Shown here: positions 1-64,000 of the stretch, one piece after another
Layout: each line of letters begins with the position of its first letter
Numbering within the stretch: the stretch's first letter is position 1
Assembly (NCBI RefSeq): GCF_034039665.1
Contig: NZ_CP120131.1
Location: 646,206 to 710,205, forward strand
Length of the DNA stretch: 64,000 nucleotides
Origin: Mammaliicoccus sp. Dog046
GTDB lineage: Bacteria > Bacillota > Bacilli > Staphylococcales > Staphylococcaceae
Reading direction: 5' to 3'
Translations under genes and position numbers: made by a program
Notes under the pieces: generated by a model
What the model was told of the DNA's origin: nothing
Databases searched by the model: none
Seen by the model: the letters and a program-made list of their open reading frames with translations, nothing else

Positions 1-247
1 ATCAACACCAAAGTCAGAACGTATGTTAATGAAAGGTTTTGGATTTGGCGCTACAAAACCAACGCTATTTAAATATAGTATGAAATTAGCGCGACCAATG
101 ATGAAACCATTTAGCGACGATGAATCCATTCATAAAGGACCATCTGCACTTCATTCATGGACTCAGTCTAGAGATTTTCCACTTCCAGATGAACAAAGGT
201 TTAAAGATTGGATGCAGAATCACTTAAAAGAAAGGGACGATAAATAA
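1..247 (+). CDS. lutB: Lactate utilization protein B, C-terminal part
   Basis: This is the 3' end of a gene entering from the left edge; the open frame begins at base 2 with no stop, so the true start lies outside. The visible 81 residues contain the C-terminal tail typical of LutB, with a Trp-containing segment ending in RDFPLPDEQRFKDWM. LutB is the iron-sulfur subunit of the LutABC complex that oxidises L-lactate to pyruvate; the Fe-S motifs would lie upstream and are not visible. The stop codon overlaps the lutC start by one base, which supports a translationally coupled lut operon. The assignment rests on the tail and on the adjacent lutC. Confidence 0.8.
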   Translation, partial: STPKSERMLMKGFGFGATKPTLFKYSMKLARPMMKPFSDDESIHKGPSALHSWTQSRDFPLPDEQRFKDWMQNHLKERDDK

Positions 248-939
248 TGGCTGGAAAAATTCAAAATAGAACAACGTTCTTAAATAATATATCTGAACAA
301 CTAGGTCGTCCTAAACCAATTAAAGTCAATAAACCTGAGTGGTCACATCGTCCACAAGATGAGACGTTAACAGATTTAAATCAAACTCAACTCGTTGAAT
401 TACTTGAAGAACAATGTAAGAAGATTCATACAGGGTTTGTTCAGACAAAACGTGAACAATTAGATGAAACTTTGACACAAGTTATTGATCAATATGGAAA
501 TGGTGAAGTCATCGCATGGAATGATTCACGATTTGAAGAAAATAAAATTAACTTAGAACGTCATAATACTTATATTTGGGACGAAAGTAAGGGAGAAGAA
601 AATAGAATCATTGCAGAAAGAGCGAATATAGGTATAACTTTTAGTGATACGACATTAGCAGAAAGTGGGACAGTCGTTTTATACGCTGGAAAAGGAAAAG
701 GTAGAAGCGTGAGTTTATTACCGACACATTATATAGCGATTATTCCAAAATCAACAATCGTGCCAAGATATACACAAGCAGCCCAAGAAATGAATAAGAT
801 GATGGATTCTGAAGAACGATTCCCATCATGTATTAATTTAATTTCTGGTCCATCTAACTCAGCAGATATAGAAATGGAATTAGTAGTAGGTGTGCATGGT
901 CCAGTAAAAGCAACATATATAATAGTAGAAGATATATAA
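247..939 (+). CDS. lutC: Lactate utilization protein C
   Basis: A 230-residue protein of the LUD (DUF162, LutC/YkgG) family, the expected length. Visible family features are the central TLAESGTVVLYAGKGKGR region followed by SLLPTHYIAIIP, and the C-terminal GPSNSADIEMELVVGVHGP segment, which is the conserved LUD signature. It is a cytoplasmic part of the LutABC L-lactate oxidation complex. The ATG overlaps the lutB stop by one base. A strong intrinsic terminator begins four bases after the stop, so this is the last gene of the operon. LutA must lie to the left of the window. Confidence 0.92.
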   Translation: MAGKIQNRTTFLNNISEQLGRPKPIKVNKPEWSHRPQDETLTDLNQTQLVELLEEQCKKIHTGFVQTKREQLDETLTQVIDQYGNGEVIAWNDSRFEENKINLERHNTYIWDESKGEENRIIAERANIGITFSDTTLAESGTVVLYAGKGKGRSVSLLPTHYIAIIPKSTIVPRYTQAAQEMNKMMDSEERFPSCINLISGPSNSADIEMELVVGVHGPVKATYIIVEDI

Positions 940-943
940 AATG

Positions 944-984
944 AAAGCTGATGAACACAAGTGAACTGTGTTCATCAGCTTTTT
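944..984 (+). terminator. Terminator of the lut operon
   Basis: A perfect 16-bp stem (944-959 with 967-982) closes a 7-base loop and is followed by a T run. It starts directly after the lutC stop. A frame running through it (951-1142) is not a gene. Confidence 0.9.
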
Positions 985-1000
985 ATATTGATATGAGATA

Positions 1001-1061
1001 TCGTGCGATAAGGTATCAATCGCACGAAGAGTTGGTGGTTAGTGTCGAGATATCGTGCGAT
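1001..1061. repeat. TCGTGCGAT short repeat, two direct and one inverted copy
   Basis: TCGTGCGAT occurs at 1001-1009 and 1053-1061, with its reverse complement at 1019-1027. The first pair forms a 9-bp stem with a 9-base loop. The gap 940-1387 holds these copies, two terminator hairpins and the promoter of the next gene, and no coding sequence. Confidence 0.7.
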
Positions 1062-1076
1062 TCAGCATCAAAAAAA

Positions 1077-1106
1077 GCGATAAGCTTCAGGAGGCTTATC
1101 GCTTTT
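1077..1106 (+). terminator. Second terminator-like hairpin after lutC
   Basis: GCGATAAGC (1077-1085) pairs with GCTTATCGC (1094-1102) over an 8-base loop, followed by TTTT. A-rich sequence on the left flank means it could also work leftward. Its position about 95 bases after the lut terminator suggests a backup or remnant element. Confidence 0.65.
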
Positions 1107-1324
1107 GGGTATATAACCCAACAGTTCCATAATCATATATAAAGACGTTCACAGTGAATGACAATTTAAAATAAATTGTCATCTGTATCTTTAGTATATA
1201 GTCACGTGTGTGGTTTATCAACGTTAATAGCTAAAAAAATATATCAAATTTACACTGATAATATGCGTTGTAAAAGTACTTGTTAATACATTTTATAATA
1301 TTATTGTATTAATTTATCAGAAAC

Positions 1325-1353
1325 TTCAAAATATACAGAATCTTTGATATAAT
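1325..1353 (+). promoter_or_regulatory. Promoter of the AbgT-type transporter gene
   Basis: TTCAAA (1325-1330), a 17-base spacer and TATAAT (1348-1353). TG is placed one base before the -10, giving an extended -10. The start codon is 35 bases further on with a GAGAGGAG ribosome site. Confidence 0.6.
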
Positions 1354-1387
1354 GTTTTTAATTTGGATATGAGAGGAGAATGATTAT

Positions 1388-2923
1388 ATGAATCAAACTA
1401 GACAAAAAGTTTCGCTCGTAAACAGGTTTTTGAATCTGATTGAAAAGGTAGGTAATCGTTTACCTGACCCAAGTATTTTGTTCTTCTTTTTATGTGCAGG
1501 TTTAATTGTACTTTCATGGTTTATTTCATTATTTGATATTAAAGTTAAAAATCCAGGATCGGGAAAAACGATTGAAGTAACGAATCTTATATCAAGAGAA
1601 GGTTTTAGTAAGATTATAAGTGAATCGATTACTAACTTTTCAGAGTTCCCTGCTTTAGGATTAGTATTAGCAGTTATGTTAGGGATTGGTGTTGCTGAAA
1701 AAACGGGTTATTTTGATAAGTTGATGATATTAGTTGTTCAGAAAGCACCTAGAAAAATCATTGTTCCGATTATTATTTTTGTTGGTATTATCGGTAACTC
1801 AGCTGGAGACGCTGCACCAGTAGTACTACCTCCATTAACTGCGCTTGTATTTATTAAGTTGGGTTATCATCCAATAGCAGGTCTTGCTATGGCATATGCT
1901 TCGGCATTAGGTGCATTCGCGGCTAATGTAACTTTAGGTATGAGTGATGCACTTGTTTATGCATTCACGAAACCTGCTGCTGAAATTATTGATAAAGATA
2001 TACATATGAACGTAGCAATGAATTGGTATTTTATTGCTGCATCTACAGTTGTTTTATTACCAGCGATTTATTTTGTAAGTATGAAAATTGTTATTCCACG
2101 CCTCGGTACATATCAGGGTGAACATCAACTCAATAATGAACAAGATTCAGAAGAAATTAGCTCAAAGGAAAGCAGAGCTTTAAAATATGCGAATATAAGT
2201 ATCGGTGTTGTGATTCTCATATTATTAGCTTTATGTATACCTGAAAATGGATGGCTAAGGAATCCAAAGACGGGGAGTTTAATTGAAAATGCACCTCTAA
2301 TGGATGGTGTTGGGATGATCATTCTTGTTGTGTTCTTTGTTCCAGGATTTGTTTACGGTATCCTTTCAGGTAAAATTGCTAACACGAAAGATTTAGGTAG
2401 AATGCTTACGGAATCGATGTCCACGATGGGAAGCTTTATCGTCATTGTATTCTTTGCTGCACAATTATTAGCTTACTTGGAATGGAGTAACTTAGGTGTC
2501 GTGATTTCGGTTAAAGGTGCAGAGTTATTACAAGGTCAAAATGGAATTGTTTTAATTATAGGATTTATTATTCTGAGTAGTATTATTAATTTACTTATTG
2601 GTAGTGCCTCTGCGAAATGGGCAATATTGGCACCGATATTCATTCCTATGTTTATGTTGTTAGGTTATCATCCAGCATTTACACAAATGGTATACAGAAT
2701 TGGTGACTCGATCACAAATCCAATTACGCCTATGATGCCATACTTACCATTGTTACTATCATATGCTCAAAAGTATGATAAAAACATGAAGTTAGGGACA
2801 TTAATTTCAAGTTTAATGCCGTATTCAATAGTATTATCCATTGTGTGGCCACTATTTATGATTTTATGGTTCTTATTAGGGTTACCACTTGGTCCAGGTG
2901 GAGATATTTATTACCATAAATAA
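1388..2923 (+). CDS. AbgT-family transporter
   Basis: A 511-residue polytopic membrane protein of the AbgT (p-aminobenzoyl-glutamate transporter) family, at the usual length. The N-terminus carries the family start pattern VGNRLPDPSILFFFL, followed by many hydrophobic segments, the motif GNSAGDAAPVVLPPL near residue 140, and the C-terminal GSASAKWAILAPIFIPM and GDSITNPITPMMPYLPL motifs, matching the two re-entrant hairpin regions of the family. Members move p-aminobenzoyl-glutamate or export sulfonamide-like compounds; the substrate here cannot be read from sequence. It is monocistronic, with its own extended -10 promoter. No abgA or abgB hydrolase gene is adjacent. Confidence 0.88.
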   Translation: MNQTRQKVSLVNRFLNLIEKVGNRLPDPSILFFFLCAGLIVLSWFISLFDIKVKNPGSGKTIEVTNLISREGFSKIISESITNFSEFPALGLVLAVMLGIGVAEKTGYFDKLMILVVQKAPRKIIVPIIIFVGIIGNSAGDAAPVVLPPLTALVFIKLGYHPIAGLAMAYASALGAFAANVTLGMSDALVYAFTKPAAEIIDKDIHMNVAMNWYFIAASTVVLLPAIYFVSMKIVIPRLGTYQGEHQLNNEQDSEEISSKESRALKYANISIGVVILILLALCIPENGWLRNPKTGSLIENAPLMDGVGMIILVVFFVPGFVYGILSGKIANTKDLGRMLTESMSTMGSFIVIVFFAAQLLAYLEWSNLGVVISVKGAELLQGQNGIVLIIGFIILSSIINLLIGSASAKWAILAPIFIPMFMLLGYHPAFTQMVYRIGDSITNPITPMMPYLPLLLSYAQKYDKNMKLGTLISSLMPYSIVLSIVWPLFMILWFLLGLPLGPGGDIYYHK

Positions 2924-3077
2924 TCCTCTATAATAAGTGAATCGTATTTATGATGAATAGAATTACTATTACATTAATTAACGTCAATATGGTACAATCA
3001 CGAGTGGAATAAATTTAAAATAATTTGTAAAAATAGATCTAAACAAAAGGGAATTATTAAAAGAAAAGGATGATTAA

Positions 3078-4019
3078 ATGTCTCCGTTATTATTAAAACC
3101 AGTTTTTAAAGAACGTATTTGGGGTGGACGACAATTAGAACAAATGGGCTATCATCTTCCTGACGGGAATATAGGGGAGTGTTGGGGGATATCAGCACAT
3201 GTGAATGGACCAAGTGAAATCATTAATGGTCCATACAAAGGACAAACGTTGGATCAAGTATGGTCACTTCATCCAGAAATTTTTGGGAATCCATCAGAAA
3301 AAAAGTTTCCATTGCTTACAAAAATTTTAGATGCAAATGATAAATTATCAGTACAAGTGCATCCAAATGATGCATATGCATATGAAGTAGAAAACGGCGA
3401 ATATGGTAAAACTGAATGTTGGTATGTGATTGATGCAATTGAAGATGCAGAAATTATTTATGGTACATATGCAAATACGAAAGAACAATTAAAATCGTAT
3501 ATTGAAAATGAAGATTGGAACCATTTATTTAAAAGCGTAAAAGTAGAAAAAGGTGATTTCTTCTACGTTCCAGCAGGTACTGTACATGCTATTGGTAAAG
3601 GAATTATGATTCTTGAAACGCAGCAAAATTCAGACACAACGTATAGAATCTATGATTATGATCGTACAGATAAAGATGGTAACAAACGCGAATTACATAT
3701 TGATAAGAGTATTGATGTCATCACAGTTGGTGCTCAAAGTCCAAATGTACCATCTAAAAGAATAGACAATGATGAGCAAAAAGGTTTGTTACTTATTGAA
3801 AGTGAATATTTCACAGTGACAAAATGGCAAATTGAAGGCACGTTTAATTTCAGAAAACCAAGAGATTACTGCTTGGTGAGTGTTATTGATGGTTCGGGTG
3901 AAATCATCACGGATGGTAATATTAATCAAGTGTCTAAAGGAGACCATTTAATATTAACTTCTGATGACTTAGATAATCACATCAATGGCCAACTTGAAGT
4001 CATTATTAGTTATGTATAA
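3078..4019 (+). CDS. manA: Mannose-6-phosphate isomerase, class I
   Basis: A 313-residue cupin-type phosphomannose isomerase of the short firmicute form. It interconverts mannose 6-phosphate and fructose 6-phosphate using zinc. Visible signatures are FKERIWGGRQL near the N-terminus, LSVQVHPNDAYA (the zinc-binding QxHP motif) near residue 95, KTECWYV, and FFYVPAGTVHAIGKG near residue 160 with the catalytic His. It stands alone between the transporter and the autolysin genes, with an AAAGGA ribosome site 8 bases before the ATG. A weak TACAAT -10 candidate lies at 2993-2998. Confidence 0.93.
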   Translation: MSPLLLKPVFKERIWGGRQLEQMGYHLPDGNIGECWGISAHVNGPSEIINGPYKGQTLDQVWSLHPEIFGNPSEKKFPLLTKILDANDKLSVQVHPNDAYAYEVENGEYGKTECWYVIDAIEDAEIIYGTYANTKEQLKSYIENEDWNHLFKSVKVEKGDFFYVPAGTVHAIGKGIMILETQQNSDTTYRIYDYDRTDKDGNKRELHIDKSIDVITVGAQSPNVPSKRIDNDEQKGLLLIESEYFTVTKWQIEGTFNFRKPRDYCLVSVIDGSGEIITDGNINQVSKGDHLILTSDDLDNHINGQLEVIISYV

Positions 4020-4140
4020 ATTGAAAAATCAATATATTCAAAATGAAATGAAACTGTAATATAAACTCCTGAGAATACAGTGTATAATTAATAAGAATTC
4101 ATATATTACAATTACTGTAAACAAGATGGGGGTAACTAAA

Positions 4141-5148
4141 TTGAAGAAAAAGACAATAGCAGCGTTTGTTGGCGCTTCTGTAGCAGTAGCTGTATCTTCA
4201 CAACAAGCTGAAGCAGCAACGTATAAAGTTAAAAGTGGAGATTCATTATGGTTAATTGCTGACAAACATAATACATCGATTTCGAAAATTAAGAGTTTGA
4301 ATAATTTAAGTTCAAACGTTATTTTTCCAAATCAAGTATTACAATTACCTGGCTCATCTGGTTCGACTAGTACGAATACGGGATCTACTTCAACTTCAAC
4401 GTCATCAACAACATATTATACAGTTAAATCGGGTGATTCACTTTCTATTATTGCGGGGAAATATGGTACAACGTATCAAAAGATTATGTCTTTAAATGGT
4501 ATGCGTAATACGATTATATATCCTGGTCAAAGATTAAAGGTGAACGGTACAGCAAGTACGGGAAGCACGACAACTAATAACAGTACACCAAGTACATCAA
4601 CAAGTACTTCAACATACACTGTTAAATCGGGCGATTCATTATCAATTATTGCAGCAAAATATGGTACAACTTATCAAAAAATCATGTCATTAAATGGGTT
4701 ATCTAACTTCATTATTTATCCGGGACAAAAATTAAAAGTAAGTGGTACTGCATCTAGTACTGGTAGTACAGGCACTGCAACTAATACAGGCGGTGGCTAT
4801 ACGTCTCCTACATTCAATCATCAAAATTTATATGATTGGGGTCAATGTACTTGGCATGTATTTAATCGTCGACAAGCAGTAGGGAAACCAATCAGTACAT
4901 ATTGGTGGAATGCCAATAACTGGGCAAGTGCAGCAGCTAAAGATGGATATAGAGTGAATCATACGCCATCTGTTGGTTCTATCCTACAATCATCTGTTGG
5001 TTATTACGGTCATGTTTCATTTGTTGAACGTATTAACTCAAATGGAAGTATCCTTGTTTCTGAAATGAACTTCTCAGCAGCACCGGGCGTATTAACATAT
5101 AGAACGGTCTCTGCATCACAAGTATCAAGTTATAACTATATACATTAA
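4141..5148 (+). CDS. sle1: Sle1-type LysM/CHAP cell-wall amidase
   Basis: A secreted peptidoglycan hydrolase of about 335 residues with the layout of staphylococcal Sle1/Aaa: signal peptide (1-25, ending QQAEA), three LysM domains (about 27-70, 92-135, 160-203) separated by Ser/Thr-rich linkers, and a C-terminal CHAP domain (about 222-335) with the catalytic Cys in [10 protein letters not shown] and His in YYGHVSFVE. The family cleaves the amide bond between N-acetylmuramic acid and L-alanine and helps daughter-cell separation. I chose TTG at 4141 because GGGGGT at 4128-4133 is the ribosome site and would be inside the gene if the in-frame ATG at 4126 were used. A terminator follows directly. 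Confidence 0.9.
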
Positions 5149-5156
5149 TTCAGATT

Positions 5157-5187
5157 AAACCGGGACCTTATAAAGTCCCGGTTTTTT
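5157..5187 (+). terminator. Terminator of the amidase gene
   Basis: ACCGGGAC (5159-5166) pairs with GTCCCGGT (5175-5182), extended by A-T pairs, then a T run. Confidence 0.9.
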
Positions 5188-5353
5188 ATTTGTGTAAACA
5201 TAGACACAAGTGTTAATGTCTTATACAATGTTAATATTAAAAGGTTATTTTAAAGTTAATGTAAAGTTTATGAGTTAAAAAGAATAAACATATTAAATCA
5301 CGTATATAAAAATAGACAACTATCGATAATTATAGATATTAAGGAGTATACAT

Positions 5354-6727
5354 ATGTCTGAAGAAAGAAACTACTTTTGGTTAAATTGTGGGTATAATAG
5401 ATGGAATCATACGGAACCATTAGAAGGTCAAATCGCAGTATTTGAATCAGGTGCAAGTTTCAATCCTACACAAGGATTTCATGCATTTAAAACAGCCAAA
5501 CCTGGAGATAAAGTTATTTATTATCAAGTTCAAAATCAAGTTGGATTACTAGGCTATGGAGAAATTGTCCATGTTCAATCAGGTGGGAATCAGAAAGTAA
5601 GCATTCACTTTAAATTTGAATCGTCATTAACGATGCTCTCTGTTGATTATTTAAAGAGAAGTGAACAGCTAGAACCGAGAATCAATCAAATATCTGAACA
5701 ATTGTTTAATCGTATATCAAAAGAAGAATTTGATTTGATTGTTGGATTAGGACAAGGAGCAATAAAAATCCCAAGGTACTTCTTATTAACTGAAGAAATA
5801 CAATTTGAAGAAGAAGAGACCTACACAATATTTACACATACATTAAATGGTATTAAAAGAAATGGGTATACATACTATACGCAATTAGAGATCGGGGACC
5901 AACTTGTATTCTTAAGTAAAAATGCCAATCAATCTATTATTGGTATAGGTGAAGTGACTGACAGTATTCATAAGTTACCACCACAACCAGGACGTACGGA
6001 TTCAACTTGCATCACGGTTAAATATAACAGTGATATTAATCCAGTAAATGTTGGGGAATTAAATAGACATCAAACATTAAAAAAATTATACTTCTTACAA
6101 GATAATGCGAAACAATCTATAGCTAATTTAACAAAAGCACAATATGACGCTATGATGGAAATGAGTAATGGGACATATGAGCAACCATCAAGTCCTCAAT
6201 ATGAAATGTCAGTACCGAGAGAACAAGAAATAGAGCATAAAAAAGATAAACCGATTATTCTTATGCTTTGTGACAACAAAGAAGAAGGATTAAAAAAAGC
6301 AAAACATTACGTTGAAAGAGAACTTGCTAAAGGTATTTATGCAGTGGGGCATCCTGATTTTTCAGAAGAAATGTTATATGGTAGATATTTGCCAAATGAA
6401 AGTGGTGCACTTTATTATCGTGAAGGATTTATCACTGGGCATATTACAAGTTCAGAAAGAGAATGGTTAGTCATTGATCAATTTGAAAGAATTGATCCTG
6501 AAATATTCCAATTATTCTTAGATGTATTAGAAGGACATGAAATGACATTACCAAGATATAATCATGAAGGTAAGATGGTTAAATGGAGTTTGGAGAAAGA
6601 TTCATTCTATAAACATAATCCTAAATGGAGAATGATTGGCTTATGTTATGGATCAATAGAAGACATTAAAGAACAATATTCACACCAATTTTTAAAACAT
6701 TGTCGTGTGTTACATGTTGGATCATAA
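5354..6727 (+). CDS. Tandem EVE-like protein with degenerate McrB-type AAA domain
   Basis: I do not know a named homologue of this 457-residue protein. Residues about 5-130 look like an EVE/PUA-like domain of the kind fused to McrB-type proteins (NYFWLNCGYNRW at the start, then GDKVIYYQV and LLGYGEIVHV). Residues about 135-270 look like a second, diverged copy (GDQLVFLSK, IIGIGEVTDS). After a linker, residues about 295-457 follow the order of a MoxR/McrB AAA fold: HPDFSEEMLYGRYLP, LYYREGFITGHI, a Walker-B-like WLVIDQFERIDPE, then WRMIGLCYG and a final strand RVLHV. The Walker A GxxGxGKT is absent (IILMLCDNKEEG stands there) and the Walker B acid pair reads DQ. EVE domains bind modified bases; the function here is unknown. 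Monocistronic with a terminator; no mcrC nearby. Confidence 0.6.
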   Translation: MSEERNYFWLNCGYNRWNHTEPLEGQIAVFESGASFNPTQGFHAFKTAKPGDKVIYYQVQNQVGLLGYGEIVHVQSGGNQKVSIHFKFESSLTMLSVDYLKRSEQLEPRINQISEQLFNRISKEEFDLIVGLGQGAIKIPRYFLLTEEIQFEEEETYTIFTHTLNGIKRNGYTYYTQLEIGDQLVFLSKNANQSIIGIGEVTDSIHKLPPQPGRTDSTCITVKYNSDINPVNVGELNRHQTLKKLYFLQDNAKQSIANLTKAQYDAMMEMSNGTYEQPSSPQYEMSVPREQEIEHKKDKPIILMLCDNKEEGLKKAKHYVERELAKGIYAVGHPDFSEEMLYGRYLPNESGALYYREGFITGHITSSEREWLVIDQFERIDPEIFQLFLDVLEGHEMTLPRYNHEGKMVKWSLEKDSFYKHNPKWRMIGLCYGSIEDIKEQYSHQFLKHCRVLHVGS

Positions 6728-6734
6728 ATTTATG

Positions 6735-6765
6735 AAATGCTGGGACTGTGTCTCAGCATTTTTTT
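6735..6765 (+). terminator. Terminator of the EVE-like gene
   Basis: AAATGCTG (6735-6742) pairs with CAGCATTT (6754-6761), extended inward by GGA/TCT with one wobble pair, then a T run. Confidence 0.85.
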
Positions 6766-6829
6766 GTGTTTAAGAAGTAAAAAAATGGATAATATAAACT
6801 TAAATAAACGAAATGTTTAGAAGAAATTT

Positions 6830-6861
6830 GATTATAACAACACAGGTTATAATCTTTTTTT
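6830..6861 (+). terminator. Orphan terminator upstream of the SarA-family gene
   Basis: GATTATAAC (6830-6838) and GTTATAATC (6846-6854) form a perfect 9-bp stem with a 7-base loop, followed by seven T. It lies about 100 bases after the terminator of the previous gene and 180 bases before the next start. The gap 6728-7041 otherwise holds only AT-rich sequence; a TTGTGT / GATAAT pair (6764-6769, 6788-6793) is a weak promoter candidate that would yield a short RNA ending here. Confidence 0.55.
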
Positions 6862-7041
6862 AATAGAAATGATAACGAAAATAATTGAATTCATAGGTTT
6901 CTACATAGCAGTTGATAATAAAATATCAAGAAATACATTAAATGTCAGATATATATTTAAATTCCATATTGATGTTATTTAATTTTGTGTTAAAATTATT
7001 TTGAGATAATCTAAATAACTAAAAATTAGGAGGTTAATTAC

Positions 7042-7404
7042 ATGGTGACTAAATCTTATTCGGAAGTGATTTCAGCTTGTTCAGAATTCTTTGACTATCA
7101 AAATAAAATTGATAACATCTTTTTAGTTATTGAACATAAGTATGGTCTAAAGAAGCATGAATTCTTCTTCTTAATGAAGTTAATTGAGGTAAAAGAAGTT
7201 CATCTTAAAGATGCAATTGAAAGAGGGTATATTAAACAAAATAAATCAGCGCGTGCGATTAAGAGATTATTTGAGAAAAAATACATATTAAAAAATCGTT
7301 TAAAATCGGATGAAAGAGCAGTCATATTACGTTTTAATGATGAATATAGAAAAGAATTCAATGAAGTTATGGAAGATGTTTTATACATGCTGGAAGAGGA
7401 TTAA
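7042..7404 (+). CDS. SarA-family winged-helix transcription regulator
   Basis: A 120-residue DNA-binding protein of the staphylococcal SarA family, single-domain length (SarA, SarX and SarV are 115-125). Visible features are the helix with YGLKKHEFFFLMKLIE, the recognition region YIKQNKSARAIKRLFEKKYI, and the wing with the family SDERAVI motif (DERxV in SarA), followed by a final helix. These proteins act as dimers on AT-rich promoters of virulence, biofilm and autolysis genes. Which paralogue this is cannot be decided by eye. The upstream region is long and AT-rich, as usual for sar genes. AGGAGG lies 9 bases before the ATG, and a terminator follows. Confidence 0.8.
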   Translation: MVTKSYSEVISACSEFFDYQNKIDNIFLVIEHKYGLKKHEFFFLMKLIEVKEVHLKDAIERGYIKQNKSARAIKRLFEKKYILKNRLKSDERAVILRFNDEYRKEFNEVMEDVLYMLEED

Positions 7405-7421
7405 TTGAAATTAAAATAAGT

Positions 7422-7468
7422 GTGAGACAGAAATTTAAATTGGGAATTAAAATTTTTGTCTCACTCTT
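7422..7468 (+). terminator. Terminator after the SarA-family gene
   Basis: GTGAGACA (7422-7429) pairs with TGTCTCAC (7457-7464); the inner AAATTT/AAATTTTT segments can extend the stem. Confidence 0.75.
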
Positions 7469-7505
7469 ATATAATGGTGATATTGTAGATTTTTAAACTA
7501 CAAAA

Positions 7506-7519
7506 TGTAAGCGCTTTAA
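7506..7519 (+). promoter_or_regulatory. cre-like catabolite-repression site before nhaC
   Basis: TGTAAGCGCTTTAA matches the CcpA cre consensus TGWAARCGYTWNCW at all but one position. It lies 22 bases before the start codon, suggesting CcpA repression of the antiporter gene. Confidence 0.55.
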
Positions 7520-7540
7520 TTTAATAAGGGGGTCTTCACT

Positions 7541-8959
7541 ATGGGAAATGAATTAACATCTAAGAAGGAAATACGTTTCATATGGGCGATTGTCCCGTTT
7601 TTATTTATGATTGTGAGTATGTTATTTACAGTTGTTGTATTGGAACAAGCACCTCATATTCCATTAATGATCGGTACAGCATTTGCTGCGATTGTTGCAT
7701 ATTATCATGGCTACAGTTGGAAAGAAATTGAGGAAATGATGTACAAAGGTATTAAGTTAGCGTTACCTGCAATTGTGATTATCATATTAGTAGGATTAAT
7801 TATTGGTGCTTGGATCGGTGGTGGTGTTGTCGCTACAATGATCTATTATGGATTACAGCTAATCACACCGTCATTATTTTTAGTCACGATTACAGTTATA
7901 TGTGCCATTGTTTCATTGGCCATTGGTAGTAGTTGGTCAACAATGGCAACCGTTGGCGTGGCAGGTATGGGTATTGGTTTAAGTATGGATATCCCAGCAG
8001 GTATGATAGCAGGTGCAATTATTTCAGGATCATATTTCGGAGATAAAATGAGTCCACTATCAGATACGACAAACTTAGCAGCTGGTTTAACTGGGACAGA
8101 CTTATTTGAACATATTAAACATATGTTTTACACGACAGTGCCGGCAGTGATTATTTCTTTAATTGTATTTTTTGTTTTAGGAAGACAGTTTTCTGTAGAT
8201 AATATGAATCAAGGAAAGATAGATAATATTAATGCAGAGATGTTAGATAAATTTGTGATTAGTCCGTGGCTGTTACTTATACCAGTTATCGTTATTATAT
8301 TGGTAGCGTTAAAAGTACCAGCTATACCAGCATTAGTGGTAGGTATCGTATTAGGATTTCTATCACAAATATTCGTTCAAGGTGGTAGCTTGCATGATAG
8401 CGTTCAAGCTTTACAAACAGGTTATCAGATGAATAGTGATAATGCATTAGTAAAGGAACTATTTAATAGAGGTGGGTTAGAATCCATGTTCTATACGATT
8501 TCTATGACAATAGTCGCAATGACATTTGGTGGCATCCTTGAATATTCAGGCATGTTAAAAGCCATTATTACTCAAATATTAAAAATTGCTAAAGGTACAG
8601 GTGGACTCATCGCTTCGGTTATCGTGTCATGTATCGGTACAAATGCATCATGTTCAGAACAATACATATCCATCGTTGTTCCTTCAAGAATGTATATTAA
8701 TACTTTCTTAAATAGACGATTGCACCCGAAAAATCTTTCACGTGCGTTAGAAGATGGTGGAACAGTAACGTCAGTGTTCTTCTTATGGAATACGTGTGGT
8801 GTATTTATAGCCCAAACACTTAATGTAAATGTTTTAGAATATGGTATATATGCAGTGTTTAATTATACTGTGCCTATCATTTCAGTGATATTTGGTTATA
8901 TTGGATTTAAAATTATTAAAATTAATGATGAAGAATATCGTAAATTTAAAGAAGCTTAA
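7541..8959 (+). CDS. nhaC: NhaC-family Na+/H+ antiporter
   Basis: A 472-residue membrane protein with about 11-12 hydrophobic segments and the NhaC family marks: GSSWSTMATVGVAG near residue 130, GSYFGDKMSPLSDTTNLAAG near 165, and IGTNASCSEQYISIVVP with LEDGGTVTSVFFLWNTCG toward the C-terminus. Members exchange cytoplasmic Na+ (or carry organic acids with protons) at the membrane. It starts with a GGGGG ribosome site and is monocistronic. A cre-like site lies just upstream. The downstream gap holds repeats, so the terminator is not sharply defined. Confidence 0.88.
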   Translation: MGNELTSKKEIRFIWAIVPFLFMIVSMLFTVVVLEQAPHIPLMIGTAFAAIVAYYHGYSWKEIEEMMYKGIKLALPAIVIIILVGLIIGAWIGGGVVATMIYYGLQLITPSLFLVTITVICAIVSLAIGSSWSTMATVGVAGMGIGLSMDIPAGMIAGAIISGSYFGDKMSPLSDTTNLAAGLTGTDLFEHIKHMFYTTVPAVIISLIVFFVLGRQFSVDNMNQGKIDNINAEMLDKFVISPWLLLIPVIVIILVALKVPAIPALVVGIVLGFLSQIFVQGGSLHDSVQALQTGYQMNSDNALVKELFNRGGLESMFYTISMTIVAMTFGGILEYSGMLKAIITQILKIAKGTGGLIASVIVSCIGTNASCSEQYISIVVPSRMYINTFLNRRLHPKNLSRALEDGGTVTSVFFLWNTCGVFIAQTLNVNVLEYGIYAVFNYTVPIISVIFGYIGFKIIKINDEEYRKFKEA

Positions 8960-9016
8960 TGTTATAAAAAAAATATTTATATATAAAGTCTAGGATAAAT
9001 ATCCCAGGATTAAAAT

Positions 9017-9084
9017 GGGAGCGGAACAGAAATCTTATTTATATAAAAAAGATTTCGTAGTCCCGCCCCGGCAAGGATGACTAG
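9017..9084. repeat. 68-bp GGGAGCGG/CCCGCCCC hairpin element, copy 1
   Basis: An imperfect palindrome beginning GGGAGCGGAACAGAAATCT and ending in CCCGCCCCGGCAAGGATGACTAG. Other copies lie at 24876-24943 (same strand), 16253-16308 and 42321-42378 (opposite strand, the last one decayed). The gap 8960-9532 holds this element, a terminator, a 41-bp tandem repeat and one palindrome, and no gene. Confidence 0.8.
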
Positions 9085-9147
9085 AGTTAAAAAAGCTTGA
9101 TACAAGCGCATTTTTAACTCAGTCATCTACTGCCAAGTTACTAAATG

Positions 9148-9187
9148 AAGCTGAGACATTACATTATGTCCCAGCTTTATTTTTTTG
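9148..9187 (+). terminator. GGGACAT-type terminator hairpin, copy 1
   Basis: AAGCTGAGACAT (9148-9159) pairs with ATGTCCCAGCTT (9166-9177), then a T-rich tail. The same hairpin type recurs at 16195, 24955, 42278 and 61656. Confidence 0.75.
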
Positions 9188-9265
9188 CGCATGCTTTCCG
9201 CGGGCATGTTCTCAGCCTGTAGTCTTCGAATCATGCTTTTCCCGCAGGAGTCATCGCAAAAAATG

Positions 9266-9388
9266 CTGAACATTGCAAGTGGAGGTCGACAAGCAACATT
9301 GAGCGTCTGAACATTGTAAGTGAGAGTCGACAAGCAACATTGAGCGTCTGAACATTGCAAGTGAGGGCTTACAAGCAACATTGATCAT
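9266..9388. repeat. 41-bp tandem repeat, three copies
   Basis: Copies start at 9266, 9307 and 9348 with CTGAACATTG and contain CAAGCAACATTGA. A single further copy lies at 24997-25037. The frames across it are artefacts of the repeat. Confidence 0.85.
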
Positions 9389-9390
9389 GG

Positions 9391-9424
9391 CTAACGAGAT
9401 AGTTTTAGGAAATAATCCCGTTAG
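9391..9424. repeat. 34-bp palindromic element, single copy
   Basis: CTAACGAGAT and AATCCCGTTAG form the arms of a 34-bp imperfect palindrome. It is a solo member of the family that forms arrays near 16.4, 25.1 and 44.2 kb. Confidence 0.8.
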
Positions 9425-9532
9425 CAGGTATATATAGGCATCGCCAAAGTGTTTGTCCTCCAAAACTACCCAATCTTTCTTTAATTTGAATTCTTATCGT
9501 GTTATTTTAAATTTAGAAATGGGGAGATATAA

Positions 9533-9919
9533 ATGCCAATTATTTATTATGATGGAACATGTGGATATTGTAATAAAGCAGTGAAATGGTTGATTCATCA
9601 CAATATCCCAACTCATTTTCAATTTGCACAATTAAGTGGTAAATATGGTGAAAGGCTGATTAATACTGAACCTAGATTAAGGAACATTGATTCTATTATT
9701 GTTGTTGATGGTCCAATGACTCTGACACAATCGGATGCAGTGATTCATTTACTTAAGCATGTCCCAGGTTATCGATGGTTATCTATGATGATTTCCTTTA
9801 TTCCAAAATCCTTGAGAGATATTTTTTATGGAGGATTTGCTCGTATAAGACATCGAATTCCTTCAAATACCCGTTGTAAATTGCCAACTGAAGAAGAACG
9901 GAAATATTTTTTAGATTAA
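9533..9919 (+). CDS. DCC-family (DUF393) thiol-disulfide oxidoreductase-like protein
   Basis: A 128-residue protein of the DUF393 family, named for the Asp-Cys-Cys motif. The N-terminus reads YYDGTCGYCNKAVKWL, holding the DGxCGxC signature in a thioredoxin-like position. The C-terminal half carries the conserved Y-x-x-FARIRHRIP region (YGGFARIRHRIPSNTRC). A redox role is proposed for the family, but no substrate is established. GGGGAG lies before the ATG. It sits alone between the repeat gap and rbsR. Confidence 0.85.
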   Translation: MPIIYYDGTCGYCNKAVKWLIHHNIPTHFQFAQLSGKYGERLINTEPRLRNIDSIIVVDGPMTLTQSDAVIHLLKHVPGYRWLSMMISFIPKSLRDIFYGGFARIRHRIPSNTRCKLPTEEERKYFLD

Positions 9920-9954
9920 TATTGTATTTATAATAAAACCGTGATATCCTTTTG

Positions 9955-9968
9955 TGTAAACGGTTACA
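9955..9968. promoter_or_regulatory. LacI-type operator upstream of rbsR
   Basis: TGTAAACGGTTACA is a near-perfect palindrome with the central CG of LacI-family operators, 18 bases before the rbsR start. It is likely an RbsR site for autoregulation of the operon; it also resembles a cre with one mismatch, so CcpA may use it too. Confidence 0.7.
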
Positions 9969-9985
9969 TAAAAGGAAGTTGAAAT

Positions 9986-10960
9986 ATGGCAACGATTAAA
10001 CAAGTCGCTCAATATGCTGGTGTTTCTGTTGCTACTGTATCTCGCGCATTGAACAAAAGTGGATATGTTAAACAAGAAACACAAGATAAAATTGATAAAG
10101 CAATTAAAGCGTTAAATTATCATCCAAATGAAACAGCTCGTACTTTATATAAACGACAATCTAAAATGATAGGGTTACTTTTACCTGACATTAGTAATCC
10201 TTTTTTTACCGTAGTCGCACGTGGTGTAGAAGATGAAGCAATGGAGAAAGGGTATCATATTATCTTAGGAAACGGAGATAATAATGATGAAAAAGAGCTC
10301 GCATACTTAAATACATTTAAAGTACATAATTGTAGTGGGATTATTGCGTCACAACTTTCAAGCAAAGAAACATTTGATTCATTTAAGACATATCAAATGC
10401 CTTTTGTGTTATTGGACCGTGTTTATGAGGACCATGAATTTGTAGAAACCAATCATCTTAAAGGTGGGCATTTGCAAGCACAAGCAGTGATCAAAGGTAA
10501 TGCACAATCGGTGTTAATCCTTGAACAGGAGTTAAGTTATAAATCATTTAGAGAAAGATGGTTAGGTGCAAAGAATACATTAGAAGAACATCATATTAAA
10601 TATATAACTGCTAACGAATTAACAATGACTGAAGACAAGTTAAATCAATTAATTGATGAACATCAGTTGGATAGTATTATTTGTAGTAATGATGTTGGGG
10701 CATTTCAAATTATGAGTATGCTTTATAACTTGAATTATAATGTGCCAAACGATATTCAAGTCATAGGCTATGATGATATACCTTTGTCGAGTATGTATTC
10801 GCCAAGTTTAACAACGATACATCAACCAGCGTATTTAATTGGTAAGAAAGCGTGCCAACAATTAATAAAACAATTAGAAGGTAAGAAGAGGGAACATCAT
10901 GAAATTTTAGATGTGACTTTAATAGAAAGACAATCAACGAGGAGTGTAAAACATGAATAA
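9986..10960 (+). CDS. rbsR: Ribose operon repressor, LacI family
   Basis: A 324-residue LacI-type repressor. The N-terminal helix-turn-helix reads TIKQVAQYAGVSVATVSRALN, followed by the hinge helix region (NETARTLYKRQS) and a periplasmic-binding-protein-like sugar domain (LLLPDISNPFF, VIGYDDIPLSSMYSPSLTTIHQP). It is the first gene of rbsRKDACB and overlaps rbsK by 8 bases, so it should control ribose uptake and catabolism and its own expression, with ribose or a derivative as inducer. The palindrome at 9955-9968 is the likely operator. Confidence 0.92.
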   Translation: MATIKQVAQYAGVSVATVSRALNKSGYVKQETQDKIDKAIKALNYHPNETARTLYKRQSKMIGLLLPDISNPFFTVVARGVEDEAMEKGYHIILGNGDNNDEKELAYLNTFKVHNCSGIIASQLSSKETFDSFKTYQMPFVLLDRVYEDHEFVETNHLKGGHLQAQAVIKGNAQSVLILEQELSYKSFRERWLGAKNTLEEHHIKYITANELTMTEDKLNQLIDEHQLDSIICSNDVGAFQIMSMLYNLNYNVPNDIQVIGYDDIPLSSMYSPSLTTIHQPAYLIGKKACQQLIKQLEGKKREHHEILDVTLIERQSTRSVKHE

Positions 10961-11834
10961 AATAGTAGTAATCGGAAGTATGTCTATAGATTTAGTTGTT
11001 TCTGCAGCGAAGAGACCAGGTAAAGGAGAAACGATATTAGGGGAGACATTCTTTACAACACCTGGGGGAAAAGGTGCCAATCAAGCAGTAGCAGCAGCAC
11101 GTTTAGGTGATCAAGTACATATGATCGGTAGAATCGGTAATGATGACTTTGGTAAAGAAATACATGAAAATTTAAAAAGTAATAACGTTATTGTGGACAG
11201 TGTGGAACCCGTTACACATTTACCTTCTGGAACGGCGCATATTACGCTCGCTGAAGAGGATAACAGTATTATTGTTGTACCTTCAGCGAATAATGAAGTC
11301 AATGTTTCTTACGTGGATAAATATTTAAGCACATTAAACAAAGGTGATATCGTATTACTTCAACAAGAAATACCAGGTGAAACGGTAACACATGTCGTTG
11401 ATTATTGTGCAGCTCATGATGTGATTTCAATATTAAATCCAGCACCGTATAGAGAAGTAGATCAAACGGTTATAGAGAAAGTAAGTTATTTAACACCTAA
11501 TGAAACAGAAAGTGCAGAAATGTTTAATGGCAATGTTGAACAAGCATTGATTCAGTATCCGAATAAATTGATTGTAACTTTAGGATCCAAAGGTGCGGTC
11601 TATTATAACGGTAAAGAAAAAGTAGAAGTACCAGGTTATAAACGTGAAGTGAAAGACACAACTGGCGCAGGAGATACATTTAACGGCGCATTTGCTGTTG
11701 GGTTACAGAAATCCTATTCATTAGAAAAAGCATTAGCATTCGCAAACTTAGCGGCGAGTTATTCAGTGATGGGAATGGGTGCGCAAGGCGGAATGCCTAA
11801 TTTAACAGATATTGAAGGTGAATGGCATGTATAA
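10953..11834 (+). CDS. rbsK: Ribokinase
   Basis: A 293-residue PfkB-family sugar kinase that phosphorylates ribose to ribose 5-phosphate. Signatures: N-terminal VIGSMSIDLVV, the substrate motif TTPGGKGANQAVAAARLG (PfkB signature 1) near residue 35, and the C-terminal DTTGAGDTFNGAFAVGL (signature 2 with the catalytic Asp) near residue 233. The ATG lies inside the end of rbsR and the 3' end overlaps the start of rbsD, indicating translational coupling along the operon. Length is normal for ribokinases. Confidence 0.95.
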   Translation: MNKIVVIGSMSIDLVVSAAKRPGKGETILGETFFTTPGGKGANQAVAAARLGDQVHMIGRIGNDDFGKEIHENLKSNNVIVDSVEPVTHLPSGTAHITLAEEDNSIIVVPSANNEVNVSYVDKYLSTLNKGDIVLLQQEIPGETVTHVVDYCAAHDVISILNPAPYREVDQTVIEKVSYLTPNETESAEMFNGNVEQALIQYPNKLIVTLGSKGAVYYNGKEKVEVPGYKREVKDTTGAGDTFNGAFAVGLQKSYSLEKALAFANLAASYSVMGMGAQGGMPNLTDIEGEWHV

Positions 11835-12216
11835 AACAGGTATTTTAAATAGTGAAATTTCAAAGGTACTCAGTGATTTAGGACATACAGATCGTATCGT
11901 CATTGCAGATTGTGGATTACCTATTCCTAAAGGTGTGCGTAAGATTGATCTTGCGCTCACGCTTGGTGTACCAAGTTTTGAAAGCGTTTACGAAGTGGTG
12001 CTTGAGCATATGGCGGTTCAAAAAATGATATTAGCTGAAGAAATAAAATCTGATAATAAAGTACTTCATGAAAAGCTTATCGACAAAAATATAGATACAA
12101 CATTTGTATCTCATGAGACATTTAAAACATTAACGAAAGATACAGTTGCAGTGATAAGAACTGGAGAAGCTACACCATTTGCGAATGTAATCTTAGAAAG
12201 CGATGTTTTATTTTAA
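11827..12216 (+). CDS. rbsD: D-ribose pyranase
   Basis: A 129-residue RbsD mutarotase that converts beta-pyranose ribose to the furanose form used by ribokinase. Visible marks are LSDLGHTDRIVIADCGLPIP near the N-terminus, including the catalytic His in GH, and RTGEATPFANVILESDV at the C-terminus. I chose ATG at 11827, which has GAAGGTG seven bases upstream; the in-frame TTG at 11812 would add five residues. It overlaps rbsK by 8 bases and is followed 12 bases later by rbsA. Confidence 0.93.
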   Translation: MYKTGILNSEISKVLSDLGHTDRIVIADCGLPIPKGVRKIDLALTLGVPSFESVYEVVLEHMAVQKMILAEEIKSDNKVLHEKLIDKNIDTTFVSHETFKTLTKDTVAVIRTGEATPFANVILESDVLF

Positions 12217-12228
12217 AGGAGGGGTTAT

Positions 12229-13725
12229 ATGTTACAAATGACAGGGATTCATAAAGCGTTTGGACAAAATAAAGTTTTAACAGGCGTAGATTTCACGTTG
12301 AAAGAAGCTTCTGTTCATGCGCTAATGGGAGAAAATGGTGCCGGTAAATCTACTTTAATGAAAATACTTGTAGGTATACATGAGAGAGATAAAGGGACAA
12401 TTACATTTCAAGAACAAGCAATCGATTTTAAAGATGTACAAAAATCAGAAGAAGCGGGCATGACATTCATTCACCAAGAATTAAATATTTGGCCGGAGTT
12501 AACAGTGCTTGAAAACTTATTTATTGGAAAAGAAGTAAAAAATAAATTTGGCATTATTAATGAGAAAAAAATGAAGCAAGAAGCTAAAAAAGTATTTGAT
12601 AAGCTTAATTTCAGTATTTCATTAAATAAAGTTGCTGGAAAATGTTCTATAGGTGAACAGCAAATGATAGAAATTGCGAAAGCATTGATGACAAATGCTA
12701 AAGTAATCGTTATGGATGAACCAACCGCAGCATTGACTGATAAAGAAATTAGCCAATTGTTTAAATTGATTCGAACATTACAAGAACAAGGTGTGTCGTT
12801 TGTATATATTTCACACAGAATGGCGGAAATATTTGAAATATCAGATGAAATAACGGTTATGAGAGATGGTAAAACAGTCTTATACAAAGATACGAAAGAT
12901 ACAAACTATGATGAAATTGTAAAGTCGATGGTTGGAAGGGATTTAACAGAACAATTTCCAAATAGAACGGTAACACCTGGTGAAGTGATTATGGATGTTC
13001 AATCGCTCGATAATGATGAACATGGTATTAAAGATATTTCTTTCCAATTAAAACAAGGTGAAATATTAGGTTTTAGTGGCTTGATGGGAGCTGGACGTAC
13101 TGAAATTATGAGAAGTCTATTTGGCATTGATAAAGGTAAAAAGAAGATTTCAATTAAAGGAAAACAAGTACAAATCAAATCGCCAGAAGATGCGATGAAA
13201 TATGGTATAGGTTTAATTACAGAAAATCGAAAAGATGAAGGGCTATTATTAGATTTTTCAATTGAACATAATATGGTATTACCATCATTGAAAAGTTTCT
13301 CCAATAAAGGTTTTATTAACGAAAAGGCATCACATTCATTCGCAGATCAAATGAGTAAACGGTTGAATATTAAGACGAACCGTAAAGCGCTTGTTTCATC
13401 TCTGTCGGGTGGTAATCAACAAAAAGTAGTGTTAGCCAAATGGATAGGAACAGGTGCACAAGTACTTATTTTAGATGAACCAACGAGAGGTATAGATGTA
13501 GGTGCAAAACGAGAAATTTATCAATTGATGAACGAATTAACCGAACGTGGCGTATCCATCATCATGATTTCTTCAGAATTGCCGGAAGTGATTGGGATGA
13601 GTGACCGTGTCATCGTTGTTCAAGAAGGAAGTATCAAAGGGGAAGTAGAGAACGAAAGTATTACAGAAGAAAATATTATGACATTAGCTACAGGAGGGGA
13701 TTTACATGCAACAAATCACAGCTAA
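12229..13725 (+). CDS. rbsA: Ribose ABC transporter, ATP-binding protein
   Basis: A 498-residue cytoplasmic ATPase with two fused ABC domains, the layout of RbsA/MglA proteins. Domain 1 has Walker A GENGAGKST near residue 35, signature SIGEQQMIEIAKAL and Walker B VIVMDEPTAAL. Domain 2 (from about residue 250) has the unusual A-loop GLMGAGRTEI in place of a canonical P-loop, as is normal for this family, with signature LSGGNQQKVVLAKW and VLILDEPTRGIDVG. It powers ribose import together with RbsC and RbsB. AAAGGAGGGG precedes the ATG. It overlaps rbsC by 20 bases. Confidence 0.95.
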   Translation: MLQMTGIHKAFGQNKVLTGVDFTLKEASVHALMGENGAGKSTLMKILVGIHERDKGTITFQEQAIDFKDVQKSEEAGMTFIHQELNIWPELTVLENLFIGKEVKNKFGIINEKKMKQEAKKVFDKLNFSISLNKVAGKCSIGEQQMIEIAKALMTNAKVIVMDEPTAALTDKEISQLFKLIRTLQEQGVSFVYISHRMAEIFEISDEITVMRDGKTVLYKDTKDTNYDEIVKSMVGRDLTEQFPNRTVTPGEVIMDVQSLDNDEHGIKDISFQLKQGEILGFSGLMGAGRTEIMRSLFGIDKGKKKISIKGKQVQIKSPEDAMKYGIGLITENRKDEGLLLDFSIEHNMVLPSLKSFSNKGFINEKASHSFADQMSKRLNIKTNRKALVSSLSGGNQQKVVLAKWIGTGAQVLILDEPTRGIDVGAKREIYQLMNELTERGVSIIMISSELPEVIGMSDRVIVVQEGSIKGEVENESITEENIMTLATGGDLHATNHS

Positions 13726-14644
13726 AACACCATTAGTCGAAAAAATCATCCCATTTATAGGACTGATCTTATTAGTGGTCGTTATCAGTATTATGAATTC
13801 AGCGTTTTTAGATTTATCAAATTTACTTAACTTATTAAGACAAGTTTCAATCAATGGTTTAATCGCATTTGGAATGACATTTGTTATATTAACAGGCGGA
13901 ATTGACTTGTCAGTCGGATCAATTTTAGCATTATCAAGCGCATTTACTGCAATTTTAATTACAAGTGGCATGGATCCAATCGTTGCATTAATCGTGGGTG
14001 TACTTGGAGGATTCATATTAGGTGTTGTGAATGGTGTGTTAGTGACATTTGGTAGCATGGCACCATTTATTGCTACATTGGCAACAATGACAATATTTAG
14101 AGGGTTGACGCTCGTTGTAACTGATGGTAATCCAATCACAAACTTAGGAGATAGCTACTTATTTCAATTGTTTGGAAAAGGATATTTCTTCGGAATACCT
14201 GTACCAGCAGTAACGATGATTATCGTATTTATCATATTGGCAATAATATTACAAAAAACAACATTTGGTAGACATACATATGCTATCGGTGGTAATGAAG
14301 TCGCATCAAAAATTTCAGGTATTAAAGTAAATAGAGTGAAGATTTTAATTTATGGTATTTCTGGATTAATGTCAGCATTAGCAGGTGCCATTTTAACATC
14401 ACGTTTAAACTCTGCTCAACCGACTGCAGGAACATCTTATGAATTAGATGCAATTGCCGCTGTTGTGTTAGGTGGTACATCTTTAACAGGTGGTAAAGGA
14501 CGTATAGTAGGTACGTTGATAGGGGTATTAATTATTGGTGTGTTAAACAATGGACTGAACTTACTCGGAGTTTCATCATTCTATCAGCAAGTTGTTAAAG
14601 GTGTCGTTATATTAATAGCTGTCTTAATAGATAGAAAAAAATAA
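13706..14644 (+). CDS. rbsC: Ribose ABC transporter, permease
   Basis: A 312-residue integral membrane permease of the ribose/galactose (branched-chain type) family. Family marks are GMTFVILTGGIDLSVGSILALSS cut across residues 52-75, GVVNGVLVTFGSMAPFIATLATM, TFGRHTYAIGGNEVASKISGI, and DAIAAVVLGGTSLTGGKG near residue 250. It forms the membrane channel partnered by RbsA and supplied by RbsB. It starts within the end of rbsA behind CAGGAGGGG, and rbsB follows after 20 bases. Confidence 0.95.
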   Translation: MQQITAKTPLVEKIIPFIGLILLVVVISIMNSAFLDLSNLLNLLRQVSINGLIAFGMTFVILTGGIDLSVGSILALSSAFTAILITSGMDPIVALIVGVLGGFILGVVNGVLVTFGSMAPFIATLATMTIFRGLTLVVTDGNPITNLGDSYLFQLFGKGYFFGIPVPAVTMIIVFIILAIILQKTTFGRHTYAIGGNEVASKISGIKVNRVKILIYGISGLMSALAGAILTSRLNSAQPTAGTSYELDAIAAVVLGGTSLTGGKGRIVGTLIGVLIIGVLNNGLNLLGVSSFYQQVVKGVVILIAVLIDRKK

Positions 14645-14664
14645 TTAAAAGTGAGGCGTAAAGT

Positions 14665-15579
14665 ATGAAGAAAATAATAACCTTTTTAGTAGCTGCTGTA
14701 TTACTTTTGAGTGCATGTTCACTAGAATCACCATTGAAAAAAGATAATCAAGGGAAATCGAACAAGAAAAAATCTGATGTAACAATTGGTGTCAGTGTTT
14801 CAACGTTAAATAACCCATTCTTTGTATCAATTAAAGAGGGAATTGAAAAAGAAGCTAAGAAACAAGGCATGAAAGTGAAAGTTGTAGATGCTAGGGATGA
14901 TTCAGCAAAACAAACTAATGACATTGAAGATTTAGTTCAACAACAAGTAGACTATTTAGTAGTGAATCCAACTGATTCAAGTGCCATTTCAAGTGCTGTA
15001 CAGTCTGCAAATAATGAAGGCATCCCAGTGATAACGTTAGATAGATCTGTAGATAAAGGTGATGTAGCTACATTTATTGCTTCAGATAATGTTGAAGGTG
15101 GAAAAATGGGTGGTAATTTCATCTTAGATCAATTAAGTAAAAATGCTAAAGTCGCAGAATTAGAAGGTGTTCCAGGCGCAAGTGCAACAAGAGAACGTGG
15201 TAAAGGATTCCACGAAGTTGCCGATAAATCATTAGATGTAATTGCTAAACAAAGCGCTAAATTCGACCGTGCAGAAGGATTGAATGTGACACAAAACATT
15301 ATTCAAGCACATCCAGATGTAAAAGCGATTTTCGCACATAATGATGAAATGGCATTAGGTGCTATCGAAGCAATCGGTGATAAAGATATAATTGTCGTAG
15401 GGTTTGATGGTAATGAAGATGCTATGAAAGCCATTAAAAATGGTAAATTAGATGCGACTGTTGCCCAACAACCAGATAAAATGGGTAAATCTTCAGTAGA
15501 TTCCATTATTAAACTTATGGATGGTAAAAAGCTAAATAAAGAAATTAAAATACCTTTAAAATTAGAAACATCAAAATAA
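14665..15579 (+). CDS. rbsB: Ribose ABC transporter, substrate-binding lipoprotein
   Basis: A 304-residue sugar-binding lipoprotein. The N-terminus is a type II signal peptide with lipobox LLSAC and the lipid-modified Cys at position 18, which anchors it to the outer face of the membrane. The mature part has the type 1 periplasmic-binding fold marks VSTLNNPFFVSIKEGIEKEAK, LVVNPTDSSAISSAV, GVPGASATRERGKGF and IFAHNDEMALGAIEA. It captures ribose for RbsAC. It is the last gene of the operon, followed by a hairpin. Confidence 0.95.
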   Translation: MKKIITFLVAAVLLLSACSLESPLKKDNQGKSNKKKSDVTIGVSVSTLNNPFFVSIKEGIEKEAKKQGMKVKVVDARDDSAKQTNDIEDLVQQQVDYLVVNPTDSSAISSAVQSANNEGIPVITLDRSVDKGDVATFIASDNVEGGKMGGNFILDQLSKNAKVAELEGVPGASATRERGKGFHEVADKSLDVIAKQSAKFDRAEGLNVTQNIIQAHPDVKAIFAHNDEMALGAIEAIGDKDIIVVGFDGNEDAMKAIKNGKLDATVAQQPDKMGKSSVDSIIKLMDGKKLNKEIKIPLKLETSK

Positions 15580-15594
15580 ATATGTAATGAAACG

Positions 15595-15645
15595 ATAAGC
15601 TGTACATACTTGAGCGACAAAAGTATGTATAGCTTATTTATATTA
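15595..15645 (+). terminator. Terminator of the rbs operon
   Basis: ATAAGCTGTACATACTT (15595-15611) pairs with 15621-15637 with a single G-T wobble, over a 9-base loop. The tail is only moderately T-rich. Confidence 0.75.
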
Positions 15646-15670
15646 ATTCTAAATAAGGGTGTAAAATGAA

Positions 15671-15699
15671 TTGACAGATTAGAATCATTATAATATAAT
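15671..15699 (+). promoter_or_regulatory. dps promoter with PerR-like box in the spacer
   Basis: TTGACA (15671-15676), 17-base spacer, TATAAT (15694-15699). The spacer holds TTAGAATCATTATAA (15679-15693), which differs at one position from the Per box TTATAATNATTATAA. Repression by PerR and peroxide induction of dps follow by inference. Confidence 0.8.
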
Positions 15700-15741
15700 A
15701 ATGAGTATAAATTAACAAATCAAATTGAGGAGTGAAGATGA

Positions 15742-16185
15742 ATGACAAACAATAAAGAAGTTATAGAAGTATTAAATAAACAAGTAGCAGAGTGGACAGT
15801 TTTATATACGAAATTACACAATTACCATTGGTATGTTAAGGGGCCAAACTTCTTCTCATTACATGAGAAGTTTGAAGAATTATATAATGAAGCAAGTGTT
15901 TATATAGATGACTTAGCTGAAAGAATTTTAGCAATTGAAGGTCATCCTATTGCTACATTGAAAGAAGCATTAGAATGGTCAGTAATAGAAGAAGCTGAGA
16001 AAAATTTATCAGCTAATCAAATGGTTGAGCAACTTTCTAAAGATTTCACAACAGTGATCGCTCAACTTGAAGAAGGAATACAATTAGCTGAAAAATTAAA
16101 CGATGACATGACGGGAGACATGTTATTATCAATGGTTACAAGTTTAGAAAAACATAACTGGATGCTAAAATCTTTCTTAGGATAA
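15742..16185 (+). CDS. dps: Dps/MrgA-type ferritin-like DNA-protecting protein
   Basis: A 147-residue Dps family protein, which forms dodecamers that oxidise Fe2+ with hydrogen peroxide and store iron. The ferroxidase ligands are visible in KLHNYHWYVKGPNFFSLHEKFEELYNEASVYIDDLAERI (His in NYHW, His and Glu in the next helix, Asp/Glu in YIDDLAE), read here in pieces of that stretch. Length fits staphylococcal MrgA. It is monocistronic, with GAGGAGTG before the ATG. The promoter carries a PerR-like box, consistent with peroxide-stress control. Confidence 0.93.
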   Translation: MTNNKEVIEVLNKQVAEWTVLYTKLHNYHWYVKGPNFFSLHEKFEELYNEASVYIDDLAERILAIEGHPIATLKEALEWSVIEEAEKNLSANQMVEQLSKDFTTVIAQLEEGIQLAEKLNDDMTGDMLLSMVTSLEKHNWMLKSFLG

Positions 16186-16194
16186 TAGAAACTT

Positions 16195-16231
16195 GAGTCT
16201 GGGACATAATGTAATGTCCCAGACTCTTTTT
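16195..16231 (+). terminator. GGGACAT-type terminator of dps, copy 2
   Basis: GAGTCTGGGACAT (16195-16207) pairs perfectly with ATGTCCCAGACTC (16214-16226) and is followed by five T, just after the dps stop. Confidence 0.9.
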
Positions 16232-16252
16232 AGTATCTTGGCAGTCATCCTT

Positions 16253-16308
16253 GCCGGGGCGGGACTACGAAATCTTTTTTATATAAATTAGATTTCTGTC
16301 CCGCTCCC
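16253..16308. repeat. GGGAGCGG hairpin element, copy 2 (inverted)
   Basis: Reverse complement of the 68-bp element at 9017-9084, with AGTCATCCTTGCCGGGGCGG at its left end. The gap 16186-16941 holds a terminator, this element, the palindrome array, a second hairpin and the glcD promoter, and no gene. Confidence 0.8.
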
Positions 16309-16367
16309 ATTTTTTTATGCGTATGCTTTCCGTGGGAGTCAGCGCAAAAAATGTTTGAGATTTGTGG

Positions 16368-16791
16368 CTAACGAGATAGTTCCGAAAAACAATCCCGTTA
16401 GAAAATCTAGCGAGATAGAAAGTGAAAACAATCTCGTTAGCGGTTAAAAATCCTGTTTTTAAGTAGAAAAAGATGAAAAAAACTTGTGTTTAAGGCGCTA
16501 ACGAGATAGTTCCGAAAAACAATCCCGTTAGAAATTCTAATGAGATAGAAAGTGAAAACAATCTCGTTAGCGGTCAAAAATGCTGTTTTTAAGTAGAAAA
16601 CGATGAAAAAAACTAAAGTATGAGGTGCTAACGAGATAGTTCTGAAAAACAATCCCGTTAGAAAATCTAGCGAGATAGAAAGTGAAAACAATCTCGTTAG
16701 CGGTCAAAAATCCTGATTTTAAGTAGAAAATGATGAAAAAAGCTAGTGTTTAAGGTGCTAACGAGATAGTTCCGAAAAACAATCCCGTTAG
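16368..16791. repeat. Palindrome-pair array, 130-bp period, seven palindromes
   Basis: Each unit is a 34-bp palindrome (CTAACGAGAT ... ATCCCGTTAG), 5 bases, a second 34-bp palindrome (CTAGCGAGAT ... ATCTCGTTAG) and a 57-base AT-rich linker. Units start at 16368, 16498 and 16628, and a final half-unit at 16758. Each palindrome can fold as a stem of about 10 bp. The pattern is REP/BIME-like. Confidence 0.85.
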
Positions 16792-16832
16792 AGTGCATTT
16801 TAAATATTAATATTGGTTGATCACATTCTATA

Positions 16833-16867
16833 GCCACATAAGGATAAAACCTTATGTGGCTTTTGAT
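16833..16867 (+). terminator. Terminator-like hairpin just upstream of the glcD promoter
   Basis: GCCACATAAGG (16833-16843) and CCTTATGTGGC (16850-16860) form a perfect 11-bp stem with a 6-base loop and a TTTTGATTT tail. It would stop transcription arriving from the repeat array. Confidence 0.75.
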
Positions 16868-16892
16868 TTAAATAGAACAAAAGTGATATGAT
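16863..16892 (+). promoter_or_regulatory. Promoter of glcDF
   Basis: TTGATT (16863-16868), an 18-base spacer and TATGAT (16887-16892) preceded by TGA, an extended -10. It overlaps an in-frame ATG at 16888, which argues that translation starts later, at 16942. Confidence 0.6.
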
Positions 16893-16941
16893 TAATATTG
16901 AAATATTCAGAAAATATTTTCGGAATAAGGGGGGCGATGTA

Positions 16942-18351
16942 ATGGAAGAATTATTTGTTGCTTTACAAGATGCATTGAAAAAGGGGCATGTATCTAAAGA
17001 AGTTGCGGATCTTTCGAGTTATAGCTATGATGCGTCGTTTGGAGAATATATGCCTGATATTATTTGTCAGCCAATGTCTACAGATGAAGTCGTTAAAATT
17101 GTGAAATTAAGTAATCAATTTGATGTACCTATTTATCCAAGAGGAAGTGGAACGAGTTTAAGTGGGGGACCATTACCTGTAAATGGAGGGATAGTATTAG
17201 ATTTTTCAAGATGGGATAACGACATAACTGTGTATGAAGATGACTTAATGATGGACGTTTCACCTGGTGTCATTACCGCAAAAATACATGAAATTGCAGA
17301 GTCTTATGGTTTAATGTATCCACCAGATCCATCGAGTTCCAGCATATCTACAATTGGAGGCAATTTAGCTGAGAATGCAGGTGGACCGAGATGTTTGAAA
17401 TATGGCGTGACGAAAGACTATGTTGTTGGTTTGGAAATTGTAACAGCTAATGGAGACGTTATTCGTTCGGGTGGTCGTACGGTTAAAAATGTCACTGGTT
17501 ATGATATGACAAAGTTAATGATTGGTTCAGAAGGAACGCTAGGTATAATTACGAAGGCAACTTTGCAATTGATACCAAAGCCAATTGATACAAAAACAGC
17601 AATGCTTCAGTTCGATGACTTTGTTACTTCTGGTAGAGCCGTTTCGAAAATTTTAAGGTCTGGTATATTACCTTCGAAAATTGAAATTATGGATAAATAT
17701 TGTGTTGATGCAGTATTATCAACGCATCCAATCGAACATGTTACGAATGATGCAGAATCCGTTTTATTAGTGGAATTAGATGGTCATCCGCTCGCTTTAG
17801 AAGCGGAAATGAAAGTGATAGAAGAGACTTGCCAAGCGTTGCCTGGATGTAAAGTAATTGTCGCACGAGATAAACATCAAGCTTCTGAATTATGGGAAGT
17901 TCGAAAATTAGTTTCCCCGGCAATTGTAAAATTTGGACCAACTAAAATTAGTGAAGATACAAGTGTACCTGTCAGTCAGATTCCAGAATTCTTTAAATCA
18001 ATCGAACGTATTAGACAAGAATTTGATTTGAATTTAGTTGTATTTGGACATGCAGGTGATGGGAATTTACATCCTAATATTATTACTGATAAACGTAAAC
18101 CTGAAGAACTTAAAAAAGCAGAACAAGCAGTCGCTGAAATATTTAAAGCATCTTTGAAATTAGGCGGTACTTTAAGTGGTGAACATGGAATAGGATTGTT
18201 TAAAAAGCCTTTTATGTATAATGAGTTTGATGAAGCAGGAATGGCTTTTATGAAAGGTGTTAAGAAAGCACTCGATCCTAATAATCGTCTGAATCCAGGA
18301 AAGATATTTCCGGACGAGAATGAAAGGTTTGTGTTAGTTCATGACGAGTGA
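16942..18351 (+). CDS. glcD: Glycolate oxidase-type FAD-linked oxidoreductase, GlcD subunit
   Basis: A 469-residue flavoprotein of the GlcD / D-2-hydroxyacid dehydrogenase family. The FAD-binding PCMH region has YPRGSGTSLSGGPLP near residue 60, PPDPSSSSISTIGGNLAENAGG near 115, and GSEGTLGIITKATL near 195. The C-terminal cap holds FGHAGDGNLHPNI and SGEHGIGLFK. It oxidises glycolate or D-lactate and passes electrons to the Fe-S subunit encoded next. I chose ATG at 16942, with AAGGGGGG seven bases upstream, over the upstream ATG lying in the promoter. It overlaps glcF by 11 bases. There is no glcE. Confidence 0.87.
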   Translation: MEELFVALQDALKKGHVSKEVADLSSYSYDASFGEYMPDIICQPMSTDEVVKIVKLSNQFDVPIYPRGSGTSLSGGPLPVNGGIVLDFSRWDNDITVYEDDLMMDVSPGVITAKIHEIAESYGLMYPPDPSSSSISTIGGNLAENAGGPRCLKYGVTKDYVVGLEIVTANGDVIRSGGRTVKNVTGYDMTKLMIGSEGTLGIITKATLQLIPKPIDTKTAMLQFDDFVTSGRAVSKILRSGILPSKIEIMDKYCVDAVLSTHPIEHVTNDAESVLLVELDGHPLALEAEMKVIEETCQALPGCKVIVARDKHQASELWEVRKLVSPAIVKFGPTKISEDTSVPVSQIPEFFKSIERIRQEFDLNLVVFGHAGDGNLHPNIITDKRKPEELKKAEQAVAEIFKASLKLGGTLSGEHGIGLFKKPFMYNEFDEAGMAFMKGVKKALDPNNRLNPGKIFPDENERFVLVHDE

Positions 18352-19597
18352 ATTAATTAAGAAACTTGACTATGATGCGACTTTTGACTGTGTTCAGTGT
18401 GGATTTTGTTTACCGTCATGCCCGACTTACTTAACTATGAAAGAAGAAAAACATTCTCCTAGAGGAAGAATTAATCTCGTTAAATATGCAGTAGAAGGCA
18501 AGGCTAAGTTAAAAGACCTAGAAGAAGCAATAGATTTATGTTTAGGTTGTAGACAGTGCGAAACTGTTTGTCCAACCAATGTTCAATACGGTGATATTTA
18601 TGAAACAGCAGTATCGGTATTGAGAGAAAATCGAAATAAAAAATTAGATAGCAAAATTATGTCACTATTTCTAGAACGCAATTACATGTTAACGCTAATG
18701 TATAAAGGGTTAAAACTTTATCATACGCCATTCATGTATAAAGCCATTACAAATACAAAAATGTTAGACATACTACCAGATAGATTAGGGAACATGGCTA
18801 AAATATTACCACCAGTTAAAAAGCAAAAGAACCATGTGAACAAACCGTTTAGAACTAAGAAAACAACGATAGGATTTTTTAGAGGATGTATGATGGATGC
18901 ATTCTTCTCAAATATTAATGACTTGGCAATTAAAATATTAGAAGCGCATGATATACAAGTTGTGGAAATAAGTCAGCAAACATGCTGTGGCGCTTTACAA
19001 CATCATGCCGGTGAAATGGATAAGGCAAAAACATTAGCAAAAATGAATATCGAAGCACTTGAAAAATATGATGTTGATTATTATGTTAATGCAATCGGAG
19101 GTTGTGGCGCGTCGTTAATAGAATATGACCATTTGTTGAGACATGATGATAAATGGAACAAACGTGCAGAACAATTTGTAGAAAAAGTAAAAGACATCTC
19201 AGTTATATTCGATCAATTAGATCTTAATTTAACAAATGAAATTAATAAAAAAGCAATTTATCAACCATCATGTCATTTACAAAATGTACAACAAGTTTTT
19301 AAAGAACCAGAGAATGTCATTAGACAAATAAAAGGATTAGAATATAAAATCTTACCAGAAAAAGATATATGTTGCGGTTCGGCAGGAATATATAATATCG
19401 TAAATTACGAAGCGTCGATGGATATATTAAATAGGAAAATGACACACGTTAAAAAAGTAGAGCCACAACTGATTATTACATCAAACCCAGGATGTCATTT
19501 ACAAATGCTATTAGGCGTTAAAAATGAAAATCTAGAACATACAATAGAAGTCAAACATATAGTAGAAGTTGTCGCAGAAGCATGTGGAGTAGAATAG
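18341..19597 (+). CDS. glcF: Glycolate oxidase-type iron-sulfur subunit, GlcF
   Basis: A 418-residue protein with two N-terminal 4Fe-4S motifs (CVQCGFCLPSCP near residue 14 and CLGCRQCETVCP near 66) and two C-terminal CCG cysteine-rich domains (TCCGALQHHAGE and ICCGSAGIYN). This is the GlcF layout, which relays electrons from GlcD towards the quinone pool at the membrane. Its start lies inside the end of glcD. The exact 2-hydroxyacid substrate of the pair (glycolate or D-lactate) cannot be told from sequence. Confidence 0.88.
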   Translation: MTSELIKKLDYDATFDCVQCGFCLPSCPTYLTMKEEKHSPRGRINLVKYAVEGKAKLKDLEEAIDLCLGCRQCETVCPTNVQYGDIYETAVSVLRENRNKKLDSKIMSLFLERNYMLTLMYKGLKLYHTPFMYKAITNTKMLDILPDRLGNMAKILPPVKKQKNHVNKPFRTKKTTIGFFRGCMMDAFFSNINDLAIKILEAHDIQVVEISQQTCCGALQHHAGEMDKAKTLAKMNIEALEKYDVDYYVNAIGGCGASLIEYDHLLRHDDKWNKRAEQFVEKVKDISVIFDQLDLNLTNEINKKAIYQPSCHLQNVQQVFKEPENVIRQIKGLEYKILPEKDICCGSAGIYNIVNYEASMDILNRKMTHVKKVEPQLIITSNPGCHLQMLLGVKNENLEHTIEVKHIVEVVAEACGVE

Positions 19598-19685
19598 AAT
19601 TTTTGAACGTGAGTATATTTAGTCTTGGATTAACTAAGGAGTTAACTCACGACATGGCCCAATCTCAACATTCAACAATCAAAAC

Positions 19686-19722
19686 AGAAAGAGGATGAGA
19701 CACCTAGTCTCATCCTCTTTCT
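19686..19722. terminator. Bidirectional terminator between glcF and deoD
   Basis: A perfect 16-bp stem (19686-19701 with 19707-19722) and a 5-base loop lie between two convergent genes. On the minus strand it is followed by TTTTG; on the plus strand by a less T-rich tail. Confidence 0.8.
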
Positions 19723-19743
19723 ACTTATATATCTAAAAAAGAT

Positions 19744-20454
19744 TTATTCAGCGATTTCTAAGGCAATTTCCATCATTTGTGTAAATGAATTTTGTCTTTC
19801 TTCTGCTGTTGTTGCTTCGTCTCTTAGTAAATGATCACTTACAGTAAAGATACCTAGTGCTTTTTTACCGGCAGCAGCGGCGTTTACATATAATCCAGCT
19901 GATTCCATTTCTACCCCTAGTATTCCTAATCTAGCCCATTTACTTGTTACTTCTGTATCAGCATTATAGAAAATATCACTTGAGAAAATGTTTCCTACAT
20001 GTGTTGTTGCTCCGATTTCGTCTGCTTTATTTTTAGCATTTGAAACTAAATTAAAGTCAGCGATTGGTGCAAAGTAACCTGGAATATTAAATTGATCTAC
20101 GTAACGTGAGTTTGTAGATGCACCTTGAGCGATGATGATGTCATATAAGTTGATGTTTTCTTGCATTGCGCCACATGAACCGATACGAATAATTGTTTCA
20201 ACATCGAAGAAATTATAAAGTTCATATGAGTAGATGCCGATTGAAGCAATCCCCATACCTGAACCCATTACTGAAACTTCTTTCCCTTTATATGTTCCAG
20301 TGTATCCTAACATATTTCTTACATCGTTAAATTGTTCAACGTTTTCTAAGAAATTTTCTGCGATAAATTTTGCACGTAATGGATCCCCCGGCATTAGTAC
20401 AGTTTTCGCGATTTTTACACCATTTGGTTGAATGTGTGGTGTGCCTTGAGTCAT
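19744..20454 (-). CDS. deoD: Purine-nucleoside phosphorylase, DeoD type
   Basis: A 236-residue hexameric-type purine nucleoside phosphorylase, which splits purine (deoxy)ribonucleosides with phosphate to base and (deoxy)ribose 1-phosphate. Visible features are the N-terminal TPHI, VLMPGDPLRAKFIAENFL, the phosphate-binding RIGSCGAMQ, LGVEMESAGLY (nucleoside site) and the catalytic Asp region TVSDHLLRDE. It is transcribed divergently from deoR with a 110-base gap that must hold both promoters. AAAGGAG lies before the ATG on the minus strand. Confidence 0.95.
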   Translation of the reverse strand: MTQGTPHIQPNGVKIAKTVLMPGDPLRAKFIAENFLENVEQFNDVRNMLGYTGTYKGKEVSVMGSGMGIASIGIYSYELYNFFDVETIIRIGSCGAMQENINLYDIIIAQGASTNSRYVDQFNIPGYFAPIADFNLVSNAKNKADEIGATTHVGNIFSSDIFYNADTEVTSKWARLGILGVEMESAGLYVNAAAAGKKALGIFTVSDHLLRDEATTAEERQNSFTQMMEIALEIAE

Positions 20455-20564
20455 AACTATCTTCTCCTTTAAATATAAAAAGTATTTTCAATTTAAAGAT
20501 AACATTTGTTTCAATTTTTTGCGAATTTTTGTACGATAAGAGTGAAAGAAAGTGGTGAGTAGGG

Positions 20565-21500
20565 ATGGATTTACAAAAGAATAAAGACAGCATAAAAATA
20601 GCAAAGCTTTATTATCACGAAGCGATGAGTCAGGAAGAAATCGCAAAGAAGTTGGAAATTTCGAGGCCAACGGTTTCTAGGCTACTCAATTATGCTAAAG
20701 AACATGGTTTCGTAAAAATTAAAATAGACGATCCTTATGAAGATGCAGAAAGCTTAGCTGATTTAATAAAGTCAAAATATAATTTAAAAGCGTGTGTTGT
20801 TGAACACGCATCGCACAATGATTATGTAAATGTGCAAAGTGCAATTGCTAAAAGGGCAGCTGAATATATCAATCGTAATGTGAAAAGCGGAGATAAAATC
20901 GGTGTGAGTTGGGGTAAGACGATGTACGAATTATCGAAGTATTTACAACCGAGTGCTTTAAAAGATGTCAGTATCATTCAGTTGAAAGGTGGTATTAGTT
21001 TTTCTCATGTAGATACAAGAAGTCATCAAATATTAGAAACTTTTGCTCAAGTGTTTAACGCCTCACCAATCGACCTGCCATTACCAGTGATATTTGATGT
21101 CAAAGAGGTCAAACAGATGGTTGAGAAAGATCGCTATATTAAATCGATCTTAGAACAAGGTAGAGAAGTTGATCTTGCAGTCTTTACAGTAGGTACGGTA
21201 AGAGATTCATCTTTATTATTTAAATTAGGATTTTTGAATGAATTAGAGAAGGAAAGATTGAAGCAACATGCTGTTGGAGATATTTGTTCTCGTTTCTATA
21301 ATGAGGAAGGTTCAGTTGCTGATCAGGCAATCAATGACCGTACGATGGGAATAGAATTGGATGCCTTAAAAGAAATCGAGCGTACAATTTTAGTGGCAGG
21401 TGGAGAACATAAGATTAACGCAATCAGAGGTGCTTTGACTGGAGGACTAAGTAATATATTAATTACGGATCAGTATACTGCACAAGCGCTGTTAGATTGA
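20565..21500 (+). CDS. deoR: Deoxyribonucleoside regulator, SorC/DeoR family
   Basis: A 311-residue regulator of the SorC family to which Bacillus subtilis DeoR belongs. The N-terminal helix-turn-helix reads EEIAKKLEISRPTVSRLLNYA. The rest is a sugar-phosphate-binding domain with GVSWGKTMYELS, VSIIQLKGG and the C-terminal VAGGEHKINAIRGALTGGL. Placed between divergent deoD and the deoC-pdp-deoB genes, it most likely represses nucleoside catabolism and responds to deoxyribose 5-phosphate. A TGAACAT ... ATGTTCA pair straddling the deoC promoter is a candidate operator. Confidence 0.88.
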   Translation: MDLQKNKDSIKIAKLYYHEAMSQEEIAKKLEISRPTVSRLLNYAKEHGFVKIKIDDPYEDAESLADLIKSKYNLKACVVEHASHNDYVNVQSAIAKRAAEYINRNVKSGDKIGVSWGKTMYELSKYLQPSALKDVSIIQLKGGISFSHVDTRSHQILETFAQVFNASPIDLPLPVIFDVKEVKQMVEKDRYIKSILEQGREVDLAVFTVGTVRDSSLLFKLGFLNELEKERLKQHAVGDICSRFYNEEGSVADQAINDRTMGIELDALKEIERTILVAGGEHKINAIRGALTGGLSNILITDQYTAQALLD

Positions 21501-21551
21501 TGAACATAATTTCTTGTATGAATTTACAAATGTTCACGAATGGGTTATAAT
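21501..21551 (+). promoter_or_regulatory. deoC promoter and candidate DeoR operator
   Basis: TTTACA (21523-21528), 17-base spacer and TATAAT (21546-21551). An inverted pair TGAACAT (21501-21507) and ATGTTCA (21530-21536) flanks the -35 box. Its assignment to DeoR is inference from context. Confidence 0.6.
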
Positions 21552-21582
21552 GTAATTAATAACAAACATATTAGGAGGAGTT

Positions 21583-22248
21583 ATGATGACACTAGCAAAA
21601 TATATCGATCACACTGCATTAAAGCCAGATACAACTTTAGAACAAATTGATGCATTATTATCTGAAGCAAAGGAATTTGGATTTAAATCTGTTTGTGTTA
21701 ACCCAACACACGTTGCACATGCAAGCGAAGTATTAGAAGGTTCAGATGTACTTGTATGTACAGTAATAGGCTTCCCACTTGGCGCAAGCACGAGTGAAGT
21801 TAAAGGCTTCGAAACAGAAGATGCAATTAAAAAGGGTGCTAACGAAGTTGATATGGTCATCAACATTGGCGCATTGAAAGATGGCCGTGATGATGTTGTG
21901 AAGAAAGATATTGAAAGTGTCGTTGCAGCTGCAAACGGCGTAACAACTAAAGTCATTATTGAAACTTCAGTATTAACAGATGCTGAAAAAGTAAGAGCAT
22001 GTGAATTAGCAGTAGCTGCTGGTGCTGATTTCGTTAAAACATCAACTGGATTTTCTACAGGGGGCGCAACACCAGAAGATATTAAACTTATGAGAGAAAC
22101 TGTTGGTCCTGATTTAGGTGTTAAAGCATCAGGTGGTATTCGTTCATATGAAGATGTTAAATCTATGATAGATCAAGGTGCTACACGTATTGGTGCATCT
22201 GCAGGGGTTAAAATTTTACAAGGTGAAACATCAGATTCTGATTATTAA
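21583..22248 (+). CDS. deoC: Deoxyribose-phosphate aldolase
   Basis: A 221-residue class I aldolase that splits 2-deoxyribose 5-phosphate into acetaldehyde and glyceraldehyde 3-phosphate. Motifs: [10 protein letters not shown] at the N-terminus, [31 protein letters not shown], the Schiff-base lysine in [14 protein letters not shown], and [18 protein letters not shown] precedes two adjacent ATG codons (21583 and 21586); either may be used. A short hairpin after the stop separates it from pdp. Confidence 0.96.
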
Positions 22249-22252
22249 TACT

Positions 22253-22285
22253 TTAAAGGTACGTTTTTTGTACCTTTAATATTTT
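22253..22285 (+). terminator. Hairpin between deoC and pdp
   Basis: TTAAAGGTAC (22253-22262) pairs with GTACCTTTAA (22270-22279), then ATTTTG. The weak tail suggests partial termination or mRNA stabilisation inside the deo operon. Confidence 0.6.
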
Positions 22286-22331
22286 GAAATTTAAGTAAGC
22301 GTATTCATATATATTCAGGAGGGTAAACATT

Positions 22332-23633
22332 ATGAGAATGGTAGATATTATAGCTAAGAAACGTGACGGGAAAGAATTAACTAAAGAAGAAATAGAATTT
22401 TTCATCAAAGGTTACACATCAGGAGATATTCCAGATTATCAAGCTTCAAGTTTAGCGATGGCTATATTTTTCCAAGATATGACCAATCAAGAACGTGCGC
22501 ACTTAACAATGGCAATGGTTGAATCAGGAGATCAAATAGATCTTTCTGATATTGATGGTATTAAAGTCGATAAACATTCAACAGGCGGTGTTGGTGATAC
22601 GACAACATTAGTATTGGCACCTTTAGTTGCAGCATTAGATGTACCTGTTGCTAAAATGAGTGGTCGTGGATTAGGACATACGGGTGGTACAATCGATAAG
22701 TTAGAAGCGGTAGAAGGATTCCATGTTGAAATTACTGAACAAGAATTTATTAATTTAGTTAATAAAGATAAAGTTGCAGTTATTGGTCAAACAGGGAACT
22801 TAACACCTGCAGATAAAAAGTTATACGGCTTACGTGATGTTACTGGTACTGTTAACTCAATACCTTTAATTGCGTCATCTATTATGAGTAAGAAAATTGC
22901 AGCAGGTGCAGATGCAATTGTATTAGATGTTAAAACTGGTGCTGGTGCATTTATGAAGACGATTGAAGATTCTGAGCTACTTGCACATGCAATGGTTAAA
23001 ATAGGGAATAACGTGGGCAGAAATACAATGGCGATTATTTCTGATATGAGTCAACCATTAGGAAGAGCAATCGGGAATGCTTTAGAAGTGAAAGAAGCTG
23101 TTGAAACGTTAAAAGGTGAAGGACCAGAAGACTTGACAGAACTTGTATTAACATTAGGTTCTCAAATGGTTGTCTTAGCTAAAAAAGCAGAAACGTTAGA
23201 TGAAGCAAGAGAAAAATTATTAGAAGTAATCCAAAATGGTAAAGCTTTAGAGAAATTTAAAGTGTTCTTAGAAAACCAAGGTGGAGATGCAAGTGTTGTG
23301 GATGATTTAAGTAAATTACCACAAGCACAATATAAAATCGAAGTTGAAGCAGAAACAGCTGGATATGTTTCTCATATCGTTGCAGATGAAATTGGGGTCG
23401 CATCAATGCTTTTAGGTGCAGGACGAGCAACAAAAGATGATATCATTGACTTGGCAGTAGGATTAGTATTAAATAAAAAAGTCGGAGATAAAGTAGAAAA
23501 AGGTGAATCTTTAGTAACGATATATGCAAATCGTGAAGATGTGGATCAAGTTAAATCTAAAATCTTAGAGAACATTACAATATCAGATGAGCAAGTGAAA
23601 CCAACTTTAATCCATAAAGTAATTACAGATTAG
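22332..23633 (+). CDS. pdp: Pyrimidine-nucleoside phosphorylase
   Basis: A 433-residue thymidine/pyrimidine phosphorylase that converts uridine, thymidine and deoxyuridine to the base and sugar 1-phosphate. Signatures are the N-terminal [35 protein letters not shown] (phosphate site) near residue 80, the family signature [17 protein letters not shown] near residue 110, and KTGAGAFMK. The C-terminal domain starts near residue 340. AGGAGGG precedes the ATG. It is followed by deoB within 11 bases and works with deoC and deoB. Confidence 0.96.
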
Positions 23634-23644
23634 GAGTGTGCCAA

Positions 23645-24835
23645 ATGACAAATCGTTTTAAACGTATTCATTTAATCGTCATGGATTCAGTAGGAATTGG
23701 TGAAGCACCTGATGCAAAAGCGTTTGGTGATGAAGGTTCTCATACATTAAAACATACACTTGAAGGTTTTAATGAATCATTACCAAATCTTGAACAATTA
23801 GGATTAGCCAATATTGAACCATTACCAAATATGAATAGTGTCGAAGCGCCAGGAGCATTTTATACAAAATTAAGTGAAGCATCAGTTGGGAAAGACACAA
23901 TGACTGGTCATTGGGAAATCATGGGATTAAATATTGATAAACCATTTAAAGTTTATCCAGAAGGTTTTCCAGATGAATTAGTTAAAGAAATAGAATCAAT
24001 AACAGGTCGTAAAGTAGTTGCTAATAAACCAGCTTCCGGTACTGAGATTATTGATGAGTTTGGTCAACACCAAATGGAAACAGGAGATTTAATTGTATAT
24101 ACATCAGCTGATCCGGTGTTACAAATTGCAGCACATGAAGATATCATACCGTTAGAAGAACTTTATGATATTTGTGAAAAAGTAAGAGCATTAACGAAAG
24201 ATCCTAAATATTTAATCGGAAGAATCATTGCACGTCCTTATGTAGGTGAGCCAGGTAACTTTACACGTACATCAAACAGACATGATTATGCATTGAAACC
24301 ATTCGGTAATACAGTCATGAATACGTTAAAAGATGCTAACTATGATGTGATAGCAATCGGTAAAATTAACGACATATATGATGGTGAAGGTGTTACAAAA
24401 TCCGTTAGAACAAAAGATAATATGGACGGTATGGATAAATTGATTGAAGTAGTAAACAGTGATTTCACTGGATTAAGCTTCTTGAATTTAGTAGACTTTG
24501 ATGCACTTTATGGGCATAGACGTGATAAAGAAGGATATGCACAAGCAATTAAAGACTTCGATAATCGTTTAGAAGAGTTAAAATCATCTTTAAAAGAAGA
24601 TGACTTAGTAATCATTACAGCGGACCATGGAAATGATCCAACAGCACCAGGAACAGATCATACACGTGAATATGTACCATTATTAATGTTTAGTCCAAGT
24701 ATTGAAGAATACAAAGCATTATCAGGAGATACAACATTTAGTTCAATCGGCGCAACAATTGCTGATAACTTTAATGTAACATTGCCGAAATTCGGTAAAA
24801 GTTATTTAAAAGAAATGGGCGTAGACGCTGAATAA
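23645..24835 (+). CDS. deoB: Phosphopentomutase
   Basis: A 396-residue alkaline-phosphatase-fold mutase that converts (deoxy)ribose 1-phosphate to the 5-phosphate, linking the phosphorylases to deoC. Metal-binding motifs are visible: [14 protein letters not shown] at the N-terminus with the first Asp ligand, [10 protein letters not shown] with the phosphorylated Thr near residue 85, [14 protein letters not shown], and [10 protein letters not shown] near residue 320. I chose ATG at 23645, which has AGGAGTG seven bases upstream, over GTG at 23636, which lies within that site. Confidence 0.95.
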
Positions 24836-24869
24836 TAAAAAAAGAACTCGGAATTAATCCGAGTTCTTT
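24835..24869. terminator. Terminator of deoB, left copy of a 35-bp direct repeat
   Basis: AAAGAACTCGGA and TCCGAGTTCTTT form the stem around TTAA directly after the deoB stop. The identical 35 bases recur at 25274-25308, beside luxS. Confidence 0.9.
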
Positions 24870-24875
24870 CAGAGT

Positions 24876-24943
24876 GGGAGCGGGACAGAAATCTAATTTA
24901 TATAAAAAAGATTTCGTATTCCCGCCCCGGCAAGGATGACTAG
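24876..24943. repeat. GGGAGCGG hairpin element, copy 3
   Basis: A 68-bp element collinear with 9017-9084, from GGGAGCGGGACAGAAATCT to GATGACTAG. The gap 24836-25310 holds two copies of one terminator, this element, a GGGACAT hairpin, one 41-bp repeat and a palindrome array, and no gene. Confidence 0.8.
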
Positions 24944-24954
24944 ATACTAAAAAC

Positions 24955-24990
24955 GGCTGAGACATTTATTATGTCCCAGCCTCATTTTTT
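24955..24990 (+). terminator. GGGACAT-type terminator hairpin, copy 3
   Basis: GGCTGAGACAT (24955-24965) pairs with ATGTCCCAGCC (24971-24981) with a T-rich tail. Confidence 0.7.
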
Positions 24991-24996
24991 TATGCG

Positions 24997-25037
24997 CTGA
25001 ACATTGCAAGTGGAGGCTGACAAGCAACATTGAGAAC
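24997..25037. repeat. 41-bp repeat, solo copy
   Basis: Begins CTGAACATTGCAAGTGGAGG and contains CAAGCAACATTGAG, matching the tandem units at 9266-9388. The palindrome array begins two bases later. Confidence 0.8.
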
Positions 25038-25039
25038 GA

Positions 25040-25243
25040 CTAACGAGATAGTTCTGAGAAACAATCCCGTTAGAAAATCTAACGAGACAGAAAGTGAAAA
25101 CAATCTCGTTAGAGGTTAAATAGAGCACTAAAAAGACTCGATTACCTACAAAAAGTGAGAAAATAACGCGCTAATGAGATAGTTTTAAAAAACAATCCCG
25201 TTAGAAAATCTAACGAGACAGAAAGTGAAAACAATCTCGTTAG
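25040..25243. repeat. Palindrome-pair array, 131-bp period, four palindromes
   Basis: Two units, each of two 34-bp palindromes separated by AAAAT, joined by a 58-base linker. The linker differs from that at 16.4 kb but shares the run GTGAGAAAATAACGC with the 44 kb array. Confidence 0.85.
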
Positions 25244-25273
25244 CGCGAAAATGGACTGAATATACAATAGTCC

Positions 25274-25310
25274 ATAAAAAAAGAACTCGGAATTAATCCG
25301 AGTTCTTTTT
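25274..25310. terminator. Terminator of luxS, right copy of a 35-bp direct repeat
   Basis: Same stem as 24835-24869 and bounded by A and T runs on both sides, so it can act in both directions. It ends directly at the luxS stop. Confidence 0.9.
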
Positions 25311-25778
25311 TTAATCTTCTTTAAAGATATCTTTCCAGCTATCTCTCTTAGATAAAAATTCAGTTGCTAATTGTTGCGCGCCTTCTAATGAATGGCTAGC
25401 TGCCCAACCGCATTGTACTTCGTTACAAGCTGGTACTTCAGTTGCTTGTTCAACATCTTTTAATGTTGCTTCTAAGATATTTAATACATCATCATAATCA
25501 TCATGGTTGATAAATGAAGCGTAAAAACCTGTTTGACATCCCATTGGGCTAACGTCGACAACTTTATCTGTATGATTTCTAATGTTTTCTGCCATTAAAT
25601 GCTCTAATGAATGTAAAGCAGGCATTTCCATATGTGCTTTGTTAGGTTGTTTAAAGCGGATATCGTATTTATGAATCACGTCACCGTGTAATCCTTCTTT
25701 AATTCCTGCAAGTCTTACAAACGGTGCCTCAACGATTGTATGGTCTAAATTAAAACTTTCAACATTCATTTTTGTCAT
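25311..25778 (-). CDS. luxS: S-ribosylhomocysteine lyase
   Basis: A 155-residue LuxS enzyme that cleaves S-ribosylhomocysteine to homocysteine and the AI-2 precursor DPD in the activated methyl cycle. The metal ligands are visible in the [14 protein letters not shown] motif (His-x-x-x-His) and in the C-terminal [16 protein letters not shown] segment; the catalytic Cys is in MGCQTGFY. Length is normal. It faces deoB convergently and has its own promoter on the minus strand. Confidence 0.97.
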
Positions 25779-25805
25779 GATACTTCCTCCTTTGATTTCG
25801 GCATC

Positions 25806-25834
25806 ATTATATCAAGTAAAAATTGAAAAAACAA
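25806..25834 (-). promoter_or_regulatory. luxS promoter
   Basis: On the minus strand TTGTTT (25829-25834), a 17-base spacer and TATAAT (25806-25811) with TG one base before it, an extended -10. Confidence 0.6.
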
Positions 25835-25912
25835 TCAATTCAGATTTATTGCTTTCTTTATAGGTCACTTTATAAGATAATGTAATAAATTGTTCCGAAA
25901 TAAGGTGATAAT

Positions 25913-26455
25913 ATGGAAAGGTTAAAAGTAGTCCCATACGATAGTATATGGCAACATCTTTTTCTAGAAGAGAAGAAGTATTTACAGTCATTGTTGAAAG
26001 AGCATAGTGTCAGTATTGAACATATTGGGTCAACGGCGATTCCTGGATTATCTGCGAAACCAATTATAGATATATTAATCGTTGTGAAAGATAGTCAGTC
26101 AATAGATGCATTTACACATGAACTTTCAGTTTTAGGGTATGAGTCTAAAGGAGAAAGAGGCGTTATCGGAAATAGGTATTTTAAGAAGTATGATCAATAT
26201 GGTGCGGTATCGCATCATTTACATATATATGATGAGGGTAGCCCACACATTTTGAGATTACTATCCTTTAGAGATTATTTAAGAACGTTTAATGGTGAAA
26301 GAGAACGTTATAGCAGATTAAAGCATGATTTAGTCTTGGACTATCCAGATGATAGCGTAGCATATTATAAAGGAAAAGATAGCATGATTAAAGAATTTGA
26401 GAAAAAGGCAGAAAAATGGTATTTAAATTCTAATGATATTGCTACAAAACATTGA
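25913..26455 (+). CDS. GrpB / UPF0157 family protein
   Basis: A 180-residue protein of the GrpB (UPF0157) family, a nucleotidyltransferase-like fold. Visible marks are VPYDSIWQHLFLEEKK at the N-terminus, the core SIEHIGSTAIPGLSAKPIIDILI with GS and the acidic D-x-D-like pair, and the C-terminal YYKGKDSMIKEFEKKAEKWY. Family function is not established; CoaE fusions exist in some species. The promoter of the downstream SAM riboswitch overlaps its 3' end. Confidence 0.85.
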   Translation: MERLKVVPYDSIWQHLFLEEKKYLQSLLKEHSVSIEHIGSTAIPGLSAKPIIDILIVVKDSQSIDAFTHELSVLGYESKGERGVIGNRYFKKYDQYGAVSHHLHIYDEGSPHILRLLSFRDYLRTFNGERERYSRLKHDLVLDYPDDSVAYYKGKDSMIKEFEKKAEKWYLNSNDIATKH

Positions 26456-26480
26456 CATATCCGAGTGATAAAGTTAGAAT
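26452..26480 (+). promoter_or_regulatory. Promoter of the SAM-riboswitch operon
   Basis: TTGACA (26452-26457), 17-base spacer and TAGAAT (26475-26480), overlapping the last codons of the GrpB-like gene. Transcription would start about 15 bases before the aptamer. Confidence 0.75.
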
Positions 26481-26501
26481 TAAAAACAAATTTCATACGA
26501 A

Positions 26502-26640
26502 TTATCCAGAGAGACTGAGGGATGGGCCCGATGAAGTCCAGCAACCTCCCATAACGGAAAGGTGCCAATTCCTACAGTAACGTACTGAGAGATAAATGAT
26601 TGATTGGCGCACTCCTTAACAAGAAGTGCGCTTTTCTTTT
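26502..26640 (+). ncRNA. SAM-I (S-box) riboswitch with terminator
   Basis: The S-box core is present: TTATC closing stem with GATAA (26591-26595), AGAGAGACTGAGGGA, GGGCCCGATGAAGTCCAGCAACC cut as GATGAAGTCCAGCAACC, and AAGGTGCCAATTCC. The expression platform is a terminator, GCGCACT (26607-26613) with AGTGCGC (26625-26631) and TTTTCTTTT. By family knowledge, SAM binding favours termination, so the two downstream genes are switched on when SAM or methionine is low. Confidence 0.95.
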
Positions 26641-26656
26641 GGAAAGGTGAATGGAA

Positions 26657-27844
26657 ATGAGTAATTTATCGCAAAATATTATTAATTATATAGAACAAAA
26701 TAAACATTTATATTTATCAATGAGTCATCAAATTCATGAAAGACCTGAATTAGGAAATGAGGAAGTATTTGCTTCAAAATTATTAAGTGATCAATTAAAA
26801 AAACATCACTTTAATATAGAGACAAATATTGCTAAACATCCTACAGGTTTTATTGCTACATATGATACAAACAAAGAAGGACCGACGATTGCATTTTTAG
26901 CAGAATATGATGCTTTGCCGGGACTTGGACATGCATGTGGTCATAATATTATCGGTACTTCAAGTGTGCTCGCAGGCATTAGTTTATCAAAAGTGATAGA
27001 CGAAATAGGTGGGAAAGTCGTTGTTCTTGGTTGTCCAGCTGAAGAAGGTGGCGTCAATGGTAGTGCGAAAGCAAGTTATGTTAAAGCAGGCATAATTGAT
27101 GATCTTGATGTTGCACTCATGGTTCATCCTGGTCACGAAACTTACGTAACCGTGCCTTCATTAGCGGTAGATGTATTTGACGTTAAATTTTATGGGAAAA
27201 GTGCACATGCATCTGAAAATGCAGACGAAGCAATTAATGCATTAGACGCAATGTTATCGTTCTTTAATGGCGTAAGTATGCTTAGACAACAAATTAAGAA
27301 AACGGATAAAGTGCATGGTGTTATCTTAAACGGTGGAGAAGCAGCAAATATTATCCCTGATTATACACATGCACGATTTTATACACGTGCAACTTCTCGT
27401 AAATCTTTAGATGTGTTAACGGATAAAGTAAGAAAAATTGCTGAAGGTGCAGCGATTCAAACAGGTGGAACGTACGAGCTTCGACCAATTCAAAATGGTG
27501 TAAATGAATTTATTATTAACAAACCGTTAGACGAATTATTTAGAAAACATGCAGAAGAAATAGGAGAAGAAGTAATTGAAGATGATTTTGGTTTTGGATC
27601 GACTGATACAGGGAATGTGAGTCATATCGTACCGACTATACATCCACATATAAAAATTGGACCTTCAGATTTAGTCGGACATACGAAAGAATTTTGTCAG
27701 GCAGCTGCCAGTCAAAAAGGCGATAAAGCATTGATAAGCGGTGCGAAAATTTTAGCATCAATGGGTTTAGAACTGATAGAGAACGCGTCCCTTAGAAATG
27801 AAATTATCCAGCATCATCAAACATTAAGGGAGAAATTACTATGA
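26657..27844 (+). CDS. M20-family amidohydrolase, PM20D2-like
   Basis: A zinc peptidase-fold amidohydrolase of about 395 residues. Metal-site motifs are visible: IAFLAEYDALPGLGHACGHN (typical of the aminoacylase/PM20D2 branch), CPAEEGGVNGSAK with the catalytic Glu pair, HPGHETYV, and the dimerisation-lid region with YGKSAHASENADEAINALDA. ATG at 26657 was chosen over 26651 because GGAAAGGTG then has proper spacing. It is directly controlled by a SAM-I riboswitch and overlaps the next gene in ATGA. The likely substrate is an N-acyl or dipeptide linked to methionine or cysteine metabolism; this is inference. Confidence 0.85.
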   Translation: MSNLSQNIINYIEQNKHLYLSMSHQIHERPELGNEEVFASKLLSDQLKKHHFNIETNIAKHPTGFIATYDTNKEGPTIAFLAEYDALPGLGHACGHNIIGTSSVLAGISLSKVIDEIGGKVVVLGCPAEEGGVNGSAKASYVKAGIIDDLDVALMVHPGHETYVTVPSLAVDVFDVKFYGKSAHASENADEAINALDAMLSFFNGVSMLRQQIKKTDKVHGVILNGGEAANIIPDYTHARFYTRATSRKSLDVLTDKVRKIAEGAAIQTGGTYELRPIQNGVNEFIINKPLDELFRKHAEEIGEEVIEDDFGFGSTDTGNVSHIVPTIHPHIKIGPSDLVGHTKEFCQAAASQKGDKALISGAKILASMGLELIENASLRNEIIQHHQTLREKLL

Positions 27845-29028
27845 AAAAAGAATATAGGAAATCATTACCTTTAACTTTGAAAGACATTTATGAAGAAGAT
27901 ATGATTTATAATGCACGACCTTCATATGAGGATAATCCTTGGTTAAAAGCAGAGGAAGCCCAGTCTAATTTTTTAACAGCTAGAGAACTTATCATTAGTG
28001 ATATGCCTATGATTGTACATGAAGCATGTATAACAAAAAATGCGAAAGACCTATTAAGTCTAGTAGCGCTAGAAATACCGAATAACATTCACACATTCTA
28101 TGATCAATCATCATATGAAGCACTTATTAAACAATTATGTCACCAAAATAAGAAAATCTTCTTTCAATATATTCATGGTGACCATCTTTGTGAAACAGAA
28201 TCATATGCGGTTAACAAATCAACATTCATCGATTTAAATAATAAGACAAAAATTGAACAATGGACAGGTGGTAAATATTTACCACAAAGAGAAATTGTTA
28301 ATGTGGAAGACTTTGAAAATCGAGTGAAACAATGGACGTTACCGATTGTCATTAAGCCAGGTGATGAGTTACCAACAGCAGGCGGATATGGCGTGATGAT
28401 TTGTTACAATGAAGAAGATTTAAATCAAGCGATAAAACGAATCAATGCAGCAACTGAAACAAAAAATATCATCATTGAGCAATTTATTGAAGAAATTCAA
28501 AATTACTGTGTGCAGTATAGTTATAGTAAAGAACAAGGTATTCAATATTTAGGTGCCGTTCAACAACTAACAGATAAATATGGATTTTATAATGGCAATG
28601 TCAATTTGAATGAAGTGCCTGAAAGTGTAATAGAAGCGGGATATGAAATTATGAAGAATGGCGTTGAACATGGTTATACGGGTGTGTCAGGATTCGATTT
28701 ACTCATTGATAAGAATGAAGACGTATATGCCATTGATTTGAACTTTAGACAAAATGGTTCTACAAGTTTATTGTTACTTCAAGAACGTTTACAAGAAGGG
28801 TATCATAAATTTTTAAGTTACCATTCCAAAGGCAATAATGCACACTTCTTAGAAACAATTAAAAAGTACATAAGAGAAGGCTATTTATACCCATTATCTT
28901 ACTATGATGGAGATTGGTTTAAAGACGAGCAAGTAAAGTCCCGATTTGCAGGTATATGGCATGCTGAAAATGAGTCAATTGCACTTGAAAAAGAACAAGC
29001 ATTTATAAAAGAAATAAGCGAAAAATAA
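27841..29028 (+). CDS. ATP-grasp ligase of unknown substrate
   Basis: A 395-residue protein with an ATP-grasp domain in its C-terminal two thirds: the nucleotide lysine in LPIVIKPGDELPTAGGYGV near residue 175, NIIIEQFIEE near 215, and the metal-binding end FDLLIDKNEDVYAIDLNFRQNG with Asp and Asn near residue 300. The N-terminal third does not match a family I can name. ATP-grasp enzymes join a carboxylate to an amine or thiol through acyl phosphate. It overlaps the M20 gene by 4 bases, so the two are co-translated under the SAM riboswitch. A dipeptide-type ligase paired with a hydrolase is a fair guess, not more. Confidence 0.72.
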   Translation: MKKEYRKSLPLTLKDIYEEDMIYNARPSYEDNPWLKAEEAQSNFLTARELIISDMPMIVHEACITKNAKDLLSLVALEIPNNIHTFYDQSSYEALIKQLCHQNKKIFFQYIHGDHLCETESYAVNKSTFIDLNNKTKIEQWTGGKYLPQREIVNVEDFENRVKQWTLPIVIKPGDELPTAGGYGVMICYNEEDLNQAIKRINAATETKNIIIEQFIEEIQNYCVQYSYSKEQGIQYLGAVQQLTDKYGFYNGNVNLNEVPESVIEAGYEIMKNGVEHGYTGVSGFDLLIDKNEDVYAIDLNFRQNGSTSLLLLQERLQEGYHKFLSYHSKGNNAHFLETIKKYIREGYLYPLSYYDGDWFKDEQVKSRFAGIWHAENESIALEKEQAFIKEISEK

Positions 29029-29065
29029 GTATAAACATAAATACAATTGAACGCTTAAATTTATA

Positions 29066-29095
29066 TTGACTTCACGCTTTTAAATATAATATATT
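29066..29095 (+). promoter_or_regulatory. Promoter of the DUF2750 gene
   Basis: TTGACT (29066-29071), 18-base spacer and TATATT (29090-29095). Confidence 0.5.
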
Positions 29096-29133
29096 TTATA
29101 AGGATTAAATATAAAAATAAGGGTGGTATGACA

Positions 29134-29796
29134 ATGGCTATACAAGATATGTCCATGTTCAAACAAATTCTAGCCAGGGAAAAATTTTACGTCATATTAA
29201 TCGATCGTAAAATCTTAAGAGATCAAGAAAACGACATCCGTTTAATTTGGTCAAAAGAAGCACATGCACAATCATATTTAGAAGAATCAAACATCACTCA
29301 GTTTGATAAAATCATGGAACTTGATTTAGATCGATTTGTTACATATGAAATGGACGAAATCCTAGATGAAGGAGACCAATTCATCGTGGATCGATTTGAA
29401 AGTAATAAGGGGATAGAAGTAGAAGCAATACCATTTATTGAAGAAATTATGAGTGAACTAGACGATATACGAATTGAAGAATTTGCTGAAGACATCTGTA
29501 AAGAAAAATATGTTTACGGATTAACAGTCAAAGGACAAAAACAATTCATCATTATTTCTGAAGAAGATGAAAGCTTGCCAGATATGATGACCGTTTGGAG
29601 TACGAGAAAGTTAGCAGAAAAGATAAGACGAGAAGACTTTGATGAATACGAAATTATAGAAATAGAAACAGACGTATTTGAAGAATGGTTAGTAGACTTG
29701 AAACAAGAAGATATTGCACTTGGTGTTAACTTGAAATCAGGTATGATTGGTACAGTTACTGATCCGAAAGCAGTATTAAATGCAATGCCGTGTTAA
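29134..29796 (+). CDS. Tandem DUF2750 protein
   Basis: A 220-residue acidic protein that reads as two related halves. Each half has a FYVILIDRK or VYGLTVKGQ strand, then a W-S/T segment (IRLIWSKEAHAQSYLEE in the first, MTVWSTRKLAEKIRRE in the second) and a following LDLDRFVTYEMDEIL or IETDVFEEWLVDL helix. This is the DUF2750 pattern, duplicated. Function is unknown. AAGGGTGG at 29119-29126 supports ATG at 29134 rather than 29128. It is monocistronic, with its own promoter and terminator. Confidence 0.75.
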   Translation: MAIQDMSMFKQILAREKFYVILIDRKILRDQENDIRLIWSKEAHAQSYLEESNITQFDKIMELDLDRFVTYEMDEILDEGDQFIVDRFESNKGIEVEAIPFIEEIMSELDDIRIEEFAEDICKEKYVYGLTVKGQKQFIIISEEDESLPDMMTVWSTRKLAEKIRREDFDEYEIIEIETDVFEEWLVDLKQEDIALGVNLKSGMIGTVTDPKAVLNAMPC

Positions 29797-29810
29797 ATAA
29801 TAAGCTAGAT

Positions 29811-29847
29811 AAAAAGACTTTTGCAAAAGATGCAGAAGTCTTTTTTT
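29811..29847 (+). terminator. Terminator of the DUF2750 gene
   Basis: AAAAAGACTT (29811-29820) pairs with AAGTCTTTTT (29836-29845); the inner TTTGCA/TGCAGA pairs extend the stem. T run follows. Confidence 0.9.
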
Positions 29848-29942
29848 AGTGGGTGAAATTTATTTAGCTCTTCCACATTAATGAGTATTAAAAAGAAGAA
29901 TTTTTATTATGTTGACGATGGTAAAATTGTTTGATAAATTAT

Positions 29943-29966
29943 TAGTAACTACCAAAGTAGTTACTA
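29943..29966. repeat. Perfect 10-bp inverted repeat
   Basis: TAGTAACTAC, four bases CAAA, GTAGTTACTA. A TTGACG / TAAATT pair (29912-29917, 29935-29940) reads toward it. The following stem at 29998-30033 could end a short RNA. It may be an operator. Confidence 0.6.
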
Positions 29967-29997
29967 CATCCCAACGTAGTTTTTAATGAATCGAAAT

Positions 29998-30033
29998 AAC
30001 CCTTAAGAGAAAAAGGATTTTCTCTTAAGGGTT
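29998..30033. terminator. Bidirectional terminator overlapping the end of the TrmB gene
   Basis: A perfect 16-bp stem (29998-30013 with 30018-30033) built on CCCTTAAGAGAAAA. It includes the last codons of the TrmB-family gene, whose stop is at 30003-30005. Confidence 0.8.
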
Positions 30034-30782
30034 ATTTCTTGTTCTATTTCACTATTATTTTGATTTAAGTACTTATTAACGAGGACATCATGCCAAATGT
30101 AGTCTTTCATCATTTTTATTTGTGTGAGGTCTCTACTTATATACGCACGCATATTATCTTCTGCTGTTTGCCCGTATATCATATATGTGTGATCTATAAT
30201 GATAATAAATGGTTTTAGTGCTTCTGAGTTTTTAACATAATTGGTTGGTCTGTGATTGAGTATATCATATCCTGGTTGTTCGACTTTAAATGTGATGCCT
30301 TGTAGTTGGATGTGATTTTCAATTTCTTCTTGAATAATATTGTACAGATCTGGCCAAATGGAAACGGTAATTTTATTTTCAGCTGTATGGATAATATTTT
30401 TTATGTGTTCAAATATCGCTGATGCGTGAGTAAGTACTTCGATTTGTATTGCATCGTGTTGCGTATCTGTATTTAATTTGGCTATTTCTTGTTCTAATGT
30501 TGATAGTGCTTCTTGTTGTTGTTTCTCGAATAGTTTGATTGTTTGTTCTGGATCCAAGGCAAAGTAGTATTTCTTATTATCTTGAAAGTTGATATATACA
30601 ATGCCTTGTTCTTCTATTTTGTTTAATGCTTCATATATTTTCGACCTAGGTACACCTGAAATCTCACTGAGTTTATAAGCGGTTATACCTGGATTTTGGA
30701 CTAAAGCTACATAAGCTTTTGCACCGTATTCACTTAATCCAAAATGTTTTAAAATACTTATCATTTTCTCCATTTTTATCAC
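30003..30782 (-). CDS. TrmB-family transcription regulator
   Basis: A 259-residue protein with an N-terminal winged helix of the TrmB family (LKHFGLSEYGAKAYVALVQN, ITAYKLSEISGVPRSKIYEALNKIEEQG), a coiled linker around residues 80-105, and a C-terminal effector-type domain (IEVLTHASAIFEHIKNII, ITVSIWPDLYNII). TrmB proteins regulate sugar and other metabolic genes in response to ligand. The start may be at residue 1 or the Met at position 4. It is the last gene of a minus-strand group with the pentapeptide-repeat gene (6-base gap) and coaW. Confidence 0.82.
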   Translation of the reverse strand: MIKMEKMISILKHFGLSEYGAKAYVALVQNPGITAYKLSEISGVPRSKIYEALNKIEEQGIVYINFQDNKKYYFALDPEQTIKLFEKQQQEALSTLEQEIAKLNTDTQHDAIQIEVLTHASAIFEHIKNIIHTAENKITVSIWPDLYNIIQEEIENHIQLQGITFKVEQPGYDILNHRPTNYVKNSEALKPFIIIIDHTYMIYGQTAEDNMRAYISRDLTQIKMMKDYIWHDVLVNKYLNQNNSEIEQEITLKRKSFFS

Positions 30783-30788
30783 CTGTTT

Positions 30789-31412
30789 TTAAGTTACCTT
30801 TACGCCGAAAAGGGGCAGTATGTCGATTGCCTGATATTCTGAAACGGTTGCCCCTTTTAAATCATTAGGTTGAATCATGAGCGATTCGATTTCATTGGTT
30901 GATAAATCAATTTGATCGAAGGATGTTTCAATAACTTCTAAAGATTGAAGTTCACAATGTGTGATTGCTACATTTTTTTGAGTAGTAAAAGAAATGTACA
31001 TCTCTGTCATTTGATTTTCTTTAAATAATACGTGATCCAATTTACAGTTTACAAACTGACTCATTTTCATTTGGCAATTTGTAAACTGTACATGTTTTAA
31101 CGTTAGGTCTGTAAATGTTGCGCCTATCATGCGACATTCTTTAAAGTGTACTCTGTTTAATGAAGCATCACTAAAGATACAGTTAGATAAGTCACAACCT
31201 TTAAATACAATATCTAAGCCATGGATTTTTGTGAAGTCTACTGAATCGAATTGACATTGATTAAAATAAATTGTATCAATTTGACTCGTATCTTCATCAA
31301 AATTAATGATTGTTTTATTGAACGATAGGTTATACGACGTTTGGTAAAGTGTATAAGTTTGATCTTCAATAAAATCGAACGATTGATTATGTTTCGGTTC
31401 TATTATTTTCAT
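30789..31412 (-). CDS. Pentapeptide-repeat-like protein
   Basis: A 207-residue protein with a run of degenerate pentapeptide repeats through most of residues 45-185: FNQCQFDSVDF, FKGCDLSNCIFSDASLNRVHF, MIGATFTDLTLKHVQF, MSQFVNCKLDHVLF. The A(D/N)LXX spacing points to a right-handed quadrilateral beta helix. No signal peptide or membrane segment is seen. Such proteins can mimic DNA (Qnr-type) or serve as scaffolds; nothing here fixes a role. It lies 23 bases after coaW and 6 bases before the TrmB-family gene on the same strand. Confidence 0.75.
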   Translation of the reverse strand: MKIIEPKHNQSFDFIEDQTYTLYQTSYNLSFNKTIINFDEDTSQIDTIYFNQCQFDSVDFTKIHGLDIVFKGCDLSNCIFSDASLNRVHFKECRMIGATFTDLTLKHVQFTNCQMKMSQFVNCKLDHVLFKENQMTEMYISFTTQKNVAITHCELQSLEVIETSFDQIDLSTNEIESLMIQPNDLKGATVSEYQAIDILPLFGVKVT

Positions 31413-31435
31413 TTGAAAGCTCCTTTTGAATTGAA

Positions 31436-32233
31436 TTATCGATAAATAGAACCTAAAGCACCTGAGAATTCTCCATTTTCTATGAAAAATGGTTTAAGTC
31501 CTCTTAATACTGTGTAATCGATCACGATTTTTCGCAGTAAATCATTATTGATAAAGGATGAACCAATATATACGACATTTTCAGTTTCAAATTGTTTAGC
31601 AGCATGGATAGAAACCGTAGTCACTGTTTCACCAACAATACCTAATACAGCAGCTAAACGATCCTCGTTTGAGAAAGTCTCATCCATGTGTTGTAATACA
31701 TGACCAAAATTGGAAGCAGTCAGTTCACCTGATATTGGTGTTTTGTCGCCTTTATAAATATGTTTTACTTTTAAATCAATTTTATCCCTGTCACCTTGAG
31801 ACGCAGTTTGAACGAGTTGGTCATAATCACTGATTTGTGTAAGTAAATAACCTAAACCTTGTATCATACCGCCGCCAGCTCCCGTACCACCAGCGCGTTC
31901 TTGTTGCTCTTTCGTAGCATAATGAATGGATGTACCCGTTCCTACATTCGAGAAAATATAATTATCTAAATGTATGTCATGCTCTTCTAAAAATAATTGA
32001 ATACCTGCATATGTTGCATCGAATTCAATACTCCGTTTAACTTCATGACTGATTAATGAATCTAAATATTGTGCTTTCCCGCCAGTCATAAATATTTCCA
32101 CATCGTTTAATTGATTTAACCAAGTAGCAACATGATCAATTTCAGTTGATAACCATTTTTTATACGTTCTTTCATTTTCATTTTCGATTACAACTTTAAT
32201 CAGTGTACCACCTGCATCAATGCCTATTTTCAC
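31436..32233 (-). CDS. coaW: Type II pantothenate kinase
   Basis: A 265-residue staphylococcal-type pantothenate kinase, which starts coenzyme A synthesis by phosphorylating pantothenate with ATP. It has the ASKHA fold marks: KIGIDAGGTLIKVV (phosphate 1), IFSNVGTGTSIHYA and RAGGTGAGGGMIQGLGYLL near residues 100-130, and VVYIGSSFINNDLLRKI near residue 215. Type II enzymes of this group are refractory to CoA feedback in staphylococci. It begins a minus-strand cluster with the pentapeptide-repeat and TrmB-family genes. Confidence 0.94.
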   Translation of the reverse strand: MKIGIDAGGTLIKVVIENENERTYKKWLSTEIDHVATWLNQLNDVEIFMTGGKAQYLDSLISHEVKRSIEFDATYAGIQLFLEEHDIHLDNYIFSNVGTGTSIHYATKEQQERAGGTGAGGGMIQGLGYLLTQISDYDQLVQTASQGDRDKIDLKVKHIYKGDKTPISGELTASNFGHVLQHMDETFSNEDRLAAVLGIVGETVTTVSIHAAKQFETENVVYIGSSFINNDLLRKIVIDYTVLRGLKPFFIENGEFSGALGSIYR

Positions 32234-32385
32234 ACTAACACCTCTTTGAATGAATTAATAAATTAGTGCCATTATACTATAAAAATTAGATTTTGATAAA
32301 ATAACAATTTTTCCAAAAAGTATAATGGAAATTAAATATTTGCGTGATAAAATATAAAAGAAAGAAAAATAAGGAGTGTTTTAAA

Positions 32386-32991
32386 TTGATTAGCATATAT
32401 GAAATAAAACCAAAATTTCAAAATTTACTGATGCCTGCTGTAAAGTGGATGCGTAATATGGGCATGACACCTAATCAGGTTACAGTGCTAGCACTTATTT
32501 TATCAGTTGTAACGGGGGGTTTAATAAGTGTTTTCCATGATAATCAATGGATTTATATTTTAATGCCAATCGTCATGTTTGTAAGAATGGCGTTAAATGC
32601 TATTGATGGTGTCATGGCAACTAAATACAATATGAAATCCAAACTAGGATTATTATTAAACGAACTAGGTGATGTGATTAGTGATGTATGTTTATTTATG
32701 CCATTCTTATTTATCGCTGAAGATTATGGTGTAGGTATTGTTATCTTTATTGCATTGTCTATCATAAGTGAAATGGCTGGTGTCACTGTACAAGTAGTAG
32801 GAAGTTCAAGAAGATATGACGGACCAATGGGGAAAAGTGACAGAGCCTTCATTATCGGTTTGATGAGCTTTTTAATATTTGTTCATTTAAATGTCGCACC
32901 TTATTTACACTTTGTATTTTACATATGTTCAATATTAATCATTATTAATATTTATAACAGAATTAAAAAAGGATTGAAGGAGGCGGTATAA
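32386..32991 (+). CDS. CDP-alcohol phosphatidyltransferase, YnbA-like
   Basis: A membrane protein of 201 residues with about five hydrophobic segments. The active-site region reads DGVMATKYNMKSK followed by LGLLLNELGDVISD. This is a variant of the CDP-alcohol signature DGxxARx8Gx3Dx3D with Thr for Arg and Asn for the third acid but with the later Asp pair kept; I recall the same NELGDV.SD form from the E. coli YnbA branch. TTG at 32386 has AAGGAG ten bases upstream and is preferred over the distant ATG at 32344. The stop overlaps the next ATG by one base. The acceptor alcohol is unknown. Confidence 0.8.
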   Translation: MISIYEIKPKFQNLLMPAVKWMRNMGMTPNQVTVLALILSVVTGGLISVFHDNQWIYILMPIVMFVRMALNAIDGVMATKYNMKSKLGLLLNELGDVISDVCLFMPFLFIAEDYGVGIVIFIALSIISEMAGVTVQVVGSSRRYDGPMGKSDRAFIIGLMSFLIFVHLNVAPYLHFVFYICSILIIINIYNRIKKGLKEAV

Positions 32992-33929
32992 TGAATTTAG
33001 GAAAGATTTCTAATGAGATGATGATTGTCATGGTCGGTGTATTTATTGTACTTGTATTATCAAGTTTAATTAGTGTTTATTTAACGAAACGCTATCCTGA
33101 GAAAGATTTCTCTGAAATTAGGTTACGTATTAAATCTTGGTGGAGTATGTGTATTATCTTCTCCATCGCATTAGTAATACATTCAACCGTATCTTTAATA
33201 TTCCTAGGCTTACTTTGTTTTCTAGCATTGAAAGAATATTTTTCATTGATACCGACAAATCGAAGTCATAGAGCAGTTTTATTCTGGGCATATTTATCTA
33301 TTCCAATTCAATTCACATTTATTTATTTTGGATTTTATGGCATGTTTATTATTTTCATACCAGTATATATGTTCTTGTTTATACCGATACAAGCAATATT
33401 TGTCGGTGAAACAAAAGGATTCTTACAATCAATGGGATCTGTACAATGGGGATTAATGTTAATGGTCTTTAGTTTAAGTCACTTAGCATATTTAATCGTC
33501 CTACCAGATGAAAAAAGTTCAGTTCCTGGAGCAAGTCTTGTATTATTTTTAGTGATATTAACGCAAGCAAATGATGTATTCCAATTTTTATTTGGTAAAG
33601 CGTTTGGAAAACATAAAATTGTTCCAAAAGTAAGTCCAAATAAAACGTGGGAAGGTTTTGTAGGTGGCGTGATAGCAACTACAATATTATCACTATGTCT
33701 CGCACCATTATTAACGCCGTTTTCATTTATAGGCATGATCATTGCCGGTATATATATTAGCGTTATGGGATTTGTTGGAGATGTGAATATTTCAGCACTG
33801 AAAAGAGACTTAAATATTAAAGACACTTCTCAAGCAATTCCAGGTCATGGTGGTATATTAGATAGAGTAGATTCTTTAACTTACACAGCACCACTGTTCT
33901 TCCATTTTGTCAGGTTCTTTTACTTTTAA
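32991..33929 (+). CDS. CdsA-family phosphatidate cytidylyltransferase
   Basis: A 312-residue polytopic membrane protein of the CdsA family. It has SPNKTWEGFVGGVIAT near residue 210 and the C-terminal signature LKRDLNIKDTSQAIPGHGGILDRVDSLTYTAP, here read in parts, with the metal-binding Asp residues. CdsA makes CDP-diacylglycerol from phosphatidate and CTP. The housekeeping cdsA normally sits beside uppS and dxr, so this is probably a second, specialised copy feeding the CDP-alcohol transferase encoded just upstream. It matches the YnbA-YnbB pairing of E. coli. Confidence 0.87.
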   Translation: MNLGKISNEMMIVMVGVFIVLVLSSLISVYLTKRYPEKDFSEIRLRIKSWWSMCIIFSIALVIHSTVSLIFLGLLCFLALKEYFSLIPTNRSHRAVLFWAYLSIPIQFTFIYFGFYGMFIIFIPVYMFLFIPIQAIFVGETKGFLQSMGSVQWGLMLMVFSLSHLAYLIVLPDEKSSVPGASLVLFLVILTQANDVFQFLFGKAFGKHKIVPKVSPNKTWEGFVGGVIATTILSLCLAPLLTPFSFIGMIIAGIYISVMGFVGDVNISALKRDLNIKDTSQAIPGHGGILDRVDSLTYTAPLFFHFVRFFYF

Positions 33930-33942
33930 GGGGTGAACCAAC

Positions 33943-34572
33943 ATGTTGAGACTGATTATATTTACGGTAATTATCAAACCAATTATTTTAATTGTGCTTG
34001 GATTAAATATACGTCGAAGAGAGTGGCTACCTAAGAAGGGGCCCGTTGTGATTATAGCGAATCATAACTCGCATTTAGACACACTTGTGTTACTTTCATT
34101 GTTTAAGGGCCAAGGGTTTAAGAAGGTTAGACCTGTTGCGGCAGGAGATTACTTTTTCAAGAATAAGTTCTTAAAATGGTTCTCTTTAAATATTATGCAT
34201 ATTATCCCAATCGAACGAAAAATGACACGAGATATTAAAGGGCTTTTTGAACCGATTGTGGAAGCTTTAGATGACGGGAGTATTATCATACTTTATCCAG
34301 AAGGTAGTAGAGGTGAACCGGAAAAGTTATCTAAGTATAAATCGGGTATATATTATTTAATGAGAGAAAGACCTGATATTCCGATACAGCCATTATTTTT
34401 ACATGGCTTAGGTAAAGCATTACCTAAAGGGTCTAAATTATTTGTGCCATTTTTTATAGATATATTTGTGGGACGTCCATTTTTATTTGATGATGATAGA
34501 AAATCATTTATGGATGAACTTAATCATCGTATGAGTGAATTGAGAAAAGAAGGTGACTTCAAAGAATGGTAA
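33943..34572 (+). CDS. PlsC-type 1-acylglycerol-3-phosphate acyltransferase
   Basis: A 209-residue membrane-associated acyltransferase. Catalytic motif I is NHNSHLDTLVLL (H-x4-D) near residue 37, motif II region GDYFFKNKFLKWF, and motif III YPEGSRGEPEKLSKYK near residue 122. An N-terminal hydrophobic segment is present. Enzymes of this family acylate lysophosphatidate. It starts 13 bases after the CdsA-like gene and overlaps the next gene by 7 bases, so it belongs to the same operon. It may be a pathway-specific paralogue. Confidence 0.85.
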   Translation: MLRLIIFTVIIKPIILIVLGLNIRRREWLPKKGPVVIIANHNSHLDTLVLLSLFKGQGFKKVRPVAAGDYFFKNKFLKWFSLNIMHIIPIERKMTRDIKGLFEPIVEALDDGSIIILYPEGSRGEPEKLSKYKSGIYYLMRERPDIPIQPLFLHGLGKALPKGSKLFVPFFIDIFVGRPFLFDDDRKSFMDELNHRMSELRKEGDFKEW

Positions 34573-35102
34573 TTATCTTTGTATGGGCATTGTTAGAAGC
34601 GGTCATCTTCTTCTTTATTCCTGATGTCGCACTCACATTTTATGCAGTAAGAAATAAAGGCAAAGTAAAATTATTAATGGCGAATGTGGTTGCTATTATT
34701 GGAGCAGTAATCGGTGGAATCATTGTTTACATTATTTCTACACATCACTTGGCATTTGTAGAATCCGTGATGCTTAAGATACCAGCTGTTCATGAATATA
34801 TGATTGAACATGTGAGAACATCTTTAGAAGAAAAAAGTGTGTTTGGATTGATAGAAGCACCACTATTTGGGGTACCTTATAAACTATATGCGATGTTAAG
34901 TTATCACGAAGGTATTTCTTTCTTAACGTTTATCATTGTAAGTTTCTTTGCGAGGTTATTGAGGTTTATGTTAACGAGTTATATTGCATATTTTTTAAGT
35001 CATGTCGTGTTCAAACATTTAAAAGCATCTTTGAAAATATACATATGGTTCATCGTTTGGGTGATCGTATATTTGATTTACTTTTCAATTCATACTATTT
35101 AA
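34566..35102 (+). CDS. Small VTT/YqaA-like membrane protein
   Basis: A 178-residue membrane protein with about four or five hydrophobic stretches. The order LLEAVIFFFIPDVALTFYAV, IGAVIGGIIVYIIS, then FGVPYKLYAMLS and FIIVSFFARLLRFMLTSYIA resembles the YqaA branch of VTT (SNARE-associated, DedA-type) proteins, in which the E-x-x-F-P-x-(D/E) loop and a late R-x-x-RF helix are conserved. DedA/VTT proteins are linked to lipid flipping. The position at the end of a phospholipid operon fits that idea. The match is by pattern only. Confidence 0.6.
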   Translation: MVIIFVWALLEAVIFFFIPDVALTFYAVRNKGKVKLLMANVVAIIGAVIGGIIVYIISTHHLAFVESVMLKIPAVHEYMIEHVRTSLEEKSVFGLIEAPLFGVPYKLYAMLSYHEGISFLTFIIVSFFARLLRFMLTSYIAYFLSHVVFKHLKASLKIYIWFIVWVIVYLIYFSIHTI

Positions 35103-35146
35103 TATACAGAAAATCAAATCATGTTTACTAGGTTCTTAATTGCGCA

Positions 35147-35174
35147 TTGAATGTGAAGTTCGGTATGATATATT
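35147..35174 (+). promoter_or_regulatory. Promoter of the double GNAT gene
   Basis: TTGAAT (35147-35152), 16-base spacer and TATATT (35169-35174) with TGA before it (extended -10). Confidence 0.55.
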
Positions 35175-35198
35175 TAAACACACAGGGGGATAAAATTC

Positions 35199-36056
35199 AT
35201 GAATTCAAAACAATATGGTGAAATTTTTATAAAACCATTTGAAGAAAGTATGAGAGAAGCGCTATATGATTTTCAGTTAAATGAACGTCAGCAAATTTAT
35301 TCATCACTACCTAAAGAAGTGTTAGACGGAGCAATAAATGATCCAGACAGAAGGCCGAATGTTGTTGTTAATATAGATGATGAAATTGTAGGATTCTTTG
35401 TATTACATAAATATTATCAACATGAAGGTTATGATACGCCTGATAATGTCGTATATATACGATCATTGTCAATTAACGAGAAATATCAAGGTAATGGTTA
35501 TGGCACATCAATTATGATGAATTTACCTGAATATGTACAATTTGTGTTTCCTGATTTTGATCATTTATTTTTAGTTGTAGATGCTGAAAATGAGGCTGCA
35601 TGGAATTTGTATGAAAGAGCTGGGTTTATGCATACAGCAACAAAAGAAGAAGGACCTTTAGGTAAAGAACGCTTATATTATTTAGATTTAGATTCTAAGT
35701 ATGTTTCATCATTAAAATTAGAATTAGTAGAAGATGAACTCAATAATGAGTTCGAAAATATACATTTAATGAAAGATAATCACAAAGTAGGCATCCTTGT
35801 GTTAGAACATAAAGGGGATAACTTTGACATTAGAAGCATCGAAGTAGATGAGAATGATCGAAAAGAAGGTATAGCCGAAAGTGCTTTAAGACAATTAAGT
35901 ACATTTATTAGAAAACATTTTAATAATAAAAAAGAACTTCATATTTCATTGTTCGGTTCCAATAATAAATTGAAGCCGTTATGTGATAAAGCAGGTTTTG
36001 TTGAAATTCAAAAATCCGAAGACTATATTAAACTTTTGAAATATATTCAGTATTAA
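35199..36056 (+). CDS. Double GNAT-domain acetyltransferase
   Basis: A 285-residue protein with two GNAT regions. The first (about 10-165) has IRSLSINEKYQGNGYGTSIM, the acetyl-CoA pyrophosphate loop R/Q-x-x-G-x-G/A, followed by VDAENEAAWNLYERAGF. The second (about 175-283) is shorter, with IRSIEVDENDRKEGIAESALRQL and a C-terminal CDKAGFVEI. Such enzymes acetylate amines of small molecules or proteins; the substrate is not known. It is preceded by an extended -10 promoter and followed by the rpoE promoter. Confidence 0.82.
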   Translation: MNSKQYGEIFIKPFEESMREALYDFQLNERQQIYSSLPKEVLDGAINDPDRRPNVVVNIDDEIVGFFVLHKYYQHEGYDTPDNVVYIRSLSINEKYQGNGYGTSIMMNLPEYVQFVFPDFDHLFLVVDAENEAAWNLYERAGFMHTATKEEGPLGKERLYYLDLDSKYVSSLKLELVEDELNNEFENIHLMKDNHKVGILVLEHKGDNFDIRSIEVDENDRKEGIAESALRQLSTFIRKHFNNKKELHISLFGSNNKLKPLCDKAGFVEIQKSEDYIKLLKYIQY

Positions 36057-36078
36057 CAAACATTTGCTAAAAATCAGC

Positions 36079-36108
36079 TTGTCAATTATAATCGTAAACT
36101 GTTATGAT
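36079..36108 (+). promoter_or_regulatory. rpoE promoter
   Basis: TTGTCA (36079-36084), 18-base spacer and TATGAT (36103-36108), 53 bases before the start codon. Confidence 0.6.
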
Positions 36109-36160
36109 TATAAATATTAATGCGCGACAATAGTACGATTGTTGAAAGGAAGAGTAAAGC

Positions 36161-36679
36161 ATGAAACTTAAAGATTTCAGTAAACAAATGGTAGATGAGC
36201 ATTCATTTATCGAAATGGCTTATATTTTATTAACTGAGAACGGCAAAGAAACAAATTTATATGATATGATTGACGAATTTAAAAGATTAGGTAACTATAA
36301 AGATTCAGAGATTGAAAATCGCATATTACAATTTTATACAGACTTAAATACGGACGGACGTTTCTTAAGTGTTGGAGAAAACATTTGGGGACTTCGTGAC
36401 TGGTATTCAGTTGATGACATCGAAGAAAAAATTGCGCCAACAATTCAAAAATTCAACGTACTTGACGAAGAAGATGAAGCTGATTCTGAAATTTCTTTAC
36501 TGGGTGAAGAAGATAAAACTAAAGAATTAGACATTACGATTGACCAAGACGATTCAGAAGGACTTAATGACCCAGAAGATCCAGAAGACGAAACAGTTGA
36601 AGATGAGCTTGATGAAGCGGGTATCGTCGTTGATGAAGAAGACGATGAGGACGAAGAAGAAGAGGAAGAAGAATTTTAA
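36161..36679 (+). CDS. rpoE: RNA polymerase delta subunit
   Basis: A 172-residue delta subunit of RNA polymerase, found in Firmicutes. The folded N-terminal part (about 1-90) has [21 protein letters not shown] and [22 protein letters not shown]. The rest is an extremely acidic, disordered tail rich in Asp and Glu that ends in a poly-Glu run. Delta speeds polymerase recycling and changes sensitivity to the initiating nucleotide. pyrG follows with its own promoter starting at the base after the stop. Confidence 0.96.
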
Positions 36680-38426
<1,747 letters not shown>

Positions 38427-38436
38427 TAGTAGTTTA

Positions 38437-38477
38437 AACCCCGACAAACTGTTTGTGCAATTTGTCGGGGTTATTTT
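38437..38477. terminator. Terminator between pyrG and ywjG
   Basis: AACCCCGACAAA (38437-38448) pairs perfectly with TTTGTCGGGGTT (38461-38472), followed by ATTTTA. It lies between convergent genes. Confidence 0.9.
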
Positions 38478-38495
38478 AATAAGTAACACCATCTT

Positions 38496-39023
38496 TTATA
38501 ATTCATCATTTAAATCTTGTGTTATCTCATACATTTCTGCAAACATGATATAATAAATGTAATTTAATGCCATTAAATGAGGGGTAATAATTTTACTATA
38601 ATCTGTAGTTGGTACGATTGGTCTAGGTGTTGATAAATCAACGAAATGCATAAGTGATTCGTGTGTTTTATTTTCTTTATCTTTATTTGAGATGACTACG
38701 AAATCTACATCTGATGCATTTAAAGCATCTATCCATTGATTAAGTTCTTGTGTGAAATGACTTGCTACAAGTAATACACGATCTGTTGTATCTATTTGTT
38801 GTATTTCATCTGTTGTTTCAAGGGGGTGGGCATGTGGTAAGCTTTCTTGTCCAAATAACATAAATTCAGATAAATGATTCATTTCATCAAATGTCTTAAT
38901 AAATATATGACCTTCGCCATTTGCTGCTTGCATAAGTAATTGAGATGCTATTTCGATTTCTTCTATTTGAGCATCTATTTTACTAAAAATGCCATTAAGT
39001 TGTGTATTAAAAATTTTAAGCAA
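38496..39023 (-). CDS. ywjG: DUF2529 protein, YwjG-like
   Basis: A 175-residue protein of the DUF2529 family. In Bacillus the homologue YwjG lies between pyrG and spo0F, and the same order is kept here (pyrG, this gene on the minus strand, a Spo0F-like receiver, fba). Recognisable stretches are KIFNTQLNGIFSKIDAQIEE at the N-terminus, GHIFIKTFDEM, VLLVASHFTQELNQWID, and MALNYIYYIMFAEMYEIT at the C-terminus. The fold resembles a sugar-isomerase-like domain, but no activity is known. Confidence 0.85.
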   Translation of the reverse strand: MLKIFNTQLNGIFSKIDAQIEEIEIASQLLMQAANGEGHIFIKTFDEMNHLSEFMLFGQESLPHAHPLETTDEIQQIDTTDRVLLVASHFTQELNQWIDALNASDVDFVVISNKDKENKTHESLMHFVDLSTPRPIVPTTDYSKIITPHLMALNYIYYIMFAEMYEITQDLNDEL

Positions 39024-39083
39024 TGTGAGTTCTCCTTATATATGTAATTAAATTTATTTTATAGAAAAAGTGAGGTATCTTCA

Positions 39084-39437
39084 ATGGATGTATTAATTAT
39101 AGATGATGAGAAAAATATACGACAGCTATTAAACGAAATTTTAGAACTGAACGATTATAAAGTACATACTGCCGAAAATGGATATAGAGGTATTGAATTA
39201 TTTAAAGAAAATGACTATAAACTTATTTTTATAGATAAAAGAATGCCAGGTTTATCTGGTGAAGCAGTATTTGAAAAAATTCGTGAATTGGATGAGCAAA
39301 TACCAGTTTATATTATCTCTGCTTTTCAATCTTCTTCAAATATTGAGATACTAAATAAGGGGAATGTGACAGGTATGCTAATGAAGCCGTTTACAATTGA
39401 CGAAGTTATGAAAATTGTAAGAAAACATTTAGGATAG
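39084..39437 (+). CDS. Stand-alone response-regulator receiver, Spo0F-like
   Basis: A 117-residue receiver domain with no output domain. Conserved residues are visible: the acidic pair in LIIDDEKNIRQLL, the phosphoacceptor Asp in KLIFIDKRMPGLSG near residue 54, the Ser of YIISAF, and the Lys of MLMKPFTIDE near residue 104. It sits where spo0F sits in Bacillus, next to fba. Staphylococci do not sporulate and the partner kinase and Spo0B/Spo0A are not in this window, so its signalling role is open. Confidence 0.88.
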   Translation: MDVLIIDDEKNIRQLLNEILELNDYKVHTAENGYRGIELFKENDYKLIFIDKRMPGLSGEAVFEKIRELDEQIPVYIISAFQSSSNIEILNKGNVTGMLMKPFTIDEVMKIVRKHLG

Positions 39438-39522
39438 GGCTTTCAATAGGTGCATATACAAAGTAAATTTGTTATAATAATAATGTAAATAATACGTGCA
39501 AAGCACAATAGGAGGAAACTCA

Positions 39523-40380
39523 ATGCCTTTAGTTTCAATGAAAGAAATGTTAATTAAAGCAAAAGAAAACGGTTATGCAGTTGGTCAATACAACATCAAT
39601 AACTTAGAATTCACACAAGCAATTCTTCAAGCTTCTCAAGAAGAAAATGCACCAGTTATTCTTGGTGTATCTGAAGGAGCTGGACGTTACATCGGTGGTT
39701 TCAAGACTGTCGTTAAAATTGTTGAAGGTTTAATGGAAGATTATAACATCACAATTCCTGTAGCGATTCACCTTGACCACGGTTCAAGTTTCGAAAAATG
39801 TAAAGAAGCAATTGATGCTGGATTTACTTCTGTAATGATCGACGCTTCACATCATTCATTTGAAGAAAATATCGAAATCACTTCTAAAGTAGTTGAATAC
39901 GCACATGCTAATGGAGTTTCTGTTGAAGCTGAATTAGGTACTGTTGGCGGACAAGAAGATGACGTAGTAGCTGAAGGCGTTATCTATGCTGATCCTAAAG
40001 AATGTCAAGAACTTGTTGAAAGAACAGGAATTGATACTTTAGCACCTGCATTAGGTTCAGTTCACGGACCTTACAAAGGTGAACCAAACTTAGGATTTAA
40101 AGAAATGGAAGAAATCGGTGCTTCTACTGGTTTACCATTAGTATTACACGGTGGTACTGGTATCCCAACACACGATATCAAAAAAGCTATCACTTACGGT
40201 ACTGCTAAAATCAACGTTAACACTGAAAACCAAATTTCATCTGTAAAAGCGGTTCGTGAAGTGTTAAACAATGATAGCGAAGTTTACGATCCACGTAAAT
40301 ATTTAGGACCTGCTCGTGAAGCAATCAAAGCTACAGTTCAAGGTAAAATCCAAGAATTTGGTACTTCTAACCAAGCTTAA
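39523..40380 (+). CDS. fbaA: Fructose-bisphosphate aldolase, class II
   Basis: A 285-residue zinc-dependent aldolase of glycolysis that splits fructose 1,6-bisphosphate. Visible motifs: [22 protein letters not shown] at the start in part, the first zinc ligand region [20 protein letters not shown] with [32 protein letters not shown], and [14 protein letters not shown] with the later His ligand. ATG at 39523 is preceded by AGGAGG; the upstream in-frame GTG at 39496 lacks a site. A terminator follows. Codon use is strongly biased, as for highly expressed genes. Confidence 0.96.
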
Positions 40381-40406
40381 TAAAATAATGATATAGAATT
40401 ATTTTG

Positions 40407-40447
40407 AAAGACTATCACAAAGTTACAGACTTTGTTGATAGTCTTTT
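40407..40447 (+). terminator. Terminator of fbaA
   Basis: AAAGACTATCA (40407-40417) pairs with TGATAGTCTTT (40436-40446), extended inward by CAAAGT/ACTTTG, and continues into a T run. Confidence 0.9.
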
Positions 40448-40506
40448 TTTGTGCTGTAATAACCTTGAAAAATATATTGAATTGGTGGCCTTTACTTTTT
40501 GAGTTT

Positions 40507-40536
40507 TTGCGTTTATGTTATTGAATAGTATATAAT
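40507..40536 (+). promoter_or_regulatory. murZ promoter
   Basis: TTGCGT (40507-40512), 18-base spacer and TATAAT (40531-40536), 71 bases before the start. Confidence 0.55.
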
Positions 40537-40606
40537 AAGGGTAATTATATATATTCATGGTGAGAGAGTATGCATCTCTATGTCGATGAAGTAAAGGAGC
40601 AATCAT

Positions 40607-41869
40607 ATGTCTCAAGAAGTTATAAAGATTAAAGGTGGAAATAAATTAAATGGAAAGGTGCAAATTAGTGGTGCTAAAAATAGTGCTGTTGCATTAATTC
40701 CAGCTAGTTTAATGGCTAATGATGTTGTTACATTAGATGGCCTTCCAGACATTTCAGACGTAAAAACTTTAATGAGCCTTTTAGGTGATTTAAATATAAA
40801 AACAGAATTAAATGGTGACAAACTTAAAGTGGATTCAAGTGACGCAGTGAACTTACCATTACCTAACCAGAAAGTACAATCATTAAGAGCTTCATATTAT
40901 ATGATGGGTGCAATGTTAGGGAGATTTAAAAAATGTGTTATCGGTCTTCCGGGAGGATGTCCATTAGGTCCTCGTCCAATTGATCAACATATTAAAGGTT
41001 TCGAAGCGCTTGGTGCTAAAGTGACTAATGAACAAGGTGCAATGTATTTAATTGCTGAAGAACTTGTCGGTGCAAAAATTTTCATGGATGTAGTAAGCGT
41101 TGGTGCTACAATTAATATCATGTTAGCCGCATCATTAGCAAAAGGTAAAACAGTTATTGAAAATGCAGCGAAAGAACCTGAAATTGTCGATGTTGCAACT
41201 TTATTAAATAATATGGGTGCAAAAATTAGAGGCGCAGGTACGGATACATTAAAAATTGAAGGTGTAGAAAATTTACACGGTACTACACACACAATTATTC
41301 CTGATAGAATTGAAGCAGGTACATATATGTGTGCAGCTGCAGCTATGGGCGAAGAAGTTCATATTGAAAATATAATCCCATTACATTTAGAACCTTTAAT
41401 AGCTAAGTTGAAAGAAATGGGCACTGAAATAGAATTAGGTGAAGACGAAGTAATTATTAAAGGTAAGGATGAATATCATCCTGTCGATATTCAAACTTCT
41501 GTATATCCAGGGTTTGCGACAGATTTACAACAACCATTTACGCCGTTATTATTAAAAGCAAATGGAAAAAGTAAAATTACTGAAACGATTTATCCAGCAA
41601 GATTTAAACACGTTGATGAATTAATGAGAATGGGCGCAAAAGTAAACTTAGAAAATGGTACTGCTGTTTACTATCCATCTAAATTGAATGGAGCAAGTGT
41701 CGCTGCAAGTGACTTGAGAGCGGGTGCTTCATTAATTATTGCCGGTTTAATTTCTGAAGGTGTGACAACTGTATATAACGTGAAGCATATATATAGAGGT
41801 TACAGTGGAATAGTCGAGAAATTAAAAGCATTAGGTGCAGATATTTGGACAGAAACAACAGAATCTTGA
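40607..41869 (+). CDS. murZ: UDP-N-acetylglucosamine 1-carboxyvinyltransferase, MurZ paralogue
   Basis: A 420-residue EPSP-synthase-fold enzyme that adds enolpyruvate from PEP to UDP-GlcNAc, the first committed step of peptidoglycan synthesis. Marks: [20 protein letters not shown] at the N-terminus (KN of the substrate site), the catalytic Cys loop [19 protein letters not shown] near residue 115, and [13 protein letters not shown] at the C-terminus. The second copy, murA, lies at 62.1 kb. Its place between fbaA and the QsrR-like gene identifies it as the staphylococcal MurZ (MurA2). Fosfomycin targets the Cys. Confidence 0.96.
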
Positions 41870-41884
41870 GTATAAAATATATAC
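41870..41884. promoter_or_regulatory. QsrR-type operator GTATA-N5-TATAC
   Basis: GTATAAAATATATAC, starting at the base after the murZ stop, fits the palindrome GTATA-N5-TATAC that I recall for S. aureus QsrR. It lies 53 bases before the adjacent HxlR-family start, suggesting autorepression. Confidence 0.65.
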
Positions 41885-41937
41885 TTTGTATATAAAGTGT
41901 AGTATTATTGAATTATAGAAGTTAAGAGGTGAGTAAC

Positions 41938-42267
41938 ATGGAAATTTGTCCTTATTTAGAAGAAACATTCAAAGTAATAGGACGTAGTTGGAATGGTTTA
42001 ATACTTAATTATTTATCACGTTGTGATGAACGCGCTGCTCATTTTTCTGATATGAAAAGAGATTTAAAACGTATTACACCAAGAGCACTTTCATTAAAGC
42101 TGACTGAGTTAAGTGATTGGGGCTTAGTAGAGAAGAAGGTAGTTACAACAACACCTCTATCTGTAGAGTACCATCTAACAAATAAAGGCTATGAGCTGGC
42201 ACAAGCATTAGTACCATTAGAAGAATGGGCACAACGAAACGTTGAACTAGAGCAAAGTCATTCATAA
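41938..42267 (+). CDS. qsrR: HxlR-family redox regulator, QsrR/YodB-like
   Basis: A 109-residue winged-helix (HxlR/DUF24) regulator. It begins MEICPYLEETFKVIGRSWNG, with a single Cys at position 4 in the place of the quinone-sensing Cys of QsrR and YodB, and a second Cys at 29 (SRCDERA). The rest is the usual HxlR layout: FSDMKRDLKRITPRALSLKL then PLSVEYHLTNKGYEL. Such proteins leave DNA when the Cys is modified by quinones or other electrophiles. ATG at 41938 has AAGAGGTG upstream. The adjacent aldehyde dehydrogenase is a plausible target. Confidence 0.8.
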   Translation: MEICPYLEETFKVIGRSWNGLILNYLSRCDERAAHFSDMKRDLKRITPRALSLKLTELSDWGLVEKKVVTTTPLSVEYHLTNKGYELAQALVPLEEWAQRNVELEQSHS

Positions 42268-42277
42268 GTCATACTGA

Positions 42278-42316
42278 GAGGTTGGGACATAATAAAATGT
42301 CTCAGCCTCCTTTTAT
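42278..42316 (+). terminator. GGGACAT-type terminator of the QsrR-like gene, copy 4
   Basis: GAGGTTGGGACAT (42278-42290) pairs with ATGTCTCAGCCTC (42297-42309) through G-T wobbles, followed by a T-rich tail. Confidence 0.85.
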
Positions 42317-42320
42317 TATC

Positions 42321-42378
42321 TTTGCCGGGGGCGGGACTACGGAATCTTTTTTTATAAATTAGATTTCTGTGCTGCTCC
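42321..42378. repeat. GGGAGCGG hairpin element, copy 4 (inverted, decayed)
   Basis: Matches the reverse complement of the 68-bp element from GCCGGGG to GCTCC, with base changes (GTGCTGCTCC in place of GTCCCGCTCC) that weaken the hairpin. Confidence 0.65.
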
Positions 42379-42467
42379 TTTTTTATTTTTACAAACAGAT
42401 TATTTTAAATTTAGGTTTGTTTCGTTTTATAATACACGATGTAAGTAATTAAAAGGAGTAGATAAAA

Positions 42468-43895
42468 ATGAGACAAGACATTAAACAATATATAAATGGT
42501 GCTTGGGTAGATAGCCATAGTGGCGAAACATTAGAAGTATTAAACCCAGCAACTGAAGAAGTAATGGGAACAATTGCAGCAGGTAACAAGCAAGATGTTG
42601 ACGATGCAGTTGCAGCAGCTAAAAGTGTGTATGTTGAATTTAGAAATACTTCTGTTGAAGAACGTAAAGCATTATTAGAAAGAATTGCTGATGAATATGA
42701 AAATAGAAAAGAAGATCTAGTTAACGTAATGACAGATGAATTGGGTTCACCAATTGAAAAATCTGACTACGTTCATTTCCAAATGGGATTAGATCATTTT
42801 AGAGAAGCAAGTAAAGCTATTGATTCAATTCAATTTGAAGAGCGACGCGGTGATGCTTTAGTTGTTAAAGAAGCAATTGGTGTATCTGGTTTAGTAACAC
42901 CATGGAACTTCCCAACTAACCAAACATCATTAAAATTAGCAGGTGCGATTGCAGCAGGTTCACCAGTAGTATTAAAACCTTCTGAAGAAACACCATTTGC
43001 AGCTATTATCTTAGCTGAAATCTTTGAAAAAGCAGGCGTACCAAAAGGTGTATTTAACTTAGTAAATGGTGATGGTCAAAGTGTTGGTGACCCATTAAGT
43101 TCTCATCCTGATGTACGTATGATGTCATTTACAGGTTCAGGCCCAACAGGTAGAAAAATTATGGAGAATTCAGCTAAAGACTTTAAAAAAGTGTCATTAG
43201 AATTAGGTGGAAAATCTCCAGTAGTAATATTAGATGATGTTAATGTAGAAGATGCAGCTAAAAGTGCAGTAAACAAATTCGTACAAAATTCTGGTCAAGT
43301 ATGTACAGCAGGTACGCGTACACTTGTTCCTGAAAGCATTAAAGATGAATTTGTAGCAGCAGCTAAAAAAGCAATCGAAAATGTTAAAGTTGGTAACCCA
43401 AGAGAAGCTGGTCAAGATGCAGGTCCAGTTGTAAATAAAAAACAATTCGATACAGTACAAAGATATATTCAAAAAGGTATTGATGAAGGCGCAACTTTAT
43501 TACACGGTGGTGTAGGTAAACCAGAAGGAATCGAAAATGGTTTCTTCGTTAAACCAACATTATTCACTGATGTAACAAATGATATGACAATAGCTCAAGA
43601 AGAAATATTCGGTCCAGTAGGTACAATCATCACTTATAAAGATTTAGATGAAGCAATTGAAATTGCTAATGATACAATCTACGGATTAGCAGCTTATGTT
43701 TACGGTAAAGATCAAGAGAAAATTCAACAAGTTTCAAGACAACTTGAAGCTGGTACAGTTGAAATTAATGATTCAGGTAGACAACCAGATCTTCCATTCG
43801 GTGGTTATAAACAATCAGGTATTGGTAGAGAATGGGGCGACTACGGAATTGAAGAATTCCTAGAAGTTAAATCAATTCCTGGATACTATAAATAA
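42468..43895 (+). CDS. NAD(P)+-dependent aldehyde dehydrogenase
   Basis: A 475-residue aldehyde dehydrogenase superfamily enzyme oxidising an aldehyde to its acid. Family motifs are visible: [20 protein letters not shown] (cofactor-binding N in PWNFP), [12 protein letters not shown], the catalytic Glu in [12 protein letters not shown], the catalytic Cys in [11 protein letters not shown] near residue 281, and [11 protein letters not shown]. The N-terminus is normal length. It is expressed alone, from a region with TATAAT at 42428, and follows the QsrR-like regulator. Substrate is not known; detoxification of reactive aldehydes is an inference. Confidence 0.93.
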
Positions 43896-43907
43896 AGATA
43901 GATAAAA

Positions 43908-43980
43908 AACAAACCAAACTTTTCTGTTTGGTTTGTTGCAGAGTGTCGACAAAGTTTTATACTTTGTCGGCATTTTTTTA
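43908..43980 (+). terminator. Double terminator after the aldehyde dehydrogenase
   Basis: First hairpin: AACAAACCAAAC (43908-43919) with GTTTGGTTTGTT (43926-43937). Second: TGTCGACAAAG (from 43945) with CTTTGTCGGCA (to 43972), then a T run to 43979. Confidence 0.85.
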
Positions 43981-44032
43981 TGCACATGCTTTTCACGCAG
44001 GAGTCAGCGCAAAAAAATGCTTGAGATTGTGG

Positions 44033-44459
44033 CTAACGAGATAGTTCTAGGAAACAATCCCGTTAGCGGTCGAAATGAGCACACAAAAGCCTGAATGAAC
44101 TATAAAAAGTGAGAAAATAACGCTCTAACGAGATAGTTTTAGAAAACAATCTTATTAGAAAGTCTAACGAGATAGTTCTGGGAAACAATCCCGTTAGCGG
44201 TCGAAATGAGCACACAAAAGCCTGAATGAACTATAAAAAGTGAGAAAATAGCGCTCTAACGAGATAGTTTTAGAAAACAATCTTATTAGAAAATCTAACG
44301 AGATAGTTTTAGGAAACAATCCCGTTAGCGGTCGAAATGAGCACACAAAAGCCTGAATGAACTATAAAAAGTGAGAAAATAACGCTCTAACGAGATAGTT
44401 TTAGAAAACAATCTTATTAGAAAATCTAACAAGATAGTTCTAGGAAACAATCCCGTTAG
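44033..44459. repeat. Palindrome-pair array, 131-bp period, seven palindromes
   Basis: One 34-bp palindrome at 44033-44066 followed by three units of a 58-base linker and two palindromes joined by five bases. Linkers start at about 44067, 44198 and 44329. Palindromes ending CTTATTAG are slightly decayed. The gap 43896-44644 holds the two terminators, this array and the rho promoter, and no gene. Confidence 0.85.
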
Positions 44460-44550
44460 AGAGAAAAACGATTCTGAAGTGTTAAATTTGAGCAGCATTT
44501 GCACATTAATTATTGTTAACATTTCGTAATATTTTTCGTGATAACAAATT

Positions 44551-44579
44551 TTGTCATACCTAAGAAAAAATGCTATAGT
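44551..44579 (+). promoter_or_regulatory. rho promoter
   Basis: TTGTCA (44551-44556), 17-base spacer and TATAGT (44574-44579) with TGC before it (extended -10). Confidence 0.7.
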
Positions 44580-44644
44580 TTAAAGGCAGATTATAAATCT
44601 GGAAGTGGGTATGAAATAGATTTTAAGAAATGGGTGTCATAGAT

Positions 44645-45961
44645 ATGGCTGAAAGAATAAGAACAAGTCCTCAGTATGAATCGTTCGACGAATTATACAA
44701 GAATTATACAACTAAAGAATTAACAACAAAGGCGAAAGAACTTAGAATTACAAATTATAGTAAACTAAATAAAAAAGAGCTTGTCTTAGCAATAATGGAA
44801 GCGCAAATGGAGAAGGACGGTAACTACTATATGGAGGGTATCTTAGATGATATTCAGCCAGATGGTTATGGTTTTCTTCGTACGGTGAATTATTCCAAAG
44901 GTGAAAAAGATATTTATATATCTGCAAGCCAAATTAGAAGATTCGAAATTAAAAAAGGCGATAAAGTAACAGGTAAAGTTAGAAAGCCTAAAGAGAATGA
45001 AAAATATTATGGATTATTACAAGTAGACTTCGTAAATGATCAAAATGCAGAAGAAGTTAAAAAACGACCGCACTTTCAAGCGTTAACTCCGTTATATCCT
45101 CAAGAACGTATCCGATTAGAAACAACTGAAAAGAATTATTCAACAAGAATTATGGATTTGATTACACCTATAGGATTAGGGCAACGTGGTATGATTGTAG
45201 CACCCCCAAAAGCTGGTAAAACATCATTACTTAAAGAAATTGCTAATGCAATTGCGAAAAATCAACCTAAAACTAAATTATTTATATTATTAATTGGTGA
45301 AAGACCAGAAGAGGTAACTGACATTGAACGTTCAGTTGAACAAGCTGAAGTTGTCAATTCTACATTTGATGAACCACCTGAACATCATGTGAAAGTGGCA
45401 GAGTTATTGTTAGAACGCGCGAAGCGTTTAGTAGAAATTGGTGAAGACGTTATTATATTAATGGATTCATTAACGAGACTTGCAAGAGCGTATAATTTAG
45501 TTGTACCTCCAAGTGGTAGAACACTTTCTGGTGGGTTAGATCCAGCTTCATTGCACAGACCAAAACATTTCTTTGGTGCAGCAAGAAACATAGAAGCGGG
45601 TGGCAGTTTAACAATATTAGCAACAGCATTGGTGGAAACGGGTTCTCGTATGGATGATATGATATACGAAGAATTCAAAGGTACAGGTAATATGGAATTA
45701 CATTTAGATAGAAAATTATCAGAAAAACGTATATTCCCTGCAATTGATATAAGAAGAAGTTCAACGCGTAAAGAAGAGTTGTTATTAGAACCTGTCGAAT
45801 TAGAAATGATTTGGCAATTAAGAAATCTATTTACTGATCAAAATGACTTCTCTGAAAGATTTATTAGGAAACTGAAAAGAACAAAGTCAAATGACGATTT
45901 CTTTGATGTTTTAAGAAAAGCTATGCTTGAAAGTGCCAAAACAGGCAAACCGATTATATAA
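44645..45961 (+). CDS. rho: Transcription termination factor Rho
   Basis: A 438-residue Rho hexamer subunit, an RNA-dependent helicase that ends transcripts. The N-terminal SAP-like part has SKLNKKELVLAIMEAQMEKDG, followed by the RNA-binding cold-shock fold (GILDDIQPDGYGFLR). The ATPase domain has Walker A VAPPKAGKTSLLKEI near residue 180, Walker B VIILMDSLTRLARAYN near 265 and the Q-loop/R-loop region GGSLTILATAL. ATG at 44645 has GGGTG seven bases upstream and matches the start of other staphylococcal Rho proteins; the ATG at 44630 lacks a site. Confidence 0.95.
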   Translation: MAERIRTSPQYESFDELYKNYTTKELTTKAKELRITNYSKLNKKELVLAIMEAQMEKDGNYYMEGILDDIQPDGYGFLRTVNYSKGEKDIYISASQIRRFEIKKGDKVTGKVRKPKENEKYYGLLQVDFVNDQNAEEVKKRPHFQALTPLYPQERIRLETTEKNYSTRIMDLITPIGLGQRGMIVAPPKAGKTSLLKEIANAIAKNQPKTKLFILLIGERPEEVTDIERSVEQAEVVNSTFDEPPEHHVKVAELLLERAKRLVEIGEDVIILMDSLTRLARAYNLVVPPSGRTLSGGLDPASLHRPKHFFGAARNIEAGGSLTILATALVETGSRMDDMIYEEFKGTGNMELHLDRKLSEKRIFPAIDIRRSSTRKEELLLEPVELEMIWQLRNLFTDQNDFSERFIRKLKRTKSNDDFFDVLRKAMLESAKTGKPII

Positions 45962-46069
45962 TTTAAGGTTGCATTTTGAAGTTTCAGCATATATAATATG
46001 TAAGTATTGAGTGAATTAGTCACAAATCAACTCTGTTCCAGATGGTTCAGGGCAAAGGAGCTGAAAACA

Positions 46070-46324
46070 ATGAAACAAGGAATTCATCCAGAGTACAAAA
46101 AAGTCATCTTTTTAGATACAACTACAGACTTTAAATTCTTAAGTGGTTCAACACGTACTTCTAACGAAACTATGGAGTGGGAAGATGGTAACGAATACCC
46201 AGTTATCCGTTTAGATATATCTTCAGATTCTCATCCATTCTATACAGGTCGTCAAAAATTCGCATCTGCGGATGGTCGTGTGGAACGCTTCAACAAAAAA
46301 TTTGGTCTCAAATCAAACAACTAA
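46070..46324 (+). CDS. rpmE2: Ribosomal protein bL31, type B
   Basis: An 84-residue L31 protein of the zinc-free type B: it starts [20 protein letters not shown], lacks the CxxC motif of type A, and ends in [11 protein letters not shown]. It is part of the large ribosomal subunit. AAAGGAG lies 9 bases before ATG at 46070. The 108-base gap after rho could hold a leader element, but I could not identify one. A terminator follows. Confidence 0.96.
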
Positions 46325-46338
46325 TTATGAAGCGAATC

Positions 46339-46368
46339 AAGCATCCTTTTTTGAAGGGTGCTTTTTTT
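46339..46368 (+). terminator. Terminator of rpmE2
   Basis: AAGCATCCTT (46339-46348) pairs with AAGGGTGCTT (46354-46363) and a long T run follows. Confidence 0.9.
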
Positions 46369-46402
46369 TGTAATTATTAATAAATATGTAAAAATAATAT
46401 GA

Positions 46403-46408
46403 TATAAT
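46403..46408 (+). promoter_or_regulatory. Extended -10 promoter of tdk
   Basis: TATAAT with TG one base upstream (46400-46401). The -35 region is weak. Start codon 35 bases downstream. Confidence 0.45.
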
Positions 46409-46442
46409 GAAGCGATTATGTATAAAAAGGTGGAAGAGCATT

Positions 46443-47042
46443 ATGTACGAAAATTACCATTCCGGTTGGATAGAGTGTATTTGCGGAAGTATGTTTAGTG
46501 GTAAATCAGAAGAGCTTATCAGAAGACTTAGAAGAGGATTATATGCTAAACAGAATGTAAAAGTATTTAAACCATCTATTGATAATCGTTATAGCGAAGA
46601 AGCGGTCGTATCTCATAATGGCAATCAACTAGATGCAATTAGTATAGAACATTCAAGTGAAATATTGGATCAAAATCTTCAAGGTATTGATATTATTGGT
46701 ATTGATGAAGTGCAATTTTTTGATAATGAAATTGTTGAAGTAGCACAGAAATTAGCTGAAGAAGGTTATAGAGTCGTAGTGGCAGGTTTAGATATGGACT
46801 TTAAAGGTGTACCATTTGAGCCAATGCCAGAGATGATGGCAGTTGCTGAAATTGTAACGAAATTACAAGCTGTTTGTGCAGTATGTGGATCGCCATCAAG
46901 TAGAACACAACGTTTGATTAATGGGGAACCAGCACATATTGATGATCCAATTATACTAGTAGGTGCAAATGAAAGTTACGAACCAAGATGTAGAGATCAC
47001 CACATAATAAGAACAGAAACAAGGAGTGATATGAATGTTTGA
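46443..47042 (+). CDS. tdk: Thymidine kinase
   Basis: A 199-residue type II thymidine kinase of the salvage pathway. Walker A is [15 protein letters not shown] near residue 15, Walker B region [11 protein letters not shown] near 85, and the lasso zinc site has [13 protein letters not shown] plus the C-terminal [12 protein letters not shown] at 46443 has AAAGGTGG upstream. Its end overlaps prfA by 8 bases, starting a coupled run tdk-prfA-prmC. Confidence 0.96.
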
Positions 47043-48111
47043 TCAATTAGAAATTGTTGAAAATAGATATGAACAATTAAATGAATTGTTAAGTGACCCG
47101 GATGTTGTTTCAGATACGAACAAGCTAAGACAATATTCAAAAGAACAATCTGATTTACAAAAGACTGTAGACGTTTACCGTACTTATAAATCAGTAAAAG
47201 GTGACATTGAAGATGCTAAATTAATGTTAGATGAAACATCTGATAGAGAAGAACAAGATATGTTGAAAGAAGAAATCAACAGTTTAACAAAACGTGTTCC
47301 AGAATTAGAATCTGAATTGAAATTATTATTAATACCGAAAGATCCTAACGACGAGAAAAACGTTATTATGGAAATTCGTGGTGCAGCTGGTGGAGATGAA
47401 GCGGCTATATTCGCGGGTGACTTATTTAGAATGTATTCAAGATTTGCTGAGGCACATGGTTATAAAATTGATGTTGTCGAAGAAAATATTAGCGACCACG
47501 GTGGATATAAAGAAGTCAGTTTCTCAATTCAAGGTAATGGCGCATATAGTAAATTAAAATATGAAAATGGTGCGCACCGCGTACAACGTGTTCCTGAAAC
47601 AGAATCAGGTGGTAGAATACACACGTCTACAGCGACTGTAGCAGTATTACCAGAAGCAGAAGATGTTGAAATTGATATTAGATCTGAAGACTTAAGAATT
47701 GAAACATATCGTTCAAGTGGTTCTGGTGGTCAGCACGTCAATACAACAGATTCAGCTGTACGTATTACGCATATACCAACAGGCATTGTTGCAACTTCTT
47801 CTGAAAAATCACAAATTAAAAACAGAGAAAAAGCATTTAACGTCTTAAAAGCCAGAGTGTATGACATGATGGTAAGAGAAGAAAATGCTAAATATGCAGA
47901 AAAGAGGAAATCTGCAGTTGGAACAGGGGACCGTTCAGAACGTATTAGAACTTATAACTATCCTCAAAATAGAGTCACTGACCACCGTATTGGTTTAACT
48001 TTACAAAAATTAGATCAAATTATGGAAGGTAAAGTAGATGAAATTATTGATGCATTAACGATGCATGAACAAACAGAAAAACTGGAAGAACTTAATAATG
48101 GCCAATTATAA
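47035..48111 (+). CDS. prfA: Peptide chain release factor 1
   Basis: A 358-residue class I release factor for UAA and UAG stops. It contains the stop-codon recognition area ([18 protein letters not shown] with RVPxTE-type element), the universal GGQ motif in [17 protein letters not shown] near residue 230, and the family length. The Gln of GGQ is methylated by PrmC, encoded directly downstream and overlapping by 14 bases. AAGGAGTG precedes the ATG. Confidence 0.97.
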
Positions 48112-48949
48112 TTTTCATCAATTACTGAAGGAAACTTATGATGAACTATCAGCACGAGGGTTAGAAACCTCTCGTGCTGATTGGTTATTAGCAGATATTT
48201 CAGGTATGACTAGAACGGAAGTTATTTTAAAGTATCGCGATACTGTTCCTGATGAAATTTTAACGCAATTTTTAAAGGATAGAGAACGTATGTACAAAGG
48301 TGAACCTGTACAATATATTGTTGGGTTTGCTGAGTTTTACGGCAGAAACTTTAATGTGACTCAACATGTGTTAATACCACGCCCTGAAACAGAAGAACTT
48401 GTATACCAAACGATGCAATCATTGAATAGCGACAGCAAGACTGTATGCGATATTGGAACTGGGACAGGCGCAATTGCAATTTCATTAAAAAAAGAAAGAC
48501 CAGAACTTAATGTTATTGCAACGGATATTAGTATAGATGCACTTCAAATCGCACAGCAAAATGCTAAAAAACACGAAGCTGAGATTGAATTTTTACATGG
48601 GCGATCATTAGAACCATTGATTCACAATAATATTAAAGTTGATGTGCTTGTTTCTAATCCACCATATATAGCTGATGAAGAACGTACGGAAATGTCGTCA
48701 ACTGTGTTGGACTATGAACCACATACGGCATTGTTTGCAAATGATGCAGGTCTAGCAATTTATAAAGAAATATTGCGTGATTTAGAAAAAGTTGTGAATA
48801 CAAACGGGATCGTTATTTTTGAAATAGGACATCTTCAAGGTGAAATATTAAAAACTTATATTCGTGAGCATTATCAAGTAGAAGATTTGCAAGTGATCAA
48901 AGATATAAATCAAAACAATCGTATGATACAATTTATTTGGAAACATTAA
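48098..48949 (+). CDS. prmC: Release factor glutamine methyltransferase
   Basis: A 283-residue SAM-dependent methyltransferase that modifies the GGQ glutamine of RF1 and RF2. SAM motif I is [15 protein letters not shown] near residue 115, and the catalytic NPPY is in [12 protein letters not shown] near residue 185. [15 protein letters not shown] and [10 protein letters not shown] are family marks. ATG at 48098 fits the start of the staphylococcal homologues (short N-terminal helix domain); an in-frame ATG at 48065 lies deeper in prfA. Confidence 0.94.
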
Positions 48950-48953
48950 TAGG

Positions 48954-49001
48954 AAGTTATGCACAAATTACACGGAGTTATCCACAAAATGTGCATAACT
49001 T
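48954..49001. promoter_or_regulatory. Hairpin holding three DnaA boxes
   Basis: DnaA-box sequences: TTATGCACA (48957-48965), TTATCCACA (48978-48986) and TTATGCACA on the minus strand (48990-48998). The outer two form a 12-bp stem (AAGTTATGCACA with TGTGCATAACTT) followed by TTATTT, so the site may also terminate prmC transcription. A fourth box, TTATCCACA, is at 49095-49103. Confidence 0.7.
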
Positions 49002-49044
49002 TTATTTGCATATAAAAAAAGCTTTGTAGAAGGGAAGTATAAAG

Positions 49045-50091
49045 TTGCAAACATTCACATGGGATGTGCGTAAGTATGTTAACAACTTACAAAGTTATCC
49101 ACAAATCCAAGAAATCATTGATGGTTTTCATCAAGATGAACTCATTGCATTACCAACAGAAACAGTATATGGACTGGGTGCAAATGCAAGAAGTGATGAA
49201 GCTGTTAAAAATATATATGTAGCAAAAGGGAGACCGTCAGACAATCCTTTAATTGTACATATACATGACAAAGCGCAATTAAAGAATTTTACGCAAAATA
49301 TATCAACAGAAACAGAAGTATTGATGGATGCATTTTGGCCAGGTCCGATTTCATTCATCGTGCCTTATCAAACGGGATATTTAACTGATCGCGTGACAGG
49401 TGGACTCAATTCTGTTGCTGTACGTATGCCAAGTCATTCAGTTGGTAGAGAAGTGCTGAAGTTAGTCGATTTACCAATCGCTGCACCAAGTGCAAATTTA
49501 AGCGGACGTCCTTCACCGACTAAATTCGAACATGTTAAACACGATTTGAATCAAAGAATTTTTGGCATTATCCAAGCTGAAGATATTGATGAAGGAATTG
49601 AAAGTACAGTAATTGACTGCACGACTTATCCGTTTAAAATAGCGAGACCCGGTTCTATAACCGCTGATATGATTAATGATGTGCTACCTGGTAGTATTGT
49701 TGATATGAAGTTAGATATGGAAAAACCGATTGCACCTGGTATGAAATATAAACATTATGCGCCTTCACAACCTGTGGTATTAATTGAAGGTGGCTTAACA
49801 AAGCCGATTCAAGTGACGCATTCTGAAATTCATAGAATAGCTGTCATCGGTCCTAAAAGTATCGAAGCGTTTATACCAGAAAAGATGAAATTCATTCCAT
49901 TAGGCAAACATGAAAATGACATTAAAGGTGCCCATCATGATTTATATGACGCATTAAGAATTGCCGATCAATTTACTGATATCGATCAAATATATATTAA
50001 TGGTTATGTAAGAAACGCAAGTACAATGGCGTTAATGAATAGAATAGATAAGGCAAGTGGGCATAATATAAAAGGAGAAGAAGAGTTGTGA
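49045..50091 (+). CDS. Threonylcarbamoyl-AMP synthase, Sua5 type
   Basis: A 348-residue Sua5 protein, which makes threonylcarbamoyl-AMP from threonine, bicarbonate and ATP for tRNA t6A modification. The YrdC domain has LIALPTETVYGLGANA, YVAKGRPSDNPLIVHI, LPIAAPSANLSGRPSPT and the C-terminal Sua5 domain begins with IAPGMKYKHYAP. It starts with TTG at 49045 behind GAAGGGAAG; no other start fits. A DnaA-box match overlaps codons 17-20. It overlaps the next gene by four bases (GTGA). Confidence 0.93.
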   Translation: MQTFTWDVRKYVNNLQSYPQIQEIIDGFHQDELIALPTETVYGLGANARSDEAVKNIYVAKGRPSDNPLIVHIHDKAQLKNFTQNISTETEVLMDAFWPGPISFIVPYQTGYLTDRVTGGLNSVAVRMPSHSVGREVLKLVDLPIAAPSANLSGRPSPTKFEHVKHDLNQRIFGIIQAEDIDEGIESTVIDCTTYPFKIARPGSITADMINDVLPGSIVDMKLDMEKPIAPGMKYKHYAPSQPVVLIEGGLTKPIQVTHSEIHRIAVIGPKSIEAFIPEKMKFIPLGKHENDIKGAHHDLYDALRIADQFTDIDQIYINGYVRNASTMALMNRIDKASGHNIKGEEEL

Positions 50092-50504
50092 AAATAATCT
50101 TTGTATGCACAGGCAATACGTGCAGAAGCCCTTTGGCAGAAGCAATTGCTAAAGATATTAAACCACATTATGATATACAATCTAGAGGCATATCAGCATA
50201 TAATGGTTCACCTATTTCAGCGCAATCGTTGGAAATTATTTTTGAGAATAATTTACCTGTTCCAAGTACAGCAAAACAATTTGAAGCAAGAGACCTTGAT
50301 GCCGATTTAATATTAACAATGACTGAATCACATAAGATGATGCTTCAAATGCAGTATAATCATGACAATATTTATACATTAAAACAGTATGTTAAAGGTG
50401 AACAAGGTGATGTGTCGGATCCGTTTGGACAGCCTCAATACGTGTATCAAGAAACTTACCAAGAACTTAGAACACTCATTGTTGAATTATTACAGAGTAG
50501 TTAA
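50088..50504 (+). CDS. ywlE: Low-molecular-weight protein phosphatase, YwlE/PtpB-like
   Basis: A 138-residue LMW phosphatase starting with GTG. The P-loop is FVCTGNTCRSPLAEAIA, C-x5-R at residues 7-13, and the acid loop is DVSDPFGQP near residue 105. The Thr in CTGNTCR is the residue that gives YwlE-type enzymes preference for protein phosphoarginine; the gene neighbourhood (Sua5, RpiB, YwlG, glyA, upp) is that of ywlE. By this it likely counteracts McsB arginine kinase. Confidence 0.9.
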   Translation: MKIIFVCTGNTCRSPLAEAIAKDIKPHYDIQSRGISAYNGSPISAQSLEIIFENNLPVPSTAKQFEARDLDADLILTMTESHKMMLQMQYNHDNIYTLKQYVKGEQGDVSDPFGQPQYVYQETYQELRTLIVELLQSS

Positions 50505-50590
50505 GAATTCAAATAATTTATAGAATTGCTATAACACACATTGAAAATAAGTTATAATATTAAAGTATAAACAAATTGGGAGGTGGGAAG

Positions 50591-51028
50591 ATGAAAGTAG
50601 CTATTGCAGCAGATCATGGTGGCTTTGAATATAAAGAATCAATCAAGCGTTTACTTGATGAAATGAACATAGAATATAAAGACTTTGGTACACATGATGG
50701 AAAGTCAGTTGATTATCCAGATTATGCAAGACCAGTATCTGAAAGTGTTGTTGATGGTTCGTTTGATAAAGGAATTTTGATTTGTGGAACCGGAATTGGT
50801 ATGTCTATCGCCTCAAACAAAGTAAAAGGGGTACGTTGTGCACTTGTACACGATGTATTTACGGCTGAGGTGACGAGACAACATAACGATTCCAATGTAT
50901 TAGCAATGGGTCAACGTGTTATAGGCGAAGGTTTAGCACTTCTCATCGTCAGAACTTGGTTGACAAGTGAATTCGAAGGCGGAAGACATCAAAAACGTAT
51001 AGATAAGATTGAAGGCGGTTGTTCATGA
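50591..51028 (+). CDS. rpiB: Ribose-5-phosphate isomerase B family protein
   Basis: A 145-residue RpiB/LacA-type isomerase interconverting ribose 5-phosphate and ribulose 5-phosphate. Marks: [54 protein letters not shown] with the active Cys, and [23 protein letters not shown] at 50591 follows GGGAGGTGGG; the upstream in-frame codon lies in that site. The stop overlaps the next ATG (ATGA). Confidence 0.92.
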
Positions 51029-51549
51029 AATCTCAACTAATAGATTTAATGAATGAGTTGCAGTCAATCTCATTTTTCAATGCGAATGAACGATGCATCA
51101 TTGGTTGTTCAACTTCAGAAATTCAAGGATCGAAGATAGGTTCGAATGGTTCTCTTGAAATTGCACGTACTTTATATGAAACACTTGAAACGATACATAA
51201 CGAAACAGGTGTTCATTTTGCGTTTCAAGGTTGTGAGCATATTAATCGTGCGATAACGATAGAACGCGAATGCTTTAATCCTGATACAATGACTGAAGTT
51301 TCCGTTGTGCCTCAAGCGAGTGCAGGAGGTAGCTTGTCAACGTATGCATATCAGCACATGAAAGATCCAGTTGTTATAGAGCACATTCAATGTGATAAAG
51401 GCATTGATATTGGTCAGACGCTGATTGGTATGCATATGAAGCACGTCGCAGTACCGGTATCTGTTGAGACAAAGTGTATCGGAGAAGCTATTGTTACTAT
51501 AGCTAAAAGTCGCCCCAAGTTAATTGGTGGTGCAAGAGCAAAGTATTAA
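51025..51549 (+). CDS. ywlG: UPF0340 protein YwlG
   Basis: A 174-residue protein of the UPF0340 (TIGR01440) family. Typical stretches are [20 protein letters not shown] near residue 30, [32 protein letters not shown], and the C-terminal [15 protein letters not shown]. Function is not established. It is coupled to rpiB by a 4-base overlap and followed by glyA after 24 bases, the same order as in Bacillus (ywlF-ywlG-glyA). Confidence 0.92.
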
Positions 51550-51573
51550 ATTCTTAAAAGTGAGGGATTGTAC

Positions 51574-52815
51574 ATGTCATTAATTAAAAAGCAAGACGAA
51601 GAACTTTTCAAAGCAATGGAGAAAGAGTTTGATAGACAGAATAATAATATTGAACTGATCGCATCAGAGAATTTTGTATCTGAAACAGTAATGGAAGCTC
51701 AAGGTTCTGTATTAACAAACAAATATGCAGAAGGTTACCCTGGTCGTCGTTATTATGGTGGCTGTGAATATGTTGATATCGTTGAAGATTTAGCAAGAGA
51801 TAGAGCTAAAGAAATTTTTGGTGGAGATCACGTAAATGTACAACCTCATTCAGGATCACAAGCAAATATGGCTGTTTACTTTGTAGCCTTAGAACCTGGT
51901 GATACTGTACTTGGAATGAACTTAAGTCATGGTGGGCATTTAACACATGGTGCAAAAGTTAACTTCAGTGGAAAGCTATATAACTTCGTTGAATATGGTG
52001 TTTCTAAAGAAAATGAACAAATTGATTATGATGAAATCTTGAAAGTTGCTAAAGAAGCACAACCGAAATTAATTGTTGCGGGTGCATCAGCATATCCAAG
52101 ACAAATTGATTTCAAACGTTTTAAAGAAATAGCAGATGAAGTTGGTGCTAAATTAATGGTAGATATGGCTCATATCGCCGGTTTAGTAGCAGCAGGCTTA
52201 CATCAAAACCCAGTTGAATATGCTGACTTTGTAACAACAACTACACATAAAACATTAAGAGGACCTAGAGGGGGCATGATTTTCTGTAAAGAAGAGTATG
52301 CGAAAGAAATCGACAAAACGATTTTCCCTGGTATTCAAGGTGGTCCATTAATGCATGTAATTGCTGGTAAAGCAGTTTCATTTGGTGAAGCACTACAACC
52401 AGAATTTAAGGAATATCAAAAACAAGTAATTAAGAATGCTCAAAAATTATCATCTACTTTAGAAGAAGAAGGTTTACGTATCGTTTCAGGCGGAACGGAC
52501 AATCACTTAATCTGTGTAGATGTTAAAGGTTCATTAGGAATTACTGGTAAATTGGCTGAAAATGCATTAGATGAAGTCGGTATTACTTGTAATAAGAACA
52601 CAATACCATTCGATCAAGAAAAACCATTTGTAACAAGTGGTATTCGTCTTGGTACGCCAGCGGTTACTTCTCGCGGATTTAATGAAGAAGCGATTGAAGA
52701 AGTGGGTAGAATAATCGCGTTAGTGTTAAAAAATCCAGAAGATGAAGCAACATTAAAAGAAGCGCACGAACGCGTATTATCATTAACTTCTAAGTTCCCA
52801 CTTTACAACAAATAA
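51574..52815 (+). CDS. glyA: Serine hydroxymethyltransferase
   Basis: A 413-residue PLP enzyme converting serine and tetrahydrofolate to glycine and methylene-THF. Marks: [53 protein letters not shown], and the PLP lysine in [15 protein letters not shown] near residue 227. ATG at 51574 has GAGGGA eight bases upstream. The gene is followed by upp with no terminator in between. Confidence 0.98.
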
Positions 52816-52836
52816 TCATTTATGGAGGTTTGTCTT

Positions 52837-53466
52837 ATGGGTAAAGTACACGTTTTTGACCATCCATTAATTCAACATAAGTTGAGTTATATACGTGATC
52901 AAAAAACTGGCACTAAGGAGTTCAGAGAGCTTGTGGATGAAGTCGGTATGCTTATGGCATACGAAGTTACAAGAGATTTCGATACTACAGATGTTGAAAT
53001 AGAAACACCTGTAACTAAGATGAAAGCACAACGCTTATCTGGTAAAAAATTAGCACTTATTCCTATATTACGTGCAGGTTTAGGTATGACTGATGGCATA
53101 ATGAAACTTGTACCAGCTGCTAGAGTTGGTCATGTCGGTTTATATCGCGACCCTGAAACGTTAGAAGCGGTGGAGTATTTTGTTAAATTACCTCAAGATA
53201 TTGAAGAACGTGAAATTATTGTAGTAGATCCAATGCTTGCCACTGGTGCATCAGCAATCGAAGCGATTCAATCATTAAAGAAACGCGGAGCAAATAAAAT
53301 ACGTTTTATGGGCTTGATTGCTGCACCTGAAGGGGTTAAAGCATTACAAGAGGCACATGATGACGTAGATATATATATTGCAGCATTAGATGAAAAATTA
53401 GATGACCATGCATATATAACACCTGGTTTAGGTGATGCAGGAGATCGATTATTCGGCACTAAATAA
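52837..53466 (+). CDS. upp: Uracil phosphoribosyltransferase
   Basis: A 209-residue enzyme converting uracil and PRPP to UMP. The N-terminal [32 protein letters not shown], the PRPP loop [17 protein letters not shown] near residue 130, and the C-terminal [17 protein letters not shown] (uracil site) are all visible. GGAGG precedes ATG at 52837. With tdk and the deo genes it is part of pyrimidine salvage. Confidence 0.98.
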
Positions 53467-53487
53467 TAATTGGAGGATTTTATTACA

Positions 53488-54624
53488 ATGAAGAAAATTA
53501 TGACGATATTTGGTACGCGACCTGAAGCCATTAAAATGGCACCTTTAGTTTTAGAATTAAAAAATGATCCAGAACTACAACCTATCGTGGTTGTTACAGC
53601 ACAACATAGAGAAATGCTTGATTCAGTTCTAGAAACATTTGATATTACACCAGACTATGACTTAAACATCATGAAACAAGGGCAAACACTTTCAGAAGTT
53701 ACATCTAGAGTATTAGGTGGACTTGAAAGTGTCATTCAAGAAGCGAAACCAGATATGATATTGGTACATGGAGATACAACTACTACTTTTGCAGGCAGTT
53801 TAGCAGCTTTCTATAATGAAGTTGCGATAGGGCATGTTGAAGCAGGGTTGAGAACTTGGAATAAGTATTCTCCATTTCCGGAAGAAATGAATCGACAAAT
53901 GACGGGGGTCCTTGCTGATTTACACTTCTCACCAACTGAACAGTCTAAACATAATTTACTTCAGGAAAATAAAAAAGACGACTCAATTGCTGTGACAGGT
54001 AATACAGCTATCGATGCGTTGTCTACTACGGTAACTGATGAGTATGAAAGTGAAATCATCAAACGCCATGAAGGCAAACGCATCGTGTTGTTAACTGCAC
54101 ATAGACGAGAAAACATTGGTAAACCGATGGAGAATATCTTTAAAGCAGTACGTCAAATTGTTGATACATTTGAAGATGTTGTCGTTGTTTATCCAATGCA
54201 CAAAAATCCAAAAGTTAGAAGCATTGCAGATCAAATTTTAAGTGGTCATGATCGTATAGAGTTGATTGAACCTTTAGAAGTAATTGACTTCCATAACTTT
54301 GCTGCTAATTCACATCTGATCTTAACTGATTCAGGTGGTGTTCAAGAAGAAGCACCATCATTAGGTAAACCTGTATTAGTATTGAGAGATACGACAGAAC
54401 GTCCTGAAGGTGTTGAAGCTGGAACGCTTAAATTAGTAGGTATCGAGGAAGATGTTATTTATAAAGAAACAGAAGCATTATTAAATGATCAAGCTTTATA
54501 TGAAAAAATGAGTGTCGCACAAAATCCTTATGGCGACGGATTAGCATCAAAAAGAATTTGTGAAAATATTAAATATTATTTTGGTATTACAGAGGAAGAA
54601 CCAGCACCTTTTAAAACAAAATAA
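53488..54624 (+). CDS. mnaA: UDP-N-acetylglucosamine 2-epimerase, non-hydrolysing
   Basis: A 378-residue epimerase that makes UDP-ManNAc for wall teichoic acid linkage and surface polysaccharides. Marks: IFGTRPEAIKMAPLVLEL, VVTAQHREMLD, HGDTTTTFAGSLAAFY, GHVEAGLRTWNKYSPFPEE, LLTAHRRENIG and TDSGGVQEEAPSLGKPVLVLR (in parts). Position upp-mnaA-atp is the normal one in staphylococci. GGAGG lies upstream of the ATG. Confidence 0.96.
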   Translation: MKKIMTIFGTRPEAIKMAPLVLELKNDPELQPIVVVTAQHREMLDSVLETFDITPDYDLNIMKQGQTLSEVTSRVLGGLESVIQEAKPDMILVHGDTTTTFAGSLAAFYNEVAIGHVEAGLRTWNKYSPFPEEMNRQMTGVLADLHFSPTEQSKHNLLQENKKDDSIAVTGNTAIDALSTTVTDEYESEIIKRHEGKRIVLLTAHRRENIGKPMENIFKAVRQIVDTFEDVVVVYPMHKNPKVRSIADQILSGHDRIELIEPLEVIDFHNFAANSHLILTDSGGVQEEAPSLGKPVLVLRDTTERPEGVEAGTLKLVGIEEDVIYKETEALLNDQALYEKMSVAQNPYGDGLASKRICENIKYYFGITEEEPAPFKTK

Positions 54625-54639
54625 TAGATAAGTGGTATG

Positions 54640-54724
54640 TGTCAATTCTGTGACAAATAATTGACAAAAATTTATTTTCTATTTTTGTCATAGCATTGAC
54701 ACTGTTGTGCCACTATATTATCAT
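54640..54724 (+). promoter_or_regulatory. atp operon promoter with phased TGACA half-sites
   Basis: TTGACA (54696-54701), 17-base spacer and TATCAT (54719-54724). TGTCA/TGACA half-sites lie at 54640, 54651, 54662, 54686 and 54697; three intervals are 11 bp. TGTCA-N6-TGACA occurs twice, the second overlapping the -35. Confidence 0.6.
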
Positions 54725-54758
54725 GAAAATTGTGTGATGAAACGGTTTTCAAGGATTT

Positions 54759-54781
54759 AAACCTTATTTTAAGGTTTTTTT
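54759..54781 (+). terminator. Short hairpin between the atp promoter and atpI
   Basis: AAACCTT (54759-54765) and AAGGTTT (54771-54777) with a T run. It is downstream of the presumed atp promoter, so it may act as an attenuator, or it may end mnaA transcripts. Confidence 0.6.
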
Positions 54782-54807
54782 AACTTATTTTAAGGAGATT
54801 CAGCAGA

Positions 54808-55158
54808 ATGTTTGATATTAAGGGCTTTTTTAAGTCATATTTACAGTATTTTATTTTCTTTATTATTATTTTAGTCGTGGTGTATTTTTACTTACAACAT
54901 GAATTTGTATTAGGACTGATAATAGGTACGATTGCCTCAGCTGTTAACCTTTTTTCATGGGAGGTTTACCTTAATCGTGCGAAAAATGCTGAATCACTAC
55001 ATTTATCGACAGGAAACTGGGTAAGATATCTTGTAACAATCGTTGCATGCTGTTTTTGGCTGAAGTATCCATTAATCGTTGATATTATCGGGATTTTAAT
55101 AGGATTAATGATTGCATACGTACTTATTATGCTAAGAACTATTCAAAGTCTTGATTAA
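54808..55158 (+). CDS. atpI: ATP synthase protein I
   Basis: A 116-residue membrane protein with four hydrophobic segments (for example FIIILVVVYFYLQ, FVLGLIIGTIASAVNLFSWE, VRYLVTIVACCFWL, IIGILIGLMIAYVLIML). This fits AtpI, which assists assembly of the c-ring, and it is the first gene of the atp operon. AAGGAG precedes the ATG. Sequence conservation is low in this family, so position supports the call. Confidence 0.88.
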   Translation: MFDIKGFFKSYLQYFIFFIIILVVVYFYLQHEFVLGLIIGTIASAVNLFSWEVYLNRAKNAESLHLSTGNWVRYLVTIVACCFWLKYPLIVDIIGILIGLMIAYVLIMLRTIQSLD

Positions 55159-55911
<753 letters not shown>

Positions 55912-55939
55912 TATAAAATTTAATAAAAAAAACAATTAA

Positions 55940-56185
<246 letters not shown>

Positions 56186-56206
56186 TATAGCAAATTTTTA
56201 AAAACA

Positions 56207-56235
56207 GGCGAAGTCTATCTGAAAAAGATTTCGCC
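56207..56235 (+). repeat. Hairpin between atpE and atpF
   Basis: GGCGAAGTC (56207-56215) pairs with GATTTCGCC (56227-56235) with one G-T wobble and an 11-base loop. It is not followed by a T run, so it is more likely an mRNA structure than a terminator. Confidence 0.6.
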
Positions 56236-56285
56236 ATTCATTTATGAGGTGTATCACATCTTGAATTGCAATGAAAGGAGTGTAA

Positions 56286-56813
56286 TTGGCAGTGGATCAA
56301 AACGTATTAGTTTTAGGCGCTACAGGTGGCGGTGGTGTTGAATGGGGAACAGTAATTTTCACGTTCATCACATTTGTCGTTCTGTTAGCTTTATTAAAAA
56401 AATATGCTTGGGGACCATTAAAATCTATTATGGATGATCGTGCACACGCGATTAACAAAGATATAGATGATGCTCACGAAGCGAAAGTAAATGCTAAAAA
56501 ATTAGAAGAAGAAAATAAAGATTTACTTAGAAAAACTCAAGAAGAAGTACAAACGATTCTTGACGATGCTAAACATCAAGCTAAAGTACAACAAGAACAA
56601 ATCATTAGTGATGCAAATGTTAAAGCAAATGGATTAGTTCAGTCTGCACAAGCTGAAATACAACAAGAAAAACAAAAAGCAATTTCAGATATCAATGAAA
56701 GAGTTTCTGAGCTATCAGTATTAATTGCTTCTAAAGTTATTAATAAAGAAATTTCTGAGAAAGAACAAAAAGACCTTGTTGATAAATACATTAAAGAGGC
56801 AGGGGATAAATAA
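56286..56813 (+). CDS. atpF: ATP synthase F0 subunit b
   Basis: A 175-residue stator subunit with one N-terminal membrane helix ([20 protein letters not shown]) and a long charged coiled-coil arm ([19 protein letters not shown] onward), reaching up to F1. AAAGGAG is followed by TTG at 56286, the best-spaced start; GTG at 56292 is a possible alternative. The stop overlaps the atpH ATG by one base. Confidence 0.95.
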
Positions 56814-57352
56814 TGGCGAACATAAGTCAAAAATATGCCCAAGCTTTATATGATGTAGCAGCAAAGCAAAATGTTACAGATGAAATTTCACAAGAGTTAA
56901 CGGAATTATCAACAGTTGCTAAGGATCATTTGAAAGATTTAAAAGCAATTGATAGTAATCCAAAGTTAGCTCAAAATGAAAGACAAACATTTGTTGAAAC
57001 AGTGTTCAAGGGGACATCTAAACCATTATTAAATACGTTATTCTTATTAGCAAACAACAGTAAACTTGCATTATTACCTGAGGTTAATGAAGCGTATAGG
57101 AATATATATAATAATGTACATCAACAAGATTTAATGAAAGTTGAATCTGTTTATCCATTATCTGATGAAGAGTTAGATGAAATAGGTAAAGCTTTTATTA
57201 AAAGAACCGGTTTGAAGAAATTAATATTAGACAATCAAATAAATGAATCATTAATTGGTGGCATTCGTGTGACTATAGGTACTAAAGTGTACGATGGTTC
57301 AGTTCAGAATGACTTAAATCAATTAACAAAATCATTTAAACAAATGAAATAA
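56813..57352 (+). CDS. atpH: ATP synthase F1 subunit delta
   Basis: A 179-residue OSCP/delta protein that joins the b stator to the top of F1. It has the N-terminal helical domain (ISQKYAQALYDVAAKQN), the central LLNTLFLLANNSKLALLPEV, and the C-terminal signature LILDNQINESLIGGIRVTIG. It is coupled to atpF by a one-base overlap and precedes atpA by 19 bases. Confidence 0.96.
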   Translation: MANISQKYAQALYDVAAKQNVTDEISQELTELSTVAKDHLKDLKAIDSNPKLAQNERQTFVETVFKGTSKPLLNTLFLLANNSKLALLPEVNEAYRNIYNNVHQQDLMKVESVYPLSDEELDEIGKAFIKRTGLKKLILDNQINESLIGGIRVTIGTKVYDGSVQNDLNQLTKSFKQMK

Positions 57353-57371
57353 TAATTAAGGAGTGACATAG

Positions 57372-58886
<1,515 letters not shown>

Positions 58887-58899
58887 TATTAAGCTTTAA

Positions 58900-61221
<2,322 letters not shown>

Positions 61222-61243
61222 TAATAATTAGGAGGAATGGAAA

Positions 61244-61648
61244 ATGAATACATTTACCTTAGATGTTGTCACTCCTAATGGATCTGTTTACTCAGCAAAA
61301 GAAGTAGAACTTGTTGTTTTACATACAGAAACTGGTGAAATGGGTGTAATGGCTGGTCATATTCCAACTGTTGCAGCTTTAAAAACTGGATATATTAAAG
61401 TAAACAAAACAAGTGGTACAGAGTATTTAGCTGTTTCCGAAGGGTTTGTTGAAGTTAGAACCAAGAAAGTTACAGTTCTAGTTCAAGCGGCAGAAACTGC
61501 TGAAGAAATAGACAAAGACCGTGCGATTAATTCTAAAGAACGAGCAGAAGAGCGATTGAATAACAATGGTGATGATGTTGACTTTAAGCGTGCTGAACGT
61601 GCGTTGCATCGTGCGATTAATCGAATTGAAGTGGCTAAATTTAGATAA
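61244..61648 (+). CDS. atpC: ATP synthase F1 subunit epsilon
   Basis: A 134-residue subunit with an N-terminal beta-sandwich (TFTLDVVTPNGSVYSAKEVE, TGEMGVMAGHIPTVAALKTG) and a C-terminal two-helix hairpin (KERAEERLNN, FKRAERALHRAINRIEVA). It links gamma to the c-ring and can inhibit ATP hydrolysis. It ends the atpIBEFHAGDC operon; a terminator follows 8 bases after the stop. Confidence 0.97.
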   Translation: MNTFTLDVVTPNGSVYSAKEVELVVLHTETGEMGVMAGHIPTVAALKTGYIKVNKTSGTEYLAVSEGFVEVRTKKVTVLVQAAETAEEIDKDRAINSKERAEERLNNNGDDVDFKRAERALHRAINRIEVAKFR

Positions 61649-61655
61649 TATTTCA

Positions 61656-61689
61656 AAAGGCTGGGACATGGTTATGTCTCAGCTTTTTG
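61656..61689 (+). terminator. GGGACAT-type terminator of the atp operon, copy 5
   Basis: AAGGCTGGGACAT (61657-61669) pairs with ATGTCTCAGCTTT (61674-61686) via wobbles, followed by a T run. It belongs to the same hairpin family as those at 9148, 16195, 24955 and 42278. Confidence 0.85.
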
Positions 61690-61712
61690 GTTGTGTAGAA
61701 GGAGTAGTTAAG

Positions 61713-61943
61713 ATGGAATATTACGGACAATTAGGCGTTATAGGGCTCTTTTTGCATGTAGTTTGTGTATATTTAGCATTTTGGGCACTACAAGGCATTC
61801 GTTTAGAAAATATTTTTAAGAAAAATCATGTTGCACAAGCTCAGGCATTTATAATTATACTTGCAATAATTTTAGGAACAGGTGTGAGTCGTTTTATTTT
61901 GGATATTCTTCAATATTCGCTACAATTAAAATTGCTTTTCTAA
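61713..61943 (+). CDS. ywzB: DUF1146 small membrane protein, YwzB-like
   Basis: A 76-residue protein with two hydrophobic helices (LGVIGLFLHVVCVYLAFWAL and AFIIILAIILGTGVSRFILD) separated by a charged loop. This is the DUF1146 (YwzB) family, which in Bacillus and staphylococci lies between atpC and murA. Function is unknown. ATG at 61713 follows GAAGGAG; the long upstream frame overlapping atpC is not real. Confidence 0.9.
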   Translation: MEYYGQLGVIGLFLHVVCVYLAFWALQGIRLENIFKKNHVAQAQAFIIILAIILGTGVSRFILDILQYSLQLKLLF

Positions 61944-61990
61944 TAATTAGTAAAAATTACAAAAATATATGAAAAAACAACAAAAAGTAG

Positions 61991-61996
61991 TATAAT
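61991..61996 (+). promoter_or_regulatory. -10 candidate for murA
   Basis: TATAAT at 61991-61996 with no good -35; the start codon is about 97 bases downstream, leaving an AT-rich leader. Confidence 0.35.
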
Positions 61997-62092
61997 GTTT
62001 TGGTGATGTTTATAAATGGGTAAATATGTGTATTAAACAAATATATACTTTTGTAAAATAAATAATAGTGAAGTTTTTTGGAGGATAATTAT

Positions 62093-63388
62093 ATGGATAA
62101 AATCGTCGTAAAAGGCGGAGCAACGCTTAATGGCACAGTCGTCGTTGAAGGGGCAAAGAACGCGGTACTACCAATATTAACAGCTACACTCTTACCGAAT
62201 AATGGACAAAGTACGTTAACTAACGTACCAAAATTGAGTGACGTAGATACTATAAATACAGTTTTAACACATTTAAATGCTGAAATTGAATACGATGCAG
62301 ATCAAAATACTGTTAAAGTGGATGCATCAAAAACATTGAAAATAGAAGCACCTTATGAATATGTGAGTAAAATGAGAGCCAGCATATTAGTAATGGGTCC
62401 TCTATTAGCAAGAGAAGGTCATGCTCGCGTAGCATTACCTGGCGGATGTGCAATAGGTTCACGTCCAATTGAGCAACATTTAAAAGGTTTTGAAGCTCTT
62501 GGTGCTGAAATAGAATTGCATAATGGATATATTGAAGCAACAACACCAAATGGTCTAAAAGGAAGCAAGATTTATTTAGACTTCCCAAGTGTTGGTGCTA
62601 CACAAAATATCATGATGGCAGCAGTATTAGCAGAAGGCAAAACTGAAATTCAAAATGTAGCTAGAGAACCTGAAATTGTAGATTTAGCTAATTATTTAAA
62701 TGAAATGGGCGCACAAGTACACGGTGCTGGTACAGATACAGTAAGAATTACTGGTGTTAAAGAATTACACGGTGCAGAACATTCAATTATACCTGATAGA
62801 ATTGAAGCAGGTACATTTATGATTGCTAGTGCGATCACTAGAGGGAATGTTAATGTGATTGGTGCAATTAGAGAACACATGAGTAGTTTAGTGTCTAAGT
62901 TAGAAGAAGCTGGCGTACAAATTACTGACATTGAAGATGGTTTAAACATTCAAGTTCCAGGTGAACTTAAACCGATAGATGTTAAAACAATGCCACATCC
63001 AGGCTTCCCTACAGACATGCAATCTCAAATCATGGCATTATTACTAACTGCTAATGGTACTAGTAAAGTAACAGAAACAGTATTTGAAAATAGATTTATG
63101 CACGTAGAAGAGTTTAAACGCATGAATGCAGATATCTTTATTAATGGTAGAAGTGCAATGATTACTGGAAACAGTTCATTACAAGGTGCAGATGTTAAAG
63201 CAACAGATTTAAGAGCGGGTGCATCATTAATACTTGCTGGACTTGTTTCTGATGGTTATACAAATGTTACTGAATTAAAACATTTAGATAGAGGTTATGT
63301 TGATTTTCATGGTAAACTAAAAGCATTAGGTGCGGATATAGAACGCATAAATGATAATGGTAAGTTAAACGATAAAGCGAGGGTTTAG
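62093..63388 (+). CDS. murA: UDP-N-acetylglucosamine 1-carboxyvinyltransferase, MurA
   Basis: A 431-residue MurA, the main enzyme for the first step of peptidoglycan synthesis. It has the N-terminal [20 protein letters not shown], the Cys loop [20 protein letters not shown] near residue 115 and [13 protein letters not shown] near the C-terminus. The last 10 or so residues are an extra polar tail. ATG at 62093 has GGAGGA upstream. It is followed in the same operon by the EpuA-type gene and fabZ. The paralogue murZ lies 20 kb upstream in the window. Confidence 0.96.
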
Positions 63389-63389
63389 T

Positions 63390-63674
63390 ATGAGTGAATC
63401 ACAATCAACAAGGTCAGACAATAAAGAGCGTAAGTCATTATATGCGAAAGTAAAAGAAAAAATTCAAAAAAATAGAGTAGAAACGGTTCAAGGTGTCGAA
63501 ATTGAACATCGTGTTATTCCTTTATGGATTAAATTTCTCATTCTAATCGTTTTAATGATTATATTATTTATTGTTGGGACTATGATTGGTTATGGTATTC
63601 TTCAAAATCCATTTGGTGTATTTAATCCTGAAACATGGCAACACATCTTTGAATTAACTGGAGGCAATTCATAA
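63390..63674 (+). CDS. EpuA-type small membrane protein ('RNA polymerase subunit beta' family)
   Basis: A 94-residue protein with a charged N-terminal half ([18 protein letters not shown]) and one membrane helix ([20 protein letters not shown]), ending in [20 protein letters not shown]. This is the pattern of the family often labelled DNA-directed RNA polymerase subunit beta or EpuA in Firmicutes; the polymerase name is an annotation legacy. It begins 1 base after the murA stop and overlaps fabZ by one base. Confidence 0.85.
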
Positions 63675-64000
63675 TGGAAACAATATACGACTTTAACGAA
63701 ATTAAAAAAATTATTCCACATCGTTACCCATTCTTACTACTTGATCGTATTGTAGAATTAGAAGACGGTAAACGTTGTGTAGGTATTAAGCAAGTAGCTG
63801 GGAATGAACCATTTTTCCAAGGGCATTTTCCTGATTATGCCGTTATGCCTGGTGTACTTATTGTAGAAGCTTTAGCACAAACTGGAGCTGTTGCAATGTT
63901 ACGCTTAGAAGAAAATGAAGGTAAATTAGCAATGTTCGCTGGCATTGATAAATGTCGATTTAAAAAACAGGTAACACCTGGTGATACATTAAAATTAGAA
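63674..64000 (+). CDS. fabZ: 3-hydroxyacyl-ACP dehydratase, N-terminal part
   Basis: The first 109 codons of fabZ, cut by the right edge of the window. The hot-dog-fold dehydratase acts in fatty acid elongation, removing water from 3-hydroxyacyl-ACP. Visible are [17 protein letters not shown], the active-site His in [20 protein letters not shown] and its Glu, and [17 protein letters not shown]. The ATG overlaps the stop of the preceding gene. The stop is beyond the window. Confidence 0.97.

Follow-up and report, generated by a model that had tools for sequence, protein, structure and literature searches.

The closest described counterparts of the locus analysed here come from Staphylococcus aureus. 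LdmS of this species (SAOUHSC_02373; PDB 7R8P) is reportedly the subject of Pederick et al. 2022 (doi 10.1016/j.jbc.2022.102392), whose enzyme we take to be LdmS. PMC12235713 gives SAOUHSC_02373 the name L-aspartate-L-methionine ligase, and papers whose titles concern LdmS and the Met-X specificity of HmrA are cited within PMC13338154 and PMC11511702. S. aureus HmrA is reported to be an M20D peptidase with a preference for Met-X dipeptides. Two further systems are comparable in part, namely the SAM-I (S-box) riboswitches of the methionine regulon of Bacillota, and mammalian carnosine synthase with PM20D2.

The window examined here is a 64,000-nucleotide stretch of the 2.57 Mb chromosome of Mammaliicoccus sp. 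Dog046 (NZ_CP120131.1, positions 646,206 to 710,205), and contains an hmrA-ldmS operon. As in S. aureus, its LdmS matches the equivalog model far above the cut-off and has hmrA as its neighbour, with 60% identity to the protein of the S. aureus-type locus L041 (itself 98% identical to 7R8P over 102 residues). Similarly, its HmrA is a full-length orthologue with the M20D motifs of the S. aureus enzyme (PDB 3RAM). In contrast, the window locus carries a SAM-I leader and is thus placed under SAM-I control, whereas L041 is among the loci without one. The aptamer, the mutually exclusive terminator and antiterminator, and the position 5' of methionine-related genes are those of methionine-regulon SAM-I riboswitches, but here the riboswitch governs a dipeptide ligase/peptidase operon instead of genes for methionine biosynthesis or transport. 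The mammalian pair likewise joins an ATP-grasp dipeptide ligase to an M20D dipeptidase of the same subfamily, the ligases being likened by ATP-grasp class alone; it differs in its substrates, and in the window both genes lie in one operon. The arrangement itself is mostly known and the enzymology largely published, and what is added here is a modest evolutionary and regulatory result.

A SAM-I leader with a classical expression platform

Transcription of the operon is predicted to start from a sigma-A-type promoter, TTGACA-17-TAGAAT (26452..26480, + strand), which is an exact match and whose -35 box overlaps the stop codon of the upstream GrpB-family gene. The 34 relatives that bear the riboswitch have the same promoter layout 5' of the aptamer. 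The SAM-I aptamer (Rfam RF00162) lies at 26499..26598 on the + strand; in a covariance-model search, the check that the earlier note had proposed, it aligned to model positions 1-108 with 76.6 bits (E 3e-16), above the gathering score of 44.4 bits. It is followed by an intrinsic terminator (about 26606..26640, +), which folds as a G+C-rich hairpin and then a U-rich tract. The promoter, aptamer and terminator that the earlier note had described upstream of the two genes are thus all recovered.

Helix search and stepwise folding place an antiterminator at 26562..26610 (+), in which GTGCCAATT (26562-26570) pairs with GATTGGCGC (26602-26610). This 9-bp helix is the longest between the aptamer and the terminator region, and it is mutually exclusive both with aptamer helix P3 and with the terminator. 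In stepwise folding it is the preferred structure for transcripts whose 3' end falls at about 26610 to 26626, when the 3' arm of the terminator has yet to be transcribed. The terminator is present in the seven congeneric loci, five of which have the 9-bp antiterminator and a sixth a shorter form of 7 bp. Judged from sequence and folding, the hmrA leader is a classical S-box expression platform.

Four other SAM-I leaders are present in the genome, located before a metN-type ABC operon, metK, a metX-type homoserine acetyltransferase and a small ORF (the met gene names being assigned from translations). Because three of these four precede metN-type, metK and metX-type genes, hmrA-ldmS is part of a normal methionine regulon. 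Additionally, luxS (25311..25778, - strand; PF02664), which encodes S-ribosylhomocysteine lyase, lies nearby and outside the operon. LuxS is a neighbour in the SAM recycling pathway. Among the sampled loci, its gene also neighbours hmrA in Staphylococcus and Mammaliicoccus, and was not found at those of other genera.

The fourth leader, with SAM-I and a terminator, precedes an ORF of 73 aa (MRTREDILADL...) located outside the window at L130:1328-1719 (C1:2177849-2178240). The ORF was found in 20 of the 60 genomes searched, in Mammaliicoccus and related genera, and each of these 20 copies has SAM-I in its leader. The copies share a conserved start, MRTRxD[IV]L, and a ribosome-binding site, and the neighbours vary among the loci looked at. 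No Pfam, NCBIfam or PHROGs family matched the product above its cut-off; the predicted structure of the product, of moderate-to-low confidence, is a helical hairpin with two short strands. This small SAM-I-controlled ORF may be the more novel lead. Elsewhere in the window, 36719-36793 matches the S. aureus small RNA tsr31 family with 54.9 bits (cut-off 50).

Orthology of the two enzymes

The promoter-proximal gene, hmrA (26651..27844, + strand), encodes an M20D metallopeptidase. As read from the sequence, its true start is likely the ATG at 26657, since the upstream AAAGGTG ribosome-binding site is 7 nt away from this codon and only 1 nt away from 26651. The product matches S. aureus HmrA (PDB 3RAM) over its full length with 632.7 bits and TIGR01891 with 220 bits, contains domains PF01546 and PF07687, and by eye carries the M20D motifs GHACGHN, PAEEGG, HPG and GHT. 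By these matches it is an orthologue of S. aureus HmrA, and Met-X dipeptidase activity is predicted for it. After HmrA itself, the best solved relative is human PM20D2 ('Xaa-Arg dipeptidase') with 217 bits, the next reaching 60 bits, which agrees with the PM20D2-like M20 hydrolase of the earlier note.

The second gene, ldmS (27841..29028, +), overlaps hmrA by ATGA. Its product scores 634 bits against the NCBIfam equivalog model NF047900 (cut-off 475 bits) and 539 bits against PDB 7R8P, and beyond LdmS itself has just weak matches to CPSase-type ATP-grasp families. It is 73% identical to LdmS of M. sciuri, and the ATP-grasp core residues K172, D299 and N301 are invariant from Staphylococcus to distant Bacilli (alignment A2). 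On this homology the gene is an ldmS, and its product is predicted to ligate L-Asp and L-Met. The amide-forming ATP-grasp ligase suggested by the earlier note is therefore confirmed as a class, and its guess of a methionine-containing dipeptide agrees with the published biochemistry of LdmS and HmrA. Its enzyme classes stand, but not its implication that the functions were open, as both are already known enzymes.

Conservation of the pair and loss of the riboswitch

LdmS above the cut-off was found in all 60 Staphylococcaceae relatives and in one genome of a neighbouring family (G062), and was absent from the remaining 38 genomes searched in the order. At all 61 loci hmrA is directly upstream of ldmS, and the gene order is constant. 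The riboswitch is more restricted: an Rfam scan at gathering level over the 61 loci located SAM-I in 34 of the hmrA leaders, the remaining 27 comprising 26 clean absences and one decayed copy. In the LdmS tree (66 rows), the clean absences form one group, a Staphylococcus clade to which the S. aureus-type locus belongs, and absence amounts to two changes, of which the second is G038. A lenient SAM-I scan of 13 riboswitch-negative loci recovered a remnant in G038 only, and no T-box leaders were found near hmrA in the surveyed loci. The simplest reading is thus an ancestral riboswitch that was lost later. The earlier note had proposed such a survey, and held that routine occurrence of the pair without the riboswitch would refute its reading. 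The pair does occur routinely without it, in 27 of 61 genomes; the tree reads this absence as secondary loss, and the sulfur link of hmrA-ldmS therefore stands.

Both Staphylococcus groups retain the promoter ATGACA-17-TARAAT, suggesting that the Staphylococcus clade lost the leader segment lying between promoter and gene. In G038, the aptamer has decayed to 40 bits, under the gathering score (L079:1602-1701), and ldmS (L079:3001-4170) is interrupted early by an in-frame TAA, with hmrA intact; switch and ligase have apparently decayed jointly.

Other control elements were also sought. A conserved block of riboswitch-less Staphylococcus, CCGATARAATAAGTAATAATT, is the -10 region of the ATGACA-17-TARAAT promoter and locus-specific, and was assigned to no regulator. 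The luxS-hmrA intergenic regions of these loci (L036-L052 and others) share the conserved block ATGACA-17-TARAATAAGTAATAATT, in which the conserved stretch just past the -10 box is a possible regulator binding site. A CymR operator was discarded: in the 600 nt upstream of hmrA, scores with a Bacillus CymR consensus were 13-16, no better than for shuffled sequence. hmrA goes unmentioned in the main text of the S. aureus CymR paper and in that of a sulfide transcriptome paper.

Among 399 sampled Bacilli genomes, six from outside Staphylococcaceae gave LdmS-like matches, four of which passed the LdmS cut-off; neither hmrA nor SAM-I lies beside the genes of these six. The homologues of another Bacilli family have 41-45% identity and likewise no hmrA or SAM-I nearby. 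HmrA homologues (52-53% identity) are encoded elsewhere in two of the six genomes, so that in other Bacilli families ldmS and hmrA are apart, or hmrA was not found. The two most distant LdmS-like genes (L107:709-5819 and L108:2687-6162) lie in arrays in which YheC/D-like ATP-grasp genes are repeated and which also hold partial copies of the LdmS-like genes themselves.

A probable SAM-repressed methionine-dipeptide operon

The reading preferred here, with a probability of roughly 70%, is that of a SAM-repressed methionine-dipeptide operon for methionine scavenging and buffering. At high SAM, the nascent leader would be bound, the aptamer helices would hold, the terminator would form and hmrA-ldmS would be off. 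At low SAM, GTGCCAATT would pair with GATTGGCGC, blocking the terminator, and both enzymes would be made. This SAM response is deduced from the leader sequence of this strain and by analogy with the SAM-I class, which is well studied. HmrA would then free methionine from Met-X dipeptides, feeding the Met/SAM pool from peptides, and LdmS would condense L-Asp and L-Met, yielding Asp-Met that is either kept as a protected pool or put to a separate use. A futile cycle is not necessary, because HmrA reportedly prefers N-terminal Met and Asp-Met carries Met C-terminally. From the earlier note's proposal that a dipeptide is made, trimmed or recycled at low SAM, SAM-I control and methionine-dipeptide chemistry hold; we infer the low-SAM chain, as we do the substrate specificity of these orthologues and their physiological role.

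The high aptamer score, the exclusive terminator and antiterminator recurring across the genus, the LdmS and HmrA matches, the cited titles on LdmS and HmrA, the methionine genes behind three of the four other SAM-I leaders, the adjacency of the genes at every locus and the joint decay in G038 all support this SAM-repressed reading. Against it count the 26 Staphylococcus genomes that have both genes without the switch, which show SAM control to be dispensable for the function, and the LdmS homologues of another Bacilli family that lack hmrA and SAM-I nearby. There is also a paradox: Asp-Met synthesis at low SAM uses up scarce methionine. A peptidase that frees methionine suits a low-SAM response well, but the fit of a methionine-consuming ligase is not obvious, and therefore a role in protection or buffering, a pairing for repair and LdmS as a passenger all have to be considered.

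The closeness of HmrA to PM20D2 among solved relatives, the strict adjacency in 61 of 61 genomes and the overlap of the genes in this genus are consistent with a metabolite-repair pair, in which LdmS would make a useful Asp-Met and HmrA would destroy mis-made side products, comparable to carnosine synthase and PM20D2. However, hmrA is intact in G038 despite the stop codon in ldmS, both genes are apart (or hmrA was not found) in other Bacilli families, and the reported Met-X peptidase activity points to a substrate range of its own for HmrA, so that a repair role is considered unlikely. That stop codon, confined to ldmS in this one genome, is in turn compatible with a switch that serves peptide scavenging by HmrA and carries LdmS as a passenger whose role is not tied to SAM, as are the promoter-proximal position of hmrA and the presence of LdmS without nearby hmrA or SAM-I in other Bacilli. 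Passenger status nevertheless appears quite improbable given a linkage and order that are constant in all 61 genomes, and an ATGA overlap that suggests coupled expression in Mammaliicoccus.

A more novel reading, which we regard as doubtful, is that Asp-Met would be a SAM-gated methionine reserve or signal of its own in an ancient Staphylococcales dipeptide pathway under SAM feedback, and that the S. aureus-type clade would later have released this pathway from SAM control through loss of the riboswitch, with the promoter retained. LdmS was named from S. aureus, whose locus type has no SAM switch. The likely ancestral SAM-I leader is thus independent genetic evidence tying the Asp-Met ligase and HmrA to the SAM/methionine response. 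It directs experimental work to Mammaliicoccus or Macrococcus-like species, in which the signal is known, and the low-SAM paradox becomes directly testable.
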